DNA of 64,000 bases from Arcticibacter tournemirensis (GTDB lineage Bacteria; Bacteroidota; Bacteroidia; Sphingobacteriales; Sphingobacteriaceae), in assembly GCF_006716645.1 (NCBI RefSeq), contig NZ_VFPL01000001.1, forward strand, positions 4,960,001-5,024,000, written 5' to 3'. Below are positions 1-64,000 of the stretch, in pieces. The notes beneath the pieces were generated by a model. That model was not told the DNA's origin. It searched no databases and saw only the letters and a program-made list of their open reading frames with translations. The stretch's first letter is position 1, and the number at the start of each line of letters is the position of its first letter. A program made the position numbers and the translations under genes.

Positions 1-1
1 A

Positions 2-388
2 TATATCGAAAATCCATTAAAAGAAGCATGGCAGATCTTAAAACAATCGCATCATTATAAAGACACGGTATTTATTATAGAAGCCGCCATCAGCAAGACG
101 TTCCCTTCCGATAAAAAATACAGCTATTCGGAACGAAATGGAGTAGTTACCAGACAATATTCACGCGCTTATTCAAAGGCCTTCCATGATGCTCTAAATG
201 GGATGGTAGAAGAACGGATGCGTTCTGCTATTCTCGAAACAGGATCCTACTGGTATTCTGCGTGGGTAGACGCCGGCCAGCCAAACTTAAATCAATTTAA
301 ATCGCATATCGACCCCGAAGAAAAAACAGGCGACAAAGACGATAAACTCTTTCGCAAGGGCAAAGTCCTTGGCAGGCCAGACCTGTGA
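2..388 (+). CDS. Zinc-dependent phospholipase C / S1-P1 nuclease-like protein, C-terminal part
   Basis: The reading frame is open from the window edge (codons start at base 2), so the 5' part, including any signal peptide and most zinc ligands, lies outside the window. The visible 128 residues include SDKKYSYSERNG, a YSKAFHDALNGMVEERM segment and the closing YWYSAWVDAGQPNL. From family memory, this tail is typical of Bacteroidota proteins annotated as zinc-dependent phospholipase C / S1-P1 nuclease-like; such enzymes are exported and cleave phosphodiester bonds. The stop codon TGA (386-388) lies inside a 7-nt repeat array. It converges with the DedA gene. The assignment rests on the C-terminus only, so phospholipase and nuclease activity cannot be told apart. 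Confidence 0.6.
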   Translation, partial: YIENPLKEAWQILKQSHHYKDTVFIIEAAISKTFPSDKKYSYSERNGVVTRQYSRAYSKAFHDALNGMVEERMRSAILETGSYWYSAWVDAGQPNLNQFKSHIDPEEKTGDKDDKLFRKGKVLGRPDL

Positions 389-420
389 GTTAAACGTGCA
401 AGGTTGAGAGTTGAACGTAT
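384..420 (+). repeat. Post-stop heptad array (locus 1)
   Basis: About five 7-nt units of the type GAGTTGA / AGGTTGA run from the stop codon of the upstream gene. TGA or TAA recurs at 7-nt steps, so stops fall in different frames. Same class as the arrays after gldG, prs, rfbB, galE and others in this window. Confidence 0.6.
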
Positions 421-462
421 GTTCTCTAGCTTAAGGCTGTCGTCTGCCGATTGATCTTAGCT

Positions 463-1113
463 TTAAGCTTTTTCAGCTTTACTTCGCCCCCGGAATATTT
501 CAATAACCGGCGGTACCAGCGAAAGAAGGATAATGGCAAAGATTACATAAGTGAAATTATCTTTTATAACCGGAAGTCCCCCAAAGAAATAGCCAATAAA
601 TAGAAATGAAGAAACCCACAGTATACCGCCTACTATATTATAAGATGCAAAACGACCATAACTCATCGTGCCCACCCCTGCAACGAAAGGTGCGAACGTA
701 CGTACGATCGGAACAAAACGAGCATATATAATAGTCTTTCCCCCATGCTTTAAATAAAATGCCTGGGTTTTCTCAAGATATTCCTTCTTCAGTAATTTGT
801 ACTTTCCGCTGAAAGCCTTAGGGCCTACATAATCACCAATATGGTAATTCGTCAAATCACCAAGAATGGCAGCAATAATCAGCAACAGGCACATTAAGAA
901 GATATTTAGCTCGCTTTCTGGTTTGGCAATGATAGCGCCAGCTGCAAATAAGAGCGAGTCACCGGGAAGAAAAGGAGTTACAACAAATCCGGTTTCGGCA
1001 AAAATAACAAGGAACAGAATCAGATATGTCCATGTTTGATAGTCATTTACTATTTCGACAAGATGCTTATCGATATGTAAAACGAAGTCGATGAGTGTGC
1101 TAATAAATTCCAA
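463..1113 (-). CDS. DedA/VTT-domain membrane protein
   Basis: A 216-residue inner-membrane protein. It has the DedA signature near residues 38-62 (FAETGFVVTPFLPGDSLLFA) and the second conserved block YARFVPIVRTFAPFVAGVG, followed by C-terminal hydrophobic helices. DedA/VTT proteins are membrane proteins linked to lipid scrambling or undecaprenyl-phosphate recycling and to proton-dependent stress tolerance; the exact role here cannot be read from sequence. Length is normal for the family. A candidate TAnnTTTG box lies 20 nt upstream. The last codons and stop sit in AGCTTTA-like low-complexity sequence. Confidence 0.9.
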   Translation of the reverse strand: MEFISTLIDFVLHIDKHLVEIVNDYQTWTYLILFLVIFAETGFVVTPFLPGDSLLFAAGAIIAKPESELNIFLMCLLLIIAAILGDLTNYHIGDYVGPKAFSGKYKLLKKEYLEKTQAFYLKHGGKTIIYARFVPIVRTFAPFVAGVGTMSYGRFASYNIVGGILWVSSFLFIGYFFGGLPVIKDNFTYVIFAIILLSLVPPVIEIFRGRSKAEKA

Positions 1114-1132
1114 AGCGTTGATTAAATTGTTG

Positions 1133-1140
1133 CAAAAATA
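1133..1140 (-). promoter_or_regulatory. Candidate -7 box for the DedA gene
   Basis: On the minus strand this reads TATTTTTG, a perfect match to the Bacteroidota -7 consensus TAnnTTTG, 19 nt before the ATG. No clear -33 TTG at the usual distance. Confidence 0.4.
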
Positions 1141-1179
1141 ACAATATAAGGCGGATTACATCTTTATTTGAAGGATTCC

Positions 1180-1899
1180 TTATCGTCTGTGTTCTTTATA
1201 AGATAGATTCAATTTGTTATTCTGAACGCCGTTCCACAAGTAAAATGTATAAATTCTGCGGGCTACTGCCTTAAAGTTCAGAGTTACAAGCGGTGTATTT
1301 CCGGCGGCAGGCTTGACTACGATTTGATGTGCGCTGGTGTCGATCATTGAATAATCACTCATCTTCAGGTATTCCTGGCCACTAAAAATACTTGCACTGT
1401 CTTTTATCCCTATATCGACGTTTCCGGCCGACGAGCTTAAGTTAACAAACCTCATCTTAGCGTGGTTTAATGAGTCGGGAGCAGATAAGTCATCCCCTAC
1501 AAGCATCAATTGAGGAGAAGAAGAAGGCCCGGTAATAAAGCAACTATAATATCTCTCCGGATCCAGAGAAGCGCTTATCTGAGCAATGGGGGTAGTCGTA
1601 CCATCGCCCGCAGAAACACCTGCAATCTGCCAGGTTCCCGAATAGATCTGATTATACACGCTGACGCTATCCAGGTCGACGGTACCTGTACGGAGCCTGT
1701 TATTATCAATTAAAAAATCTATACCGCTTGGCGATGGACTATACGAATTAAAAAACATAACGTATGATCTCTGCGGACGCGATTCGTCATCACCTTCAAC
1801 GCAGGCTGAAAATAGGCTGACAACAGACAACAGTGTAACGAAGACGGCCAAACCGCTATTCAGTTTCAATGACCCGATTTTTAGCCACATGTATTTCAT
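1180..1899 (-). CDS. DUF4397 domain lipoprotein-like protein (paralogue 1)
   Basis: A 239-residue exported protein. I start it at the ATG at 1899 (MKYMWLKIG...), because the longer in-frame extension to 1998 runs through a rho-independent terminator (1977-2012). An N-terminal hydrophobic segment ends in LFSACVEG, a plausible lipobox. The core segment AKMRFVNLSSSAGNVDIGI and the LVGDDLSAPDS linker are shared with the two paralogues upstream. The family (DUF4397) consists of cell-envelope beta-sandwich proteins with no established function. It is the most divergent of the three and is likely anchored in the outer membrane. Transcribed separately from paralogue 2. Confidence 0.8.
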   Translation of the reverse strand: MKYMWLKIGSLKLNSGLAVFVTLLSVVSLFSACVEGDDESRPQRSYVMFFNSYSPSPSGIDFLIDNNRLRTGTVDLDSVSVYNQIYSGTWQIAGVSAGDGTTTPIAQISASLDPERYYSCFITGPSSSPQLMLVGDDLSAPDSLNHAKMRFVNLSSSAGNVDIGIKDSASIFSGQEYLKMSDYSMIDTSAHQIVVKPAAGNTPLVTLNFKAVARRIYTFYLWNGVQNNKLNLSYKEHRR

Positions 1900-1976
1900 T
1901 GAGGTAAAATTATTAAAATACGCTGCAATAGTATAATTATTTCTTAGGCAGAATGCAGACGATTCCCTGGTGCTAA

Positions 1977-2012
1977 ATAAAAAAAGAGGCATTATCATTA
2001 AAATGCCTCTTT
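1977..2012 (-). terminator. Rho-independent terminator of DUF4397 paralogue 2
   Basis: A 12-bp perfect stem (AAAAGAGGCATT 1981-1992 / AATGCCTCTTTT 2001-2012) with an 8-nt loop, followed on the minus strand by a T-rich run. It ends the gene at 2034-2768. Confidence 0.85.
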
Positions 2013-2033
2013 TATTTACAGTTACACCAATTC

Positions 2034-2768
2034 TTATTTGGCAGCTTCGGTATGGTCTACCTTTCCGATACCCAGCGCCTTGGTACCAGTTCCGTTTTTA
2101 ACTCCCCTTAGATACAGGGAATATGAACTTCCTTGTACGGGTGTAAAAGTATATGTTGCAAGAGGATTGGTGGTCGTACCTGTTTCATACACATTTACTT
2201 CAGTTGCGCCGGCGGTATATCCTTTAAACTCAGGATTAGGTTGACCTTCAGCACCGTGAAATTTCACATTCGTTAGCTTTTCAGTCGAGGTGCTGAATAC
2301 AACGTCCACCGCTCCCGCGCTCTTACTTGCGTTAACAAAACGAATGGCAGCGTTACCGGCAGCAGGTGTAATCATCTTATCTTCCACAACAAAAGAAGAA
2401 TCTCCTTTTCCTGCCACATAAACCGAATACGATTTGTCGCCCATAGGCACACGTCCTCCGGTTATTGCGGTGTTCGTATTTGAAGCATTAAAGAAGGCAA
2501 TGGAAGCACCCTCTACCAAACCTTTATAATAAGACGAATTGTTTGAATAGGGGACAGCTGTTTGGGCAGCAGTACCATTATACCAGAAATACACTCCTTC
2601 CTGCGCATTAGGATCGGCATTAACAGCCAGAAGATCAGCATATTTAGGCACATAATCATCATCTTTACTCTTCAAGCAGGAGCTTAACAACACAGCAAAT
2701 AAAAACAGCACAAAGCCCGTTGAAAGATATCCTTGAAATTTCTTAGGCAGGTAATTATCCAATCTCAT
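2034..2768 (-). CDS. DUF4397 domain lipoprotein (paralogue 2)
   Basis: A 244-residue protein with a signal peptide ending in a lipobox-like LLSSCLKS (Cys near residue 31), so probably an outer-membrane lipoprotein. The DUF4397 signature is AAIRFVNASKSAGAVDVVF, followed by a C-terminal strand-rich half ending near SYSLYLRGV. It lies between two paralogues in tandem and ends in its own terminator at 1977-2012. No catalytic motif is visible and the function of the family is unknown. Confidence 0.85.
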   Translation of the reverse strand: MRLDNYLPKKFQGYLSTGFVLFLFAVLLSSCLKSKDDDYVPKYADLLAVNADPNAQEGVYFWYNGTAAQTAVPYSNNSSYYKGLVEGASIAFFNASNTNTAITGGRVPMGDKSYSVYVAGKGDSSFVVEDKMITPAAGNAAIRFVNASKSAGAVDVVFSTSTEKLTNVKFHGAEGQPNPEFKGYTAGATEVNVYETGTTTNPLATYTFTPVQGSSYSLYLRGVKNGTGTKALGIGKVDHTEAAK

Positions 2769-2841
2769 AATCTTAGTTAAATGCGTTAAACATAAAATAT
2801 CCTTACGTAACGTTGCAAAACAACGCTACAAAGGCTACGAT

Positions 2842-2881
2842 AAAAAAAGCAAAAGCCCGGCCAAAGCAATTGACCGGGCTT
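2842..2881 (-). terminator. Rho-independent terminator of DUF4397 paralogue 3
   Basis: Stem AAGCCCGG (2853-2860) / CCGGGCTT (2874-2881), with a T-rich tract on the minus strand from the A-run at 2842-2848. It lies just downstream of the gene at 2905-3582. Confidence 0.85.
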
Positions 2882-2904
2882 CTGTATCACAATTATTACA
2901 AGTC

Positions 2905-3582
2905 TTAGTTATGTGAAATAACCTGTAAACTTACTTCGCTTGAACCTTTTAGTATTACGGTGTAAATCCTTCCGGCGTTCAACGCAGCGAAGTTCAGTGC
3001 AAGATTGCTGTTAGCTTGCCCTGCAGGATATACATTCAGTACTTGAGCTCCGGCCTCTACTTCGAAGAAATTAGAAACATCTCCGTACGCTACATTTGAG
3101 ACCAATTTGTTGTTTGCAACAACCCCCAGGTCAACTTTACCTGCGGCAGAATTCAGGTGTACAAAGCGTATCTTCGCCTTACCTGAAGCTGGTGCACTAA
3201 GATCATCTTCCGTCGCGGTAATCTTCGCAGAGTTACCTGTTCCCGACAAAATAAAAGTATAATTTTTGTTATCCTTCAAATCAACATCTTCTGACGCATA
3301 TACCTCGGAAGAACCGGTTGTTTTGAATTCTACGTCGCGGTCGTTACCCGAATTGGTGGTAGCGATATAACTCGATGCCTGATTCTCGGATACGGTTGTA
3401 ACTTTAGTACCGTCTATGTAAAAGTCCTGTGAGCCTGAAGCTTCGGCAGAATTCACTACTTTTACATTCACCGACTTCCCATTTTCAATATCGTCATCAT
3501 CGGAGCATGAACTGAATAATACGGTACCAAATACCGCCGCAATTAATGGAAGCTTTCTAAAAAGAGTCCTATTAGTTTTCAT
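2905..3582 (-). CDS. DUF4397 domain lipoprotein (paralogue 3)
   Basis: A 225-residue protein with signal peptide and lipobox-like VLFSSCSDDDD (Cys near residue 26). The acidic run after the cysteine resembles a Bacteroidota lipoprotein export signal. The DUF4397 core AKIRFVHLNSAAGKVDLGV is nearly repeated in paralogue 1, and both carry a DDLSAP linker before it. It looks like a surface beta-sandwich protein of unknown function. First gene of the tandem triplet; terminated at 2842-2881. An AT-rich region follows upstream (3583-3735) without a clear promoter match. Confidence 0.85.
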   Translation of the reverse strand: MKTNRTLFRKLPLIAAVFGTVLFSSCSDDDDIENGKSVNVKVVNSAEASGSQDFYIDGTKVTTVSENQASSYIATTNSGNDRDVEFKTTGSSEVYASEDVDLKDNKNYTFILSGTGNSAKITATEDDLSAPASGKAKIRFVHLNSAAGKVDLGVVANNKLVSNVAYGDVSNFFEVEAGAQVLNVYPAGQANSNLALNFAALNAGRIYTVILKGSSEVSLQVISHN

Positions 3583-3735
3583 AGTTTTTGTAAATTAATT
3601 AATTAAACATTTTTCTAAATTATGCTACAACACAAATCGCTGCCTTTTTTTGCATAACACTACCCCTTATGCAAATCGCAGACCATATACCGAAAACAGA
3701 TTTGGTTCAACACGCTGTATGCCTCCAAATGCGGA

Positions 3736-3773
3736 CAAAAAAAATGGGCTATGCGAAAACATAGCCCATTTTT
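3736..3773 (-). terminator. Rho-independent terminator of dnaN
   Basis: Stem AAAATGGGCTATG (3741-3753) / CATAGCCCATTTT (3760-3772) with a 6-nt CGAAAA loop. A-runs on the left give an 8-nt T tract on the minus strand. Symmetrical enough to act in both directions. Confidence 0.9.
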
Positions 3774-3874
3774 AGATTTTATACGTCTTAAAGTCAGAAT
3801 ATTACAAATATCCCAATTTTATAATCCAAATAGCTTAGGATTTTAGAAACTTGCTAATATAAATGTCTCCTATA

Positions 3875-4999
3875 CTATGCATAAGTGTTCAGCATAACAG
3901 GCATCACCAGCATTAATACATCTTCTTTATCGTCGTTAGTTTGCGGAATAAGCAAGCCAGCACGGTTAGGGGTACTCATCTCTAGAGTTACTTCCTCTCC
4001 GCTCATGTTATTTAACATCTCAATAAGGAAGCGCGCATTAAACCCTATTTCCATATCCTCTCCTTCATACTGGCAGCTCAGGCGCTCATGGGCCTCGTTA
4101 GCAAAATCAATATCTTCCGAAGAAATATTCAGCTCACTTCCATTAATCTTCAGACGCACCTGATGAGTTGTCTTATTGGCAAAAATCACAACTCTCCGAA
4201 GCGACGCAAGGAACAATGCCCTGTCAATGGTCATCAGGTTAGTATTATTCTGAGGGATAACCGCTTCATAGTCCGGATAGCGTTCGTCGATCAGGCGGCA
4301 AATCAAATTGATGCTTCCAAAGCGGAAGAACGCGCTTGTTGTATTATATTCAACCGAGACATTAACATCATCAGCCGGAAGAGACGACTTTAACAACGTT
4401 AAAGCTTTCTTTGGCAAAATAAAAGAGGCCGATTGATCAGCCTTCGCATCCTTACGCCTGTAGCGAACCAGCTTATGGGCGTCTGTAGAAACGAATGTAA
4501 GGTGAGAGGGCGTTAGCTGGCAGTAAACTCCGGTCATAGCAGGACGTAATTCATCATTGCTCACTGCAAAGAGCGTCTTGTTGATCGCTTCCGACAGTAC
4601 AGAAGCCGGAAGATTCACCGCTGAAGCATTTTCTACCGTCGGGATTTTTGGGAAGTCCTCCCCATTTTCTCCGCTCAGCTTGTATTTTCCATCGCCCGCA
4701 TTGATCTCAATGGCAAACGTGCTGTCATCGACGTTAAACGCGATAGGCTGGTCTGGAAGTGTTTTCAACGTTTCAAGCAGGATCTTAGACGGAATAGCAA
4801 TCTTCCCCTCCTCCTTAGACTCAACAGGCAGTGAAGTGGTCATACTGGTTTGAAGATCAGTCGCCGAAATGGTCAGAATTCCCTCCTTTATTTCGAAGAG
4901 AAAATTCTCAAGTATCGGCAGAACTGTACTACTGCTGGATGCTCCGTTTACCGCCTGCAACTGTTTTAATAATGTTGACGTCGAAACAATAAATCTCAT
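3875..4999 (-). CDS. dnaN: DNA polymerase III sliding clamp, beta subunit
   Basis: A 374-residue protein with full-length homology by eye to bacterial beta clamps. It begins MRFIVSTSTLLKQLQAVNGA and carries KYKLSGENGEDFPKIP, the typical end of domain I, and ends ...VMPVMLNTYA, like the C-terminal MPMR(L) strand of the clamp. It forms the ring that tethers replicative polymerase to DNA. It is not next to dnaA here; gldG lies upstream on the same strand, separated by a heptad array and its complementary arm. Terminated at 3736-3773. Confidence 0.97.
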   Translation of the reverse strand: MRFIVSTSTLLKQLQAVNGASSSSTVLPILENFLFEIKEGILTISATDLQTSMTTSLPVESKEEGKIAIPSKILLETLKTLPDQPIAFNVDDSTFAIEINAGDGKYKLSGENGEDFPKIPTVENASAVNLPASVLSEAINKTLFAVSNDELRPAMTGVYCQLTPSHLTFVSTDAHKLVRYRRKDAKADQSASFILPKKALTLLKSSLPADDVNVSVEYNTTSAFFRFGSINLICRLIDERYPDYEAVIPQNNTNLMTIDRALFLASLRRVVIFANKTTHQVRLKINGSELNISSEDIDFANEAHERLSCQYEGEDMEIGFNARFLIEMLNNMSGEEVTLEMSTPNRAGLLIPQTNDDKEDVLMLVMPVMLNTYA

Positions 5000-5107
5000 A
5001 TTTCAATAAATAAATTTCAATATTAATCCACCCGGGGGCAAAAAGAAGACTCCTGGGAGAAAAAGCCTTCAAACATCAAAAATAGAAAAGAAATTACAAG
5101 TATCAAG

Positions 5108-5286
5108 AAAGAAGTTATAGGTATTAAGTTTTAAGTAGTGGGTTGTAGGTTTGCCAGATACAACGATATCGTTTCTCCAGAATGACCTATTACTTACAGC
5201 TTACTACTTACAACCTGCAACTCACTACTCACACCCCACTACCTACAACCTACAACTCGCAACTTACAACCCACAACTTACAACCT
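5108..5286 (-). repeat. Post-stop heptad array of gldG with complementary arm (locus 2)
   Basis: From 5286 down to about 5193, the strand sense to gldG carries about 13 consecutive 7-nt units of the type GGTTGTA / AGTTGTG with no phase slip. The array includes the last two gldG codons and its TAA. A complementary arm (CCTACAACCCACTACTTA in the same sense) lies at about 5128-5155, so the RNA could fold into a long imperfect hairpin before dnaN. Confidence 0.7.
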
Positions 5287-6966
5287 AACGCTATACTTCC
5301 TTTTCCTGTAGACATACAGAACTACAGCCAGGATACTTAATAACACAAGGGGAAAGCAAACATTGATCACTTGCCAAATTGTTTTTTCCGATTTGATGCG
5401 TCCCTTATCCAGCAAACGCATCTTTACCTCCTTGGTACGCAGTTCTATGATGCCAGAGTCATCGGTTAAATAATCTATTGCATTGAGAAAAAAGGTCTTG
5501 TTACCATACTGCAGTCCCGTATATCGGTCAAACCCAAGGGGAAAGGGAGATCCGTCCTGACTGCTAACCTGGTTCTTTAAAATATCTCCATCAGCAATGA
5601 CAATCATTTTAGCAGGCCGGCTTTTATCTGCAGAAATGTCCTGTGCCGGAACTCCTTCCGGAACGGGTCTGTTCGTAAAGTTCGATGGAAATGTCCCTTC
5701 CAGGAGCACTCCGACCGGAAGGGGCGCACCTGAAAACGACTTCGGATCGGGCTGCTGTTCAACCATCTCCAGCGAGATCATTGAGGGAGCGTTTAATACC
5801 CGGCTGAAAGGAGAAGAAGCCAAAATAACATGTTTCTTCACTCCTTTTACAGCAATAGTATCTATGGTATTGGCAAACTCGCTGCGAATGCCATCAAGGT
5901 TTTTTACGAGAGGGTGCTGCGACAATGGCATAAAGATAGGATAGAACAGCCATGGAACCATTTGAATCTGTGCCTGCCCACCGGTATTTCCTACATTTAA
6001 GGGAATCTGAGAGCAGTTCATATCGGCAATCAGGTTATAGTTGATCCTGACCCCATATCTGAAAAGGAGGTCATCCAGGTTGAGTTTTTTTGCGAATGCG
6101 AGTTGTGAACCCATGCCGCGGAGGCTGTCGAGTTCAGCATTCACGTTATCAATCGTCCAGAATATATTCCCTCCCCTCATGAGGAAGTAGTCTATTTTGT
6201 ATTTCTCGACCTCAGTAAACTCTCTATCGGGCTTAGGCACCACCAGAACTTTCAGTGCGGCAAGCCCCTCCAATGAAATAGAACGAAGATCTACCCGGCC
6301 TGCTTCAAAAGCTCCCTGCAGGGAATTCATGGCATCGGCCAGTTGAAGATCTGTCAACTCACCATGCCCTTCAGTAAAACCTATCCTCGGCCTCCCGCCA
6401 CTTTTCACCTTCCTGATGGCGCTTGTAAAAACATATTCAAGGTTTTGAACCGAATTATTCAATACTTCCTCAGGAGAAACGCCCATCTTCGTTTGGAAAA
6501 AGTTCACTGGCATTTCCCTGCCTTTGTAAATAACCAGGGCCGACGGAAAGATGATCTTTTGAGACAATCCTTCTTCCGTTTTTACACTGAGATTCGTAGG
6601 ACTAAGTCCCTTTTCGGTAAGTTCCTGGTATAACTCATTATTACTTTGCTCTGTACCCAACGACGGGTTAACAAAATTAAAATGCAGCTTCCCATGAGAA
6701 TAGGCCTTATAATCGTTAAGCAGGTCGCGCACTTCAGAACGAAGATGTTTGAATCCGGCAGGAAAATCGCCCTCGAGATATACCGTTATCTGCATATCAT
6801 CATCAAGGGAAGCAAGCTCGTGTTTACTAATAGCCGAAAGGGTGTAACGTTTCTCTTTGGTAAAGTCTATCCTGGCAAAGAGAAACGAGGAAAGTACATT
6901 TACAATAACAACCAGTATTGTAAATATTCCAAGATACTGCAGATCCTTCTTTCTCACGTTCACCAT
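5278..6966 (-). CDS. gldG: Gliding-motility ABC transporter-associated protein GldG
   Basis: A 562-residue protein with a transmembrane helix near residues 12-31, a long exoplasmic region and a C-terminal helix (about 535-555) followed by a basic tail YRKRKYS. The region after the first helix (KRYTLSAISKHELASLDDDMQITVYL) and the RPRIGFTEGHGEL block are typical of GldG/ABC-type uncharacterised auxiliary proteins. In Flavobacterium, GldF and GldG with ATPase GldA form a transporter needed for gliding. It overlaps gldF by 7 bp, indicating an operon. No gldA is in the window, and gliding itself cannot be inferred. Confidence 0.9.
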   Translation of the reverse strand: MVNVRKKDLQYLGIFTILVVIVNVLSSFLFARIDFTKEKRYTLSAISKHELASLDDDMQITVYLEGDFPAGFKHLRSEVRDLLNDYKAYSHGKLHFNFVNPSLGTEQSNNELYQELTEKGLSPTNLSVKTEEGLSQKIIFPSALVIYKGREMPVNFFQTKMGVSPEEVLNNSVQNLEYVFTSAIRKVKSGGRPRIGFTEGHGELTDLQLADAMNSLQGAFEAGRVDLRSISLEGLAALKVLVVPKPDREFTEVEKYKIDYFLMRGGNIFWTIDNVNAELDSLRGMGSQLAFAKKLNLDDLLFRYGVRINYNLIADMNCSQIPLNVGNTGGQAQIQMVPWLFYPIFMPLSQHPLVKNLDGIRSEFANTIDTIAVKGVKKHVILASSPFSRVLNAPSMISLEMVEQQPDPKSFSGAPLPVGVLLEGTFPSNFTNRPVPEGVPAQDISADKSRPAKMIVIADGDILKNQVSSQDGSPFPLGFDRYTGLQYGNKTFFLNAIDYLTDDSGIIELRTKEVKMRLLDKGRIKSEKTIWQVINVCFPLVLLSILAVVLYVYRKRKYSVRL

Positions 6967-7688
6967 CTTCGTCCTCCCAACACTGTTTTTGTCGCTACCA
7001 GAAACAACAATATGAAGCTAATGAAATACACCAGGTCGCGCGTGTCAAGAACTCCCCTGCTTACCGACTGGTAATGTTCATTAATCCCCAGGGCTGTAAT
7101 AAATACATCAACAGACTGGAATGACAACAGCTGGCTCACAGAATCAAATCCGGAAAATGCAAAAAAGCACAAAAAGACAGCGATAATAAAAGAAACAATC
7201 TGATTGCGTGTAATGGAAGAAGCAAAAACGCCTATAGATACAAATGCAGAACCAAGCAGAAACAAACCAATGTAAGAACCTATAGTGGCCCCGCTATCTA
7301 TATTACCAGTTGTAACCCCTAACTGGTAAACTGAAAGATACCAGATAAGCGTTGGCACCAGCGAGGCGAGAACGATCGTAACACAGGCAAAAAATTTGCC
7401 GGCAATGATCTGCCAGTCTGTAAGCGGACTTGTAGCAAGAAGTTCAAAGGTTCCTTCTTTCTTTTCTTCTGCAAACGAACGCATGGTTACTGCAGGGATA
7501 AGAAACATAAAAACATAAGGGGTTATACTAAAAAAGCTGTCCAGACTTGCATAGCCATACTCCAGGATACTGCTGTCTGGAAACACCCATAAAAGAAGCC
7601 CTGTAACTAGCAAAAATACACCAATAGCTATGTACGCTACAGCAGAAGTAAAAAAACCAGTAATCTCTTTATTTAAAACAGCAAACAT
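6960..7688 (-). CDS. gldF: Gliding-motility ABC transporter permease GldF
   Basis: A 242-residue permease with six hydrophobic segments. It begins MFAVLNKEITGFFTSAVAYI, carries the ABC-2 permease block FAEEKKEGTFELLATSPLTDW that contacts the ATPase, and ends in a short basic tail GGRRW. This is the membrane subunit of the GldFG(A) transporter. It overlaps gldG by 7 bp. The gene at 7721-8242 ends 32 bp upstream on the same strand and may be co-transcribed. Confidence 0.92.
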   Translation of the reverse strand: MFAVLNKEITGFFTSAVAYIAIGVFLLVTGLLLWVFPDSSILEYGYASLDSFFSITPYVFMFLIPAVTMRSFAEEKKEGTFELLATSPLTDWQIIAGKFFACVTIVLASLVPTLIWYLSVYQLGVTTGNIDSGATIGSYIGLFLLGSAFVSIGVFASSITRNQIVSFIIAVFLCFFAFSGFDSVSQLLSFQSVDVFITALGINEHYQSVSRGVLDTRDLVYFISFILLFLVATKTVLGGRRW

Positions 7689-7720
7689 CGCTAAGATGAA
7701 AATAATGCAATCGTGCTTTT

Positions 7721-8242
7721 TTAGAATTGATACCCAACCTTAAAAGTCAATTGACTGATATTACCGCCTTCGCGGGTCCATGATTCGAAACGAATGCCCG
7801 TATTTATGGCAGACCTGCCGGTAAGCCTCCACGAAGCTCCGACTCCGGGAGTCATGATAAAAACAGTTCCCGCGCCTTGCTGAATACCAAGACCGGTACC
7901 AAGCTCCATCTGTGCATACAACACCGGACTAAAATAATATTTAGCGCCTGCCTTCATGGGGATATAGGTACGGGTTTCCACCGGAGTCTCCTTACCTCCC
8001 TGGTAAAACGACATCACTCCAGCCGCACCTGTAGCATATAAAGATTTGGTAACCGGAATATCCAATCCACCCGACCCTCCGAACCCGTACCCAAACTGCT
8101 TGCCATATTCTCCTCCCGGAATTGAGAATTCCAGATCGGCATTAAGCCTTGGCCTTACAGGATATGGGGCATTAGAATCAGTTTGAGCCATTGTGCTGTA
8201 CGAAGCCGCGGCAAACAATAAAGCTGTTACTATTCTTTTCAT
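7721..8242 (-). CDS. Small outer-membrane beta-barrel protein
   Basis: A 173-residue protein with a signal peptide ending at SYSTMAQ, then alternating hydrophobic/polar strands rich in Gly and aromatics and a terminal aromatic QF, the pattern of an OmpW/PF13568-like beta-barrel. No enzymatic motif. It lies upstream of gldF on the same strand. Function unknown: probably a small porin-like or structural outer-membrane protein. Confidence 0.7.
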   Translation of the reverse strand: MKRIVTALLFAAASYSTMAQTDSNAPYPVRPRLNADLEFSIPGGEYGKQFGYGFGGSGGLDIPVTKSLYATGAAGVMSFYQGGKETPVETRTYIPMKAGAKYYFSPVLYAQMELGTGLGIQQGAGTVFIMTPGVGASWRLTGRSAINTGIRFESWTREGGNISQLTFKVGYQF

Positions 8243-8383
8243 AATTCTTATACAAAGAAAGTTAATCTTACTATTAATTTCTAACAGAACTAAAGTATTA
8301 CAGTTTATTTTTATTGGCTTATGATATACAGGCTTATATATACCTGGGGTTCAGCCCTTCAAACAACAGACGAACCGGACCTC

Positions 8384-10375
8384 TTATTGCCTTACTTTCC
8401 ACGAATTATTGCCGGTATTGCAATCAGGTAATACATGATCCGGATCGAGCGTTACAGTAGAGATCTCTTCCGTAGAAGGATAAAGGAACGTCCAACTAAT
8501 ATCCCGCTTCCAGATTTCTACCGGAAGTTTAATTCTTGAAGTACTGCCGCTTTTGGTTTTCACTTCAACAATGGCTGGCATGGGCATCTTTTGAAGATTG
8601 GCTATGGTGATCAATGCTCCTTTTGACGGATCATTTTTATAATAACTTACTCCCGAGATTGCCTGATCCATCTTCCAGTTATTCAGAAACCAGCTCCTCC
8701 AAAACCAGCTTAAATCTTCTCCTGCGACATTCTCAATGGTCCTGAAGAAGTCATATGGTTCGGGGTGCTTGAAAGCCCAGCGGTCGATGTAAGCCTTAAA
8801 GGCGCGATCAAATCTTTCTTCGCCCAAAATCTGGTCGCGAAGCAACCAAAGTCCGAGTGCAGGCTTTACATACACCAGTATTGTACTATTTTGTTCTTTT
8901 ATATTATCAGGCCCTGCCGTTACCGGCTCGAGGCTCTGGTCGGCAAGTATACGTGCCCACTTATGCATATCTCTTTGGTCCGACTTAAACTCCCCTTTAT
9001 TGAACGTGTCGGCGGAGAGATAGTTAATAAAAGTATTAAGCCCTTCATCCATCCAGCTATGAAGGCGCTCGTTAGAACCCACTATCATCGGGAACCAGGT
9101 ATGCCCAAACTCATGGTCTGTAACATCCCAAAGTCCCGCCCCTCTCTCCTTCCATGTACAGAAAACAATGCCCGGGTACTCCATACCGTTTAAGTCGGCA
9201 GCAACATTTACAGCCGCTGGATACGGATAAGGCATCCACTTAGCTGAGTAATGCTCCACCGACGCCTTTGTAAACTCGGTTGAGCGTTGCCATCCCGATT
9301 TATGGTTCGATTCAATTGGATATGCCGATACAGCCAGAGAGTTTCTCCCCTCGGGGAGATTGATCCTTGCAGCATCCAATATAAAAGCCGGAGACGACGC
9401 CCATGCTATATCCCTTGAGTTCTCAATACGAAAGTGCCATGTTAGCTCCTTTCTCCCTGACGGCCGCGACTTGGGATCAGCAACGTCCTTTGATGACCGA
9501 ATGACTACAGTCCGGTCGCTCCGCTTTGCCTCATCCCACAATTTCTGCTGACTGGCGGTGTACACCTCCGACGGATTCAGAAGCTCACCCGAACATACGA
9601 CAATATGATTTGCCGGAGCGGTTATATTCACATCAAACGTTCCGTATTCAAGGTAAAACTCCGAAAGGCCGGTATAGGGAGCGGTATTCCAGCCAACAAT
9701 ATCGTCGTACACACACATTCGCGGATACCATTGTGCAACCGCAAATATCTTTCCGTTTTTCGTTTCAAATATCCCTGTCCGGTCAGATCCATACATGGGC
9801 ACTATAAACGAATAGTTTATTTTAATCTGAACCTTACCACCTTTTGGCTTCAAAGTGCCGGGTAGAAATACCTGCATTCTCGTATCTTCAATAGCATATT
9901 TCACAACAGCATTCTCACCGTCGGCAACACTTACTGATTTAATGTTAAAACCGGCATCAAAATCCTGCCCCTTCGTACCGCTGCGACTACCCGCCATAGG
10001 AATGATCCTGGCTCCTCTGGAATCCTGACGGAACAGGTTTTGGTCTAGCTGCAGCCAGAGAAACTCAAGTTCGTCGGGACTATTATTGGTATAAGTAATT
10101 ACCTCTGTACCCGATATTTCGTTCTTAACATCATCAAGCTTAACATTTATCTGATAGTCTGCCTGGTTCTGCCAGTAAGCAATGCCGGGTTTCCCCGATG
10201 CAGAGCGATATTCCGTGCCATTTTTCAGATAAAAAGAGGTATTGAACGCTTCATTATAATTATAAACACTCGCCGCACTGCTATTATTAAAATAACCGTC
10301 GCTCTCCTGCGCACTCAGGCTAAAGTGTATTAAAAAAGCCAGCGTAACACTGGCGTAAAAGTATTTTCTGTACAT
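8384..10375 (-). CDS. M1 family zinc metallopeptidase, secreted
   Basis: 663 residues from the chosen ATG at 10375 (MYRKYFYASVTLAF...), which starts a clean signal peptide ending in LSAQ; an in-frame extension to 10450 adds 25 residues that do not look like a signal peptide. The zinc site is HEFGHTW (HExxH) followed 18 residues later by the second glutamate in WMDEGLNTF, the gluzincin pattern of aminopeptidase N relatives. The N-terminal half is beta-rich (M1 N-terminal domain-like). Probably a periplasmic or surface peptidase. Monocistronic by context. Confidence 0.93.
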   Translation of the reverse strand: MYRKYFYASVTLAFLIHFSLSAQESDGYFNNSSAASVYNYNEAFNTSFYLKNGTEYRSASGKPGIAYWQNQADYQINVKLDDVKNEISGTEVITYTNNSPDELEFLWLQLDQNLFRQDSRGARIIPMAGSRSGTKGQDFDAGFNIKSVSVADGENAVVKYAIEDTRMQVFLPGTLKPKGGKVQIKINYSFIVPMYGSDRTGIFETKNGKIFAVAQWYPRMCVYDDIVGWNTAPYTGLSEFYLEYGTFDVNITAPANHIVVCSGELLNPSEVYTASQQKLWDEAKRSDRTVVIRSSKDVADPKSRPSGRKELTWHFRIENSRDIAWASSPAFILDAARINLPEGRNSLAVSAYPIESNHKSGWQRSTEFTKASVEHYSAKWMPYPYPAAVNVAADLNGMEYPGIVFCTWKERGAGLWDVTDHEFGHTWFPMIVGSNERLHSWMDEGLNTFINYLSADTFNKGEFKSDQRDMHKWARILADQSLEPVTAGPDNIKEQNSTILVYVKPALGLWLLRDQILGEERFDRAFKAYIDRWAFKHPEPYDFFRTIENVAGEDLSWFWRSWFLNNWKMDQAISGVSYYKNDPSKGALITIANLQKMPMPAIVEVKTKSGSTSRIKLPVEIWKRDISWTFLYPSTEEISTVTLDPDHVLPDCNTGNNSWKVRQ

Positions 10376-10452
10376 GTTAATAGCAATGCAATAATTCATT
10401 ACAACGCAAAAAGAGGGCTCTTTGTTACGTTTTCTTGAATAAAGCATCAATA

Positions 10453-10797
10453 TCAGCTCAATTTTTCTTCATAGGCCACTTCGTCAAATCCTGAAAGAAG
10501 AACATGATCATCTTCTATTACTGGTCTTTTAATGATACTTGTTTTATCCTGCAGAAGCTTGAAAGCTGCTTCTGGTGTTGTTATAGAGTCCTGCGTCTCG
10601 CGATCCAGTTTCTTCCAGGTGGTGCCACGCTTATTAATAAGAGATTCCCATCCAAGTCCTGAGGCCCATTCCTGCAGCTTTTCCAACGAAATACCTTGTT
10701 TCTTAAAGTCGTGAAATTCATACCTGACATGATGCTCATCGAGCCATCTCAATGCCTTTTTCACCGTATCACAATTTTTTATGCCGTATACTTTCAT
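10453..10797 (-). CDS. yffB: YffB/Spx-like ArsC-family protein
   Basis: A 114-residue thioredoxin-fold protein close by eye to E. coli YffB: YGIKNCDTVKKALRWLDEH at the N-terminus, GWESLINKRGTTWKKL in the middle and the IIKRPV block near residue 90. A single cysteine (Cys9, NCDT) replaces the CxxC of Spx. Arsenate reductases of this fold use Cys-x5-Arg; that arrangement is absent, so arsenate reduction is unlikely. The biochemical role of YffB is not firmly known. 12 bp after the TonB-receptor-like gene, so probably co-transcribed with it. Confidence 0.9.
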   Translation of the reverse strand: MKVYGIKNCDTVKKALRWLDEHHVRYEFHDFKKQGISLEKLQEWASGLGWESLINKRGTTWKKLDRETQDSITTPEAAFKLLQDKTSIIKRPVIEDDHVLLSGFDEVAYEEKLS

Positions 10798-10809
10798 AAT
10801 ATAAAACGA

Positions 10810-13263
10810 TTACTCTCCCTGATTACTTTTGCCTCCGCTGACATCATCATTCTTAATACCCCGCTTATTTTTCTTAATGCTTCCTTCAAGCTTCCCAAAC
10901 CGGTAGTTCAAACTCAGACTATATGAACGAAAATAGTTGCGATAATTGCTCGATTGCGTAAAATCAGCGCCGGTAGTTTCATTGATGTATTCGCGGTATT
11001 TAGCAAAGGGATTATTTGTAGAAGCCGAAAAGGTTAGTTTATCTTTGATCACTTCCTTATTCACACTAAGTGACGTATAATAATAAGAGTTTCCCTGCCC
11101 CTGAAGGGTAATATAAGGAGAGCTATAGCTGAAGTTAGCATTTACACGCCAGCCCTTCTCAAACTTGTAACCAGTTCCCCCATAAAAATAGCCCCTGAAC
11201 CCGTCATTACTTACGTTAAACCCGTTAATCACACCCTTTATCCAAACGTAATTCATGTTGCCGCTGATATTAAAGTCCCACTTTTTTGTAATAGGATAGT
11301 TGATATTAAAGTTGCTGCCCAGCGACTTATCCTTACCAATATTGTCGTATGAAGTAAAGGTAACACCTCTGCTGTTGTCATAAACTGATATCTGCTGGAT
11401 AGTATTGTTGGAGAAGCTGTAGTTAAGACCGATGTTGAAGGATCCTTTCTTAAACTTGCTATAACTTAATCTGATATCATTACTTAGAACAGGCCTTAGA
11501 TCTGGATTTCCTGTGGATTCAAAATTGGGATTAGACCTGTCGACAAATGGATTTAAATTCCAGATGCTGGGACGTTGTATGCGCTGTGTAAACCCGAAAT
11601 TTAAGCTACTCATATCTTTAAATTTCCGGTTAATGGATATAGTGGGAATGATATTGAAATAGTCTTTCTTCAAGTCAGAGTCGGTTGAGATAAAGTTAGC
11701 TTTTATAAGTGTCTCTTCTATTCTTACGCCTGCTTTAAAGCCCCAGTTTTTTAAATTATACTGATAGGAATTATATGCGCCTATCACGTCCTGATTATTA
11801 TCAAATGTATTCGTACGTCGCGGATCTGTCGCAAATAATCCTTCAGTATTTAACGAATCATACCTGAAATCGCTGTTGTTATCTCTCAGAATCGCTTTCA
11901 CACCTGCTTCAAGAGTTAGTTTCTTAAAAGGGTGAACGTAGTCAGCCTGTATCGTCTGTTCTCCCGAACCGCTTTTGTTGTGCTGATGATAATCAGGCGT
12001 ATTGTAATTGATCCTGTCCGAGACTCCTAACTGATCGAACGTTTTGTCGTCAGAATTACTGTAACGGTAAGAGAAAGTCAGCATACGATCCTTCTTACCT
12101 TTAAAACCCAGCTGATAATTTAGTGCGAGGTCTATTCCTTTCCAATTATTCTCACTGTTGTTGTTGAGCGTATACCCTTCCACTATTGAATTTTGCGAAA
12201 AAGTCTGAGACATCTGCGATCCTTTCGAATCATAATTGCCGTTGTTGAAACCAATTTCTGCAGTGATGAGGTTCAATGTGTCTATTTCAAAACTAAACTC
12301 CGTTCCTACGTAAACAAACCGGTTGTCAAACTCCCTTAAGCCGTTCTGCGACAGAGAACGGGGATTTGTACCGGTACTTACACGGTTGCTAAAATAGGAT
12401 GTCTGCGGCTGACTGTACGTGCCAAAGCCTCCATAGCCCGATGCTCCGAATTTACCCTGCTTTACAGTATAATTGCCTCCTACCCGTGGCCCTCCGACAG
12501 GGAAGCGCCCTCCTACATTCAGACTGCCATTATAGCCATTATCGACTTTTTTTGTGGTAATTATATTGATAATACCCGCAATTCCTTCACTATCGTATTT
12601 GGCAGGCGGAGTTGTAATAACCTCTATCTTTTGAATACTTGAAGCAGGCATACTTCTTAAAACATCTTTGGGATTTTTGGCCACCATACTCGAAGGCTTT
12701 CCATTAATCAGTATCTTGTAGTTCGAATTACCCTGAAGTTTGATATTATCATCGGCATCCAGAGAAAGAAGCGGTACTTTGCGCATCATATCAAGGACGT
12801 TATTGACCTTACTTTCGGGATCGGCCTGCAAATCATAGGAGATTCGGTCTACCTCCTGTTGAATTATGGGGCGCTCAGCCGTAACACTGACCTCTTTCAA
12901 CTGGTTGTGTTTTGCCGAAAGTACAATTGTACCCAGGTTGGTTTCAGGCCGGTCACTGCCAACTGCGATGTTTACCGGTATGGATTTAGAGCTGTGCCCA
13001 ACAGAAATGACAGTAATAGTATATTTCCCTGCCGCTATCTTAGAGAAATTAAAAACTCCTTTTCCGTCGGTCAAAGCACTCTTTAGAGGTTTATTGTCAC
13101 TGCTTTTCAAACTTACGGTTACATACTCCAGCGCTTTCGCACTGGCAGAATCAACAATAATACCTTTAATTGAATACGAGACTGGTCCGGTTTGGGCCGA
13201 TACGATAAGAACATTGAAGAAGAGAACTACTCCTAAAAGGCCGGATTTGATGAGAGGTTTCAT
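10810..13263 (-). CDS. Outer-membrane receptor, TonB-dependent-like (PF14905 beta-barrel family)
   Basis: 817 residues from the ATG at 13263, which starts a good signal peptide (MKPLIKSGLLGVVLFF...SAQ). An alternative ATG at 13275 adds four residues. Residues about 30-115 form a carboxypeptidase-regulatory-like beta-sandwich, then a plug domain (VNNVLDMMRKVPLLSLDADD ... ILINGKPS ... IQKIEVITTPPAKYDSEG) and a large barrel. It differs from SusC: no SusD partner and the PF14905-type barrel. Ligand unknown. Upstream of yffB on the same strand. Confidence 0.88.
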   Translation of the reverse strand: MKPLIKSGLLGVVLFFNVLIVSAQTGPVSYSIKGIIVDSASAKALEYVTVSLKSSDNKPLKSALTDGKGVFNFSKIAAGKYTITVISVGHSSKSIPVNIAVGSDRPETNLGTIVLSAKHNQLKEVSVTAERPIIQQEVDRISYDLQADPESKVNNVLDMMRKVPLLSLDADDNIKLQGNSNYKILINGKPSSMVAKNPKDVLRSMPASSIQKIEVITTPPAKYDSEGIAGIINIITTKKVDNGYNGSLNVGGRFPVGGPRVGGNYTVKQGKFGASGYGGFGTYSQPQTSYFSNRVSTGTNPRSLSQNGLREFDNRFVYVGTEFSFEIDTLNLITAEIGFNNGNYDSKGSQMSQTFSQNSIVEGYTLNNNSENNWKGIDLALNYQLGFKGKKDRMLTFSYRYSNSDDKTFDQLGVSDRINYNTPDYHQHNKSGSGEQTIQADYVHPFKKLTLEAGVKAILRDNNSDFRYDSLNTEGLFATDPRRTNTFDNNQDVIGAYNSYQYNLKNWGFKAGVRIEETLIKANFISTDSDLKKDYFNIIPTISINRKFKDMSSLNFGFTQRIQRPSIWNLNPFVDRSNPNFESTGNPDLRPVLSNDIRLSYSKFKKGSFNIGLNYSFSNNTIQQISVYDNSRGVTFTSYDNIGKDKSLGSNFNINYPITKKWDFNISGNMNYVWIKGVINGFNVSNDGFRGYFYGGTGYKFEKGWRVNANFSYSSPYITLQGQGNSYYYTSLSVNKEVIKDKLTFSASTNNPFAKYREYINETTGADFTQSSNYRNYFRSYSLSLNYRFGKLEGSIKKNKRGIKNDDVSGGKSNQGE

Positions 13264-13361
13264 ATATGGGTTCAAGATTGTTAGCCAGGTTTCCAGTACA
13301 TGTTAATAAATAGAAACTATCTCAAAACCCCCACCCACCGCAGTAACTAAATATTTAGTAG

Positions 13362-13369
13362 CAAATATA
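13362..13369 (-). promoter_or_regulatory. Candidate -7 box for the PF14905 receptor
   Basis: Minus strand TATATTTG, a perfect TAnnTTTG, about 98 nt upstream of the chosen start. No -33 match at the expected spacing. Confidence 0.3.
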
Positions 13370-13486
13370 AAACAAGATTTATTACGATAATGTTAAAAAA
13401 TGTTATTTTATTTCCAATGACTATATCATGCTAACTAACAGCTAGTTAATTAAAAATCACCTTAAGTCGGAACCCAAAACCGTTCT

Positions 13487-14047
13487 TTACTTATTATATC
13501 GGGTCATTGTGAGCTCAGTTCCAACAGCAACAAAACTCTTTACTATCTCTATGGACCGTTCAATGAGAGCGGGGAGCTCTAACTGTTCTTCTTTATCAAA
13601 GCCGCTGAGGACATAGTCAATCTGTCTTCCTCTGGAGAAATTATCTCCTATTCCAAAGCGTAAACGCGGGTAGTCCTGACCACCAACAAGAGCCTCAATA
13701 CTTTTAAGGCCGTTATGGCCGGCGTTTCCTCCTTTGGGCTTCAGGCGGATCGATCCAAAGGGAATAGCAAGATCGTCAACGATAACCAGTATATGTTCAC
13801 GTGGAATTTTTAATTCATGCATCCAATAATTAACCGCCTTTCCGCTAAGGTTCATAAAGGTTGTTGGCTTTATCAGGTGTATCTGGCGTCCTTTGTGACT
13901 TAATTCAGTATAATAGGCCAGCCTGAGGTTACTAAATGTCACACCGGCTTCTTTAGCCATTTCGTCGGCAATCATAAAGCCAATGTTATGCCGTGTATCT
14001 GCATACTCCGGGCCTATGTTTCCAAGACCCACAACAAGGTATTTCAT
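13487..14047 (-). CDS. pth: Peptidyl-tRNA hydrolase
   Basis: 186 residues from the ATG at 14047 (MKYLVVGLGNIGPEYADTRH); 15 extra in-frame codons upstream would run through the promoter box. Catalytic His20 lies in TRHNIGF. The family motifs KPTTFMNLSGKAV and VVDD-like (IVDDLAIPFG) and GGNAGHNGLKSI are all present. It releases tRNA from prematurely dropped peptidyl-tRNA. It follows rplY in the prs-rplY-pth order, but with a terminator and its own promoter between. Confidence 0.96.
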   Translation of the reverse strand: MKYLVVGLGNIGPEYADTRHNIGFMIADEMAKEAGVTFSNLRLAYYTELSHKGRQIHLIKPTTFMNLSGKAVNYWMHELKIPREHILVIVDDLAIPFGSIRLKPKGGNAGHNGLKSIEALVGGQDYPRLRFGIGDNFSRGRQIDYVLSGFDKEEQLELPALIERSIEIVKSFVAVGTELTMTRYNK

Positions 14048-14051
14048 AACG

Positions 14052-14059
14052 CAAAAGTA
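14052..14059 (-). promoter_or_regulatory. -7 box 4 nt before pth start (leaderless candidate)
   Basis: Minus strand TACTTTTG, perfect TAnnTTTG, ending 4 nt before the pth ATG at 14047. Transcription would start at or next to the start codon. Confidence 0.55.
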
Positions 14060-14084
14060 ATTATTGATGCTAAAAGCTTCATAT

Positions 14085-14122
14085 GAAAACAAAAAAGCCG
14101 GAAACCAATGGCATCCGGCTTT
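14085..14122 (-). terminator. Rho-independent terminator of rplY
   Basis: Stem AAAGCCGGA (14094-14102) / TCCGGCTTT (14114-14122), with a T-rich run on the minus strand. Lies between rplY and pth. Confidence 0.85.
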
Positions 14123-14140
14123 CTTTATTAAAGATTAAGA

Positions 14141-14722
14141 CTACTTGCCTTTGGCTGCATCCTGTTCTGCCTGCCTTAAAGCACGTGAAGTAGTAACAGA
14201 CACGATCGTATCCTCCGGAGTATTTACAATCGCAAAATTGTCAAACTTCAAATCACGAACACGAACTGATTTACCAACTTCCAGGGGCTCAATGCTTACT
14301 TCAACATATTGAGGCATATCTTTAGGTAATGCTTTTACACGCAGCTTACGCAGTTTTTGTACAAGCTTACCACCCATTTTTACTCCAGGAGAAGTACCTG
14401 TTAACTTCACAGGGATCTGCATGATAAGAGGTTTACTTTCGTTTACCTGATAAAAATCAATATGCAGCAATTTATCAGTCAGGGGATGAAACTGAGCGTC
14501 CTGAACAATAGCCTGAGTTTTTACTCCATCTACATCAATTTCTACAAAGTTTGCATCTGCACTGTAAATAAGATCTTTCAGATCACTTGCTTCAACTGCA
14601 AAATGAACCTGTTCCTTGCCACCATACAATACAGCCGGAACCTTACCTTCGTAACGTAGTTCCTTTGCATCGCGTTTCCCTACATTCCCTCTTAGGGAAC
14701 CGCTAATAGCGATAGTTTTCAT
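14141..14722 (-). CDS. rplY: 50S ribosomal protein L25 / general stress protein Ctc
   Basis: A 193-residue protein of the long (CTC-type) L25 form. It starts MKTIAISGSLRGNVGKRDAK, carries VPAVLYGG at residues 29-36 and HIDFYQV near residue 89, the 5S rRNA-binding half, followed by the C-terminal beta-rich CTC domain. It binds 5S rRNA in the large subunit. Neighbours prs and pth are the usual ones in bacteria. It ends at a strong terminator. Confidence 0.95.
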   Translation of the reverse strand: MKTIAISGSLRGNVGKRDAKELRYEGKVPAVLYGGKEQVHFAVEASDLKDLIYSADANFVEIDVDGVKTQAIVQDAQFHPLTDKLLHIDFYQVNESKPLIMQIPVKLTGTSPGVKMGGKLVQKLRKLRVKALPKDMPQYVEVSIEPLEVGKSVRVRDLKFDNFAIVNTPEDTIVSVTTSRALRQAEQDAAKGK

Positions 14723-14800
14723 AATAAAAAATTAAATTAGTGTATAAAATTATTATTCAGACTCTCTACCGGCATTCATCACCGACACAGAATTTTATTC

Positions 14801-14904
14801 TTTAAACTTTCTACTTTAGTCCCTCAGCTTTATGCTTTTACCTTTCAGCTTTATACTTTTGGCTTTTAGCTTTAGTCTTTCAGCTTTTACCTTTTAACTC
14901 TCCC
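14801..14904 (-). repeat. Post-stop heptad array of prs (locus 3)
   Basis: Fifteen contiguous 7-nt units without a phase slip. In prs sense they read like GTAAAAG, CTGAAAG, ACTAAAG, CCAAAAG (pattern NNNAAAG). The array begins at the base after the prs TAA. TAA or TGA occurs in most units, giving stops in all frames. No complementary arm is visible. Confidence 0.8.
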
Positions 14905-15852
14905 TTATCCCTCTACACTAAACAGATTACTGATAGAACCATGTTCGTCAACAATGCCGATAGCTTTTGCAAAAAGATCTGCAGTAGACAACACTTTTAT
15001 CTTTTCAGACTCTCTCACAACTGGAATAGTGTCGGTAACAATAAGTTCAGCCAGGGCCGAGTTCTCAATGGTTTCATAGGCCTTACCCGAAAGAACAGGA
15101 TGCGTACATACCGCTCTTACGCTGTTCGCGCCATTCTCCATGATCAAACCCGCTGCCTTCGCCAATGTTCCTGCAGTATCACAAATATCATCAATCAATA
15201 CTATATCCTGCCCTGTAACATCTCCAATGATCGACATAGATTCGATTTCATTAGCCCTTTTACGTCTCTTGTCGCATATTACAACCTCTGCATTAAAGAA
15301 CTTAGCAAATGAACGTGCCCTGTAGGAACCACCCATATCCGGAGAAGCTATAGTAAGGTTCTGAAGGTTAAGACTCTTGATATAAGGTACAAATATTACC
15401 GAAGCATCGAGATGATCAACCGGGATGTCAAAGAAACCTTGTATCTGGGCTGCATGCAGGTCCATTGTCATGATCCTGTGCGCTCCTGCTGCAGTGACAA
15501 GATTCGCAACCATTTTTGCTCCTATAGCTACTCTTGGTTTATCTTTTCTGTCCTGCCTTGCCATACCAAAGTAGGGCATCACTACGGTGATATAATGTGC
15601 CGACGCTCTTTTGGCAGCATCAATCATTAAAAGCAGCTCTATCAGGTTATCGTAAGGCTGATTAGTTGACTGAATCAGGAAAACATTAGAACCACGGATT
15701 GTCTCGTTAAAGAAAGGCTGAAATTCGCCATCACTAAAATGCGACAAAACAATATCTCCTAATTTCTGACCATACGACTTTGCTATTTTAGCGGCAAGCT
15801 CTGTTGTACCGGAACCGGCAAATAACTTAACAGGATTTAACTGGAGTGACAT
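14905..15852 (-). CDS. prs: Ribose-phosphate pyrophosphokinase
   Basis: A 315-residue class I PRPP synthase. It has the early KLFAGSGTTELA block, the ATP-binding YFGMARQDRKDKPR region, the MDLHAAQIQGFF divalent-ion loop and the PRPP-binding VLIDDICDTAGTL. It makes PRPP from ribose 5-phosphate and ATP for nucleotide, His and Trp synthesis. tRNA-Gln lies upstream on the same strand; rplY follows after a 104-bp heptad array that starts immediately at the stop codon. Confidence 0.97.
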   Translation of the reverse strand: MSLQLNPVKLFAGSGTTELAAKIAKSYGQKLGDIVLSHFSDGEFQPFFNETIRGSNVFLIQSTNQPYDNLIELLLMIDAAKRASAHYITVVMPYFGMARQDRKDKPRVAIGAKMVANLVTAAGAHRIMTMDLHAAQIQGFFDIPVDHLDASVIFVPYIKSLNLQNLTIASPDMGGSYRARSFAKFFNAEVVICDKRRKRANEIESMSIIGDVTGQDIVLIDDICDTAGTLAKAAGLIMENGANSVRAVCTHPVLSGKAYETIENSALAELIVTDTIPVVRESEKIKVLSTADLFAKAIGIVDEHGSISNLFSVEG

Positions 15853-15990
15853 CTTTTAATCTTTCGGATTTCGAATATGCATGATTACGGAATTCCGTTA
15901 CTGATGTAAATATAAACCTAAGAACATCGTAGGATATATAAACCCGAACTATGTGCCACCACAAATGGGTGATCATAAATCCGAACTTTG

Positions 15991-16061
15991 TTGCCCGACC
16001 AGGATTCGAACCTAGACAAACAGAACCAAAATCTGTCGTACTACCTTTATACTATCGGGCA
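15991..16061 (-). tRNA. tRNA-Gln (anticodon UUG)
   Basis: 71-nt cloverleaf on the minus strand: acceptor TGCCCGA/TCGGGCA with discriminator A, D arm GTAT..GTAC, anticodon stem ACAGA/TCTGT with loop TTTTGGT (anticodon TTG), T arm CTAGG-TTCGAAT-CCTGG. CCA is not encoded. Confidence 0.95.
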
Positions 16062-16394
16062 ATTTACCGCTTCAAAACGCTTCTGCGAAACGGAATGCAA
16101 ATATAGGGCGATAATATTTTAAACCAAAAACAATTTATAAAAAATAAGAACCGTGATAATTTGACGCTAAACTGGCTCTCCCGACGAGGGATAAAAGAAC
16201 TTTTACATTGAAAATCAATAGATTAATAACACAATAAACCAAACACTAATTTATATTGGCTATAAGGCAAAGCGAGTCAAACCTCAGATTTAACAAATCT
16301 TAACATTCTAAAATCTCAAATTCACGTCCCTAAAGATTGGTATTTAAATAGTATTCACTATTTTCGGGCTTCATATCGTTCAGGTATTAATTTT
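16062..16394. other. Intergenic region between tRNA-Gln and the DUF2723 gene
   Basis: 333 AT-rich bases with divergent promoters expected. The best partial -7 match for the rightward gene is TATTTTCG near 16359 (one mismatch to TAnnTTTG). No ORF, RNA structure or repeat seen. Confidence 0.4.
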
Positions 16395-19300
16395 ATGAAT
16401 TACAATAAGATCAACAACCTTTTTGCTTGGCTTTGTTTTGTGATTGCCTCTGCAACATTTATCATAACAGCAGAGCCTACTGCGAGTTTTTGGGATTGCG
16501 GTGAATTTATTGCAGCTGCTTATAAACTGCAGGTTGTTCACCAGCCAGGAGCGCCACTGTTCCTGATGCTACAGAAGGTGTTTTCATTACTTGCTGGTTC
16601 TGATGTAACCAGGGTAGCTTTCTGGATGAATGTGGGTTCGGCGCTTTCAAGCGGTGCTACCATTCTTTTCCTGTTCTGGACAATCACAGCGCTGGCGAAA
16701 AAGATCTTATCGAAGGCGGGTGAGGAACTCAGTACCGCTAAGATTATAATTATAATAGGCTCCGGACTTGTTGGTGCCCTTGCTTATACCTATTCAGATA
16801 CATTCTGGTTTTCGGCAGTAGAATCCGAGGTATATGCAATGTCCTCTTTATGTACTGCTATCGTTTTCTGGGCCACATTAAAGTGGGACGCACATGCCGA
16901 TGATGATAAAGACGCTGATAAATGGATCATCTTCATAGCTTATGTAATGGGCTTATCCATTGGGGTCCATCTGCTTAACCTTCTTGCTATTCCAGCTATT
17001 GCTCTGGTTTACTACTTCCGGAAATATAAAAACCCTACAGGAAAAGGAACTTTAATAGCCTTATTGACCGGGATTATTATCCTTGGTGTCATACAATACG
17101 GCATCATCCAGTACCTCGTAAAACTGGCCGCCTACTTTGACTTATTCTTCGTGAATACATTAGGACTCGGTTTTGGAAGCGGCGTTTTTGTATTCGCTGT
17201 ACTTGTGCTTGGAGGATTGACTTATGGCATTCTTTATTCTATACGGAAAGCTAAGCCGATTCTTAACATGGCGTTGTTATGCGTTGCATTTATCCTGCTT
17301 GGATACAGTTCATTCACAATGATCATTATCCGCGCAAAAGCAAATCCTGCACTGAACAACAGCGCCCCTGATAATGCGTTTGCTTTTCTAAGTTATCTTA
17401 ACCGCGAACAGTATGGCGACCGCCCGCTGCTGTATGGTCAATATTTCGATTCAAAAGTGATCGACTACAAACAAGGCGGCAATATCTACCGTAAAGGTGA
17501 AACAAAGTATGAAGTAGCAGGGAAGAAGTTCGAGGCAGTGTACGATCGCAATACCTTATTGCCGAGAATGTACAGTGACGATCCTCAGCACGCCGGATTC
17601 TACCGCGACTGGATGAAATTAGGCGAGAATGAATCACCCACCTTTATACAAAACCTTGGCTTCCTGTTTTCTTACCAAACCGGGTTTATGTACGCACGGT
17701 ATTTCTTATGGAACTTTGCAGGAAGACAGAACGACGACCAGGGTCATGGCAATTACACGTCGGGAAACTGGATTTCTGGAATAAAACCTTTGGATGCAAT
17801 GCATCTGGGCTCCCAGGAAAATCTTCCCCCCAGCATTACAGAAAATAAGGCATACAACCGACTGTACTTCCTTCCGCTTATACTGGGACTTATTGGTGCG
17901 ATATGGCACTTCTCAAGAAGCCAGAAAGATGCCGGTGTTGTAGGCTTGTTGTTCTTTTTTACAGGTGTGGCAATTGTTCTGTACCTCAATCAAAATCCAT
18001 TGCAGCCAAGGGAACGCGACTATGCGTATGCAGGGTCCTTCTATGCCTTTACAATATGGATCGGACTGGGGGTCGCGGCCATAGCAACCTGGCTTCAAAA
18101 AAAGATCTCACCCTCAACGGCAGGAATCGTTGCAACCCTTGTGGGCTTACTCGCAGCTCCTGTATTAATGGCTAAGGAAGAATGGGATGACCACGACCGC
18201 TCTGAAAAGTTCACAACCCGCGATTTTGCAGCTGACTATCTTGAGTCGTGCGCTCCAAATGCCATTTTGTTTACATACGGCGATAACGATACCTATCCTC
18301 TTTGGTATGTGCAGGAAGTAGAAGGTGTACGTCCGGATGTGAGAGTGGTAAACTTAAGTCTGCTCGGAACCGACTGGTATATACGCCAGATGAAGGACAA
18401 AATTAATCAGGCGGATCCACTGCCTATTACAATGAGCGACAATAAGTATGTCCAGGGAGTACGCGACGTAATCCGGTATTATGACTATAAATTTGCAGAA
18501 CCGATAGAGCTGAAAAACTTATTTGAGGTTCTTACATCCGATAATGATAATGATAAAGTAGCAATGCAGGATGGAAGTAAAGAAAATATTCTGCCGACTA
18601 AGAACTTCAAAATTACGATCAACCCCACCGAGGTAGTAGCTACCAAAACGGTGAGCCCTGCTCTTAAAGACAATATTGCTCCGGTAATGGAATGGACATA
18701 CAATAAGGGTTACGTTACCAAAACAGAGCTTGCCATGTTTGACATTCTCGCTCACAATGATTGGAAAAGGCCTGTTTACTTCGCTATTACGGTTCCGTCA
18801 AGCAACTATATCGGACTTGAAAAATATCTCTATAATGAAGGGTTTGCTTACAGATTGCTACCATTAAAACCGGCTGAGGCTGATTCAACACAGGGAGAGC
18901 CTAACAAGGTGAACACCGATCAGATGTATAACAATATGATTAACAAGTTCAAGTGGGGCAACATGAAAAACGCCAGCTATCTTGATCCTGAGTCTACCCG
19001 CATGATCGCTACCATCATTAAGAGCTTTAACACTCTTGCTTCAACCCTCCTGTCAGAGGGACGGACAGCAGAGGCGAAGAAGGTACTTAAAAGAGCAGTA
19101 GAAGTTATTCCTGATAAAAACTATCTTTTCTACTATGTGCTTCACCGGTATTATACTGCCGACCTGCTTTACAAGGTAAATGAAACAGCAGAGGCGAATA
19201 AACTGGTAAAGAATACCGCGGATTTTATTAATGCAGAACTTAACTATATAGGCGGACAATCCTCTACCCAGCAGAATTTTGCGATGAGCGACGTTCAGTT

Positions 19301-19421
19301 AGGTGTGTCTGTATTGAATGAATTGATCAGAATTACTGAAGAGAACAAACAGACGGCTCTGAATACCGACTTAAAGAACAAATTCACTGCCCTCAGATCT
19401 AAACTATCCCTCAGTTTTTGA
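16395..19421 (+). CDS. DUF2723 multi-pass membrane protein (TMEM260-like)
   Basis: A 1008-residue integral membrane protein. The N-terminal conserved block has EPTASFWDCGEFIAAAYKLQ and HQPGAPLF, the hallmark of DUF2723/TMEM260 proteins. About ten or more hydrophobic segments follow up to about residue 600, then NPLQPRERDYAYAGSFYAF, and a soluble C-terminal part with TPR-like helices. Human TMEM260 is an O-mannosyltransferase, so a GT-C-type sugar transfer role is possible but unproved in Bacteroidota. Monocistronic, ending at a very strong terminator. Confidence 0.92.
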   Translation: MNYNKINNLFAWLCFVIASATFIITAEPTASFWDCGEFIAAAYKLQVVHQPGAPLFLMLQKVFSLLAGSDVTRVAFWMNVGSALSSGATILFLFWTITALAKKILSKAGEELSTAKIIIIIGSGLVGALAYTYSDTFWFSAVESEVYAMSSLCTAIVFWATLKWDAHADDDKDADKWIIFIAYVMGLSIGVHLLNLLAIPAIALVYYFRKYKNPTGKGTLIALLTGIIILGVIQYGIIQYLVKLAAYFDLFFVNTLGLGFGSGVFVFAVLVLGGLTYGILYSIRKAKPILNMALLCVAFILLGYSSFTMIIIRAKANPALNNSAPDNAFAFLSYLNREQYGDRPLLYGQYFDSKVIDYKQGGNIYRKGETKYEVAGKKFEAVYDRNTLLPRMYSDDPQHAGFYRDWMKLGENESPTFIQNLGFLFSYQTGFMYARYFLWNFAGRQNDDQGHGNYTSGNWISGIKPLDAMHLGSQENLPPSITENKAYNRLYFLPLILGLIGAIWHFSRSQKDAGVVGLLFFFTGVAIVLYLNQNPLQPRERDYAYAGSFYAFTIWIGLGVAAIATWLQKKISPSTAGIVATLVGLLAAPVLMAKEEWDDHDRSEKFTTRDFAADYLESCAPNAILFTYGDNDTYPLWYVQEVEGVRPDVRVVNLSLLGTDWYIRQMKDKINQADPLPITMSDNKYVQGVRDVIRYYDYKFAEPIELKNLFEVLTSDNDNDKVAMQDGSKENILPTKNFKITINPTEVVATKTVSPALKDNIAPVMEWTYNKGYVTKTELAMFDILAHNDWKRPVYFAITVPSSNYIGLEKYLYNEGFAYRLLPLKPAEADSTQGEPNKVNTDQMYNNMINKFKWGNMKNASYLDPESTRMIATIIKSFNTLASTLLSEGRTAEAKKVLKRAVEVIPDKNYLFYYVLHRYYTADLLYKVNETAEANKLVKNTADFINAELNYIGGQSSTQQNFAMSDVQLGVSVLNELIRITEENKQTALNTDLKNKFTALRSKLSLSF

Positions 19422-19436
19422 AACTGATGCAGATAC

Positions 19437-19477
19437 AAAAAGAAGAGGGCCGGAGATAATCCGGCCCTCTTCTTTTT
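19437..19477. terminator. Bidirectional terminator between DUF2723 gene and accA
   Basis: 17-bp perfect stem (19437-19453 / 19461-19477, core GAAGAGGGCCGG / CCGGCCCTCTTC) with a 7-nt loop, flanked by A-run and T-run, serving both convergent genes. Confidence 0.95.
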
Positions 19478-19500
19478 GTATTATTTTGAATTATAGTTTG

Positions 19501-20454
19501 CTATTCAACTACTACACCCATAGAGCAAAATTTTTCGATCCGCTCGTTTATTACCTCTTCAATGTCCCTCCCTTTCAATTCCGAAAGATCCTTAAGAATT
19601 CTATCTTTCAGGGTTGCAGCCATCTGCTTGGGGTCCTGGTGAGCACCACCAAGGGGTTCCTGAATTATGCCATCTATCAACCGGTTTTTCAGCATATCTT
19701 CTGCCGTGAGTTTCAAACATTCTGCTGCCTGCTCCTTATAATCCCAGGTACGCCACAATATAGCAGAACAGTTTTCGGGAGATATAACAGAATACCATGA
19801 ATGCTCAAGCATCAGTACCTTATCCCCTATTCCAATTCCGAGGGCTCCACCCGACGCTCCTTCTCCGATGATCACACAGATCACAGGAACCTTTAAAACC
19901 GACATTTCAAGAAGATTTCTGGCAATAGCTTCTCCCTGCCCTCTCTCCTCCGCTTCAAGTCCTGGAAAGGCTCCTGGAGTGTCGATAAGCGTAACAACAG
20001 GTTTATTAAACTTTTCGGCCAGCTTCATCAGACGTAATGCCTTTCTGTATCCTTCAGGGTTAGCCATACCAAAATTCCGGTATTGCCTGAGCTTGGTGTT
20101 CGTTCCCTTCTGATGACCTATGAGCATCACCGTTTGTCCTCCGATAGACGCAAAACCACCTACAATGGCTTTATCATCCTTCACTGTGCGATCGCCATGC
20201 AGCTCAATAAAAGATTCGCACATTAGATCAATATATTGAAGGGTGTATGGCCTTTCGGGATGTCTGGAGATCTGAACTTTCTGCCAGCCGTTCAGATTCG
20301 AATATATCTGCTCTTTTGCTTCACTTAATTTTTGATTCAGCTCGGCCAGCGTAGCGGTCATGTCCACTTTTGTTTTGTCTGATACCTGCTGTACTTTTTC
20401 TATCTGTTGCTGAAGATCAGCAATCGGCTTCTCGAAATCAAAGGATGTATTCAT
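19501..20454 (-). CDS. accA: Acetyl-CoA carboxylase carboxyltransferase subunit alpha
   Basis: 317 residues from the ATG at 20454 ([20 protein letters not shown]). It has a helical N-terminus, then the carboxyltransferase domain with [39 protein letters not shown], the oxyanion-hole region [20 protein letters not shown] and [15 protein letters not shown]. With AccD it transfers the carboxyl group from biotin to acetyl-CoA in fatty-acid synthesis. Length is normal. accD, accB and accC are not in the window. Confidence 0.97.
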
Positions 20455-20517
20455 TCTGTAAAACAAAAAAATCAGGCTAAGGTAGGAATTTGATACCAGA
20501 TTATATCTTTCAAAACT

Positions 20518-20525
20518 TATTTTTG
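20518..20525 (+). promoter_or_regulatory. Candidate -7 box for the TauE/SafE gene
   Basis: TATTTTTG, perfect TAnnTTTG, 36 nt before the ATG at 20562. A TTTG at 20489-20492 lies 25 nt upstream, slightly more than usual. Confidence 0.4.
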
Positions 20526-20561
20526 CTCGCCTTTTAATAACAGCATGATGATTTATTGTCT

Positions 20562-21329
20562 ATGACTATTGAAATAGTACTACTTTGCATCGTATCCTTT
20601 TTTGCTGGTTTCATTGATTCAATAGTGGGCGGCGGAGGCTTGCTCCAAACCCCGGCAATGCTGATTATCCTGCCCCAATATCCGATAGCCACTCTGTTCG
20701 GGACGACCAAGATTCCTTCTATTTCAGGGACGAGCTTTGCGGCATTTCGCTACTCCCGGCACGTCAGGATCAACGTGAGGCTCCTGGCTTTTATTATTAC
20801 CGCTGCATTCTGCGGCGCAATTCTCGGAGCTTACTGCATCTCCATAATTGACAGCAGCGCTATCAAACCTGTAATACTGGCTCTACTGGTAGCAACAGGT
20901 ATATACACTTACAGTAAAAAGAATTTTGGGCTGCATGAGGAAAAAAATCATTCGGCCCTGCGCCAGGTTATTACCGGACTGATCTTTGGTTTTGTGATCG
21001 GCTTTTACGACGGTTTAATCGGACCAGGTACCGGCACTTTTCTGATACTTGCCTTCATCTCTTTCCTGGGCTATGATTTCCTTCATTCAAGCGCTTATGC
21101 CAAATATGTTAATGTAGCAACGAATCTTGCAGCAATAATCTATTTTGCAGGCACCAACCATATTCTGTATCAATTCGCCATTCCTATGGCCATTTTTAAC
21201 CTCGCAGGCTCCTTTCTGGGCACTCGTCTGGCCTTACTTAGAGGAAACCGGTTTATACGGATATTCTTCCTCGTTGTCGTTTTCGGTACTATCCTGCGCT
21301 TCGCCTACGACGTGTTCTTCAAGGGCTAA
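20562..21329 (+). CDS. Sulfite exporter TauE/SafE family protein
   Basis: 255 residues from the ATG at 20562; a TTG two codons upstream is also in frame. Seven to eight hydrophobic segments, with the family block FAGFIDSIVGGGGLLQTPAM near the N-terminus and GFYDGLIGPGTGTF in the second repeat. TauE/SafE proteins export sulfite, sulfoacetate or other small organic anions; the substrate cannot be predicted here. It converges with the GH18-like gene across a large imperfect hairpin. Confidence 0.92.
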   Translation: MTIEIVLLCIVSFFAGFIDSIVGGGGLLQTPAMLIILPQYPIATLFGTTKIPSISGTSFAAFRYSRHVRINVRLLAFIITAAFCGAILGAYCISIIDSSAIKPVILALLVATGIYTYSKKNFGLHEEKNHSALRQVITGLIFGFVIGFYDGLIGPGTGTFLILAFISFLGYDFLHSSAYAKYVNVATNLAAIIYFAGTNHILYQFAIPMAIFNLAGSFLGTRLALLRGNRFIRIFFLVVVFGTILRFAYDVFFKG

Positions 21330-21335
21330 GGTGCA

Positions 21336-21382
21336 GGATTGAGAGGCAGGACGTTTGCTAAAGCCTGCCTCCTTGTCAATCC
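21336..21382. terminator. Inverted repeat between convergent TauE and GH18-like genes
   Basis: GGATTGA (21336-21342) GAGGCAGG (21343-21350) pairs with CCTGCCTC (21364-21371) and TCAATCC (21376-21382), a 15-bp stem with a 4-nt bulge and 13-nt loop. No long T-run, so rho-independent action is only likely. Confidence 0.55.
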
Positions 21383-21389
21383 AGCTTAC

Positions 21390-22727
21390 CTATTTAAGCA
21401 CCTTACTTATAGCACCAATCAACGAATTCTCGCCTGTGGCATCGTAATCTCCAGCCCACACATAGACACCCTTAAATCCGTTATTTTTAATATAGTTGGC
21501 CTTTTGATTAACCAGCGGAATTCCATTATAATAAACACCTTTCGCAATACCAGCTGCATATTCCTTCTGGGGAGCCTGCGCATCGGCAGCAACAATAGCT
21601 GCAAAGGTCATATAATCGTACGATCCCCAGCTGGCATTATTGCCATTAGCATCCAGCTGATTATATCGCAGGCCGAAAGCCGGAATGCCCGCAACAATCT
21701 TATTTGCAGGAATGCCCTTATTCCTCCATATACCGACAGCATCAACCATGTAGCTAAAAGGAGAGGGCTGCCCTACTGGTGCACCGGGGCCTACGGTAGC
21801 GCCGTTTTCGAATGCATGAACATTGATCCAATCGGCGGCCGAAAGATCCGTGTATTCCCAATGCATATAATTTGTAGTAGCTGTCATGGTAACAATTGAA
21901 CCGGCCGGCAATGCAGATTTAAGAGCCGTTAAAAATGGTCCCACCGACTGCGCGCTTTTCGCTGATATACTGTAATCATCATTGCTCAGGTCAGTCATCA
22001 TCACATCTACCCCGTCCAGCTTTCGGTTAGTGACATAGTCATCTATTAGCCGGACCAGTGCGGCCCTTTTCACCGGATCACTGATTACCGTACCAAAATC
22101 CGTGCTGTTATAGAGCGACCATCCATCTATTCCCGACAGCCTGCCTGTAATTCCCAGTAACACCGGAACTCCATTGATGTGCCCTCTGGCCACAAGCTCA
22201 TCCACATTCTGGTTCTGATTTCCTTTTGAAAAATCCACTGTTCCATCGGGCAATACCCTGGCGCCGTTAAACGCCAGATAGGATATATTATTCCACGTAA
22301 CACCTGCAGCCGTGCCGTTCTCGGAGAGATACGACATAACCACATAGGGAGCGGACTTACGTGTATACGTCGCGGGACTAACCAGTACCTTAGAAATGCG
22401 AGTGGCTGTTTGACCGTTATAGGTAGCTTCCAATCTGATTTCAAATTCGCCCCCCCCGGAGGGATTGAATGTGAAAGAGGTATCGGTTGATACTTCTTCA
22501 CCATTTACCTTCCAGCTGATCTTCGTCTTCTCCAGAGGCTTAGGAGAAAAACTGAGGCCATTATATACTGCTGGCTGTCCTTGTTGTATGATCCGGGATG
22601 GCGACTGAAAAACCAGGGCGCCATCAAATATGCGCGGGTGAAATGAGCCCCCGTCGGTATCTTCATCTTCTTTACATCCCACGCCAAATATGAAGAGGGA
22701 GAGTATAAAGTATGTAATCTTTTTCAT
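21390..22727 (-). CDS. Degenerate GH18-like lipoprotein, probable surface glycan-binding protein
   Basis: A 445-residue lipoprotein (FGVGCKEDED, Cys18). Residues about 30-117 look like an Ig/PKD-type beta-sandwich; the rest is a GH18-type TIM barrel. The catalytic line DxxDxDxE reads DGVDVMMT at residues 238-245: the second acidic residue is Met243 and the proton-donor Glu is Thr245. The usual MSYD strand reads VHAFENG. Hydrolysis is therefore unlikely; in PULs such pseudo-GH18 proteins bind glycans at the surface. Last gene of the susC-susD-GH18 operon, 32 bp after the active-looking GH18. Confidence 0.85.
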   Translation of the reverse strand: MKKITYFILSLFIFGVGCKEDEDTDGGSFHPRIFDGALVFQSPSRIIQQGQPAVYNGLSFSPKPLEKTKISWKVNGEEVSTDTSFTFNPSGGGEFEIRLEATYNGQTATRISKVLVSPATYTRKSAPYVVMSYLSENGTAAGVTWNNISYLAFNGARVLPDGTVDFSKGNQNQNVDELVARGHINGVPVLLGITGRLSGIDGWSLYNSTDFGTVISDPVKRAALVRLIDDYVTNRKLDGVDVMMTDLSNDDYSISAKSAQSVGPFLTALKSALPAGSIVTMTATTNYMHWEYTDLSAADWINVHAFENGATVGPGAPVGQPSPFSYMVDAVGIWRNKGIPANKIVAGIPAFGLRYNQLDANGNNASWGSYDYMTFAAIVAADAQAPQKEYAAGIAKGVYYNGIPLVNQKANYIKNNGFKGVYVWAGDYDATGENSLIGAISKVLK

Positions 22728-22759
22728 TCTGAAACGAATTAATAATGTCTAAAAATCTG

Positions 22760-23758
22760 CTACTCCGGAATTGCCGAATTAATTGCCTTAAGGAGTGACT
22801 TATCCCCGGCAGCATCTCCGAACAACTGCCAGATCATTACACCTCCTGCCTTTTTACTCAGAGCCAGCTCAACCTTCTTTCTTATTGTAGGTATCCCATT
22901 ATAGTAAATGGTTCCTTGTCCGGCTACCTCCACAAAATCCGTCAGCTCCGATCCCGGAAACCTCTTCACGATATCGCCATACGAAAAGCTTTCTTCTATC
23001 GACGGACCGAATCCGTACCCGTAAAAGGGCAAGCCCAGGGTAAGTTTACCCGCCGGAACCGAACGGGTGGTCATCCAATAGTTTAAGTCGTTTACTGCGG
23101 CATCGTATGTTGAGTGCGGACCGGGCCGGTCCTTATTCCAGGGTCCGGTCTGATCGTACGACATAACATTGATAATGTCAAACAATGCCAGAGCCTTATC
23201 GGATATAGAATTACCATTCCATGTCGCTACAGCTACCGTCATCAGCTTGTTCTGGAGTTTCAATGCCGCTGACAGGCCGGTAACAAACGCTTCATAATTA
23301 GCATCTATAAACTCGCCTTCAAGATCCACATCTACGCCATCAAGATCATAGGTGGTAGTGACCCTGACAAGCTCATTAATAAACTTAGCCCGCTTATCTT
23401 CCTTGATAAGATCTTTCAAATGAGCCGGAGCGCTGCCTCCTCCGAAGGAGAACAATATCTTCACATGATGCTCGTGGGCCCGTTTCGCAGCCGCAGCTAA
23501 ACCCGGCACCGCAGCAAACACACCATTTTCATCCGGATTCAGAAAGGCAATATTCAGGTGAGTTATCCTGCTAAAATCGAGCTTTGCTGATTCTGTATCC
23601 ATATTGCCGCTGCTAAACATATACCCCACAATATGAAAGCCTTTTTCATACGCTTTCTTCTCTGTTCCCTTAGCAGGAGAATCTGTGCCGGATTTGCTGC
23701 AAGCGGTAAAAACCGGCAAAAAACAAATGATCTGTATGATTAATCTGACTACTCTCAT
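22760..23758 (-). CDS. GH18 family glycoside hydrolase lipoprotein
   Basis: A 332-residue lipoprotein (VFTACSKS, Cys20) with a single GH18 barrel. Residues 140-147 read DGVDVDLE, the complete catalytic motif with Glu147 as acid/base, and VMSYDQTGPW gives the substrate-stabilising Tyr-Asp. GH18 enzymes cleave chitin, GlcNAc-GlcNAc cores of N-glycans or related beta-1,4-GlcNAc links by substrate-assisted catalysis. The absence of extra chitin-binding domains and the short barrel suggest an endo-beta-N-acetylglucosaminidase-like surface enzyme, but chitinase cannot be excluded. Between susD and the pseudo-GH18. Confidence 0.92.
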   Translation of the reverse strand: MRVVRLIIQIICFLPVFTACSKSGTDSPAKGTEKKAYEKGFHIVGYMFSSGNMDTESAKLDFSRITHLNIAFLNPDENGVFAAVPGLAAAAKRAHEHHVKILFSFGGGSAPAHLKDLIKEDKRAKFINELVRVTTTYDLDGVDVDLEGEFIDANYEAFVTGLSAALKLQNKLMTVAVATWNGNSISDKALALFDIINVMSYDQTGPWNKDRPGPHSTYDAAVNDLNYWMTTRSVPAGKLTLGLPFYGYGFGPSIEESFSYGDIVKRFPGSELTDFVEVAGQGTIYYNGIPTIRKKVELALSKKAGGVMIWQLFGDAAGDKSLLKAINSAIPE

Positions 23759-23780
23759 AAAAATGCTTTAACAAGTGCCA

Positions 23781-25370
23781 TTATTGTTTATCCCACCAAA
23801 CCCTGTTGGTCCAGGTATTTCCGCCTGCACCAAGAGCCGCTACTGCAACTGCTGCATTTTCCGCATTCTGCTCAAGCTCGAAAATAGGGTACTCAAAACG
23901 CCGTGGAATTGTCGGGATTGAAGACTCTGCAGTTGTTGCCGGGGTAAGCGCCGGAAAGCCCGTCCTTCTCCAGTTGGCGTAGGCTTCCGGACCGTTCAAA
24001 AGCAGAGCTATCCAAAGCTGCCTGTTAATCAATTCAATCTCTCTTCCTGGCACAAGACCGTTCCCTTGTATAAATGCATCTATTTCAGTCTGACTGATAA
24101 CAGGCCCGCCTGGAAAAAGACTCAACTGCCCCATGGCAGCTTCAACGCCTTTTGCATAATGCTGAGCCGCTGTGCCGCCATAATTCGCACCCCATCTTAC
24201 AGTCGCTTCGGCAAGCAAAAGCTCAACTTCTGCATAAGTAAGATGTAAAAACGGGGCATTATTGCGGATCATGAAGTTTGCGAGCTGCGCTTTCTGATCG
24301 TTATTAACAGCCTGAATATTGCCCGCTCCCGGAACGTTGATTGTAATGGCATCCAGCCATCCATCCCAGATGTATTGATTGGAAGGAACTCCATAATAAC
24401 CTATCTGGGCCTTTACCTGATCTGTAATATCCAGACGATCAAATGGCCGGTTGATAATATCTTTGTAATATCTGATCAGGCGTGGTAATCTCGGATCGTT
24501 AGTGCTTCTCAATTGCTCTATAAAGGTGCTTTGTACCCGCGGAATAACTTCAGATTGACAAAAAGCTGCCGAAATTGCGTTGCCTCTTACATCTGTATAC
24601 GTGTTCTGCACATCCTGGTGTACAAGTTTGCATATCTCCGAATTACTGGCAAAGACGCCCGATTGATATGCCGCGACGGCTTCCGTCCTCGCTTTCTCAG
24701 GATTGACCTTTACAAGTCGCATTGCATACCTGAGCCGCAATGAGTTGGCAAACTTTTTCCATGATTCCACATTTCCATTGTAGAACAGATCTCCGCTGAC
24801 GGCATCTTTAGAAGCATCCAGTTGCGCAGCAGCTTCCTTCAGCTCTTTAAAGAAGTCATTATAGATATCCTCCTGCTTGTCAAAAACCGGCCTTACTATC
24901 CCGTCAGAGAAAGCCTTTCCTGCCTGGCTGTAAGGAATATCTCCATACACGTCGGTTAAACGCGCAAACTCGTACACCTTCATAATGCGGCAGATGGCAT
25001 TGAGATTCGTTTTATCAGGCTTGCCGTTGGTGCGCGTTACTGCATCCACAATATTAACTACGTCATTGTTATAGGTGTTACTCCACAATGACGAAAGATA
25101 ATTCCGGTCGTAAATGTAAAACTGCCCGTTCCTGTTCAGCCATATCCCCCCGATCTGTTGCACTAAAGGCATCGTAAATACAAGTCCGAGTTTTTCATTC
25201 ACTTCCAGGTCGCCCGAAAAGCGCAGCTGAACATTCGTAAGCTGCAGGGCTGGGTCGAGATTACTTGACCTCGATGGATCGATATTGGTATCCCCGAATT
25301 TTTTGCATGATGTTAGTACAAGTGCAATAACCGATAGTACGAGTACTGAATATTTTAATTTCGTTTTCAT
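23781..25370 (-). CDS. SusD/RagB-like nutrient-binding lipoprotein
   Basis: A 529-residue lipoprotein (ALVLTSCKKFGDTN, Cys22), SusD_2-like. Helical TPR-type repeats include VYEFARLTDVYGDIPYSQAG and the C-terminal YAEVELLLAEATVRWG. SusD caps the SusC channel and captures the glycan at the cell surface. It follows susC by 16 bp and precedes the GH18 gene by 22 bp, a typical PUL order. Confidence 0.95.
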   Translation of the reverse strand: MKTKLKYSVLVLSVIALVLTSCKKFGDTNIDPSRSSNLDPALQLTNVQLRFSGDLEVNEKLGLVFTMPLVQQIGGIWLNRNGQFYIYDRNYLSSLWSNTYNNDVVNIVDAVTRTNGKPDKTNLNAICRIMKVYEFARLTDVYGDIPYSQAGKAFSDGIVRPVFDKQEDIYNDFFKELKEAAAQLDASKDAVSGDLFYNGNVESWKKFANSLRLRYAMRLVKVNPEKARTEAVAAYQSGVFASNSEICKLVHQDVQNTYTDVRGNAISAAFCQSEVIPRVQSTFIEQLRSTNDPRLPRLIRYYKDIINRPFDRLDITDQVKAQIGYYGVPSNQYIWDGWLDAITINVPGAGNIQAVNNDQKAQLANFMIRNNAPFLHLTYAEVELLLAEATVRWGANYGGTAAQHYAKGVEAAMGQLSLFPGGPVISQTEIDAFIQGNGLVPGREIELINRQLWIALLLNGPEAYANWRRTGFPALTPATTAESSIPTIPRRFEYPIFELEQNAENAAVAVAALGAGGNTWTNRVWWDKQ

Positions 25371-25386
25371 TCTGTAGTCCCCGTAT

Positions 25387-28300
25387 TTAAAATTTAAAAT
25401 TCACGTTAACTCCCCAGCTCCGCCGGGTAGGCAAAGAACCGTATTCCAATCCCTGACCGTTACCATTATTATAATTCGAATCCGGATCGACATTAGGTAC
25501 ATCTTTGTAGATGATGAATGGATTACGGCTAACAAGAGCAATTTGAACGTCCTTGACTCCCCATCGTGCCGTTACTTTCGAAGGAATAGTATATCCCAGC
25601 GTAATCTCACGCATCTTGACATAAGAACCGTCATAGATATAGGGTATTGCTACTCCTCCGCTGGCCAGGATCTGCGACCAGTATACCGAAGGATCGACTG
25701 CTTTTGTATTAGGTATATACTCTCCATTTGCATTCTTTACAACTCCTTTCGGCACGAGGCCCCTGACGTTGCCCATTGCAGCCCATTGTTGGGCGGTATA
25801 CCCTCCGGCCTGACGTAGTTCTTCCGACTCTATCCATTCAGCTCTGCCTTCCAGTGTGGTATTCAGGCTTCCCCGGTTAGCCGCAAAAAGATTGGTCATC
25901 GAAAACAGGTCCGCACCCTGCTTCACATCGATCAGGGCACTCAGTCTGAAATTCTTAAAATATATGGTATTGCTCACACCACCTGTCCAGTTAAAAATAC
26001 CCTTACCTACAACTTGCCGTTCTTCGCTCTGCAGGGGCAGTAGCGTGGTAGGATCCAGTATTAAATTACCGTCAGGGTCTTTCTGATAGCCAAATGCCAA
26101 TATGGAACCGTAGTCTTCCCCTGGTTTGGCAATTACCGCTACACTCATCCATCTCGCTTCGGATAACGTAAGAAATGGAACCCCCTCTGCCAGCGACTCA
26201 ACCTTATTGATGTTCCTTGCAAAATTTATGCTCACATCCCAATGAAAGTCCTTCTTCGCTATCAACCCGCCGGTAAGCAGCACTTCAACTCCTTTGTTGG
26301 TCACAACTCCGGCGTTGATAGTCTGCGCGGAGAATCCAGATGACAAAGGCAGAGGAACCCGGTTGATCTGATCACGGGACCGCTGGCTATAATAAGTTAT
26401 ATCCGCACCAAGTCTGTTGTTGAAGAATTTCAGCTCTGTTCCCACCTCCCAGGAGCGCGTTCGGGTAGGCCTTAGATTCGCATTAGCCATCACATCTGTA
26501 CTTAAGCCGCCATAAGAAATGCCGTTAAAAGAGAACGGATTAACATTATAGTAAAGATTAAGCAAATAGGGATCTGTATCGCTGGCTACTTCCGATATAG
26601 CCGCTCTTACCTTACCCATTGTCAGAATATTTTTACTTAGCTTAAAAGCATCCGAAAAAACAAAGCTCGACGACAAGGAAGGATATACATATGACTTTGA
26701 TAAGGTCGAATAAGAATCCTGCCTGATAGTGCCATCGAGGTACAGGTAGCTTTTATAGCCAGCACTGAATAGTCCGTAAACAGAATTCAAATGTTTACGG
26801 TAAGGTACCGGAATGATGTTCTTATCAGTGAAACTGGTAGGCGAAATCGCGTCCGGAACCGTAAGATTCGTAAACTGCATGTTATCAGCCTTATTGTGAA
26901 CCCTGGAAATACTTCCACCTAAACGTGCTGCGAGATAAAGAGAGGGGCTCACCTGCTTCTCTGCAGTAACTAAAACGTCGGCTTCAGTAGTGACGTGTTT
27001 TCTGTTTATCTGATCAAGAGCACCGGTTATAAAGCCCGGAGTGGTTCGCGGACTAAATTTTTCGAATTCTATATAAGTAAGATCCGTAGAGGCCCTTCCC
27101 TGGAAGTTCAGCCACTTCGTTACAGCATAATTTAACTGAAAAGCGCCAAGAAGACGATTCTTGGTAGTCTCATTCTTCATTTCATTAATTACCCAGTAAG
27201 GGTTCAGCCGGTATTGTCCTCCTCCCCATTCTATATACGAGCCGTCCGGATTTTTATACGTTTTGGCAAACCAGGCCTGATCAACGTTATTGGCTAATCC
27301 TATAAATGCATTGCCTATATTGCCCGGGTCATCCGCAAGCGCTGGCCGGTTGTCTACATCCTCGTTCATATAGAAAGCACGCGCTTCGAGCGAAATCTTA
27401 GATCCGAATTTCGATGTTCCGTTAAACGTAAACGAATTCCTCCGCAGGCCGCTTTCGGGTATGATATCGCTGTTCCTGAGGTCGCTTGCCGAAAACCGGA
27501 AAGAAGATTTTTCAGTTGCACTGCTCAAAGAAACCGTATTAGTTGTTGTAGTACCAGTCCTGAAAAAACCGCCGATATTATCTTCTACTTTCTGGTATGG
27601 CCTGTATACGCCATCGTATGAAATAACCATAAGGTCGGGATCCAGCCTTGCTCCAAAATTATTAAACATAGAAGTGCGGGCCTGATCGGCTGATGTATTT
27701 ATCGTTTGATTGCGGCCCTGACCATACTGATACTGGTATCCGTCAAAAGAAGTAAGCTGATTCTCAAACGTTGTGGTACTGTTCACCTCAATTCCAAGGT
27801 CCTTTCCACCCTGGGCTTTCTTAGTGGTAATAAGGATTACGCCGTTAGCAGCCCTGGCTCCGTAGAGAGCAGAGGCCGAAGGACCTTTTAACACGCTGAT
27901 CTTATCAATATCATCAGGGTTAATTGCAGAAATAGCATCCCCAAAGTCGTATCCCTGGGCATACATTCCCGACCCGGTACCCCCGTAATTAGAGTTGTCT
28001 ATCGGAATACCATCTACAACATACAATGGCTGATTATTTCCGGTAACTGTTGTATTTCCACGGATAATTACCCTCGAGGATCCTGTAGGGCCGCTGGCAG
28101 TACTGTTGATGATAAGTCCGGGAGTTGTACCAGCCAGGGAATTGATCACATTGGTTTCCCTCGCTTTCACCAACGCCTCACCATCAATCTCTGAAACCGA
28201 ATACCCCAGCGACCGCTCTTCGCGTTTTATACCAAGCGCCGTTACAACGGTTGTCTGCAATTGAACTGGAGCTTCCTTTAATATCACGGTGATGTTATTC

Positions 28301-28860
28301 TGGGCATCATTCGCGATGATCACCTTCTCTTCAAAGCCGATCATCCTGAACCTGATTATATCCCCCTTGTCGGCCGCTATTGTAAACCGGCCGTTTTCGT
28401 CGGCAGCCACAGATTTATCCTTGGTAACGTTTATCACTACGACACCCGGTAGAGGTGCTTTTTTTTCGTCGGTTACAAATCCCGTTAATGTAAACGCTCT
28501 TTTCTTTTCCTTCACTACCACGATCCTGTCACTTATCACATACATCAGATCACGGTTTTCAAAACACCGGTCGAGTGCCTCAAAAAGATTCACATCCTGT
28601 AAATGAAGGCTTACAGTGCCCGACCGTTTAATGAGATCTTCATCATAGATAAAATCGTACCCCGACTGCTTTTTTATCTCCGAAAAGATTGCCTTCAATG
28701 GAGCGTTCTGCTTGTTTAAATTAATTTTCTGCGCAAAAGAACCTGCGCTCACAGACATAACAAATGCTAAAAGTAAGAGAGTAGTTATTTTCATAACTAA
28801 TAGCAGTTTTGGTGGCAGCCAAAGTTTTGGCATACCAGTGAGAATAGCATATAAATGCAT
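25387..28860 (-). CDS. SusC/RagA-family TonB-linked outer-membrane protein with STN signalling domain
   Basis: A 1157-residue receptor. The signal region (PKLWLPPKLLLVMKITTLL ... SFAQ) is typical of this subfamily. Residues about 45-115 form an STN (secretin/TonB N-terminal) domain, used for signalling to FecR. Then come a carboxypeptidase-like beta domain (about 118-205), a plug with SVLKGPSASALYGARAANG, and a barrel ending in WGVNVNFKF. It imports oligosaccharides with SusD using TonB energy. Regulated by the adjacent fecR and ECF sigma genes, 217 bp upstream. Start chosen at 28860; an internal ATG at residue 10 is possible. Confidence 0.96.
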   Translation of the reverse strand: MHLYAILTGMPKLWLPPKLLLVMKITTLLLLAFVMSVSAGSFAQKINLNKQNAPLKAIFSEIKKQSGYDFIYDEDLIKRSGTVSLHLQDVNLFEALDRCFENRDLMYVISDRIVVVKEKKRAFTLTGFVTDEKKAPLPGVVVINVTKDKSVAADENGRFTIAADKGDIIRFRMIGFEEKVIIANDAQNNITVILKEAPVQLQTTVVTALGIKREERSLGYSVSEIDGEALVKARETNVINSLAGTTPGLIINSTASGPTGSSRVIIRGNTTVTGNNQPLYVVDGIPIDNSNYGGTGSGMYAQGYDFGDAISAINPDDIDKISVLKGPSASALYGARAANGVILITTKKAQGGKDLGIEVNSTTTFENQLTSFDGYQYQYGQGRNQTINTSADQARTSMFNNFGARLDPDLMVISYDGVYRPYQKVEDNIGGFFRTGTTTTNTVSLSSATEKSSFRFSASDLRNSDIIPESGLRRNSFTFNGTSKFGSKISLEARAFYMNEDVDNRPALADDPGNIGNAFIGLANNVDQAWFAKTYKNPDGSYIEWGGGQYRLNPYWVINEMKNETTKNRLLGAFQLNYAVTKWLNFQGRASTDLTYIEFEKFSPRTTPGFITGALDQINRKHVTTEADVLVTAEKQVSPSLYLAARLGGSISRVHNKADNMQFTNLTVPDAISPTSFTDKNIIPVPYRKHLNSVYGLFSAGYKSYLYLDGTIRQDSYSTLSKSYVYPSLSSSFVFSDAFKLSKNILTMGKVRAAISEVASDTDPYLLNLYYNVNPFSFNGISYGGLSTDVMANANLRPTRTRSWEVGTELKFFNNRLGADITYYSQRSRDQINRVPLPLSSGFSAQTINAGVVTNKGVEVLLTGGLIAKKDFHWDVSINFARNINKVESLAEGVPFLTLSEARWMSVAVIAKPGEDYGSILAFGYQKDPDGNLILDPTTLLPLQSEERQVVGKGIFNWTGGVSNTIYFKNFRLSALIDVKQGADLFSMTNLFAANRGSLNTTLEGRAEWIESEELRQAGGYTAQQWAAMGNVRGLVPKGVVKNANGEYIPNTKAVDPSVYWSQILASGGVAIPYIYDGSYVKMREITLGYTIPSKVTARWGVKDVQIALVSRNPFIIYKDVPNVDPDSNYNNGNGQGLEYGSLPTRRSWGVNVNFKF

Positions 28861-28944
28861 ACTTTTGTACCGTTTGGGTTAATACCTTGATTAATAGCAC
28901 ATTTTTCTCCAGGTTAAACCGGAAACGGGTTACTCAAACGTCCA

Positions 28945-28971
28945 CGTAAGGGTGTTACCAGCACCTTTACG
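28945..28971 (-). promoter_or_regulatory. Hairpin in the susC leader region
   Basis: CGTAAGGGTG (28945-28954) and CACCTTTACG (28962-28971) pair in 9 of 10 positions with a 7-nt loop, in the fecR-susC gap. In susC sense there is no T-run after it, so it is not an obvious terminator; it could be a leader structure or an operator. Confidence 0.4.
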
Positions 28972-29077
28972 TTTCTTTCCGGCCCCGTAATGATTAGTTT
29001 TTTAACATCGTAGAATTTCCATCATTACTTCCATTTTTTAAGTGATTAATTTCCTGTTTAACTTTCTTCATCAGACT

Positions 29078-30265
29078 CTATCTTGTAACGGTAATTTTCC
29101 TGCCCTCAATCCTGAATTTTACTTTCCCGGTAAGTTCTATAGCTTGCAGCACCACCGACACATCATTTGAACGCGACACATAGCCGCCAATCATGATATT
29201 GTCGGGCAAACGCTCGTACACTACCTCTACATTATACCATCTGGCAATCTGCCGCATCGTTGTTTGAAGGTCCTGATCTTCGAAAATAAAGTCTCCGTTT
29301 TTCCATGCTACAGCCTGTGAGGTATTTACTTCTGACACGTTTATCACATTGTTCTCAAAGGATGCTTCTTCTCCCGGCCGGAGCACGACACGACCACGGT
29401 TTCCTGCAGCTTTTACAGCAACAGCCCCTTCAAGCAAAGTAGTTTTTATTACCTTCTCTTCCGGGTATGCATTAATATTAAAATGTGTCCCCAGTACTTC
29501 AACCAACTGCCCTCCGGCTTTTACTATAAATGGCACCCTCGCCTGATTTCCTTGCGTATTTGCCCCTGTGGTCTTATATCTCTTTGCAATTTCAAAATAC
29601 GCCTCCCCCGTCATTTCTATTCTCCGTTCATTCTCGTCGAAAACGGTTGGATATGTGAGACTTGAAGCAGCGTTTAACCATACCTTCGATCCGTCAGGAA
29701 GAATAACCTGCCACTGTCCTCCCCGGGGTGTGGAAATTGTATTATACACATTGGCTGTCTTGGGGAGGCCTTGCTGGCCCTCTTTCACTTCCTGTACCTC
29801 GCACACGATCTGGCCTTCTCTGCTCTTCCGTATCTTAATGCCGTTATCATAAGCAAGATCGCCTTCCGAAGCATCGTCAAGGCTGATCTCTCTCCCATTG
29901 GCAAGAGTAAGTGTTGCTTTGTTTCCACCAGGAAGAATCTTCCGTCCTGTATGCTGAACAGCTTTTTTATCCTGCCCGTAATGTTCAATATTTCTATCAA
30001 AAAAGAAGTAAAAGCCAAGGCTCAATACGAGCAGTATGGAAGCAGCGGCAGCAATCTGCAGACGTAGCATTTTTCTTTTGCCACCGGTGTCGCCATTTCC
30101 CTTCCGCTGCAAACGAATTTCCTCATCCATATCCTCTTCCATCAGGCAGTCAAGCTCATCCAGGCTTAAAAGGGTAAAGAGAGATCTTAGTTCTTCTTCC
30201 GAAGCCTGCCCGCTCTTATATCTCTTAATCAGTCTTTTCTTATGTTGTTCCTCGCTCTCAGACAT
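29078..30265 (-). CDS. FecR-family anti-sigma factor
   Basis: A 395-residue inner-membrane protein. Cytoplasmic N-terminus (about 1-85, KRYKSGQASEEELRSLF), one transmembrane helix near residues 86-108 (ASILLVLSLGFYFFF), and a periplasmic FecR domain with NTISTPRGGQWQVILPDGSKV and WLNAASSLTYP, ending in a DUF4974-like domain. It receives the signal from the STN domain of the SusC protein and releases the ECF sigma factor. The gap to the sigma gene is 104 bp. Confidence 0.95.
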   Translation of the reverse strand: MSESEEQHKKRLIKRYKSGQASEEELRSLFTLLSLDELDCLMEEDMDEEIRLQRKGNGDTGGKRKMLRLQIAAAASILLVLSLGFYFFFDRNIEHYGQDKKAVQHTGRKILPGGNKATLTLANGREISLDDASEGDLAYDNGIKIRKSREGQIVCEVQEVKEGQQGLPKTANVYNTISTPRGGQWQVILPDGSKVWLNAASSLTYPTVFDENERRIEMTGEAYFEIAKRYKTTGANTQGNQARVPFIVKAGGQLVEVLGTHFNINAYPEEKVIKTTLLEGAVAVKAAGNRGRVVLRPGEEASFENNVINVSEVNTSQAVAWKNGDFIFEDQDLQTTMRQIARWYNVEVVYERLPDNIMIGGYVSRSNDVSVVLQAIELTGKVKFRIEGRKITVTR

Positions 30266-30369
30266 CCTTTTAATCTGTTTTATATCTGTATGTCGATTAA
30301 TGAGGCAGAAAGGGTACCCCTATGTTAAATTAATTTTAACATAGAAAGAACAACCTGTTAATAAAGAGA

Positions 30370-30960
30370 TTATAACTGCGATGAAAGAAGGATCAGAAGA
30401 AGGGTAAAGGAGATTCCAAGTTCATTTTCAGCAGCTTCTTTAAGGATTTTCATCGACCGCACCATATGTTTCTTTATAGCATTCCGGGTAACCCCCAGCT
30501 CTGAAGCCGCTTCTTCATAGCTTTTTGACTGCTGACGGCAAAGGTTAAAAACATGCTGCGTCTGAGGAGGCATACGCAGGAGCACCTTTTCGATAAAATT
30601 CATATACTCCTCCAGCTGATAAGCGCTATCCAAGCGATCATTATCGGAAGGATAATTCTGGAGTATGATATTCATGGCAGATTGTTCCGTGGCCGCTCTT
30701 TTTAAAAAATCAAGCGATTGCCGCTTCGCAATGGTAAAGACCCATGCACTGAAATCCAGCACAGACGACATCTGTTCCCTCTGCTCCCATATTTTTACAA
30801 ATACATTCTGGCAAATATCATCGGAAAGCTCTGACGACCTTAAATACTTTCGGATGAAAGAGTAAACCGAAGGAGAATAGTGTTCGTACAATATTCTAAA
30901 AGCATCAGGATCTCCTGTTGATACTCGTTTTAAGAGTCCGAATTCATCCTTATGCCTCAT
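30370..30960 (-). CDS. ECF RNA polymerase sigma factor
   Basis: A 196-residue sigma-70 family protein. Region 2 has YEHYSPSVYSFIRKYLRS and DDICQNVFVKIWEQRE; region 4 has SYEEAASELGVTRNAIKKH, the -35 recognition helix. It belongs to the Bacteroidota group paired with FecR and SusC. Expected targets are the susC operon and perhaps its own promoter. A hydrophobic C-terminal tail (FTLLLILLSSQL) is short and common in this group. Confidence 0.95.
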   Translation of the reverse strand: MRHKDEFGLLKRVSTGDPDAFRILYEHYSPSVYSFIRKYLRSSELSDDICQNVFVKIWEQREQMSSVLDFSAWVFTIAKRQSLDFLKRAATEQSAMNIILQNYPSDNDRLDSAYQLEEYMNFIEKVLLRMPPQTQHVFNLCRQQSKSYEEAASELGVTRNAIKKHMVRSMKILKEAAENELGISFTLLLILLSSQL

Positions 30961-31188
30961 TTTATCTATTTTTAATGAGTGTTTGTGATTATTTACTAAA
31001 AATACGAATATGAGAACTGGTAATAAAGAATTATTTCAATAAATAAGCCTTTTTTTACCTTTAACATTACTCCGCTTAATCTTTATCCCCGGTTAAAAAT
31101 CCACAAAGCACCTGTAGTACCGGTATGTTGTGCTTGCCTGAACAAACATAGAACGTGTTTTCGCAAAATCCTAACGATCGAAGCCTTA

Positions 31189-31221
31189 TGACACACTTTG
31201 AAATGCTTTGACACACTTTGA
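31189..31221. repeat. Two 13-bp direct repeats, 20 bp apart
   Basis: TGACACACTTTGA occurs at 31189-31201 and 31209-31221, start to start exactly 20 bp, about two helical turns, as expected for paired protein-binding sites on one DNA face. Confidence 0.6.
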
Positions 31222-31345
31222 CAGTGTTCTTGTCCACCACACAAACCGTTAACAGAATGTCCCAACCACACAGGTTTCAAAGACAAAGCTTATACAGAAC
31301 GAAAACGCTTGCTGACCGTCGTTTTACCGTCGGTTTATTTACACC

Positions 31346-31433
31346 CTGTCGAACAGCTGACGAGCAACTGACGAGCAAATAGCGTCGAACTGACGAAGAG
31401 CTGACGAGCAATCGACAAGGAGTTGACGAACAC
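31346..31433. repeat. 11-bp-periodic degenerate tandem array
   Basis: Eight 11-bp units in register: three copies of CTGACGAGCAA plus variants CTGTCGAACAG, ATAGCGTCGAA, CTGACGAAGAG, TCGACAAGGAG and TTGACGAACAC. Related GACGAG/GACAAG words continue out of phase to about 31455. The period differs from the 7-nt arrays elsewhere in the window. Confidence 0.65.
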
Positions 31434-31574
31434 GCAGCGACAAGGAGACGAGCGAAAAACGAGTTAGAAACAAATGAAAAACGAACCGGGTCAAAGATTC
31501 TGTCCGTTCCTAAGCTATATTTTCTAATTCGTCTTAAAATTTTAGATTTATTGCGAATCAATAAAATCAAAAAA

Positions 31575-33275
31575 GTGAAAAAAATTTTCCTTTCTCTGCT
31601 TCTTACTTGTTCGGTTTTTTTATCTAAAGCGCAGAATTATCTGCCTTTCAACTGGAAAATCAGTTTTAATGATACGACGTTGTCGGCTTCTTCAAAAGGT
31701 TCCACCTCTACATGGAAAGACGTTAATCTGCAACTTTCGTGGGAACGGCAGGGCTATTTTAATCGTCTTGGGAAGTGCGCACTCGTTACCGATTTCGATT
31801 TGCAGGGTTGGGATTCAACGACTATCCTTGAACTAAATATTTCCCTGCAGTGTCACGTTCATCAAATTTTCATGAACGGTAAATATATCGGAGGAAATAT
31901 CGCGAACCAATTCTGGACAAACAAAGGTGCTAAATCTACCTTTTCCATTCCTCCCAGTGTGCTTCGCCGAACAAAAAACCGGATTATTATAATTGCTTCC
32001 GATTTATCTTATACCGGGGGTAAAAGTTATAATTACGTCAGCCTTACTTCGCCAAAAAGCCTGGACAATTCTAACATAAATATCCATATTACAAATGCTG
32101 ATCATCTTTTCAGTGATGTCCCAAGGCATGACGAGTTACAGGTACGATACATGAGCAAGACACCTGGAACTATCAGCACAACGATAGTAAATGATTTTCA
32201 CGATACCATATATACCGAAACAACAGGCATAGATGCAGGGCATGGCGTTTTAAAAATCAAGGTTCCCGAAGCACTTAAACCCGGTTTCTATGAAATTACT
32301 ACTGTCATGAAAAATGATGGTTATTGTGGCGATGTAAGCTGGTTAACACTATCCCCGGAAAAAATAAGCTGTTCGCGTGAACCTGTCGCAGATCTTCAGA
32401 AATACTGGGATGAAGCATATACCGAACTTAGCAATATTTTACCCGATTACAAGTTGATTCCAAATGACAGCTTAAGCAACGAACGCAGAAACGCCTATAT
32501 TTTAGAATTCAGATCGATTGGCAATGTTAAAATCCGTGGATATTATTTTGTTCCAAAGAAGCCGGGAAATTATCCCGTGATCTTGCATCTTCCGGGATAT
32601 GGCTATGGTTTTCAAAATCTGGAACCATTCATAAACCAAAAGGAGCCTATTGCCGAACTCGCTTTATGCATTCGCGGCCATGGTATAAGTACTGACGACT
32701 TTAACCCCGGTTTTGATATTCCGGGCATGTGGGGCTACGAATTTTGCGATCGTTATAAAAATGCTTACCGCGGTGCGTACATGGATTGTGTACGGGCAAT
32801 AGACTTTTTAAGGAGCAGAACAGAAATAGATACTACAAAAGTTGGAGTCACCGGAGGAAGCCAGGGAGGGGGATTAGCGCTGGCCACGGCTGCATTGTGT
32901 AAAGAAAAAGTTCAGGCATGTGCTTTCTTTGATCCGTTTCCGGCGGACATCCGCCACCAGATAAAAATCAGAACTTTAATGAACATTGAAATTGCAAAGA
33001 TGCTTAATTATTATAAAAACCAGTGTTCTGTAGCAGACGTCCTCGCGGTGCAGGAATATATTGATACAAGGATGTTAGCCAGTTGGATCACATCTAAAGT
33101 GTATTTCGCAACCGCTTTATTCGACGACGATTGCCCACCACACGTCGGGTTCGCTGCGTACAACAATATCCATTCAGAAAAAAAGTATAAGATTTATCCA
33201 AATGACAGTCATTTGGGCGAGTCAGGTTATCCGAAAGTATTTATGAGCTTCTTTAAAGAGGAATTCGAATTTTAA
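31575..33275 (+). CDS. Secreted CE7-like acetyl esterase with N-terminal beta-sandwich
   Basis: 566 residues from a GTG at 31575, which opens an ideal signal peptide (VKKIFLSLLLTCSVFLSKAQ); no ATG fits, and a TTG at 31551 would only add eight basic residues. Residues about 20-160 resemble a jelly-roll of the GH2 sugar-binding type (FMNGKYIGGN). From about residue 265 there is an acetyl-xylan-esterase-type (CE7) alpha/beta hydrolase: oxyanion LPGYGYG, nucleophile GGSQGGG (Ser429), Asp in LFDDDCPP and His in DSHLGE. It probably deacetylates a polysaccharide or oligosaccharide. Stands alone, upstream of the insertion sequence. Confidence 0.85.
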   Translation: MKKIFLSLLLTCSVFLSKAQNYLPFNWKISFNDTTLSASSKGSTSTWKDVNLQLSWERQGYFNRLGKCALVTDFDLQGWDSTTILELNISLQCHVHQIFMNGKYIGGNIANQFWTNKGAKSTFSIPPSVLRRTKNRIIIIASDLSYTGGKSYNYVSLTSPKSLDNSNINIHITNADHLFSDVPRHDELQVRYMSKTPGTISTTIVNDFHDTIYTETTGIDAGHGVLKIKVPEALKPGFYEITTVMKNDGYCGDVSWLTLSPEKISCSREPVADLQKYWDEAYTELSNILPDYKLIPNDSLSNERRNAYILEFRSIGNVKIRGYYFVPKKPGNYPVILHLPGYGYGFQNLEPFINQKEPIAELALCIRGHGISTDDFNPGFDIPGMWGYEFCDRYKNAYRGAYMDCVRAIDFLRSRTEIDTTKVGVTGGSQGGGLALATAALCKEKVQACAFFDPFPADIRHQIKIRTLMNIEIAKMLNYYKNQCSVADVLAVQEYIDTRMLASWITSKVYFATALFDDDCPPHVGFAAYNNIHSEKKYKIYPNDSHLGESGYPKVFMSFFKEEFEF

Positions 33276-33365
33276 GAGAAAAAGCAGATGAGGACTATTC
33301 TTTCTGTTTAAACATAGCCGCTCTAAAACTTTTGGAATCCAGGATTAAGAAACTTTAAAAACTCG

Positions 33366-33372
33366 GAACTTT
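33366..33372. repeat. Target-site duplication, left copy
   Basis: GAACTTT immediately before the left inverted repeat; identical to 34816-34822. Confidence 0.8.
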
Positions 33373-33452
33373 GGATCAAGCGGAATACTTGGGGGATACA
33401 ATGAAAAGTTGTTTTTTTGCGGAGAGTTAATAACACGTAAAAAGAGTAACCC

Positions 33453-33806
33453 TTGCAAGATCCATACTTACAGTTAGCGAGCATATTATTACCGAAAGGC
33501 ATCTTAGAATTTTTTGAATTAACACAGGTGCTTCAAAGTGAAGCAGGCCTGCATATATATCTTGAAGAGAAGAATATCCTTCCCCAGGAATATCACAACC
33601 AGAAGTTGGAATCCAAGGGGTTCATGCCCGAAATCACCATTCAGGACTTTCCTATCCGGGGCCAGAAGGTAAACTTGTGTATAAAACGGCGCAGATGGGA
33701 AGTAGCAGATAAAGGGACTATAGTAACCAGAGACTGGGATTTAGTACAGAAAGGAGCGCGGATGACCACAGAATTCGCCGCTTTTTTAAAAGGAATATTT
33801 GGATAA
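33453..33806 (+). CDS. ISAon1-type transposase N-terminal region protein
   Basis: A 117-residue protein opening at TTG 33453, with no ATG alternative. It contains PKGILEFFELTQV, IYLEEKNILPQEY, the IQDFPIRGQKV segment and the end MTTEFAAFLKGIFG, as in N-terminal region proteins of ISAon1 elements. It likely holds the DNA-binding part. Its stop codon overlaps the start of the catalytic ORF (TTGGATAA at 33799-33806), suggesting coupled translation. Confidence 0.9.
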   Translation: MQDPYLQLASILLPKGILEFFELTQVLQSEAGLHIYLEEKNILPQEYHNQKLESKGFMPEITIQDFPIRGQKVNLCIKRRRWEVADKGTIVTRDWDLVQKGARMTTEFAAFLKGIFG

Positions 33807-34782
33807 TTATCCGGTAAGCTGTCATCAACTGGGACACTATTTTAGGATTGACGGTAAACAGTTACAGGAACAATATAAAGATCATATCAGTACATTCCAT
33901 CAGTGGGAACAGAAAGATCATGCTGCCGAATGGATGGTATTCCCGGCCAACATGGGAGAATACCTCAGTATAGATGAAACGGCCCTCTCTGGCGGAGAAT
34001 TGTATACTATAATCACTAATAAGGCTGCAAGAGGGAGAAAAGGGAGCATTGTAGCCATGCTGAAAGGCACTCAGGCCGATCAGATCATTGCAGTTTTAGA
34101 GCGTATATCATTCCGCCTGAGAAAAAAAGTAAAAGAAGTAACCCTGGATATGGCTGCAAATATGGCCAAAGCTATCCGAAGATGCTTTCCATCTGCCCGC
34201 CGGGTCATTGACCGGTTCCATGTACAAAAGCTTGCCAGCGATGCTGTTCAGGAGCTCAGGATCAGATACCGGTGGGAAGCTTTGGAAGAGGAGAACGGAC
34301 GGATTGCCCAGGCCAGGAAAACCAAACAAAGCTATCAGCCTGAGGTGCTTCCTAATGGCGATACCCTCAAGCAGCTCCTGGCCCGAAGCAGATATCTGCT
34401 CTTTAAACACGAAAGCAAATGGACTCCATCACAAAAAGAACGTGCAGACATCCTATTCCCCCGCTATCCCCTGTTATATAAAGCCTATCAGTTAGCCCTC
34501 AGGTTAAGTAATATCTTTACCATCTGTAAGAGCAAGACACAGGCTTTTAAAAGACTGGCCATGTGGTATAATGATGTGGAAGCTTCTGCTATTGATTCTT
34601 TCAGCACAGTAGCCAGATCGGTACAAAGCCATTACGAATATATCCTGAACTTCTTTGACAACAGAAGTACCAACGCCGCCGCTGAATCTTTCAATGCCAA
34701 GATCAAGGCTTTCAGAGCTACCTCCAGAGGCGTTAGAGATACTGCTTTCTTCTTATTCCGTCTTGCTAATATTTATGCTTAA
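33799..34782 (+). CDS. ISAon1-type DDE transposase
   Basis: A 327-residue catalytic protein starting at TTG 33799, 8 bp inside orfA in the +1 frame relative to it. The DDE triad candidates are Asp in SIDETALS, Asp in TLDMAANMAK and Glu in NAAAESFNAKIKAFR; ANMGEYLSIDETAL and VIDRFHVQKLA are family blocks. The order orfA then orfB is normal for this group. Translation may use reinitiation at the stop/start overlap; a -1 slip would not give the right frame. Confidence 0.92.
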   Translation: MDNYPVSCHQLGHYFRIDGKQLQEQYKDHISTFHQWEQKDHAAEWMVFPANMGEYLSIDETALSGGELYTIITNKAARGRKGSIVAMLKGTQADQIIAVLERISFRLRKKVKEVTLDMAANMAKAIRRCFPSARRVIDRFHVQKLASDAVQELRIRYRWEALEEENGRIAQARKTKQSYQPEVLPNGDTLKQLLARSRYLLFKHESKWTPSQKERADILFPRYPLLYKAYQLALRLSNIFTICKSKTQAFKRLAMWYNDVEASAIDSFSTVARSVQSHYEYILNFFDNRSTNAAAESFNAKIKAFRATSRGVRDTAFFLFRLANIYA

Positions 34783-34815
34783 TAAAGCCTTCCCCCCAGG
34801 AATTCCGCCTGATCC

Positions 34816-34822
34816 GAACTTT
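34816..34822. repeat. Target-site duplication, right copy
   Basis: GAACTTT directly after the right inverted repeat; see the left copy at 33366-33372. Confidence 0.8.
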
Positions 34823-34872
34823 ACGGGTCGATCCTTTTTTTTCCTCCGCGGATCCCCACCAATTTTCGCCCA

Positions 34873-34906
34873 CAAAAAAAGCCGCTAAGATCTCTCTTGC
34901 GGCTTT
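34873..34906 (-). terminator. Terminator of tRNA-Asn
   Basis: AAAGCCGC (34878-34885) pairs with GCGGCTTT (34899-34906); on the minus strand a 7-nt T-run follows. It lies 8 bp beyond the tRNA 3' end. Confidence 0.85.
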
Positions 34907-34914
34907 CCTTTGGG

Positions 34915-34988
34915 CTCCTGAGGCTGGGCTCGAACCAGCGACCCTCTGATTAACAGTCAGATGCTCTAACCGGCTGAGCTACTCAGGA
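34915..34988 (-). tRNA. tRNA-Asn (anticodon GUU)
   Basis: 74-nt cloverleaf on the minus strand: acceptor TCCTGAG/CTCAGGA with discriminator G, D stem GCTC/GAGC, anticodon stem TCTGA/TCAGA with loop CTGTTAA (anticodon GTT), T arm GCTGG-TTCGAGC-CCAGC. CCA not encoded. Confidence 0.96.
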
Positions 34989-35120
34989 GTAAATTAACCC
35001 GGTTATTTGTGCTTTGCTGCCCCTTTTTAGTTTTGCAGCGCTGCTGTGTTTTGGGACTGCAATATTCGGGAATTAAATTTATTTATGCAATATTTGCTGA
35101 AAGATTTTTTTAAAAAATTT

Positions 35121-36038
35121 ATGAGCTTAGTAATTACCGGTACTGTAGCCTTCGATGCTATAGAAACACCTTTCGGGAAAACAGATAAAATAGTGGGCGG
35201 AGCTGCAACTTATGCGGGGCTCGCTGCGTCGTATTTCTATGAAAAAGTAAAAATCGTTGGCGTTGTCGGCGACGATTTCCAGGAGAAAGACATAAATGTA
35301 TTAAGGAGCCACGGAATTGATGTGGAAGGGCTGCAGGTGAAGGAAGGCGAAAAATCCTTCTTCTGGGCGGGGAAATACCATATCGACATGAACAGCAGGG
35401 ATACCTTGGTAACTGAATTGAACGTTCTGGCCGATTTCGATCCCCTAATCCCTGAATCGTACCAGGACTGTGAATATCTCCTGCTCGGCAACTTAACACC
35501 ACAAATTCAGCAAACAACCATTCAGCGAATCAAGGAGAAGCCTAAACTTATTGTGCTCGATACCATGAATTTCTGGATGGACGTTGCTCTCTCCGATTTG
35601 CTCGATACGCTTAAGATGGTCGATGTATTAACGATAAACGATGCAGAGGCGAGGCAACTTTCGGGCGAATATTCACTGGTAAATGCAGCTCGAAAGATCT
35701 TAACGATGGGGCCTAAGTATCTGATCATTAAAAAAGGTGAACATGGCGCCTTGTTGTTTGGCGACGACCAGATCTTTTCTGCACCGGCTTTACCGTTGGC
35801 CGATGTGTTCGATCCTACCGGCGCTGGTGATACTTTTGCAGGAGGATTTATCGGATACCTTGCCAGGGTAGGCACTATAAATTTCAACAATATGAAAAAC
35901 GCGATTATTTATGGATCAGCTCTTGCATCGTTCTGCGTTGAAAAGTTCGGAACTGAGGGACTGAAGGACTTAAGCGAGGAAAAAATTGCTGCCAGAGTAC
36001 GCGAGTTTATCAAGCTGAGCAGCTTCGTAATTGAATAA
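35121..36038 (+). CDS. PfkB-family sugar/nucleoside kinase
   Basis: 305 residues from the ATG at 35121 (MSLVITGTVAFDAIETPFG). A longer in-frame start at 35046 or 35085 lies upstream of or across a candidate -7 box (AATATTTG, 35089-35096) and adds non-homologous sequence. It has the ribokinase fold with GGAATYAGLAASYF near the N-terminus and DPTGAGDTFAGGF, with its catalytic Asp, in the C-terminal half. PfkB enzymes phosphorylate ribose, fructose-type sugars or adenosine; the substrate is not predictable. Monocistronic, ending in a hairpin. Confidence 0.92.
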   Translation: MSLVITGTVAFDAIETPFGKTDKIVGGAATYAGLAASYFYEKVKIVGVVGDDFQEKDINVLRSHGIDVEGLQVKEGEKSFFWAGKYHIDMNSRDTLVTELNVLADFDPLIPESYQDCEYLLLGNLTPQIQQTTIQRIKEKPKLIVLDTMNFWMDVALSDLLDTLKMVDVLTINDAEARQLSGEYSLVNAARKILTMGPKYLIIKKGEHGALLFGDDQIFSAPALPLADVFDPTGAGDTFAGGFIGYLARVGTINFNNMKNAIIYGSALASFCVEKFGTEGLKDLSEEKIAARVREFIKLSSFVIE

Positions 36039-36053
36039 ACAAATCATTCTCAG

Positions 36054-36090
36054 TAAGCGGCCCTGCGCATTCCATTCGGCAGGCCGCTTA
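36054..36090 (+). terminator. Hairpin after the PfkB gene
   Basis: TAAGCGGCCCTGC (36054-36066) pairs with GCAGGCCGCTTA (36079-36090), 12 bp with one bulged C. The following T-run is weak, so it is a likely rather than certain terminator. Confidence 0.6.
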
Positions 36091-36130
36091 TTGCAACAAA
36101 GAAGAGTCCCAGGGCTGCTTCCGTTTTCAG

Positions 36131-36178
36131 AGTTATCCACTGTCAATTATCAATTGTCAATTGTCAATTGTCAATTTA
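36131..36178 (-). repeat. Post-stop heptad array of the cytochrome b5-like gene (locus 4)
   Basis: Five exact or near-exact units of AATTGAC / AATTGAT (36142-36176) in gene sense, running straight from the stop codon TAA. Each unit holds TGA, so stops occur in all three frames within 21 nt. Confidence 0.8.
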
Positions 36179-36415
36179 TTTAACTCTCCCAATCACCATA
36201 AATTTCTCAAATACTTTTGCAGTATGCGGCGCATCTGAGAGCTCCTCCGTCAAATCCTGCCCCGCCCAGTGCTCATAGTGTTTCCCACTCCGCCACAAGC
36301 GGCTACCGGATACATCATAGATAAAACCCTGATACGCTACCCAAATTTCCGGTTTATCCTGTCCGTTCCTGAGAGCAAGTTGCTTCAGCGTGTAAAAAGG
36401 TAATTCAACTTCCAT
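36176..36415 (-). CDS. Cytochrome b5-like heme/steroid-binding domain protein
   Basis: A 79-residue single-domain protein without signal peptide or membrane segment: PFYTLKQLALRNGQD, IWVAYQGFIYDVSG, then KHYEHWAGQDLT and DAPHTAKVFEKF. His46 or His49 and His64 are the candidate heme ligands. Its ATG overlaps the stop of the lycopene cyclase gene (TAATG), so it is translationally coupled to a carotenoid operon. It may donate electrons to a membrane di-iron oxygenase such as the CrtW-like protein; this is inference. Free heme or sterol binding cannot be excluded. Confidence 0.88.
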   Translation of the reverse strand: MEVELPFYTLKQLALRNGQDKPEIWVAYQGFIYDVSGSRLWRSGKHYEHWAGQDLTEELSDAPHTAKVFEKFMVIGRVK

Positions 36416-37104
36416 TATATAGGGGCTCCGGCACTACGCCGTCTGAAATATTCGAAAAACAAGATATTGACCAGCAGCATACTCAAGGAATAAAAATGAT
36501 CCTCAAAAGGAATGGTCCCCACCCTCATCGCCGAATTTTGAGCGTCGTTATACATTACCACTGGCAAAGAAGTCAGCAATCCATTTACAATATAAAAAGG
36601 AATGAGTGAAATGAAATACGCAAGATAGAACCGGCCGGTATATGCAGGTCTCTTTATATAAAAGAACAAGACTACAAACAGCAACAAACCAAAAGTGATC
36701 AGGGTATACACCCTGTTAAAGTACAACACCAGCATGACGATACTGAGTGCAATCATCAACAGACTAATAACATTACCGATACGCCCCAAAATGTCCTTCT
36801 TTACATAGTAATTCAGGCATTCATAAATAAATATACAAGCAAAGGGCACTGTAATAAAGAAGAGGATCTCTTCGAGAGGGAGGTTTAAGAAGTATATACC
36901 AATGAGGTATTTCGCGTTAAATGTCCAGACATCATATAAGGTGAACAGATAATCCCACAATAAAAACAAGCCGCCCGTTATAATTAAGCCTGGAAATATA
37001 AACTTCCATTTTTTATAAAACTGCACTCTTTTATCAAAAGAAAGAACTACAGGAAAAAATAATGTTAGAAAATTAATAAGCAGATAAGTGTATTGCTTAT
37101 CCAT
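36415..37104 (-). CDS. Lycopene cyclase, fused heterodimer-type (CrtYcd-like)
   Basis: A 229-residue membrane protein with about six to seven helices, formed by two related halves as in fused CrtYc/CrtYd lycopene cyclases. The first half has YFLNLPLEEILFF (Pro76-Glu79) and the second TIPFEDHFYSLSM (Pro199-Asp202), the conserved acidic motifs. It cyclises one or both psi ends of lycopene to beta rings. The stop overlaps the cytochrome b5-like start, and its own start overlaps the upstream ORF by 8 bp. Whether it makes mono- or bicyclic product cannot be read from sequence. Confidence 0.92.
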   Translation of the reverse strand: MDKQYTYLLINFLTLFFPVVLSFDKRVQFYKKWKFIFPGLIITGGLFLLWDYLFTLYDVWTFNAKYLIGIYFLNLPLEEILFFITVPFACIFIYECLNYYVKKDILGRIGNVISLLMIALSIVMLVLYFNRVYTLITFGLLLFVVLFFYIKRPAYTGRFYLAYFISLIPFYIVNGLLTSLPVVMYNDAQNSAMRVGTIPFEDHFYSLSMLLVNILFFEYFRRRSAGAPI

Positions 37105-37633
37105 TTTTTATGCCCTCATTTAGTATTTCAACTTCTTTGGTATTAAACCGGTTTGTCTTTTTGAGAAAAATGATAATATTCTTCACCAGTGTACTATCTG
37201 CAGTACCAAAACTGTCCTTTTCAACCAACTCAACAATCTTCTTGCGGTCTTCCTCGAGATGCTTACCAAGCCCCAGGAACGAAGGCATGTAGTGTTCAAC
37301 ACTAAATCGCAAGAATCGAATTTCAAGACTCTCAGGACTGCTGGCCACAGCTTTTTCGAGGTCATGCAATCCGCTCTTCAAATATGCGACTTTACGGTAA
37401 GGATTCCATGAGTGTTTTGCCATTATTGCCTGCGCTGAACCATAATAAGCCGTTAGCAGCGGATCCGAAGATCGCATTGCTTTCATCTTTTCACAGAATT
37501 TTTCCGCAGCATCTTTGTCTTTAACGGCTGCATAAAATTCCTGTCGCACCTGTTTGATGTCGAAGGCGTTTAAGTTAGTAAAGGACGTGGATAGAACAAA
37601 CAGAATAAAAAAGTAACGGATCATATTGGTCAT
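37097..37633 (-). CDS. Exported conserved protein of unknown function in the crt operon
   Basis: A 178-residue protein with a signal peptide (IRYFFILFVLSTSFTNLNAF) and a helical mature part: AEKFCEKMKAMRSSDPLLTAYYGSAQAIMAK, then a conserved-looking LEIRFLRFSVEHYMPSFLG. The helix-turn-helix pattern resembles TPR-type repeats. I recognise similar proteins only as hypothetical ORFs near carotenoid genes of Bacteroidota; no function is assigned. It overlaps the cyclase gene by 8 bp and starts 3 bp after crtB, so it belongs to this operon. Confidence 0.8.
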   Translation of the reverse strand: MTNMIRYFFILFVLSTSFTNLNAFDIKQVRQEFYAAVKDKDAAEKFCEKMKAMRSSDPLLTAYYGSAQAIMAKHSWNPYRKVAYLKSGLHDLEKAVASSPESLEIRFLRFSVEHYMPSFLGLGKHLEEDRKKIVELVEKDSFGTADSTLVKNIIIFLKKTNRFNTKEVEILNEGIKNG

Positions 37634-37636
37634 GGA

Positions 37637-38473
37637 TCAGATTGTATTCAGTTTATCTTGAAGCAATGCCCGTGCCATCAGGTATAATTTCCTTCTGCCC
37701 GAAACACGCACTCTTTCTTTGCCTAGTAAATCCACAGGCCGGGACCTGATTTTCCTGAATAGTTCGTAGTAATAGAGGTAAGCGACAAACACTCCCCGTT
37801 TAGCCGCGCGGGGTAATTCCCTGATCCCTTTTAATCCCTCCTCGAAATCCTTTTGAATATCTGTTTCAATTTCCTTCTTATCTGATTCTGAAAAACGCGC
37901 AAAATCAACCCCGGGAAAATACACCCTTCCTCGTTCTTCAAAATCCGCTTTGATATCCCGCAGAAAGTTTATCTTCTGAAATGCCGAACCTAATCGTCTT
38001 GCCTCGGGCAATAACCTGGAATATAATGAATCGTCCCCGGCACAGAACACGCGCAGGCACATTAGGCCGATAACTTCTGCCGATCCGTAAACATAGGTGT
38101 TATATAAGTCTGAAGAATAGCTTTTCTTTTCAAGGTCCATCTCCATAGAAGCAAAAAAAGCATTTATCAGGCAAGTCTCAATCTTATATTTATGTACTAC
38201 TTTTTGAAAAGCATGGAGTATTGGATTCAGGCTGATACCTGTTTCTAACGCTTCAAATATTTCGCTTTTAAACTGATTGATAAGCTTCCGCTTATTATAG
38301 TCATGGAAGGTATCTACAATCTCATCTGCGTATCTCACAAAACCGTATATAGCATAAACAGGGGCCCGTAGTTTACTGTCAAAAGCCCTGATGCCCTGAC
38401 TGAACGACGTGCTGTATCTTTCAGTAACTATCTTGCTGCACTCAAAAGAAGTACTAGTGTACAAATCCATCAT
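37637..38473 (-). CDS. crtB: Phytoene synthase
   Basis: 278 residues from the ATG at 38473 (MMDLYTSTSFECSKIVTERY); ATG 38491 and GTG 38497 are alternatives. The two aspartate-rich motifs DEIVD (Asp50/Asp54) and NFLRDIKAD (Asp173/Asp177) for Mg-diphosphate binding are intact, as is RVYFPG. It condenses two GGPP to phytoene, the first committed step. First gene of the crtB-orf178-cyclase-cytb5 operon, divergent from crtI. Squalene synthase is less likely because of the crt context. Confidence 0.95.
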   Translation of the reverse strand: MMDLYTSTSFECSKIVTERYSTSFSQGIRAFDSKLRAPVYAIYGFVRYADEIVDTFHDYNKRKLINQFKSEIFEALETGISLNPILHAFQKVVHKYKIETCLINAFFASMEMDLEKKSYSSDLYNTYVYGSAEVIGLMCLRVFCAGDDSLYSRLLPEARRLGSAFQKINFLRDIKADFEERGRVYFPGVDFARFSESDKKEIETDIQKDFEEGLKGIRELPRAAKRGVFVAYLYYYELFRKIRSRPVDLLGKERVRVSGRRKLYLMARALLQDKLNTI

Positions 38474-38529
38474 AGTGTCACGGTTCAACATTATCACAAA
38501 ATACGGAAATTAAGCACAAAAGTTTCTAA

Positions 38530-38544
38530 TACCGGTTATCGGTA
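38530..38544. promoter_or_regulatory. Palindromic operator candidate between crtB and crtI
   Basis: TACCG-GTTAT-CGGTA, a perfect 5-bp inverted repeat with 5-nt spacer, near the middle of the 130-bp divergent region, 59 bp before crtI. No regulator gene is adjacent. Confidence 0.45.
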
Positions 38545-38590
38545 CAAAAATTAAACAGCCCCACACCCGCCGTTTTACAATCCCTTTACT

Positions 38591-38598
38591 TACTTTTA
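38591..38598 (+). promoter_or_regulatory. -7 box 5 nt before crtI start (leaderless candidate)
   Basis: TACTTTTA matches TAnnTTTG in all but the last base and ends 5 nt before the crtI ATG. Confidence 0.4.
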
Positions 38599-38603
38599 AT
38601 GCA

Positions 38604-40088
38604 ATGAAAAGTTCAAAAATTGCTATTATCGGCTCAGGATTTGCCGGCCTCGCGGCAGCGGCTCTTCTCGCTGCCGAAGGTCACGATGTTACAATTTATG
38701 AAAAGAACGAGCAGCCCGGGGGCAGGGCCCGGGTGTGGCAAAAAGATGGCTTTCGCTTCGACATGGGTCCCAGCTGGTACTGGATGCCTGATGTTTTCGA
38801 GAACTTTTTTAACTTATTTAAGCATAAAACATCCGATTTCTATGAATTAAAGCGTATTGATCCTTCATACCGGATATACTGGAATAAGAATGACTATAAT
38901 GATATCCCTGCTGGTATACCGCAGCTCAAAGAAATGTTTGAGCAATTGGAACCGGGATCGGCGGCTAACCTTGATATATTCCTGAAGCAGGCTGGATATA
39001 AATATTCCACCGGTATGGGCGACTTCGTATTCCGGCCCTCAAATTCTGTAAAAGAGTACATGGATATCCGGCTTCTTACGGCCAGTTTCAAATTGCAGAT
39101 GTTCTCAAGTATACGCGCCCATGTTAAAAAATATTTTAATAACCCCAGGATCGTTAAGCTGCTTGAGTTCCCCGTATTGTTCTTAGGCGGAACCGCTAAA
39201 AACACCCCTGCGCTTTACAGTATGATGAACTATGCAGACCTCGCTCTTGGCACATGGTACCCAATGGGAGGCATGAATGAAATTGTTAAAGCTATGGTCG
39301 CCGTTGCAGAGGAACAGGGCGTAAGAATAAAGTTAAATAGCGAAATAAAGGAAATTAAGGTTATAGATAATAAGGCCAGCAGCGTAGTGACCGAAACCGA
39401 ATCATTTGATGTGGATATGGTGATCTCAAATGCGGATTATGAACACACAGATCAAACGCTTCTGGAAACGAAATATCAAAATTACAGCGCAGCTTATTGG
39501 GATAAACGGGTTTTATCTCCTTCTTCTCTCCTGTTCTTTATCGGAACGAATAAGAAGGTTGAAGGAATAAAGCACCACAACCTGTTTTTTGACGAAGATT
39601 TCGAGAAACATTCTGAAGAGATTTACAAAGAACCTGCATGGCCGCAAAAACCTTTGTTTTATGTTTGCTGTCCCTCTAAAACCGATCCCCATGTAGCGCC
39701 CCCCGGAGCCGAAAACCTGTTTTTCCTAATCCCCGTTGCTTCCGGCCTGACCGATACACCGGAGATTCGCGAGAAGTATTTCAACATGATAATGGAGCGT
39801 TTTAAGACGATCACCGGACAGGACATACGCCCGTCGATAGTTGTAAACAGAAGTTATGCTATTAACGACTTCATAGAAGATTACCACTCTTTCAAGGGAA
39901 ATGCGTACGGACTTGCCAACACGCTGCTGCAAACTGCCTTCCTGAAACCGAAACTACGTTCAAAGAAAGTGGAAAATCTTCTTTATACAGGCCAGCTTAC
40001 GGTGCCTGGCCCGGGCGTCCCTCCTGCTATTATATCCGGTCAGGTGGCTGCCCGGGAAGCAATAAAATACCTTCAATCCACAACCTAA
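38604..40088 (+). CDS. crtI: Phytoene desaturase (CrtI type)
   Basis: A 494-residue FAD enzyme. The dinucleotide motif is GSGFAGLAAAALLAAEGHDV, followed by YEKNEQPGGRARVW and FDMGPSWYWMPDVF, and the C-terminal signature GQLTVPGPGVPPAIISGQVA. It introduces double bonds to turn phytoene into lycopene; some Bacteroidota enzymes also add 3',4' bonds, which cannot be told here. Divergent from crtB, probably sharing control at 38530-38544. Ends 9 bp from the convergent CoA-disulfide reductase gene. Confidence 0.96.
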   Translation: MKSSKIAIIGSGFAGLAAAALLAAEGHDVTIYEKNEQPGGRARVWQKDGFRFDMGPSWYWMPDVFENFFNLFKHKTSDFYELKRIDPSYRIYWNKNDYNDIPAGIPQLKEMFEQLEPGSAANLDIFLKQAGYKYSTGMGDFVFRPSNSVKEYMDIRLLTASFKLQMFSSIRAHVKKYFNNPRIVKLLEFPVLFLGGTAKNTPALYSMMNYADLALGTWYPMGGMNEIVKAMVAVAEEQGVRIKLNSEIKEIKVIDNKASSVVTETESFDVDMVISNADYEHTDQTLLETKYQNYSAAYWDKRVLSPSSLLFFIGTNKKVEGIKHHNLFFDEDFEKHSEEIYKEPAWPQKPLFYVCCPSKTDPHVAPPGAENLFFLIPVASGLTDTPEIREKYFNMIMERFKTITGQDIRPSIVVNRSYAINDFIEDYHSFKGNAYGLANTLLQTAFLKPKLRSKKVENLLYTGQLTVPGPGVPPAIISGQVAAREAIKYLQSTT

Positions 40089-40097
40089 AACCACATA

Positions 40098-41777
40098 TTA
40101 ACATACAGCGGTATGCTCACAGTGAATTTCATCGTCACATATCTTCCATAGGTAATAACCACCAGACAGGTTGAGTACATTTGTAAAATCATGCTGCACG
40201 AGAATCCGCTGTGCGAGGTATCCTCTTAACCCGATCTGACAGTATAAGATGACCTTTTTTTCAACCGGGATCTCCTTCAGTCTGTCCCTCAGCTCGTCGA
40301 CGGGAATATTTACTGCATTAGGGATGCAACCTGATTCATACTCTGCGCGGGTTCTGACATCAAGTAAAAAACACTCTTCTTCCACATTCCGGAGGTCTTT
40401 ACCCTGAATAACTTTCAACCGTCCCTGAAGTATATTCTCAGCTACAAAGCCTGCAATATTTACAGGATCTTTCGCTGAAGAGAATGGCGGAGCATACGCG
40501 TGTTCAAAGTTGCAGAGATCGAATAAAGTACCTTTGTTTTTGATCACAGAAGACATCACATCCAAACGCTTATCCACCCCTTCATAACCGGCTACCTGCG
40601 CCCCTAAAAGTTGGCCCGTATCAGGTGAAAAGGTTATTTGAATGCTCATTTGCTGAGCTCCCGGATAATAGCCGGCGTGCGAACCACTGTGAGTGGTTGA
40701 AACAATATGCTTTATTCCATCTTTCTCAAGATGTTTTGCTGGTACGCCAGCCGCACCTACTGTCATGTCGAAGACTTTAACAATAGCGGTATTAATAGAA
40801 CCCTCATACTTCTGAATATCACCCAATACCATATTATTGGCACAGATTCTCCCCTGCTTATTTGCCGGGCCGGCCAGGTACGTAATGGCGGGCTTACCCG
40901 TAATTGGATTTGTAAACTCAATAGCGTCGCCTACGGCGTAAATATCTGGTTCTGATGTATGCAGGTACTCGTCGACAAGAATCCCTCCCGTTATGCCTAA
41001 TTGCAGACCTGCCGGCGCTGCCAGCCTCGTATCCGGCCTGACGCCGATTGATAAGATTACAAGATCGCACCCAATCGACTCTCCATCCTTTAAAAGCACA
41101 TTCAAAGCGCCCGCCTCACTCTTCCCGAAACCGGTTACAACAGAGTTCAAATGCAAATTCACCCCTTTAGTGCGTATATGCTGCTGAACGAGAGCTGCTA
41201 CAGGAGCATCCAGCGGGGCGAGAATTTGCGGACCCATTTCAACAATATGAATATCTACCCCTAAATGGTGCAAGTTCTCGGCCATCTCAAGCCCAATGAA
41301 CCCCGCCCCTATAACTACAGCCCGTTGTGTTTTATGCTCCGTTATATATTCTTTTATATAATCCGTATCCGTTACATTCCTCAGTGTAAAGATACCCTCA
41401 AGCTCTATCCCCGGCAGCGGCGGCCTCACGGGCTCTGCTCCGGGAGCAAGTACCAGTTTATCAAAATCCTCCTCGTACACTTCACCTGTCTGGCAATTTC
41501 TTGCCGTTACCGTTTTGAACGGTACATTAATCCTTGTCACTTCTGTACTCACCCGCACATCGATATTGAATCTTTTGCTAAAGGATGAAGCTGTTTGAAC
41601 AAAGAGTTTATTACGGTCTTTTATAACGTCTCCTATGTAATAGGGCAAACCACAATTGGCATAGGATATATACTTTCCTTTTTCAAAAATGACAATTTCA
41701 GCCTTCTCGTCCATGCGCCTCAATCGTGCAGCGGTACTGGCTCCGCCTGCGACACCTCCGATAATAACGTATTTCAT
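40098..41777 (-). CDS. CoA-disulfide-reductase-like flavoenzyme fused to a rhodanese domain
   Basis: 559 residues from the ATG at 41777 (MKYVIIGGVAGGASTAARLR); a 20-residue in-frame extension is not supported. The N-terminal pyridine-nucleotide disulfide oxidoreductase has FAD and NAD motifs and the single redox Cys42 in YANCGLPYYIG, as in CoADR. Residues about 455-559 form a rhodanese domain with active Cys513 (LYCQIGLRG). Such CoADR-RHD proteins reduce CoA-disulfide or polysulfide/persulfide. It faces a Crp/Fnr gene and two YeeE/YedE genes, supporting a role in reactive sulfur handling. Confidence 0.93.
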   Translation of the reverse strand: MKYVIIGGVAGGASTAARLRRMDEKAEIVIFEKGKYISYANCGLPYYIGDVIKDRNKLFVQTASSFSKRFNIDVRVSTEVTRINVPFKTVTARNCQTGEVYEEDFDKLVLAPGAEPVRPPLPGIELEGIFTLRNVTDTDYIKEYITEHKTQRAVVIGAGFIGLEMAENLHHLGVDIHIVEMGPQILAPLDAPVAALVQQHIRTKGVNLHLNSVVTGFGKSEAGALNVLLKDGESIGCDLVILSIGVRPDTRLAAPAGLQLGITGGILVDEYLHTSEPDIYAVGDAIEFTNPITGKPAITYLAGPANKQGRICANNMVLGDIQKYEGSINTAIVKVFDMTVGAAGVPAKHLEKDGIKHIVSTTHSGSHAGYYPGAQQMSIQITFSPDTGQLLGAQVAGYEGVDKRLDVMSSVIKNKGTLFDLCNFEHAYAPPFSSAKDPVNIAGFVAENILQGRLKVIQGKDLRNVEEECFLLDVRTRAEYESGCIPNAVNIPVDELRDRLKEIPVEKKVILYCQIGLRGYLAQRILVQHDFTNVLNLSGGYYLWKICDDEIHCEHTAVC

Positions 41778-41822
41778 TCGAATAATTTTAGGCCAAAGTA
41801 AGGAAGTAAATCCGTGATAAAA

Positions 41823-41838
41823 TGTAACTTTAATCACA
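41823..41838. promoter_or_regulatory. Crp/Fnr-type box in the divergent CoADR-crp region
   Basis: TGTAA-CTTTAA-TCACA matches the TGTGA-N6-TCACA palindrome in 9 of 10 positions. Its centre is about 60 bp upstream of the crp-like start and about 53 bp upstream of the CoADR-RHD start. Confidence 0.65.
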
Positions 41839-41876
41839 TTATTGGGTTAAAGCTATTTTGCGTGAGGCAGAGTAAA

Positions 41877-41884
41877 TACTTTTG
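41877..41884 (+). promoter_or_regulatory. -7 box 6 nt before the Crp/Fnr gene (leaderless candidate)
   Basis: TACTTTTG, perfect TAnnTTTG, ending 6 nt before the ATG at 41891. TTTG at 41857-41860 lies 16 nt upstream, near the -33 position. Confidence 0.55.
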
Positions 41885-41890
41885 TAATCT

Positions 41891-42529
41891 ATGGACGACT
41901 TTTCGCCTGCTTATTATATAGAAAAACATTTCAGCCAGTTTGAACCGGCACTAAAAGAAAAGATCATAAGCCATTGCACCGTTAAAAACTTTTCTGCGGG
42001 GGAGATCCTCATGCAAACAGGCCAATATTTCAGATCTACCGTTTTAATTGTCGAGGGCAGAGTTAAGCTCTACCGGGAGGGTACAGGCAGCGAAGAATTC
42101 TTCATGTATTATCTCGAACCCGGCTCTGCCTGCGCTTTATCTATCATCTGTGCAACACGCCAGCAAACAAGTGAGGTAATGGCCAAGGCAATTGAACCTA
42201 CCACCGTGTTAATGATTCCTATCCAACTAATGGATGAACTCATGCGGGATTACAAAAGCTGGTACTACTTTGTTCTGGACTCCTACCGCACACGCTTTGA
42301 GGAGCTTCTGACCGTGGTTGACAACATTATTTTTAAAGGGATGGATGAACGGCTGGAGTTTTATCTGAAAGGACAATACGAAAAGATGAAAACTAACCAG
42401 CTTCGTATTACTCATCAGGAGATTGCAAACGATCTCAGTACTTCCAGAGAAGTTGTATCGCGATTGCTTAAAAAAATGGAGCAGAACAAAAAAATAAAGC
42501 TCTTTCGCAATTATATCGAATGGCTGTAA
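41891..42529 (+). CDS. Crp/Fnr-family transcriptional regulator
   Basis: A 212-residue regulator. Residues about 25-140 form a cyclic-nucleotide-binding-like beta-roll (SAGEILMQTGQYFRSTVLIVEG), followed by a long helix and a winged HTH with ITHQEIANDLSTSREVVSRL. The beta-roll lacks the cAMP-binding RTA-type signature by eye, and there is no Fnr-type cysteine cluster, so its signal is unknown. Flanked by two near-consensus Crp/Fnr boxes (41823-41838, 42543-42558), it probably controls CoADR-RHD, itself and the YeeE/YedE pair. Confidence 0.93.
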   Translation: MDDFSPAYYIEKHFSQFEPALKEKIISHCTVKNFSAGEILMQTGQYFRSTVLIVEGRVKLYREGTGSEEFFMYYLEPGSACALSIICATRQQTSEVMAKAIEPTTVLMIPIQLMDELMRDYKSWYYFVLDSYRTRFEELLTVVDNIIFKGMDERLEFYLKGQYEKMKTNQLRITHQEIANDLSTSREVVSRLLKKMEQNKKIKLFRNYIEWL

Positions 42530-42542
42530 GGGGATCAACTAC

Positions 42543-42558
42543 TGTGACAATTATCACT
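42543..42558. promoter_or_regulatory. Crp/Fnr-type box upstream of the YeeE/YedE genes
   Basis: TGTGA-CAATTA-TCACT matches TGTGA-N6-TCACA in 9 of 10 positions, 111 bp before the first YeeE/YedE start. Possible -7 boxes downstream are GACCTTTG (42580-42587) and GATTTTTG (42651-42658), each with one mismatch. Confidence 0.65.
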
Positions 42559-42668
42559 GAGTGAGTGTGCATTTACCCGGACCTTTGCGACACTAAAATA
42601 AAAAGCAAAATCAGTTGATTTGTGCTGCTAAGGGTTGACTATTTTAGTGAGATTTTTGGTAAGAAAAC

Positions 42669-43238
42669 ATGATAAATAACATTATAGATTTAATACGACA
42701 ACCATGGTCGTGGTATGTATCGGGGCTTGTAATAGCTGCGATCATGGCAACGCTGCTGCTTTGGGGTAAACAGTTCGGTTTTTCGTCCAACCTCCGTACG
42801 ATCTGTGCAATGTGCGGTGCAGGCAAGAAGGTAAGCTTCTTTAACTTCAATTGGAAAGATCAAAAATGGAACCTTCTTTTCCTGGCAGGAGCAATCCTCG
42901 GGGGGCTAATTTCAGGCACCTTGTTAAGGGATAGCAGTCCAATGAACTTGTCGTCGGCCACAATCATAGATCTTAAAGAACTTGGAATTTCGTTCGATGG
43001 ACAAATGAATCCATCTCAGATATTTGGCACCGATTTCCTGTTTTCCGTTAAGGGCATCATTGTACTCGCAGGAGGCGGATTCCTGGTAGGTTTCGGATCA
43101 AGATATGCCGGAGGCTGCACCTCAGGACACGCCATCTCAGGTCTTTCAAATCTTCAGCGCGCATCACTCATTGCTGTCGTTGGCTTCTTTGCAGGTGGTT
43201 TGATTATGACCCATATTTTTTTACCCTTAATTTTTTAG
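42669..43238 (+). CDS. YeeE/YedE-family sulfur transport protein, first half
   Basis: A 189-residue membrane protein with about four to five helices and the family motif SRYAGGCTSGHAISG (Cys150). An additional CAMCG pair (Cys46, Cys49) is present. YeeE (TsuA) passes thiosulfate through the membrane using conserved cysteines. This is the first of a split pair; the second half starts one base after its stop codon. Together they resemble PmpA/PmpB two-gene systems found near rhodanese and sulfur genes. Confidence 0.92.
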   Translation: MINNIIDLIRQPWSWYVSGLVIAAIMATLLLWGKQFGFSSNLRTICAMCGAGKKVSFFNFNWKDQKWNLLFLAGAILGGLISGTLLRDSSPMNLSSATIIDLKELGISFDGQMNPSQIFGTDFLFSVKGIIVLAGGGFLVGFGSRYAGGCTSGHAISGLSNLQRASLIAVVGFFAGGLIMTHIFLPLIF

Positions 43239-43239
43239 A

Positions 43240-43653
43240 ATGAAAGGACTACGTTTTATTTTGGCAGGTGTGTTATTCGGGATAGTAATGAGCAAGTCTG
43301 AAGCTATGTCGTGGTACCGGATTCAGGAAATGTTCAGATTCCAGTCATTCCACATGTTCGGCATTATAGGCACAGCAGTGATCACCGGGATAATTATCGT
43401 ATACATAATCAAAAAATACAATGTCAAAGACTCTTCCGGACAAGAAATCGTTCTCAGGGACAAAGTCGAAGGCTGGAAAAGGTATTTATATGGGGGAGTT
43501 ATTTTTGGCCTGGGCTGGGCTCTCACTGGCGCTTGTCCCGGCCCCATGTTTGTAAATATAGGGTATGGCTACCTCTCATTTATCGTAGTAGTATGCGGAG
43601 CCTTACTCGGCACATATGTGTACGGAGTATTGAAGGATAAACTACCTCATTAA
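43240..43653 (+). CDS. YeeE/YedE-family sulfur transport protein, second half
   Basis: A 137-residue membrane protein with about four helices and the motif ALTGACPGPMFVNIGYG (Cys99), the partner of the preceding gene. Starts 1 bp after it, so co-translated. Predicted function: import of thiosulfate or another inorganic sulfur species to be processed by the CoADR-rhodanese protein. Substrate is inferred from family only. Confidence 0.92.
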   Translation: MKGLRFILAGVLFGIVMSKSEAMSWYRIQEMFRFQSFHMFGIIGTAVITGIIIVYIIKKYNVKDSSGQEIVLRDKVEGWKRYLYGGVIFGLGWALTGACPGPMFVNIGYGYLSFIVVVCGALLGTYVYGVLKDKLPH

Positions 43654-43708
43654 CTTCCCTGCCCTGTAACAAATCGTCTTATCCTCGCTCTAAACCAACA
43701 GGATTTAG

Positions 43709-43716
43709 TACTTTTA
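43709..43716 (+). promoter_or_regulatory. -7 box 4 nt before the ABC permease gene (leaderless candidate)
   Basis: TACTTTTA, one mismatch to TAnnTTTG, ending 4 nt before the ATG at 43721. Confidence 0.4.
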
Positions 43717-43720
43717 TTGC

Positions 43721-44965
43721 ATGGCCATAAGCAAAAGCTATAAAGAAAATGTGAGGGTTGCACTCCAATCTGTAAAAAGCAACAAACTCAGAACATTCCT
43801 TACCGCAGCAATTATAGCAATCGGTCTGATGGCTTTAGTGGGGATATTAACTTCTATTGATGCCATAAAGAGCTCACTGAATAATACTTTTTCAAAGATG
43901 GGCGCCAATTCATTTACGATCAGGAACCGCGGACTTGGAATCAGAATAGGAGGAGAAGGCCAGCGTGCTAAACGATACAAATCAATTACCTTCAGGGAAG
44001 CTATTGCCTTTAAGGAAGAATTTACTTTCCCTGCGCTTGTTTCAGTAAACACTTTTGCAACTCAGGGGGCTACCGTGAAATACGGAAGTGAAAAAACGAA
44101 TCCCAACATAAATGTTCTTGGCGGCGACGAGAATTATATCACTACAGGCGGGTTTGTCCTCGCGGCGGGAAGAAACTTCTCTCAAAATGAGGTCGACTAC
44201 GGCAGTAACGTCGTTATAATAGGCTATGAGATAAAAACAAGGCTCTTCCCCAAGTCCAATCCGATTGACAAGCCCATCCTTATAGGAGGTAATAAATTCA
44301 GGATCGTTGGCTTGTTTGAAGAAAAGGGCGCCGGAGCAGGCTTTGGTGGAGATAAGATCTGCGTAGTTCCGCTTCTTAAGGCCCGGCAGATCATGACTTC
44401 TAACCAGCCTTCTTATACGATCACGGTAATGAACAATAATCCGCAAGTGACCGAAACGGCTATTGGTGAAGCAACCGCCCTGTTCAGAAATATAAGGGGA
44501 CTGAAAGCCGGGATGGATGACAATTTTGAGATAACCAAGAGCGATGCTATCGTTCAAACCTTACTCGAGAATATCAAATATGTTACGCTCGCGGCTATTG
44601 TGATTGCTTTTGTAACGCTCGCAGGTGCTTCTATCGGACTGATGAATATTATGCTTGTTTCTGTTACCGAGCGAACGCGCGAAATCGGTATACGAAAAGC
44701 GATTGGCGGCACGCCTGCAATTATCAGACAGCAGTTTTTATTAGAAGCTATTATCATATGCCTTTTCGGAGGCCTGGCAGGCATTGTTCTCGGCATACTC
44801 ATAGGAAACCTGGTGGCAATGGTTCTTGGCGCCAGTTTTATCATTCCATGGGCATGGATTGTCCTGGGTGTGATACTTTGCGTTTCCGTAGGAATCATAT
44901 CAGGGTTCTATCCGGCATCAAAAGCTTCACGTCTCGACCCGGTTGAAGCGCTGCGATATGAATAA
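43721..44965 (+). CDS. MacB-like ABC transporter permease
   Basis: A 414-residue FtsX/MacB-type permease: first helix near residues 21-43 ([20 protein letters not shown]), a periplasmic MacB_PCD domain (about 50-260), and three C-terminal helices with the block [17 protein letters not shown], then [19 protein letters not shown]. It works with an ATPase that is not encoded nearby. MacB-type systems move lipoproteins, peptides or signals rather than act as pores. Substrate unknown. It ends directly at a heptad array. Confidence 0.93.
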
Positions 44966-45073
44966 ACTGGTTGCAGGTTGTGAGTTGCGGGTTGTAAGAT
45001 TTTAATTGCCCCCCTAAATCTCACAACTTATATCTCACAACCTACAACTCACAACTCACATCTCATAACCCCC
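44966..45073. repeat. Post-stop heptad arrays of two convergent genes (locus 5)
   Basis: 44966-44998 carries units GGTTGCA, GGTTGTG, AGTTGCG, GGTTGTA in the sense of the ABC permease gene, directly after its stop. 45019-45073 carries the analogous units (TTGTGAG, ATGTGAG, TTGTAGG) in rfbB sense, directly after the rfbB stop. The two arms are complementary, with an 18-20 nt spacer. Confidence 0.8.
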
Positions 45074-46123
45074 TTACATCTTATACTGCTTCAGATAATA
45101 CTCCTGGTAATTGCCAGATGTGACATTTTCAAGCCACTCATCATTGTTCAGGTACCAATCAACGGTTTTCTCCAGACCCTCTTCAAACTGAAGACTTGGC
45201 GTCCATCCTAGCTCGCGTTGGAGCTTGCCTGAGTCTATCGCATAGCGAAGATCGTGACCTGCCCGGTCGGTAACAAAGGTTATAAGCTTCTCTGAAGTAC
45301 CAGCATCACGACCTAGTTTGGTGTCCATAATCCGGCATAACACGCGAATCAGATCGATATTTTTCCATTCATTATGTCCGCCGATATTATAGGTATCTCC
45401 CGCCTTTGCGTTGTGAAAAATCACATCTATTGCCCGGGCATGGTCCTCAACCCATAACCAGTCGCGAATATTTTCTCCCTTTCCATAAACAGGCACGGGC
45501 TTGTTATTCTTGATATTGTTTATTGCAAGAGGAATAAGTTTCTCAGGGAAATGAAAAGAGCCATAATTATTGGAGCAATTTGATATTACTGCATTTAAGC
45601 CGTAAGTATCATGATAAGCCCTCACAAAATGGTCCGAACTGGCTTTAGAAGCAGAATACGGACTATGTGGATCATAGGGCGTCTCTTCTGTGAACATGCC
45701 ATCCTCACCCAGGGTTCCGTAAACCTCGTCTGTAGAAACATGATAAAAGCGTTTGCTCCCGTAATCACCTTTCCATAGATTTCTGGCTGCATTCAAAAGA
45801 TTCACAGTGCCCACAACATTCGTCATTACAAAATCAATGGGACTTGTTATTGACCGATCAACGTGCGATTCGGCAGCCAGGTGAATAACTGCATCCGGCT
45901 TCTCCTTCTCGAATAAGCTCTCAATAAAAGTAGTGTCTACAATATCTCCTTTTATAAAACTATAATTCGGAGCATCTTCTATGTCGCGCAAATTGGCCAG
46001 GTTACCCGCATAAGTCAGCTTATCAAGATTGACAATCTGGTATTCGGGATAGGTGTTTACAAAACGTCTTACAACGTGAGATCCAATAAATCCGGCCCCT
46101 CCGGTAATTAATATCGTCTTCAT
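45074..46123 (-). CDS. rfbB: dTDP-glucose 4,6-dehydratase
   Basis: 349 residues from the ATG at 46123 (MKTILITGGAGFIGSHVVRR); the in-frame extension to 46246 reads through repeat sequence and is rejected. It has the Rossmann GGAGFIG motif, LAAESHVDRSI, VSTDEVYGTLG and the catalytic YSASKASSDHF. It turns dTDP-glucose into the 4-keto-6-deoxy intermediate for rhamnose and other deoxysugars. The rmlA, C and D genes are not in the window. Downstream of galE, uxs and ugd on the same strand. Confidence 0.96.
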   Translation of the reverse strand: MKTILITGGAGFIGSHVVRRFVNTYPEYQIVNLDKLTYAGNLANLRDIEDAPNYSFIKGDIVDTTFIESLFEKEKPDAVIHLAAESHVDRSITSPIDFVMTNVVGTVNLLNAARNLWKGDYGSKRFYHVSTDEVYGTLGEDGMFTEETPYDPHSPYSASKASSDHFVRAYHDTYGLNAVISNCSNNYGSFHFPEKLIPLAINNIKNNKPVPVYGKGENIRDWLWVEDHARAIDVIFHNAKAGDTYNIGGHNEWKNIDLIRVLCRIMDTKLGRDAGTSEKLITFVTDRAGHDLRYAIDSGKLQRELGWTPSLQFEEGLEKTVDWYLNNDEWLENVTSGNYQEYYLKQYKM

Positions 46124-46130
46124 TCTTTTT

Positions 46131-46308
46131 GATGTGCGTTGCGGGTTGCGTGTTGTAAGTTGTAGGTAGTGAGATGTAAGATGTTGGTTGTGTAGGGTGC
46201 GAGTTGAGGAGAACAGGCTTCTCCCGGAAGCAAATTCATAACTCAAACTTAAACACGCGACTCACAACATACCACCCGCAACTCACAACCTGCAACTCAT
46301 ACAACCTT
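46131..46308 (-). repeat. Post-stop heptad array of galE with complementary arm (locus 6)
   Basis: From 46308 down to about 46260 the galE-sense strand has AGGTTGT, GAGTTGC, AGGTTGT, GAGTTGC units directly after the stop. About ten complementary-phase units (CGTTGCG, GGTTGCG, TGTTGTA, AGTTGTA on the plus strand) occupy 46137-46210. The two arms could pair over tens of bases. Confidence 0.75.
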
Positions 46309-47334
46309 TTACAAAGGATGTTCGTTAATATAGTTTTCCCAAGCCCAGGCAGAGCGCATCATTTCGTCGAGTCCAAGTCCGGCTTTCCAGTTCAATTCCT
46401 GTTCTGCTTTCGACACATCGCCCCAAACCTGTTCAACATCTCCCTCACGACGCTCACCTATCTTATAATTAAGCTTTACACCTGTGCTGCTTTCGAATGC
46501 CTTAATCACTTCAAGTACCGAGCTCCCTTTGCCAGTACCAACGTTAAAGATTTCGTAATTACCTGACATTTTCTCTGCTTCCTGACGCCTCAATGCAGCA
46601 ATATGAGCTTTTGCAAGATCTACAACATGAATATAGTCACGAATGCAACTTCCGTCCGGAGTGTTGTAATCACTTCCATAAACCGTTATAGGCCCTCTTT
46701 TGCCGATAGCGCTTTGCGTAATAAAAGGCACAAGGTTTTGAGGCACACCAATAGGCAGTTCGCCGATCAAAGCCGACTCATGCGCGCCTACCGGATTAAA
46801 ATATCTTAAAGAAATGATATGGTAATTCGGATTCACAGAAGCTGTTTCCGACAGTATTTCTTCTGATATCTGCTTCGTGTTTCCGTAAGGCGATTCTGCC
46901 TTTTTTACCGGAGCCTCTTCCGTCACGGGTAATTTATCAGGCTGACCGTAAACAGTACATGATGAAGAAAACACGAAATTAACCTTTCTGCCTGCAAATG
47001 CTGTGAGAAGATTAATGAGTGAGAAAAAATTATTCCGGTAATATTTGAGTGGCTGTTGTACAGACTCACCCACTGCTTTATGCGCCGCAAAATGGATGAC
47101 ACCTGAAATATCAGGATTGTTGGCGATCAGATCTTTCACTTTTTCTTCTTCACACAGATCAAGCTCATGGAAGGTGGGTCTGATGCCCGAAATCTTCGTT
47201 ATCTGATCAAGAATGCCGATACTTGAATTGTCGAGATTATCAACAATTACAACTTCATAACCGGCCTGCTGAAGCTCAACAACAGTGTGGGAGCCAATAT
47301 ATCCGGTTCCACCTGTTACTAAAATTTTGTTCAT
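46309..47334 (-). CDS. galE: UDP-glucose 4-epimerase
   Basis: 341 residues from the ATG at 47334 (MNKILVTGGTGYIGSHTVVE); 13 upstream in-frame residues are not supported. The NAD motif is GGTGYIG, the catalytic pair is in SPYGNTKQISEEIL (Tyr-x3-Lys), with the long-form SDYNTPDGSCIRDYIHVVDL typical of GalE. It interconverts UDP-Glc and UDP-Gal (or the GlcNAc forms). It starts 4 bp after the uxs stop, so it is in one operon with ugd and uxs. Confidence 0.95.
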   Translation of the reverse strand: MNKILVTGGTGYIGSHTVVELQQAGYEVVIVDNLDNSSIGILDQITKISGIRPTFHELDLCEEEKVKDLIANNPDISGVIHFAAHKAVGESVQQPLKYYRNNFFSLINLLTAFAGRKVNFVFSSSCTVYGQPDKLPVTEEAPVKKAESPYGNTKQISEEILSETASVNPNYHIISLRYFNPVGAHESALIGELPIGVPQNLVPFITQSAIGKRGPITVYGSDYNTPDGSCIRDYIHVVDLAKAHIAALRRQEAEKMSGNYEIFNVGTGKGSSVLEVIKAFESSTGVKLNYKIGERREGDVEQVWGDVSKAEQELNWKAGLGLDEMMRSAWAWENYINEHPL

Positions 47335-47338
47335 GGGT

Positions 47339-48328
47339 TTATTTATTATAACTTGTAAAATCCTTATGCTCAATCTTCTCGATCACTTCTGTAGGGAGCG
47401 ACTTGAAGTATTCATAGGTAATCTTTAATCCCTCAGCCCTCGAAACTTTTGGTTCCCATCCCAGAATTTCTCTCGCTTTGGTAATATCTGGCCTTCTTTG
47501 CTTCGGATCATCAACAGGAAGAGGCTTTGTTATTAACTGCTGTTTAGTGCCGGTAAGCTTAATTATCTCCTCGCCGAACTCTTTGATTGTGATTTCGTCC
47601 GGATTACCGATGTTTACCGGATACACATAGTCAGAAAAGAGCAGGCGGTAAATACCTTCTATCAGGTCATCTACGTAGCAAAAAGATCTTGTTTGACTTC
47701 CATCTCCGAATACAGTGAGGTCTTCGCCCCTGATAGCCTGTCCTATAAAGGCAGGCAGCACCCGTCCGTCGTTCAAACGCATGCGGGGACCATATGTATT
47801 AAAGATCCTTACAATTCTGGTTTCTACACCATGAAAAGTATGATACGCCATGGTCATCGCTTCCTGGAAGCGCTTGGCTTCGTCGTATACTCCACGCGGG
47901 CCAACCGGGTTAACGTTGCCCCAGTATTCCTCGGGCTGCGGATTGACATTTGGATCGCCGTATACTTCCGACGTGGAAGCAATTAATATCCGCGCTTTCT
48001 TTTCCTTTGCCAGACCCAATAAATTGTGAATACCAAGCGAACCGACCTTTAAGGTCTGTATGGGGATTTTCAGGTAATCGATTGGACTTGCCGGTGAGGC
48101 GAAATGGAGAATATAATCAAGATCACCCGACACATGTACAAACTTGGAAACATCATGATGATAAAACTCGAAGTTCTCCAGCTTAAAAAGATGTTCAATA
48201 TTGCGCAAATCACCTGTGATCAGGTTGTCCATCGCAATTACATTGAATCCCTCATTTATAAAACGGTCACATAGATGTGAGCCCAGAAAACCGGCAGCGC
48301 CGGTTATCAAAATTCGTTTTCCTGCCAT
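47339..48328 (-). CDS. uxs: UDP-glucuronate decarboxylase (UDP-xylose synthase-like)
   Basis: A 329-residue SDR enzyme: [57 protein letters not shown] (catalytic Tyr-x3-Lys) and [18 protein letters not shown], all typical of UXS. It converts UDP-glucuronate from the adjacent Ugd into UDP-xylose. It shares one base with the ugd stop region (48328), an obvious two-step pathway pair. Bacterial UDP-xylose is used in surface polysaccharides. Confidence 0.93.
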
Positions 48329-49641
48329 TAGTTTTCTATAGTCTTTCTTCCGATACTATTATAATAATACCCGCAATCAATCATCTTTTGAAGGTCGTAT
48401 AAGTTTCTTCCGTCAAAGATTACGCGCGACTTCAAACCTGCTTCTATCCTGTCAAAATCAGGAGTCCTGAACAAGGACCATTCCGTTACAATGATCAGGG
48501 CATCAGCTCCCTGTACCGCTTCATATGCATCGGCGGCATATTTTATAGTATCCCCCTTCAACCTTTTTACATTTTCCATAGCTTCGGGGTCGTAAGCAAC
48601 GATTTCAGCACCTTCTTTCAGAAGTTCATCGATAATATACAAAGCAGGAGCCTCCCGGATGTCGTCGGTTTCCGGCTTAAAGGCTAGTCCCCACATTGCA
48701 AACTTTTTACCTTTCAAATCCCCTTTGTAATACCGGCGCATCTTCTCAACAATAACTACTTTCTGTTTCTCGTTTACAGACATAACCGAATTGAGTATGC
48801 TGAAGTCGTAGTTTACCTCCGATGCCGACTTTGCTAAGGCCTGTACATCTTTAGGGAAACAGCTTCCGCCATAACCTACTCCCGGGAAAAGAAAACGTTT
48901 GCCGATCCTGGCATCAGCACCAATCCCTCTTCTCACCATATCCACATCTGCACCGACCAGTTCACAAAGGTTCGCTACTTCATTCATAAAAGTGATTTTT
49001 GTAGCAAGGAATGAGTTTGCAGCGTACTTAGTCAGTTCCGAAGAACGTTCATCCATGAAAATGATAGGATTTCCTGAGCGTACATAAGGTCCGTATAGTT
49101 CTTCCATCAGTTTGCGGGCCCGTTCACTACGGGTTCCAACAACCACTCTGTCCGGCTTCATAAAATCCTCTACAGCAACCCCTTCCCTTAAAAACTCGGG
49201 GTTAGACACCACATCTACTTCCACAGAAGTGTTCGCCCTAAAAACCGCAGTTACCTTATCTGCGGTGCCTACAGGAACGGTAGACTTGGTGACCACTACT
49301 TTATAATCGGTTATCAAACCGGCAATATCTTTAGCGGCTCCCAGTACATAACTGAGATCTGCACTGCCATCATCACCGGGAGGAGTGGGTAATGCCAGAA
49401 AAATGATCTTTGCATCTTTAATAGCATCGGCCAGATTAGAGGTAAAATCAAGCCGTCTTTGTGCAATGTTCCTGTAAAATAGAGTCTCAAGTCCTGGTTC
49501 ATAGATCGGAATCTGCCCCCGGTTCATTTTTTCAACCTTTTCTTCATTGATATCTACACAGGTTACATCGTTTCCTGTTTCTGCAAGACACGTCCCGGTT
49601 ACCAGCCCGACATATCCGGTTCCTACTACCGCAATTTTCAT
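48328..49641 (-). CDS. ugd: UDP-glucose 6-dehydrogenase
   Basis: A 437-residue enzyme with an N-terminal Rossmann domain ([20 protein letters not shown]), [11 protein letters not shown] and the catalytic cysteine in [13 protein letters not shown], followed by the C-terminal UDP-binding domain ([17 protein letters not shown]). It oxidises UDP-glucose to UDP-glucuronate. First gene of the ugd-uxs-galE-rfbB series. The 197-bp gap to the divergent waaA gene should hold both promoters. Confidence 0.97.
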
Positions 49642-49838
49642 AAGGATCTATTTCTTTTATTGTTATTTATTAACATTTTCATGGTTAAGTCGTCATCATA
49701 CAGACCTGAAAGATTTATACGGTTGCAAGTATGACATTTGTTATAATTTATTTCTTCAATCATACTATTGAATATTAAACTGTAATTTCGGCGACGATTA
49801 ACAGTAATTTTCACGAAGATAAAATAATAAGCAATTAT

Positions 49839-51092
49839 ATGGTATTTCTCTATAACTTGGGTATTAAACTGTATAACATATTGTTATTTTTACTGCATTT
49901 CTTCAATCCCAAGGCTCGTCTTTGGGTCGATGGAAGAAGAAATATTTTTGAGAACATAGCCGCCCAGGTTAACGCTCAGCAAAAGCATATTTGGTTTCAT
50001 TTTGCGTCTTTAGGTGAGTTTGAACAGGGACGACCCGTTCTTGAACAAGTAAAAAAAGCATATCCGGCAAATCCCATTGTCATAACATTCTTCTCCCCTT
50101 CAGGATATGAGTTAAGAAAAAATTATTCACTGGCAGATCACGTATTTTATCTGCCGCTGGACACAAGACAAAATGCGAAGAGGTTCATTGAGCTGATCAA
50201 TCCCAAATTTGTCATTTTTACGAAGTACGAGTACTGGTATCATTACTATAAACAATTAAACAGAAGCGGCATTCCCCTTTATATTATCTCCGCTATTTTC
50301 CGCGAGAATCAGCCATTCTTTAAATGGTACGGCAGCCTGAACCGGAAGATCCTAAGTTTTGTTTCTCATTTTTTCGTACAGGATGAATTCAGCGCCGGAA
50401 TGCTGAAACGCATCCATATTAACAACGTCACGGTGAGCGGAGATACGCGGTTTGACAGGGTAGCTGAAAACGCCCAGGCTCCAAAACAGTTTGAAATAGT
50501 AAAGAAGTTTTGCGGCGACTCGAAAGTTTTCGTTGCAGGGAGTACCTGGCCGGAAGATGAAAACCTCATCGCGGCGTTGGTAAAGGCCTACCCCGACTGG
50601 AAATTTGTCCTCGCACCGCATGAGATAAAACCCGAAAAAATAAAAGCGCTTGAAGACAAACTTCCAAAGGGAGCTTCTATTCGGTACTCCGTTCTTTCGG
50701 CTGATGAATCCAGTGATGTAAAGGCTGTCACCAACCCACAGCTTCTCATTATCGACAATATAGGCATGCTATCTTCTCTTTACCAATACGGCGGGATTGC
50801 CTACATTGGCGGCGGATTTGGAGTAGGGATACATAATACCCTCGAAGCAGCAGCTTTTGGCATACCGGTTATTTTTGGTCCAAACTATCAGAAGTTCCTT
50901 GAAGCAAAATCGTTGATCAGTAACGGCGGAGGTTTCACAATAGCTAATGAAGCCGAGCTCCGCAGCGTCATGCAAAACCTTCAGGACGAAGTTTTCAGAA
51001 AACAGGCAGGCAGTGCTGCAGGTAACTTCGTTCAGGATCAAAAGGGAGCAACTGGTACTATAATTCGTTTCTTAGCAAAAACGATTCAATAA
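49839..51092 (+). CDS. waaA: 3-deoxy-D-manno-octulosonic acid transferase
   Basis: A 417-residue GT30-type enzyme with an N-terminal membrane-anchoring segment (NLGIKLYNILLFLLHFF). HFASLGEFEQGRPVLEQV holds the conserved catalytic-region Glu, and FVAGSTWPEDE and IGGGFGVGIHNTLEAAAFG are donor-site blocks. It adds Kdo to lipid A, so the cell makes LPS with a Kdo core. Its 3' end overlaps the 3' end of the convergent apbE gene by 7 bp, leaving no room for a terminator. Confidence 0.96.
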   Translation: MVFLYNLGIKLYNILLFLLHFFNPKARLWVDGRRNIFENIAAQVNAQQKHIWFHFASLGEFEQGRPVLEQVKKAYPANPIVITFFSPSGYELRKNYSLADHVFYLPLDTRQNAKRFIELINPKFVIFTKYEYWYHYYKQLNRSGIPLYIISAIFRENQPFFKWYGSLNRKILSFVSHFFVQDEFSAGMLKRIHINNVTVSGDTRFDRVAENAQAPKQFEIVKKFCGDSKVFVAGSTWPEDENLIAALVKAYPDWKFVLAPHEIKPEKIKALEDKLPKGASIRYSVLSADESSDVKAVTNPQLLIIDNIGMLSSLYQYGGIAYIGGGFGVGIHNTLEAAAFGIPVIFGPNYQKFLEAKSLISNGGGFTIANEAELRSVMQNLQDEVFRKQAGSAAGNFVQDQKGATGTIIRFLAKTIQ

Positions 51093-52096
51093 CGATCCTT
51101 TTTCATAAGCTTATAAAAACCGGCTGAGGCGGTATCAGCAACTGAACCATCCGGTTTGTGATAGATCAGGTACGCCTCGAGATTCTTTTGCCGGCTTGTA
51201 AAAGCAATAGCATTCTCCAGCCCCATGCCCATTAAAGCATTATCATATCCGTCGGCGGTAATTGCGTCTTTTGCCCACAGGGTAACGCTGATCAGTTCAT
51301 TTTGTATCGGGTAGCCGGTACGCGCATCTATAAGGTGCGATATCTTCCGGTTCCCTTTCTGATAATATTTCCGGTAGTTGCCCGACGTCGTAATTGCTCC
51401 ATCGCCGACATATAATATCTTCTGCAAAGGTTCCGGATTAAAATCATCCGCAGGTCCCTCCACTCCAACAGACATAAGTCCTCCATCTGGCTGTCTCCTT
51501 CCCTTTATCCTGATCTCGCCACCTATCTCTACAAGATAGTTTCTTATACCCCTTCGTTCAAGATAAGATGCAAGAATATCTACACTGTAGCCCTGAGCAA
51601 TGCCATTGACGTCGATCTGTAAGCAGCGCGAATCTTTAACCAAACTGTCTTTAGATAAATGAAGCTTTTCCATACCTACGCAGTTCATCAGTCTTCCTAC
51701 GGCTGCAGAGTCGGGGATATCATTACCAGCTTTGGCTCCAAAACCCCAGGCCTCTACGAGAGGCTGAATGGTGATATCAAAGATGCCACCAGTTTTTTCA
51801 AAAACCTCTTTTGACTTATTAACCACAGCTTTGAGATGACGGTCTGCTTTAACCGCTCTATCTGAGGCGTTAAACTTTGAAATCAATGAATAAGGTTTAT
51901 AAACCGATAGCGAGCTATCTATGCCTGCAAGTATATATTCAATTTCACCTTGATTGACGAGGCTGTCTTTTGCATAATAGGTAATATGATAGGTAGTACC
52001 TTGTGTGTAACCGGAAAGATGAAATGGCTTTAGCTTGTCAGTTTGAGGAAAACACCAGAAAAACAACGCTAAAATCAAAAACGATAGGACCTTCAT
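51086..52096 (-). CDS. apbE: FAD:protein FMN transferase
   Basis: A 336-residue exported protein with an N-terminal hydrophobic signal (SFLILALFFWCFPQ). ApbE blocks: YHITYYAKDS, SLISKFNASDRAV, GGIFDITIQPLVEAWGFG, DVNGIAQGYSVDILA and ISHLIDARTGYPI. It attaches FMN to Thr/Ser of periplasmic flavoproteins such as NqrC or RnfG. No flavinylation target is in the window. 37 bp after hemH. Confidence 0.94.
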   Translation of the reverse strand: MKVLSFLILALFFWCFPQTDKLKPFHLSGYTQGTTYHITYYAKDSLVNQGEIEYILAGIDSSLSVYKPYSLISKFNASDRAVKADRHLKAVVNKSKEVFEKTGGIFDITIQPLVEAWGFGAKAGNDIPDSAAVGRLMNCVGMEKLHLSKDSLVKDSRCLQIDVNGIAQGYSVDILASYLERRGIRNYLVEIGGEIRIKGRRQPDGGLMSVGVEGPADDFNPEPLQKILYVGDGAITTSGNYRKYYQKGNRKISHLIDARTGYPIQNELISVTLWAKDAITADGYDNALMGMGLENAIAFTSRQKNLEAYLIYHKPDGSVADTASAGFYKLMKKDRY

Positions 52097-52133
52097 ATCA
52101 GCTTATTCGAAATATATCGGTGTAAATCTCACA

Positions 52134-53153
52134 TCATACCGGTCTGACTGCAAGTTGTGCCAGCACATCGATCCATTCAGCTTTATCATTCAAACTCTCA
52201 ACCAGTTGCACTTTCTCACCACCGAGTGCCTTAAACTCGAGGTCGTATTCTTCGGCAATCTCATAGATCGTTTCAAGACAGTCGGCAACAAATGCCGGAC
52301 TGAATACCAACAAGCGTTTGGCACCACCTTTCCCCAGAGAGTGTATCACTTCGCTGGTATAAGGCTGGGCCCAGGGGTCTTTACCAAGACGTGACTGGAA
52401 TGTCACTGTATATTTCTCCTTAGGAATCGAAAGCCTTTCTGCAATCAGCCTCGCTGTATTGTGGCATTGGGCTGAATAGCAAAACCTGTTGACGTCGGTT
52501 AAGCGCGAACAGCAATCAGCAGACTGAAGGCAATGCTTTTTACTATCATCTGCCTTTATAAGCTGACGTTGCGGCAACCCGTGAAAACTGAATATGATAT
52601 GATCAAAAGTTTCGGGCTGATACTTCAGTCCATTAGCTGCGAAAATTTCGATCATTCCCGGCTCATCATGATAGGAGTTCAAAAAAGAGATGGAAGGAAT
52701 AGTTTGCCACTTGCTCACCTGTTCCATTACTTTCTGATGAACAGAACCTGTGGTTGCAGAAGCATACTGCGGGAACAAAGGAATCACCTTAATACTTTTC
52801 ACACCTGCTGCTTTAAGCTTCTCCAACGCCACCGCAATGGAAGGGTTCTGATACCTCATTCCAAGTGCTACACAATAGTCGTCGCCAAGCTTCCTCTGAA
52901 GCAGCTCTGCGGCCCTTACACTATAAAAAAGCAGGGGCGAGCCGTTTTCCGTCCACACTTTCTGATATGTTTTGGCTGATTTAGGTCCCCGGAAAGGAAC
53001 AATGATCCCCTTAACAAGGAGAGTCCTGCCTACCGCACTGATATCGATCACCCGCTCATCCATCAAAAATTCATCAAGATAACGGCGTACGTCACTAACA
53101 GAAGGACTATCGGGAGTACCTAAGTTTACTAATAAGATTCCTTGTTTGCTCAT
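52134..53153 (-). CDS. hemH: Ferrochelatase
   Basis: 339 residues from the ATG at 53153 (MSKQGILLVNLGTPDSPSV). It has VIPLFPQYASATTGSV, the metal-binding FSFHGLPQRQL His and TFQSRLGKDPWAQPYT, and the C-terminal FSPAFVADCLETIYE. It inserts iron into protoporphyrin IX (or coproporphyrin III). Between apbE and the crtW-like gene. A perfect -7 box lies 12 nt upstream. Confidence 0.96.
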   Translation of the reverse strand: MSKQGILLVNLGTPDSPSVSDVRRYLDEFLMDERVIDISAVGRTLLVKGIIVPFRGPKSAKTYQKVWTENGSPLLFYSVRAAELLQRKLGDDYCVALGMRYQNPSIAVALEKLKAAGVKSIKVIPLFPQYASATTGSVHQKVMEQVSKWQTIPSISFLNSYHDEPGMIEIFAANGLKYQPETFDHIIFSFHGLPQRQLIKADDSKKHCLQSADCCSRLTDVNRFCYSAQCHNTARLIAERLSIPKEKYTVTFQSRLGKDPWAQPYTSEVIHSLGKGGAKRLLVFSPAFVADCLETIYEIAEEYDLEFKALGGEKVQLVESLNDKAEWIDVLAQLAVRPV

Positions 53154-53165
53154 ATTGATTCGGCA

Positions 53166-53173
53166 CAAATATA
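53166..53173 (-). promoter_or_regulatory. Candidate -7 box for hemH
   Basis: Minus strand TATATTTG, perfect TAnnTTTG, ending 12 nt before the hemH ATG; predicts a very short leader. Confidence 0.45.
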
Positions 53174-53231
53174 AGTTGGCCAGCTCGTTATTGATATAGT
53201 AAAGAACGGATTTGACTTAGTAAATACTTTT

Positions 53232-53903
53232 TCAGGGTTTCGTCTTCCATAACTTCCACCAGGGTATACCGGGGTATTCATGATGCTCGTAATGATAGCC
53301 GAAGAAATAGCAGCTTAAAAAGCCAAGCAAGTGGTTCTTTTTCTGAGTCCCTGAATAATGCTTATTATTATGCTCACCGTGATGTGGTAACCATGTACCA
53401 AAGTAAAATAGCTGCAGAGTGCTTAACAGTGCCGGAGCTACCCAAAAGAGCACGAGGTTTTTCTGCGGGAACCACATAGCTAGAACATTAAACGACACGG
53501 CCATACATATGAACTGCAAGACCGACATATATTCAGGCATAAACTTGAAGTACCATCTTATGAAGCTTCCTTCAGAATAATCAGGATCAAGATCTGAATG
53601 CACGTATTTATGATGCTGATGATGTTTGATGTTTAGTTTTTTAAAAGAAAAAGCGGCATATAGAGCTGTGCAGATCTGACCTGTTATAAAATTCACTCTT
53701 TCGGAGGGATAGATGGTACCATGCATCGCATCGTGCGCTGTAATAAAAAGTCCGGTATACAGGTGCATTTGCACCAACACCATGAGGTACACCACAGGAT
53801 TGCTCCATGAAAACTGCCACCTTAACAAAAACACAAGACAGACCAGCCATGTAACAATTACAGCGATTGCAACAAACAGCCCTGCCTTAGATGCTTGATT
53901 CAT
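53232..53903 (-). CDS. crtW: CrtW-like beta-carotene ketolase (membrane di-iron oxygenase)
   Basis: A 223-residue membrane protein of the fatty-acid desaturase fold. Histidine boxes: HDAMH (His57, His61), HHQHH (His94-98), WLPHHGEH (about 174-178) and YHYEHH (His204-208), followed by PGIPWWKLWK, the C-terminal pattern of CrtW 4-ketolases. It adds a 4-keto group to a beta ring. Its stop-to-start neighbour ispH begins 3 bp upstream, so it is in an isoprenoid/carotenoid transcription unit. A CrtZ-type hydroxylase is less likely because of the HDAMHG and PWW signatures. Confidence 0.88.
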   Translation of the reverse strand: MNQASKAGLFVAIAVIVTWLVCLVFLLRWQFSWSNPVVYLMVLVQMHLYTGLFITAHDAMHGTIYPSERVNFITGQICTALYAAFSFKKLNIKHHQHHKYVHSDLDPDYSEGSFIRWYFKFMPEYMSVLQFICMAVSFNVLAMWFPQKNLVLFWVAPALLSTLQLFYFGTWLPHHGEHNNKHYSGTQKKNHLLGFLSCYFFGYHYEHHEYPGIPWWKLWKTKP

Positions 53904-53906
53904 GGC

Positions 53907-54755
53907 CTAGTATTCTTCGAGGGTTCTCTTAACCTTCTCCATAAGCCATAGAGGTGTAGATGTAGCGCCACAGATACCTACTTTATCACCAGGGTGAAAC
54001 ATGTCGGCCTTCAATTCTTCCACGCCTGAAATAAAATAAGTATCGGGATTATACTTACGGCAAACTTCATATAAAACTTTCCCGTTCGACGATTTCTTCC
54101 CCGACACAAATACTATCTTATTGAAGTTGGTTACGAAGCCCCTGAGTTGCTCATCGCGATTAGAAACCTGCCTGCATATAGTATCATTTGCATCAACATC
54201 GTAACCACGCCTGATCAATTCATCCTTTATCTGGTAAAATTTATCCGTACTCTTTGTTGTCTGGCTGTATAATGTGAACTTTTTAGGAAGATCCATATTA
54301 TCCAGTTCTGAGAGGTCCTGGAACACCAGTGCCTCATTATTTGTCTGCCCCTGTAATCCAATTACTTCTGCATGACCATGTTTCCCGAAAATAAGGATCG
54401 GTTCCTTTTCTTCGTGCGACGTCTTTATCCTGTTTTGCAGCTTTAACACCACCGGACAAGAAGCGTCGATCAGCGTAATATTATTTTTCAGCGCAATCCG
54501 GTAAGTTTCAGGAGCTTCGCCATGCGCCCTGATAAGGACTTTCTCTCCATGAAGATCCTTAAGATGTTCATGATCTATAATCCTTAAACCTTGCGCCTTG
54601 AGACGCTCAACTTCCTCATCGTTATGCACAATATCTCCCAGACAGTATAAATATCCCTCTTCCCGGAGAATCTCCTCCGCCATATCAATGGCATATACAA
54701 CCCCAAAACAAAAGCCGGAATTTGTATCTATCGTAACCTCAAGATTGTAGCTCAT
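53907..54755 (-). CDS. ispH: 4-hydroxy-3-methylbut-2-enyl diphosphate reductase
   Basis: A 282-residue [4Fe-4S] enzyme. Cluster cysteines Cys16 (NSGFCFGV), Cys100 (DASCPVV) and Cys194 (NDTICRQ) are present, with RAHGEAPE and the later GICGATSTP block. It makes IPP and DMAPP in the last MEP step. Placement directly upstream of the CrtW-like gene and downstream of cruF ties isoprenoid supply to carotenoid synthesis. A perfect -7 box lies 14 nt before the start. Confidence 0.96.
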   Translation of the reverse strand: MSYNLEVTIDTNSGFCFGVVYAIDMAEEILREEGYLYCLGDIVHNDEEVERLKAQGLRIIDHEHLKDLHGEKVLIRAHGEAPETYRIALKNNITLIDASCPVVLKLQNRIKTSHEEKEPILIFGKHGHAEVIGLQGQTNNEALVFQDLSELDNMDLPKKFTLYSQTTKSTDKFYQIKDELIRRGYDVDANDTICRQVSNRDEQLRGFVTNFNKIVFVSGKKSSNGKVLYEVCRKYNPDTYFISGVEELKADMFHPGDKVGICGATSTPLWLMEKVKRTLEEY

Positions 54756-54769
54756 ATCCTTAACTAATA

Positions 54770-54777
54770 CAAAAATA
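54770..54777 (-). promoter_or_regulatory. Candidate -7 box for ispH
   Basis: Minus strand TATTTTTG, perfect TAnnTTTG, ending 14 nt before the ispH ATG. It allows ispH-crtW to be transcribed apart from the upstream glycosylation genes. Confidence 0.45.
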
Positions 54778-54805
54778 CAGAAATAATGTTAGGAAGGCGG
54801 TTTCC

Positions 54806-55015
54806 ATAATTGACAGTTGAAAATTGACAATTGAAAGTGAAAACATTATCAACGTTATTTTTATTTATCCTCCGCCCATTTTGAATTGTCCCCTGTCAAC
54901 TGTCCATCGTCCCTTATCCATTGTCGACTGTCAATTCTCCCTTGTCAATTGTCCATTGTCAATTCTCCCTTGTTAATTGTCCATTGTCCTTTGTCAATTG
55001 TCAATTGTCCATTAT
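54806..55015 (-). repeat. Post-stop heptad array of the cruF-like gene with complementary arm (locus 7)
   Basis: The longest array: about 17 units of TTGACAA / TGGACAA / AGGGACAA-like words in gene sense from 55015 to about 54884, nearly all in 7-nt register. It covers the last four codons; the stop TGA is itself a repeat element. A complementary arm (TTTCAATTGTCAATTTTCAA in the same sense) lies at about 54806-54838. The plus strand has no stops, producing a spurious ORF. Confidence 0.8.
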
Positions 55016-55660
55016 CAAAAGAATGAGGAAAAACAAAAATTGCGTTATAAACAAGACTGGCGCAGCTGGATTATGTTTCTTAAAAGGGAGATGCATAAAA
55101 AGGTATAACAGTGCAAAAGAAAACAGGTACCATGCAACATAATTCTGCGGGGGAATATCGTAGGTTTTCCATGACCAGTAATCAAAGCGAATAGCCACGG
55201 GCTCTATCACAAAGTCGAGCAGTGTGACAAATGTGGATCCCACAGCTGCAGCTAAAACAGTATTTTTTATACCTATAGATTTTACAAGCATTCCGGCGGA
55301 ATAGATCACCAGGATCCAGTTAACTCCAATCATCAGGGGTATTTCCATCAGTTTCAGGCCTAAAGTGCTCCCATAAGAATATTCGCCGAAGATCATTCCT
55401 GTATGCACTCCAATCAGCTCTATCGTATATCCCGCTATATATGTAATAACAAGGAATATATAAAATGAGGAGTTCTTCTCCGGCTGACTGAAGATCATTA
55501 GAAACAGCATCAGCAGCAGGTGAAATGGTACAAGCTGCTTAAATAGCCCATTGAACGCCGGCACCATAAAGCCTGTCAGCCCCACTACGTGAAATATCAC
55601 GATCAGTAAAACACATATTGAGTTACGGCTCAGCTTCATTAATTCGTATATCCAAAACAA
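55001..55660 (-). CDS. cruF: CruF-like carotenoid 1',2'-hydratase (DUF422 family)
   Basis: A 219-residue membrane protein with about seven helices. Family blocks: ELIGVHTGMIFGEYSYGSTLG, EIPLMIGVNWILVIYSAGM and DFVIEPVAIRFDYWSW, typical of the carotenoid biosynthesis family that includes CruF and the bacterioruberin hydratases. It adds water to a psi end, giving a 1'-hydroxy group that can be glycosylated. Upstream neighbour is the GT2 enzyme. Its last codons lie inside the heptad array. Confidence 0.9.
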   Translation of the reverse strand: MFWIYELMKLSRNSICVLLIVIFHVVGLTGFMVPAFNGLFKQLVPFHLLLMLFLMIFSQPEKNSSFYIFLVITYIAGYTIELIGVHTGMIFGEYSYGSTLGLKLMEIPLMIGVNWILVIYSAGMLVKSIGIKNTVLAAAVGSTFVTLLDFVIEPVAIRFDYWSWKTYDIPPQNYVAWYLFSFALLYLFMHLPFKKHNPAAPVLFITQFLFFLILLIMDN

Positions 55661-55710
55661 GCATCAAGTCGTTCAATTCTGCCCGACAGCACGATATGCG
55701 TCAAGCTTCG

Positions 55711-55806
55711 ACTTTAAACTTTTAACGTTCAACTTTCAATCCTCAACTTTCCACTCTCAACATTCAACTCTCCACTCTCCTCTCAACATTCAATTCTCCA
55801 CTCTCC
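55711..55806 (-). repeat. Post-stop heptad array of the cruC-like gene (locus 8)
   Basis: About 12 units of GAGTTGA / GAATGTT / GAGAGTG type in gene sense, from the last codons (VEN-stop) of the GT2 gene to about 55711. TGA recurs in 7-nt steps. No complementary arm seen. Confidence 0.75.
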
Positions 55807-56881
55807 GCCCCTTCCAGGTAATTGTTTTGGTCAAATGTTTTTGTATCGACAAAAAAGATATAAGCACAAATGCAGCCATCTGAAAAGGGTGGAGTAAAAT
55901 ATTAACCAGTGGATTCTGCCCGCTTAATAAGGAAATCATCAGGCGCGAAAGGATTATCAGCGTGACAGCAAAAAATAGCAGCTGGATATCCAGATACAAA
56001 GCGATGAAAAGAGGTCCCATCATAACGAGCAGCAAATAACATATTAGTCCGGCAATATTATTATTAAACCCGGCAAGCAGATTCTTACTAAATCCAGCAG
56101 CGGCTTCTTTAAAGCCTGTATACATCCGGCAAGAAACAAATCCATTGGCGAGTAAAGCCTCTGCTTTATACTGGTAAGCTTTTATCAGTTTCATAATTGC
56201 AATATCCTCAACTACACGGTCTTTAACCTGCGCATGCCAATGATGACTATGATAGTTCGAAGCATCAAACAACATGAACTGGCCGCTTGCAGCAGAGAAT
56301 GCAGTATTCCTGGTGAGGCGCACCAGGCGCAGAGGAAGCAGGTTAAGCAGTAAAAAGTGCATCAGGGGAACCACCATCCATTCTCCCAATGTGCTCATTA
56401 CCTGGTTTGTAAAAAGGCTTAATAATGTCAATTTCCCCATCTTCATCCGGTTAATCGAATTATTAATCAGTCCGGGTGATATAAAAGTGTCGGCATCAAG
56501 AAACAATAAATATCTTCCTACGGCCAGATGTGCCAGCTGGTGGCATGCAAAGTTCTTCCCCAGCCATCCTTCGGGCAGAGGCTCTCCCCTCACTACCCTA
56601 AAACGGTTGTCTGTTTTGACGAAGTTTGCACAGATATCATATGTAAGGTCCGTAGAGGAATCGTCAAGCACAATCACTTCAAAATTTTGATAATCCTGGT
56701 GCTTAATAGATTCAAGGAGCTTTAAGATATCGTGCTGTTCGTTCCTTGCCGGAATAACAATTGAAACCAAATCAGTGTACTTTCTTGCAGTCTTGTTTAG
56801 CTTCGGATTGGAAATAAAATTGAATAAGGTGACAGCAAACCGAAGTATGAGAAAGAAGAAGACTACATAATATATCAACAT
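55790..56881 (-). CDS. cruC: GT2 glycosyltransferase, CruC-like (carotenoid glycosylation)
   Basis: A 363-residue membrane-anchored GT-A enzyme: N-terminal helix, VSIVIPARNEQHDILKLLES, VIVLDDSSTDLT, PLPEGWLGKNFACHQLA, LLFLDADTF (DxD) and DRVVEDIAIM, then three C-terminal helices. The LPEGWLGK-Cys/His block is typical of carotenoid glycosyltransferases (CruC, CrtQ). Expected to glycosylate the 1'-hydroxy group made by CruF. Starts 2 bp after the acyltransferase gene. Confidence 0.83.
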   Translation of the reverse strand: MLIYYVVFFFLILRFAVTLFNFISNPKLNKTARKYTDLVSIVIPARNEQHDILKLLESIKHQDYQNFEVIVLDDSSTDLTYDICANFVKTDNRFRVVRGEPLPEGWLGKNFACHQLAHLAVGRYLLFLDADTFISPGLINNSINRMKMGKLTLLSLFTNQVMSTLGEWMVVPLMHFLLLNLLPLRLVRLTRNTAFSAASGQFMLFDASNYHSHHWHAQVKDRVVEDIAIMKLIKAYQYKAEALLANGFVSCRMYTGFKEAAAGFSKNLLAGFNNNIAGLICYLLLVMMGPLFIALYLDIQLLFFAVTLIILSRLMISLLSGQNPLVNILLHPFQMAAFVLISFLSIQKHLTKTITWKGRRVEN

Positions 56882-56883
56882 GG

Positions 56884-57495
56884 TTAAACGATAGTGCGGT
56901 TTTGCAAATTCCGCGAAATTTCGTAATGTTTATTATAAGCCCGTTTAATTAGTTGCAGACTAGTAAACTCGGCATCTTCCCAGCTCATCAGATAACAATT
57001 AACAGAGGGCTTGCGGTTTTCAAAATAATCAACGAAAGAAGCAGCAAAAACGTATTGAAATCTTTTGTCGGACGAATTGATGAGATTAAGCAAGCCTTTC
57101 TCAAACTTTATCTCGTGGGTATGCGACGAATATAATTTCCCCTGCGGAAACACCAATACCAGGTTACTCTTATCATTCAAAAGTTTGCCTGCATACTCGA
57201 GAGCCTCCACAACACTCTTGGAGTGCTTTTTGACCGGAAAAGCACCGAGATATTTAAGAAACCACAGTTTTCGGTAGTTTTCTTCATTTACCATCACATG
57301 GAAGTTCTTTTTAAAGAGTCGCTTATTAAGCTCAAACATCAGAAAGCCATCCCACCATGAAAAATGATTAGCGATAAGGAGCACAGCCCTGTCCTGATCA
57401 AAAACAGGTTGATGGAAAGAGAATTCCCTAAAGTCGCGGCCAATAATCCGGCTGATGTACCACGAAAAGAAAGCTTTTACAACACGCTTATGCAT
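56884..57495 (-). CDS. PlsC-like acyltransferase, CruD-like
   Basis: A 203-residue 1-acylglycerol-3-phosphate-acyltransferase-like protein. ANHFSWWDGFL is the NHx4D catalytic motif and LVFPQGKLYSSH corresponds to the FPEG block. Length and adjacency to the CruC-like enzyme suggest it acylates the carotenoid glycoside (CruD role in green sulfur bacteria). First gene of the run toward crtW. A lipid-A or phospholipid role cannot be excluded on sequence alone. Confidence 0.8.
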   Translation of the reverse strand: MHKRVVKAFFSWYISRIIGRDFREFSFHQPVFDQDRAVLLIANHFSWWDGFLMFELNKRLFKKNFHVMVNEENYRKLWFLKYLGAFPVKKHSKSVVEALEYAGKLLNDKSNLVLVFPQGKLYSSHTHEIKFEKGLLNLINSSDKRFQYVFAASFVDYFENRKPSVNCYLMSWEDAEFTSLQLIKRAYNKHYEISRNLQNRTIV

Positions 57496-57590
57496 GCTGC
57501 AAGTTAATGTATTTAAGGTTAGAATAAAATAGTAACAGGAACCGTTCGCCGCATTTATCAGAACCTAAACCCCGGAAAAATATCTAATTC

Positions 57591-57636
57591 CCCACAACCC
57601 ACAACCTGCAACTTACAACTCTTACAACTCTTATAA
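57591..57636 (-). repeat. Post-stop heptad array of the RluA gene (locus 9)
   Basis: GAGTTGTAAGAGTTGTAAGT, then AGTTGCA, GGTTGTG, GGTTGTG, in gene sense, beginning within the TAA stop. Mostly 7-nt register with one 2-nt slip. Confidence 0.7.
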
Positions 57637-58347
57637 GCCCTCAAACTTTTCCCAAAAACCGTCATGGGGCAAGGGCGCCTCAATCACTACTTCTTCTTTC
57701 TTTACCGGATGAATAAAACGAAGTCTTTTAGCATGAAGAGAAATAGTCTTCCTCAGGCTTCCCCTCGGATAACCATATTTATTATCACCTACGATGGGGC
57801 ATTTTAATGTAGAGAGCTGAACCCTGATCTGATGGGGCCGACCTGTAATTGGATCTACTTCGATAAGATAATATCCTCCAACCTCTCCTATCAGCTTATA
57901 ATTAAGCTCAGAACGCAGGCTGCCTGTTACTTCATGATCGTAAGCAGTAGTAACGTTCTTCTGAGGGTTTTTAACAAGCCAGTGAACAAGGTTACCACTT
58001 TCGGGGACCGGCCGGTTCCGCACCACCGCCAGGTAAGTTTTTTTCATCTCCCTGTTTTTAAACATACTATTTATCCGGTCAAGAGCCTTGCTGGTTTTTG
58101 CAAAGAGGATCACACCGCTTACAGGGCGATCAAGCCGGTGCACAACTCCCAGAAATGCGCCATTGGGTTTATTATATTTTTTCGTCAGATATCTTTTAAC
58201 CTTTTCGTCTAAAGGTTCGTCACCTGTATCGTCAACCTGCACGATATCTCCCCCCCTTTTATTCACTGCAATCAGATGATTATCCTCGTACAGGATATCC
58301 AGATCAGTAATATCTGAAGCGGGAGTTTGAAAGTTTGATTTGCCCAT
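57631..58347 (-). CDS. RluA-family pseudouridine synthase
   Basis: A 238-residue RluA-type enzyme without an S4 domain. Catalytic Asp lies in VVHRLDRPVSGVILFAKT; the motifs LYEDNHLIAVNKRGGD, MKKTYLAVV and TGRPHQIRVQLS follow. It converts uridine to pseudouridine in rRNA or tRNA; target unknown. Family length without S4 suggests an RluA/TruC-like member. It stands between the carotenoid block and panB. Confidence 0.93.
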   Translation of the reverse strand: MGKSNFQTPASDITDLDILYEDNHLIAVNKRGGDIVQVDDTGDEPLDEKVKRYLTKKYNKPNGAFLGVVHRLDRPVSGVILFAKTSKALDRINSMFKNREMKKTYLAVVRNRPVPESGNLVHWLVKNPQKNVTTAYDHEVTGSLRSELNYKLIGEVGGYYLIEVDPITGRPHQIRVQLSTLKCPIVGDNKYGYPRGSLRKTISLHAKRLRFIHPVKKEEVVIEAPLPHDGFWEKFEGL

Positions 58348-58420
58348 TATCTAAAAAAAGCTGTTTTTTGCTTTGAAAGTAAGTATGGTGGTTTCACGTG
58401 CGCAAACCCCCAATATTTAA

Positions 58421-58490
58421 TTCCTGATTCTTGTTTCTTGATACCTGATGCTAGCTACCTGATACTAGATACCTGATACTAAGCTAGTAT
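58421..58490 (-). repeat. Post-stop heptad array of panB (locus 10)
   Basis: Nine units alternating TATCAGG and TATCTAG / GCTAGCA-like words in panB sense, in exact 7-nt register, beginning at the panB TAG. TAG stops fall in more than one frame. Confidence 0.75.
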
Positions 58491-59299
58491 TGTTCCTTTT
58501 CATCCGGAAAGTCACCCGCTTTAACATCATTAAGATAGGCTTTTACCGCACCGTTAATTTCATCAAAGAGATTGAGATACTGCCGCAGAAACCTTGGCTT
58601 AAATCCCTTATTAAGACCGAGCATGTCATGGATCACCAGAACCTGGCCATCGCAACCCGGACCGGCGCCAATGCCGATAGTGGGAATCTTCACGCTTGCG
58701 GTAGCTTCTTCTGCCAGTTTAGCCGGGATTTTCTCAAGCACTGTGGCAAAGCAGCCAGCTTCCTGCAAGGCTATGATATCTGCCTTCAGCTTATTAGCTT
58801 CAGCTTCTTCCTTTGCCCGTACCGTATAAGTTCCAAACTTATGGATCGACTGCGGAGTCAAACCCAGATGGCCCATTACCGGGATGCCGGCGGTGATAAT
58901 ACGCGCTACCGACTCACAAATCTCCTGTCCGCCTTCGAGCTTAACCGCATGGGCGCCCGACTCTTTCATGATCCTGATAGCTGAATGCAAAGCCTCCTTT
59001 GAATTTCCCTGGTATGAACCAAAAGGAAGATCGACAACAACAAGACTCCTTTTTGCAGCCCTTACAACAGACGCAGCATGATAGATCATCTGATCGAGCG
59101 TAATCGGAAGCGTTGTTTCATGACCGGCCATAACATTCGAGGCGGAGTCGCCTACCAGGATAACATCTATTCCGGCATCATCCACAATTTTCGCCATCGA
59201 GTAATCATAGGATGTGAGCATTGCAATCTTTTCACCCCGCATCTTCATATCCTGCAGCGTGTTTGTAGTGATCCGTTTAATCACTGAATTAACTGACAT
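58484..59299 (-). CDS. panB: 3-methyl-2-oxobutanoate hydroxymethyltransferase
   Basis: 271 residues from the ATG at 59299 ([20 protein letters not shown]); 22 upstream in-frame residues cross the promoter box. A TIM-barrel enzyme with [51 protein letters not shown] and [20 protein letters not shown]. It makes ketopantoate for pantothenate and CoA. Normal length; monocistronic by context. Confidence 0.97.
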
Positions 59300-59324
59300 A
59301 TCGGCTTTCAATTTAAATTCGTGG

Positions 59325-59332
59325 CAAATGTA
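59325..59332 (-). promoter_or_regulatory. Candidate -7 box for panB
   Basis: Minus strand TACATTTG, perfect TAnnTTTG, 25 nt before the chosen start; supports 59299 over the upstream start at 59365. Confidence 0.45.
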
Positions 59333-59434
59333 CATGTAAAATTCAATAAAATAATTCCAGTTCAACTATTTAAAACGGACACGGGCCTGACTCTTTTTTA
59401 TCACATAACCCTTCCGTATTCGACATTATTTATC

Positions 59435-59442
59435 TACCTTTG
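59435..59442 (+). promoter_or_regulatory. -7 box 6 nt before the small carA-linked gene (leaderless candidate)
   Basis: TACCTTTG, perfect TAnnTTTG, ending 6 nt before the GTG at 59449. Confidence 0.5.
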
Positions 59443-59448
59443 TCCCCT

Positions 59449-59670
59449 GTGAAAATTGAAGACAACTGCTTCAGTCTGTTGTACTCGGAACCGGGTGATT
59501 CTACCGGGAAACTCAAGCTTTTTCATTTATTTTCTGACATCAATCTTTGGGATACGGATGGAAAAGGATTTATTATAGCTTATGGTCCCGGCGTAGAGTT
59601 TGCATCACACGAGTGGCTGAATGACACTATCAACCAACAACATATTAAAAATTCATACCACATAAACTGA
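59449..59670 (+). CDS. Small conserved-looking protein coupled to carA
   Basis: 73 residues from GTG 59449 (VKIEDNCFSLLYSEPGD); a TTG at 59440 is the only other option and overlaps the promoter box. No signal peptide or membrane segment. The C-terminal half has GKGFIIAYGPGVEFASHEWLND. I do not recognise the family. It ends 1 bp before the carA ATG, so translation is probably coupled. Its place at the head of the carA unit suggests a housekeeping or regulatory role but no function can be given. Confidence 0.75.
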   Translation: MKIEDNCFSLLYSEPGDSTGKLKLFHLFSDINLWDTDGKGFIIAYGPGVEFASHEWLNDTINQQHIKNSYHIN

Positions 59671-59671
59671 A

Positions 59672-60769
59672 ATGATCAACTACATCAAATTACCTGCTGT
59701 ACTCCTGCTCGAAGACGGAACGGTATTCAATGGAAAAGCGGCTGGAAAAATCGGCACTACTACCGGGGAAATTTGTTTCAATACGGGGATGACAGGGTAT
59801 CAGGAAATCTTTACCGACCCTTCTTACTTTGGTCAGATCATGGTTACTACCAATGCCCATATCGGCAACTATGGTGTAACCAGTGAAGAAACAGAATCAG
59901 GAGACATAAAGATCGCCGGACTTGTTTGCAAGAATTTTAACATTGCCTACAGCAGAAAGATGTCGGAGAAATCCATACAGGACTATTTCCAGGAGGAAAA
60001 CCTTATTGGTATTTCTGATGTTGATACCCGGGCTCTTGTTCGCCACATAAGGGATAAAGGAGCAATGAATGCCATTATCTCCTCAGAGATTCTTGACATT
60101 GAAGAGTTAAAGCAAAAACTTTCAGAAGTGCCTTCCATGGCAGGCCTTGAGCTTTCTTCGAAGGTAAGCACCAAAGAACCCTATTTTTACGGAAAGGAAG
60201 ATGGCCGGCATAAAATTGCGGTACTTGATCTTGGTGTAAAGAAGAATATTCTCCGCAATTTTGATCACCGTGATGTTTATGCGAAAGTGTTCCCTGCCAA
60301 AACATCTTTTGAAGAGATGGAGAAATGGGCTCCCGACGGATACTTCATTTCGAACGGTCCGGGCGACCCTTCTGCAATGCCTTATGCCGTAGAAACGGTA
60401 AAGAAAGTATTGTCTGCTGATAAACCCCTATTTGGCATCTGCTTAGGTCACCAGCTGCTGGCGCTGGCAAATGATATACGTACGCAAAAGATGTTTAACG
60501 GACATCGCGGTTTAAATCATCCGGTAAAAAACATCATCCTTGATCATTGTGAAGTAACATCGCAGAATCATGGCTTTGGTGTAGTTGCCGATGACGTGCG
60601 CGACTCCGACAAGGTAGAAATCACCCATGTAAACTTGAACGATAATTCGATAGAAGGCATCAGGGTTAAGAACAAAAAGGCTTTCTCGGTACAGTATCAC
60701 CCCGAGTCGTCGCCAGGCCCGCATGATTCGCGCTATCTGTTCGATCAGTTCGTGGATATGATGCAATAA
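59672..60769 (+). CDS. carA: Carbamoyl-phosphate synthase small subunit
   Basis: A 365-residue glutamine amidotransferase subunit. N-terminal CPSase domain with GEICFNTGMTGYQEIFTDPS; class I GATase with nucleophile Cys257 in FGICLGHQLLALA and HPESSPGPHDS near the end. It supplies ammonia to CarB for arginine and pyrimidine synthesis. carB is not in the window. Starts 1 bp after the small upstream gene and ends in a strong terminator. Confidence 0.97.
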   Translation: MINYIKLPAVLLLEDGTVFNGKAAGKIGTTTGEICFNTGMTGYQEIFTDPSYFGQIMVTTNAHIGNYGVTSEETESGDIKIAGLVCKNFNIAYSRKMSEKSIQDYFQEENLIGISDVDTRALVRHIRDKGAMNAIISSEILDIEELKQKLSEVPSMAGLELSSKVSTKEPYFYGKEDGRHKIAVLDLGVKKNILRNFDHRDVYAKVFPAKTSFEEMEKWAPDGYFISNGPGDPSAMPYAVETVKKVLSADKPLFGICLGHQLLALANDIRTQKMFNGHRGLNHPVKNIILDHCEVTSQNHGFGVVADDVRDSDKVEITHVNLNDNSIEGIRVKNKKAFSVQYHPESSPGPHDSRYLFDQFVDMMQ

Positions 60770-60771
60770 CG

Positions 60772-60807
60772 AAAAAGCCGCTTGCCTGGTTGGGCAAGCG
60801 GCTTTTT
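60772..60807 (+). terminator. Rho-independent terminator of carA
   Basis: 15-bp perfect stem (60772-60786 / 60793-60807, core AGCCGCTTGCC / GGCAAGCGGCT) with a 6-nt loop, flanked by an A-run and a 6-T run. Confidence 0.95.
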
Positions 60808-60808
60808 T

Positions 60809-60950
60809 GTTAGCAATTGGCATTTGGCCGTTAGCTATTGGCTCCGGCGAAAATACTGAAAGAGTGCCAGGCAATGGTCTGACATGAAATCCAAAGCTAA
60901 TTGCCAATAGTTAAAAGCCGGCGGACAGCGGTCAGCCACTGTGCGCTAAA
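60809..60950. repeat. Heptad array and complementary arm after the carA terminator (locus 11)
   Basis: 60813-60845 has GCAATTG, GCATTTG, GCCGTTA, GCTATTG, GCTCCGG in 7-nt register. 60895-60915 has the complement (AGCTAATTGCCAATAG), so arms about 50 nt apart could pair. The rest of the 349-bp carA-eno gap holds only the eno promoter region. Confidence 0.6.
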
Positions 60951-60997
60951 TCACAAATTAATGTAATATTCGTTATTTTTGAAACATACAAAAACAC

Positions 60998-61005
60998 TAC
61001 TTTTG
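60998..61005 (+). promoter_or_regulatory. Candidate -7 box for eno
   Basis: TACTTTTG, perfect TAnnTTTG, with a TTTG 16 nt upstream (60978-60981), giving a leader of about 110 nt before the eno ATG. A second TATTTTTG lies at 60974-60981. Confidence 0.45.
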
Positions 61006-61103
61006 GCCTGCCTGCTTAGTGTTTATCTATACGATGTATCCTTCTTTTGAATCACGCAAAGAAGATCATCCATAAAACAAAAAAGCCAATTAGGTATTAA
61101 TAA

Positions 61104-62411
<1,308 letters not shown>

Positions 62412-62535
62412 CATATCTCAAGATAGACTTGAGTCTTGAGATTTTAGATAATAGAAAAGGGGGCCGGTTACTGGTCCCCTTTTTTATGAGATCAACACTG
62501 ATATCTCATAACTAATATCTCAATATTATTTTTAT
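62412..62535 (+). repeat. Post-stop heptad array of eno, with complementary arm beyond the terminator (locus 12)
   Basis: 62413-62454 has ATATCTC, AAGATAG, ACTTGAG, TCTTGAG, ATTTTAG, ATAATAG, directly after the eno stop. A second arm with GATATCTCATAACTAATATC lies at about 62500-62525. The intrinsic terminator (62455-62486) sits between the arms. Confidence 0.65.
62455..62486 (+). terminator. Rho-independent terminator of eno
   Basis: AAAAGGGG / CCCCTTTTTT stem (62455-62463 / 62476-62486), with an inner GGCC/GGTC part, followed by the T-run. Confidence 0.85.
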
Positions 62536-62542
62536 ATATTTG
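62535..62542 (+). promoter_or_regulatory. -7 box 4 nt before the DivIC/FtsB gene (leaderless candidate)
   Basis: TATATTTG, perfect TAnnTTTG, ending 4 nt before the ATG at 62547. Confidence 0.55.
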
Positions 62543-62546
62543 TTAT

Positions 62547-62864
62547 ATGAAGAGGGTGCTCAGCTTATTCAGTAATAAATACTTCCTTTCTACAACAGTC
62601 TTTGTGGTCTGGATGATGTTTTTTGACAGGAATGACCTGATGTCGCAGGCCGAATACCGGGCTCAGCTTGATAAACTAAAGGAAGAAAGAGACTTTTATA
62701 TCGAGGAGACCGGCCGGGTAAAGAAGGACCTTGAAGAGCTAACGACAAACAGGGAAAAGCTTGAAAAATTTGCCCGCGAAAAATACCTGATGAAGAAAGC
62801 AAACGAGGATGTTTATGTTCTTATTCCCGAAAAGGATAAAGAAGAGGACAAAACTCTGTTTTGA
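62547..62864 (+). CDS. Septum formation initiator, FtsB/DivIC family
   Basis: A 105-residue bitopic protein: one transmembrane segment (about 12-28, FLSTTVFVVWMMFF), then a coiled coil with heptad leucines (YRAQLDKLKEERDFYIEETG) and the conserved ekFAREKYLMKKANEDVYV-type block near residues 72-90. It joins the FtsB-FtsL-FtsQ complex at the septum. Lies downstream of eno, a common arrangement in this phylum. Confidence 0.93.
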   Translation: MKRVLSLFSNKYFLSTTVFVVWMMFFDRNDLMSQAEYRAQLDKLKEERDFYIEETGRVKKDLEELTTNREKLEKFAREKYLMKKANEDVYVLIPEKDKEEDKTLF

Positions 62865-62894
62865 TCTTCGATATATTGCATTTAAAACTAAGTT

Positions 62895-63374
62895 GTGAGT
62901 TTATCTGGTAAATCTGCTATTACCGTCTTAACTGCGGTCGTTTCATTTTCGACTGCCCAGGTATTTGCCCAGGCTGACAGCAGTGCTTCCAGGAAATTAA
63001 TCATCCTCGATAAAACTACAACGCTCATTCAACCCGCTTCCGCGCTTAACTACATTGGAGAAATTAAGGGGCGCTCATATATCAAATTAACTCTCCATCC
63101 TTTAGAAAAGAGAGGAGCTAATTCTGACGAAACGACCGGCATTGAGCAGTATAAAGGAAGCTACTATGAGTCTGTAAGTGGCAAAACCTATACATTAACA
63201 GGCAGTTTTGACCCGGGAACCAAAATATGGAATCTAAAATGTTATAATAGCCGAAAACAATACGTTTCGTTATTTCAAGGCAGGGAAACATCTGAAGACG
63301 TCATTGAAGGCGTTTGGAAAAACAAGCACCAAAGTCTCTCCTTTTATCTTTTCAAAAAAGACACCCAAAATTGA
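62895..63374 (+). CDS. Secreted protein of unknown function
   Basis: A 159-residue protein from GTG 62895; no ATG fits. Signal peptide (KSAITVLTAVVSFSTAQVFAQ) followed by a beta-rich mature part with IGEIKGRSYIKLTLHPLEK and YYESVSGKTYTLTGSFDPG. I recognise no family. It starts 30 bp after the DivIC/FtsB gene, so they may be co-transcribed. Its TGA ends exactly where the convergent partial gene ends, leaving no spacer. Confidence 0.8.
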   Translation: MSLSGKSAITVLTAVVSFSTAQVFAQADSSASRKLIILDKTTTLIQPASALNYIGEIKGRSYIKLTLHPLEKRGANSDETTGIEQYKGSYYESVSGKTYTLTGSFDPGTKIWNLKCYNSRKQYVSLFQGRETSEDVIEGVWKNKHQSLSFYLFKKDTQN

Positions 63375-64000
63375 TTATAATTCTCCGCTCCGTTTTCTTA
63401 CTAACCATTCGGTGCTCAGCAACACAATAATCATAACAAAAATCCATTTCATATCTATCATCTCTTCGAATGTCCTGTTCTCATAAGAAATAGTCTTTAC
63501 CAGCTCATTTTTCGAAACACGTTCATACAAGTCATCTATGCCGTCAGGCATTACCATTTCACCTCCGCTTTGCTTCGCTAAAACATTTAAAAGCTGATGA
63601 TTTGCGATTGTCTGTCTCAATTCAACGCGTTCTTTTGACACGATAAACTTCCCCTCTGCCTTGTATTTCCTTTCTCCTAACTGCGTTACCGCTCCAAAAG
63701 AATACTCTCCCGAAGGCAAGGATCCTGCATCGAGAGCATACGCATTACTGGTTCTGGAAAACTGGAAAGGAAATTTTCTATTTCCGTTGCCGCTTAACAC
63801 CACCGAAACATCGGGAGTATTTATAAGTTCATTTGCGTCATTATACAATTCAGCATTCAAAAGTACATGATCATTCTCATCAAATGCATTACGAGCTGTA
63901 TAAACCCTGAACTTTCTCTTATCATCCTTTTCAGACAGGTACTGCACCGATTTTGCAAGCAATGCATCTGTTGCATTATGATTCCCTCTAAGCCTGAATT
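63375..64000 (-). CDS. Large membrane protein, C-terminal part (runs off the window)
   Basis: Open to the right edge; at least 208 residues are visible. Extracytoplasmic beta-rich segments (VYTARNAFDENDHVLLNAEL, GSLPSGEYSFGA) precede QSGGEMVMPDGIDDLYERV, then a C-terminal transmembrane helix (WIFVMIIVLLSTEWL) with a short basic tail RKRSG. This pattern resembles the C-terminus of Bacteroidota BatA/vWA-related membrane proteins whose N-terminus carries two helices. The internal TTG at 63962 is not a start. Confidence 0.6.
   Translation of the reverse strand, partial: FRLRGNHNATDALLAKSVQYLSEKDDKRKFRVYTARNAFDENDHVLLNAELYNDANELINTPDVSVVLSGNGNRKFPFQFSRTSNAYALDAGSLPSGEYSFGAVTQLGERKYKAEGKFIVSKERVELRQTIANHQLLNVLAKQSGGEMVMPDGIDDLYERVSKNELVKTISYENRTFEEMIDMKWIFVMIIVLLSTEWLVRKRSGEL

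Follow-up and report, generated by a model that had tools for sequence, protein, structure and literature searches.

Free-standing cytochrome b5 proteins of bacteria have, to our knowledge, few assigned partners, and little is understood of how Gram-negative bacteria bring carotenoids to their outer membrane. Acyl-CoA desaturases work with a cytochrome b5-like system (PMC9825965). The flexixanthin cluster of Algoriphagus comprises crtB, crtI, cruF, crtYcd, crtW and crtZ, and its gene list contains neither a cytochrome b5 gene nor a counterpart of the exported protein described below (PMC10784355). For the aryl-polyene (ape) cluster of E. coli, whose transport genes encode ApeL (LolA), ApeM (RND/MMPL) and ApeN, it has been proposed that the LolA- and RND-type genes deliver the pigment to the outer membrane (PMC8253772).

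The window, i.e. the whole stretch of 64 000 nucleotides from Arcticibacter tournemirensis that was analysed, carries a carotenoid operon on its minus strand in the order crtB, X, crtYcd and b5. The phytoene synthase gene crtB (37637–38497) was assigned by PF00494 (E = 2e-46); X (37097–37633) encodes a protein of 178 residues, predicted to be exported and all-helical, whose unannotated family is linked to polyene pigment clusters; the third gene (36415–37104) encodes a lycopene cyclase of 229 residues, matched by TIGR03462 and in two stretches by PF18916; and b5 (36176–36415) encodes a cytochrome b5-domain protein of 79 residues (PF00173, 38.5 bits, above the curated cut-off of 23.7). crtB and X are separated by 3 bp, X and the cyclase gene overlap by 8 bp (ATGGATAA) and the cyclase and b5 genes meet in TAATG; the sequence-only reading had proposed an operon with these junctions, and the open frames bear it out. 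A single chain with two PF18916 (CarR-type) domains in tandem identifies the cyclase as CrtYcd type, and two PF18916 matches per gene were also found in its relatives. The CrtID-type phytoene desaturase/3,4-desaturase gene crtI (38604–40088, plus strand; NF058655, 750 bits, cut-off 640) is divergent from crtB. The best explanation of this layout is an operon for a monocyclic carotenoid with two passenger genes, b5 and X, that have different roles.

A second group of carotenoid genes spans 52–57.5 kb of the window. It contains, all on the minus strand, genes for a CrtW-like ketolase (53232–53903), a CruF-like 1,2-hydratase (55001–55660; TIGR03460, E = 1e-21, below the cut-off), a carotenoid-type glycosyltransferase of the HpnB/CruG-like kind (55790–56881; TIGR03469 and NF045692, both below the cut-off) and an acyltransferase that probably acylates a carotenoid glycoside (56884–57495; weak acyltransferase matches). 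The CrtW-like enzyme invoked in the sequence-only reading thus has a gene, which scores 227.1 bits with NF045690, below the CrtW equivalog cut-off of 350, and which lies 15 kb away from the operon in another gene group. Taken together with the published flexixanthin gene set, which is largely the same set of enzymes (PMC10784355), the second group suggests that the product is a monocyclic keto-carotenoid, which may be glycosylated and acylated. Homologues of the acyltransferase, glycosyltransferase and cruF genes are also neighbours in two other loci (L089 and L196). The CrtW-like gene is flanked by ispH and hemH on the same strand (52134–54755), with a gap of 3 bp to ispH and of about 60 bp to hemH; the ispH–crtW adjacency was also seen in a locus of another family (L079), a family that holds the flexixanthin-type cluster, and this locus has neither b5 nor X at its crt genes.

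Using a profile of X, 80 named genome loci were collected from Arcticibacter, Pararcticibacter, Pedobacter, Mucilaginibacter, Daejeonella and other genera. X, cyclase and b5 follow each other in that order in 75 of these loci (Sphingobacteriaceae), an arrangement far beyond chance; cyclase and b5 overlap or lie within 30 bp of each other in 42 of the 75 and are 156–1154 bp apart in 31. The median identity to the window protein is 81% for the product of the neighbouring pfkB, 74% for b5, 61% for CrtB, 57% for the cyclase and 37% for X; by these values, b5 evolves as housekeeping genes do and X rapidly. Within the operon, b5 has the highest conservation and the loosest tie to the pathway, and operon membership taken by itself misleads. 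In many Pedobacter crt loci (among L180–L234) crtB went undetected between crtI and X; it seems to have been relocated elsewhere in this genus, with X kept beside the cyclase gene.

The b5 protein is the sole PF00173 protein of the genome. Its AF2 model (mean pLDDT 83.5) has the cytochrome b5 fold, with Foldseek matches at E = 5e-7 to PDB entry 6nzx and at 2.5e-5 to rat cytochrome b5. By sequence and by fold alike, its nearest PDB entries are the b5-domain proteins 6nzx (Hadesarchaea) and 6vz6 (Methanococcoides burtonii), which have the same length (78–79 residues), match it end to end (E = 2e-18 and 5e-14, respectively), are its best Foldseek matches (TM 0.78 and 0.77) and have a similar histidine pattern (G-H..H-AGxDLT...APH); they differ in being archaeal, from hosts in which O2-dependent desaturases are not expected. 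We know of no crt or ECF sigma context for either protein. His46, His49 and His64 are invariant in an alignment of 20 diverse b5 sequences. The canonical HPGG motif, which provides the first axial histidine, is absent from b5 and GKHYEHWAG stands in its place; His64 (in APH) is at the second axial position of canonical cytochrome b5, which is kept, and His46 or His49 would be the other axial ligand. The protein is a non-canonical member of the b5 fold, of a prokaryotic three-histidine type, and probably binds heme and transfers electrons. Its sequence has no membrane segment and no signal peptide, and it is therefore expected to be soluble and cytoplasmic, on the side of the membrane from which CrtW and fatty-acid desaturases presumably draw electrons. 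Assignment as a heme/steroid binder of the MAPR (PGRMC1) type was rejected: the inserted loop is missing, the protein has 79 residues compared with about 100–110 for the MAPR domain, and PGRMC1 and plant MAPR-like structures align to it only with gaps and score below the two archaeal b5 structures. A literature search on prokaryotic b5/MAPR classes gave nothing relevant.

The distribution of b5 was determined in about 300 genomes, comprising 61 genomes of the family Sphingobacteriaceae and a phylum sample of 247. Within the family, b5 is present in 46 genomes, the cyclase gene in 43 and crtI in 42, and nine near-complete genomes (G007, G014, G015, G022, G028, G029, G045, G057 and G058) have b5 with neither cyclase nor crtI. 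The usual order in crt-less genomes is murB, ECF sigma, b5, with pfkB facing b5 in most; in many crt-bearing relatives the crtI/crtB–X–cyclase block separates the ECF sigma gene from b5, so that b5 would be read from the crt transcript in crt-bearing species. Where crt genes are missing from the locus, either altogether or because they lie elsewhere in the genome (L034, L036, L037, L046 and others), the ECF sigma-70 gene and b5 overlap or almost abut; no ECF sigma gene lies beside the crt locus of the window. The adjacency is not general, and a partnership of b5 with the sigma factor was rejected. Some genomes have, elsewhere, a second type of operon, crtI–crtB–X–crtZ–cyclase in varying order, mostly with X and without b5. 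b5 was found in 26 of the 28 family genomes with CrtW and in 20 of the 33 without it; it is missing from the crt-bearing clades g11 and g23, which also lack CrtW. Genome G044 has crtI, crtB, X, cyclase, crtZ and CrtW and no b5, the cyclase and pfkB genes being 47 bp apart. In the phylum sample, PF00173 proteins occur in 14 genomes from three families only. In the two families other than Sphingobacteriaceae they are 63–75% identical to the window protein (alignment range), and their genes mostly share an operon with those for an arginase-family protein, a BadF-type kinase and/or MurQ, on a different contig from the cyclase gene or far away from it. Co-occurrence with carotenoid genes over Bacteroidota fails outside the family; 43 of the 54 phylum genomes with a cyclase over the cut-off have no PF00173 protein.

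A survey of PF00487 proteins in the family genomes indicated that genomes without b5 appeared to lack one class of membrane desaturase. Its members are short (roughly 242–270 residues; in this genome C1:3062068–3062793, locus L091), contain the boxes HRYASHK, HRDHH and NNHHRHP and a VNxxxHxYGY segment as in SCD1, and have acyl-CoA desaturases as their sole PDB relatives (SCD1, PDB entry 4ymk, E = 2e-4). Both genes are present in 38 family genomes, the desaturase gene alone in three, b5 alone in eight and neither in 12; b5 accordingly occurs in 38 of 41 desaturase-positive and eight of 20 desaturase-negative genomes (odds ratio 19, Fisher p = 2e-5). With one genome drawn per genus, a crude phylogenetic control, the median p was 0.01 (5–95% range 0.0005–0.08). 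This scheme was used because enolase, tried as a species-tree marker, gave identities in two groups (about 83–90% and 72–77%) that cut across genera. The desaturase class had been picked on these same family genomes, and the phylum sample therefore offers a more independent test: there, 30 of 247 genomes have the short desaturase gene, including all 14 b5 genomes, six of which belong to the family already examined. The desaturase copy of G249 (locus L162), a genome with b5, is broken and interrupted by stops. Sixteen phylum genomes have the short desaturase without b5, so that other donors suffice there.

The association is specific to this class. Within the family, b5 is not associated with the cyclase (p = 0.34), crtI (p = 0.20) or X (p = 0.19), and its association with CrtW (p = 0.006, odds ratio 8; one-per-genus median p = 0.09) is weaker than that with the desaturase. 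A tie to the long (acyl-lipid-type) desaturases was rejected, as these occur in 33 of 46 genomes with b5 and 13 of 15 without it (p = 0.32, in the opposite direction); ten of the 12 genomes that lack both b5 and the short enzyme still carry a long desaturase. Pooling the short desaturase with CrtW gave a slightly better fit (41, 3, 5 and 12 genomes in the same four cells). The three genomes with the desaturase and without b5 (G032, G034 and G044) are all 92–93% complete; of the eight with b5 and without the desaturase, two are 71–76% complete and three have CrtW, and G037, G038 and G053 are near-complete genomes with b5 and neither desaturase nor CrtW. b5 never adjoins the desaturase gene in the loci read, and no alternative donor gene was recognized by eye within 1.5 kb of the desaturase in b5-less genomes. 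The link is correlative, an association and not an interaction. No publication joining cytochrome b5 with a Bacteroidetes lycopene cyclase or with Pedobacter desaturases was found. The pair resembles the eukaryotic cytochrome b5/SCD1 system in the b5 fold, the second axial histidine position and the SCD1-related desaturase; unlike in that system, b5 here has neither a membrane anchor nor HPGG and the two genes are unlinked.

X is conserved among relatives and begins with a signal-like segment, which together indicate a real gene; AxA-like sites can be read from the sequence rows of many aligned members, and X is predicted to be located outside the cytoplasm. It has no Pfam or NCBIfam match and no PDB match by sequence. 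Its AF2 model (mean pLDDT 93.5) is all alpha, the first helix being the signal-like segment, followed by eight helices. Pfam TPR searches of 22 members gave only scattered noise at E > 0.01, and the best PDB matches by fold were TPR or helical-repeat proteins, all weak and none significant (E at least 6e-3, TM at most 0.50); a bacterial sterol transporter (7t1s; TM 0.42–0.44, E 0.04–0.07) was among them. The family is present in 45 of the 61 family genomes, in the crtB–X–cyclase operon and in the crtZ-type operon, and also in carotenoid clusters of other lineages that have no b5 at the locus (L089, L188 and L196). The flexirubin-type link rests mainly on a single genus, of which three crt-less genomes (G003, G028 and G057) have an X homologue inside an aryl-polyene/flexirubin-type cluster (L304:8385–8852, L305:8373–8840 and L306:8255–8722). 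The homologue is flanked there by a FabA-like dehydratase and a GT2-DUF2062 protein; an MMPL-acyltransferase fusion is nearby, as is LolA in two of the three (L305 and L306), and in one the stretch read also contains a ketosynthase. These clusters share the MMPL and LolA types with the ape transport genes; X itself is without a Pfam family and is not recognizable among the listed ape genes (PMC8253772). A more distant homologue in G014 lies beside genes of the fatty-acid-synthesis type. Pigment genes are absent from the neighbourhood of the paralogues in G016, G038 and G053; an X paralogue that adjoins no pigment gene was noted in one genus (L308:8071–8574, L309:7960–8460 and L310:8099–8605).

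The sequence-only reading had taken b5 for a dedicated heme electron donor for carotenoid oxygenation; CrtW or CrtZ would be the recipient. The tight, often overlapping cyclase–b5 junction, the presence of b5 in nearly all CrtW genomes and its absence from the CrtW-less clades g11 and g23 agree with such a role. Within the family, the reading fails because b5 persists after loss of the pathway, being kept in most CrtW-less genomes and in the nine genomes with neither cyclase nor crtI; crtZ-type operons and most cyclase genomes of the phylum do without b5, G044 has CrtW and no b5, and the genes beside b5 in the two other families are of a different kind. A dedicated donor is largely refuted as such and we regard it as very improbable; CrtW may nonetheless be among several clients that b5 reduces, and membrane di-iron enzymes, also named in that reading, are the likeliest class of client. 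A heme chaperone, heme buffer or redox/heme sensor with no electron-transfer client, perhaps tied to the ECF sigma factor, would fit the direct adjacency of the sigma gene in crt-less genomes, the varying operon partners and the nearest solved relatives, which are archaeal and in one case from a methanogen, where desaturase partners are not expected. The sigma gene is, however, not beside b5 in the two other families or in the window, and such a role would leave the correlation with one particular desaturase unexplained; we consider this reading unlikely. We are similarly doubtful that genome reduction or shared ancestry produced the correlation as a side effect, with b5 serving an unrelated housekeeping partner: b5 and desaturase are both absent from the small-genome clades g11 and g23 and the more poorly assembled g24, b5 is confined to three sampled families and the one-per-genus p reaches 0.08, but the cyclase, crtI, X and long desaturases of the same genomes are uncorrelated with b5, both genes are jointly absent from full-size genomes of three further genera (G003, G016 and G019), and same-genus relatives of G003 carry both. 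The better-supported reading is that the position of b5 beside the crt block is an outcome of gene order and that its presence follows the SCD1-type desaturase.

The earlier suggestion of X as a carotenoid carrier or assembly factor is strengthened by the occurrence of X in carotenoid operons without b5 and in aryl-polyene clusters beside lipid-export genes. As a membrane-side assembly or scaffold factor for the carotenoid enzymes, X would be well placed by its gene between crtB and the cyclase, and its all-helical, possibly TPR-like predicted fold would be typical of scaffolds; its signal-like N-terminus would, however, put it outside the cytoplasm while CrtB acts inside, and homologues occur in polyketide-type aryl-polyene clusters that have neither CrtB nor cyclase. 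We hold a scaffold role to be improbable. The best single reading, held with modest confidence, is that X moves or holds polyene pigments outside the cytoplasm, and X may be a periplasmic pigment-trafficking factor. An exported family common to carotenoid and aryl-polyene clusters is a concrete candidate for pigment transit, and X deserves more attention than b5.

The joint explanation that we favour, and to which we give an even chance, is that b5 is shared by the SCD1-type desaturase and possibly CrtW and that X is a periplasmic pigment factor. In such a scheme b5 would be a small, soluble, cytoplasmic one-electron carrier with a housekeeping rather than a carotenoid-dedicated role; a putative flavoprotein reductase would reduce it, and it would pass the electron to the di-iron centre of the short SCD1-type (acyl-CoA-type) desaturase at the membrane, most likely its main client. 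CrtW, as a membrane di-iron enzyme, would be a possible second client. X would work in the periplasm, binding or handing over the pigment or the pigment's carrier. The phyletic link of b5 to one class of desaturase, with none to the others, makes direct genetic testing possible in Pedobacter relatives, which are easy to handle. A bolder version, in which X represents a new periplasmic polyene-trafficking family serving both carotenoids and aryl polyenes/flexirubins and b5 and the acyl-CoA desaturase form an SCD-like pair, seems to us unlikely to hold in full; if true, X would be a missing link in pigment transit to the outer membrane in Bacteroidota, for two chemically unrelated pathways.

Two further features of the window were noted. 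Two overlapping frames at 33453–34782 resemble an insertion-sequence transposase, as judged from their sequence. The enolase gene (61119–62411) is 83–90% identical to those of many other genera and 73–75% identical to those of its own genus, a pattern that suggests gene replacement or hidden paralogy.
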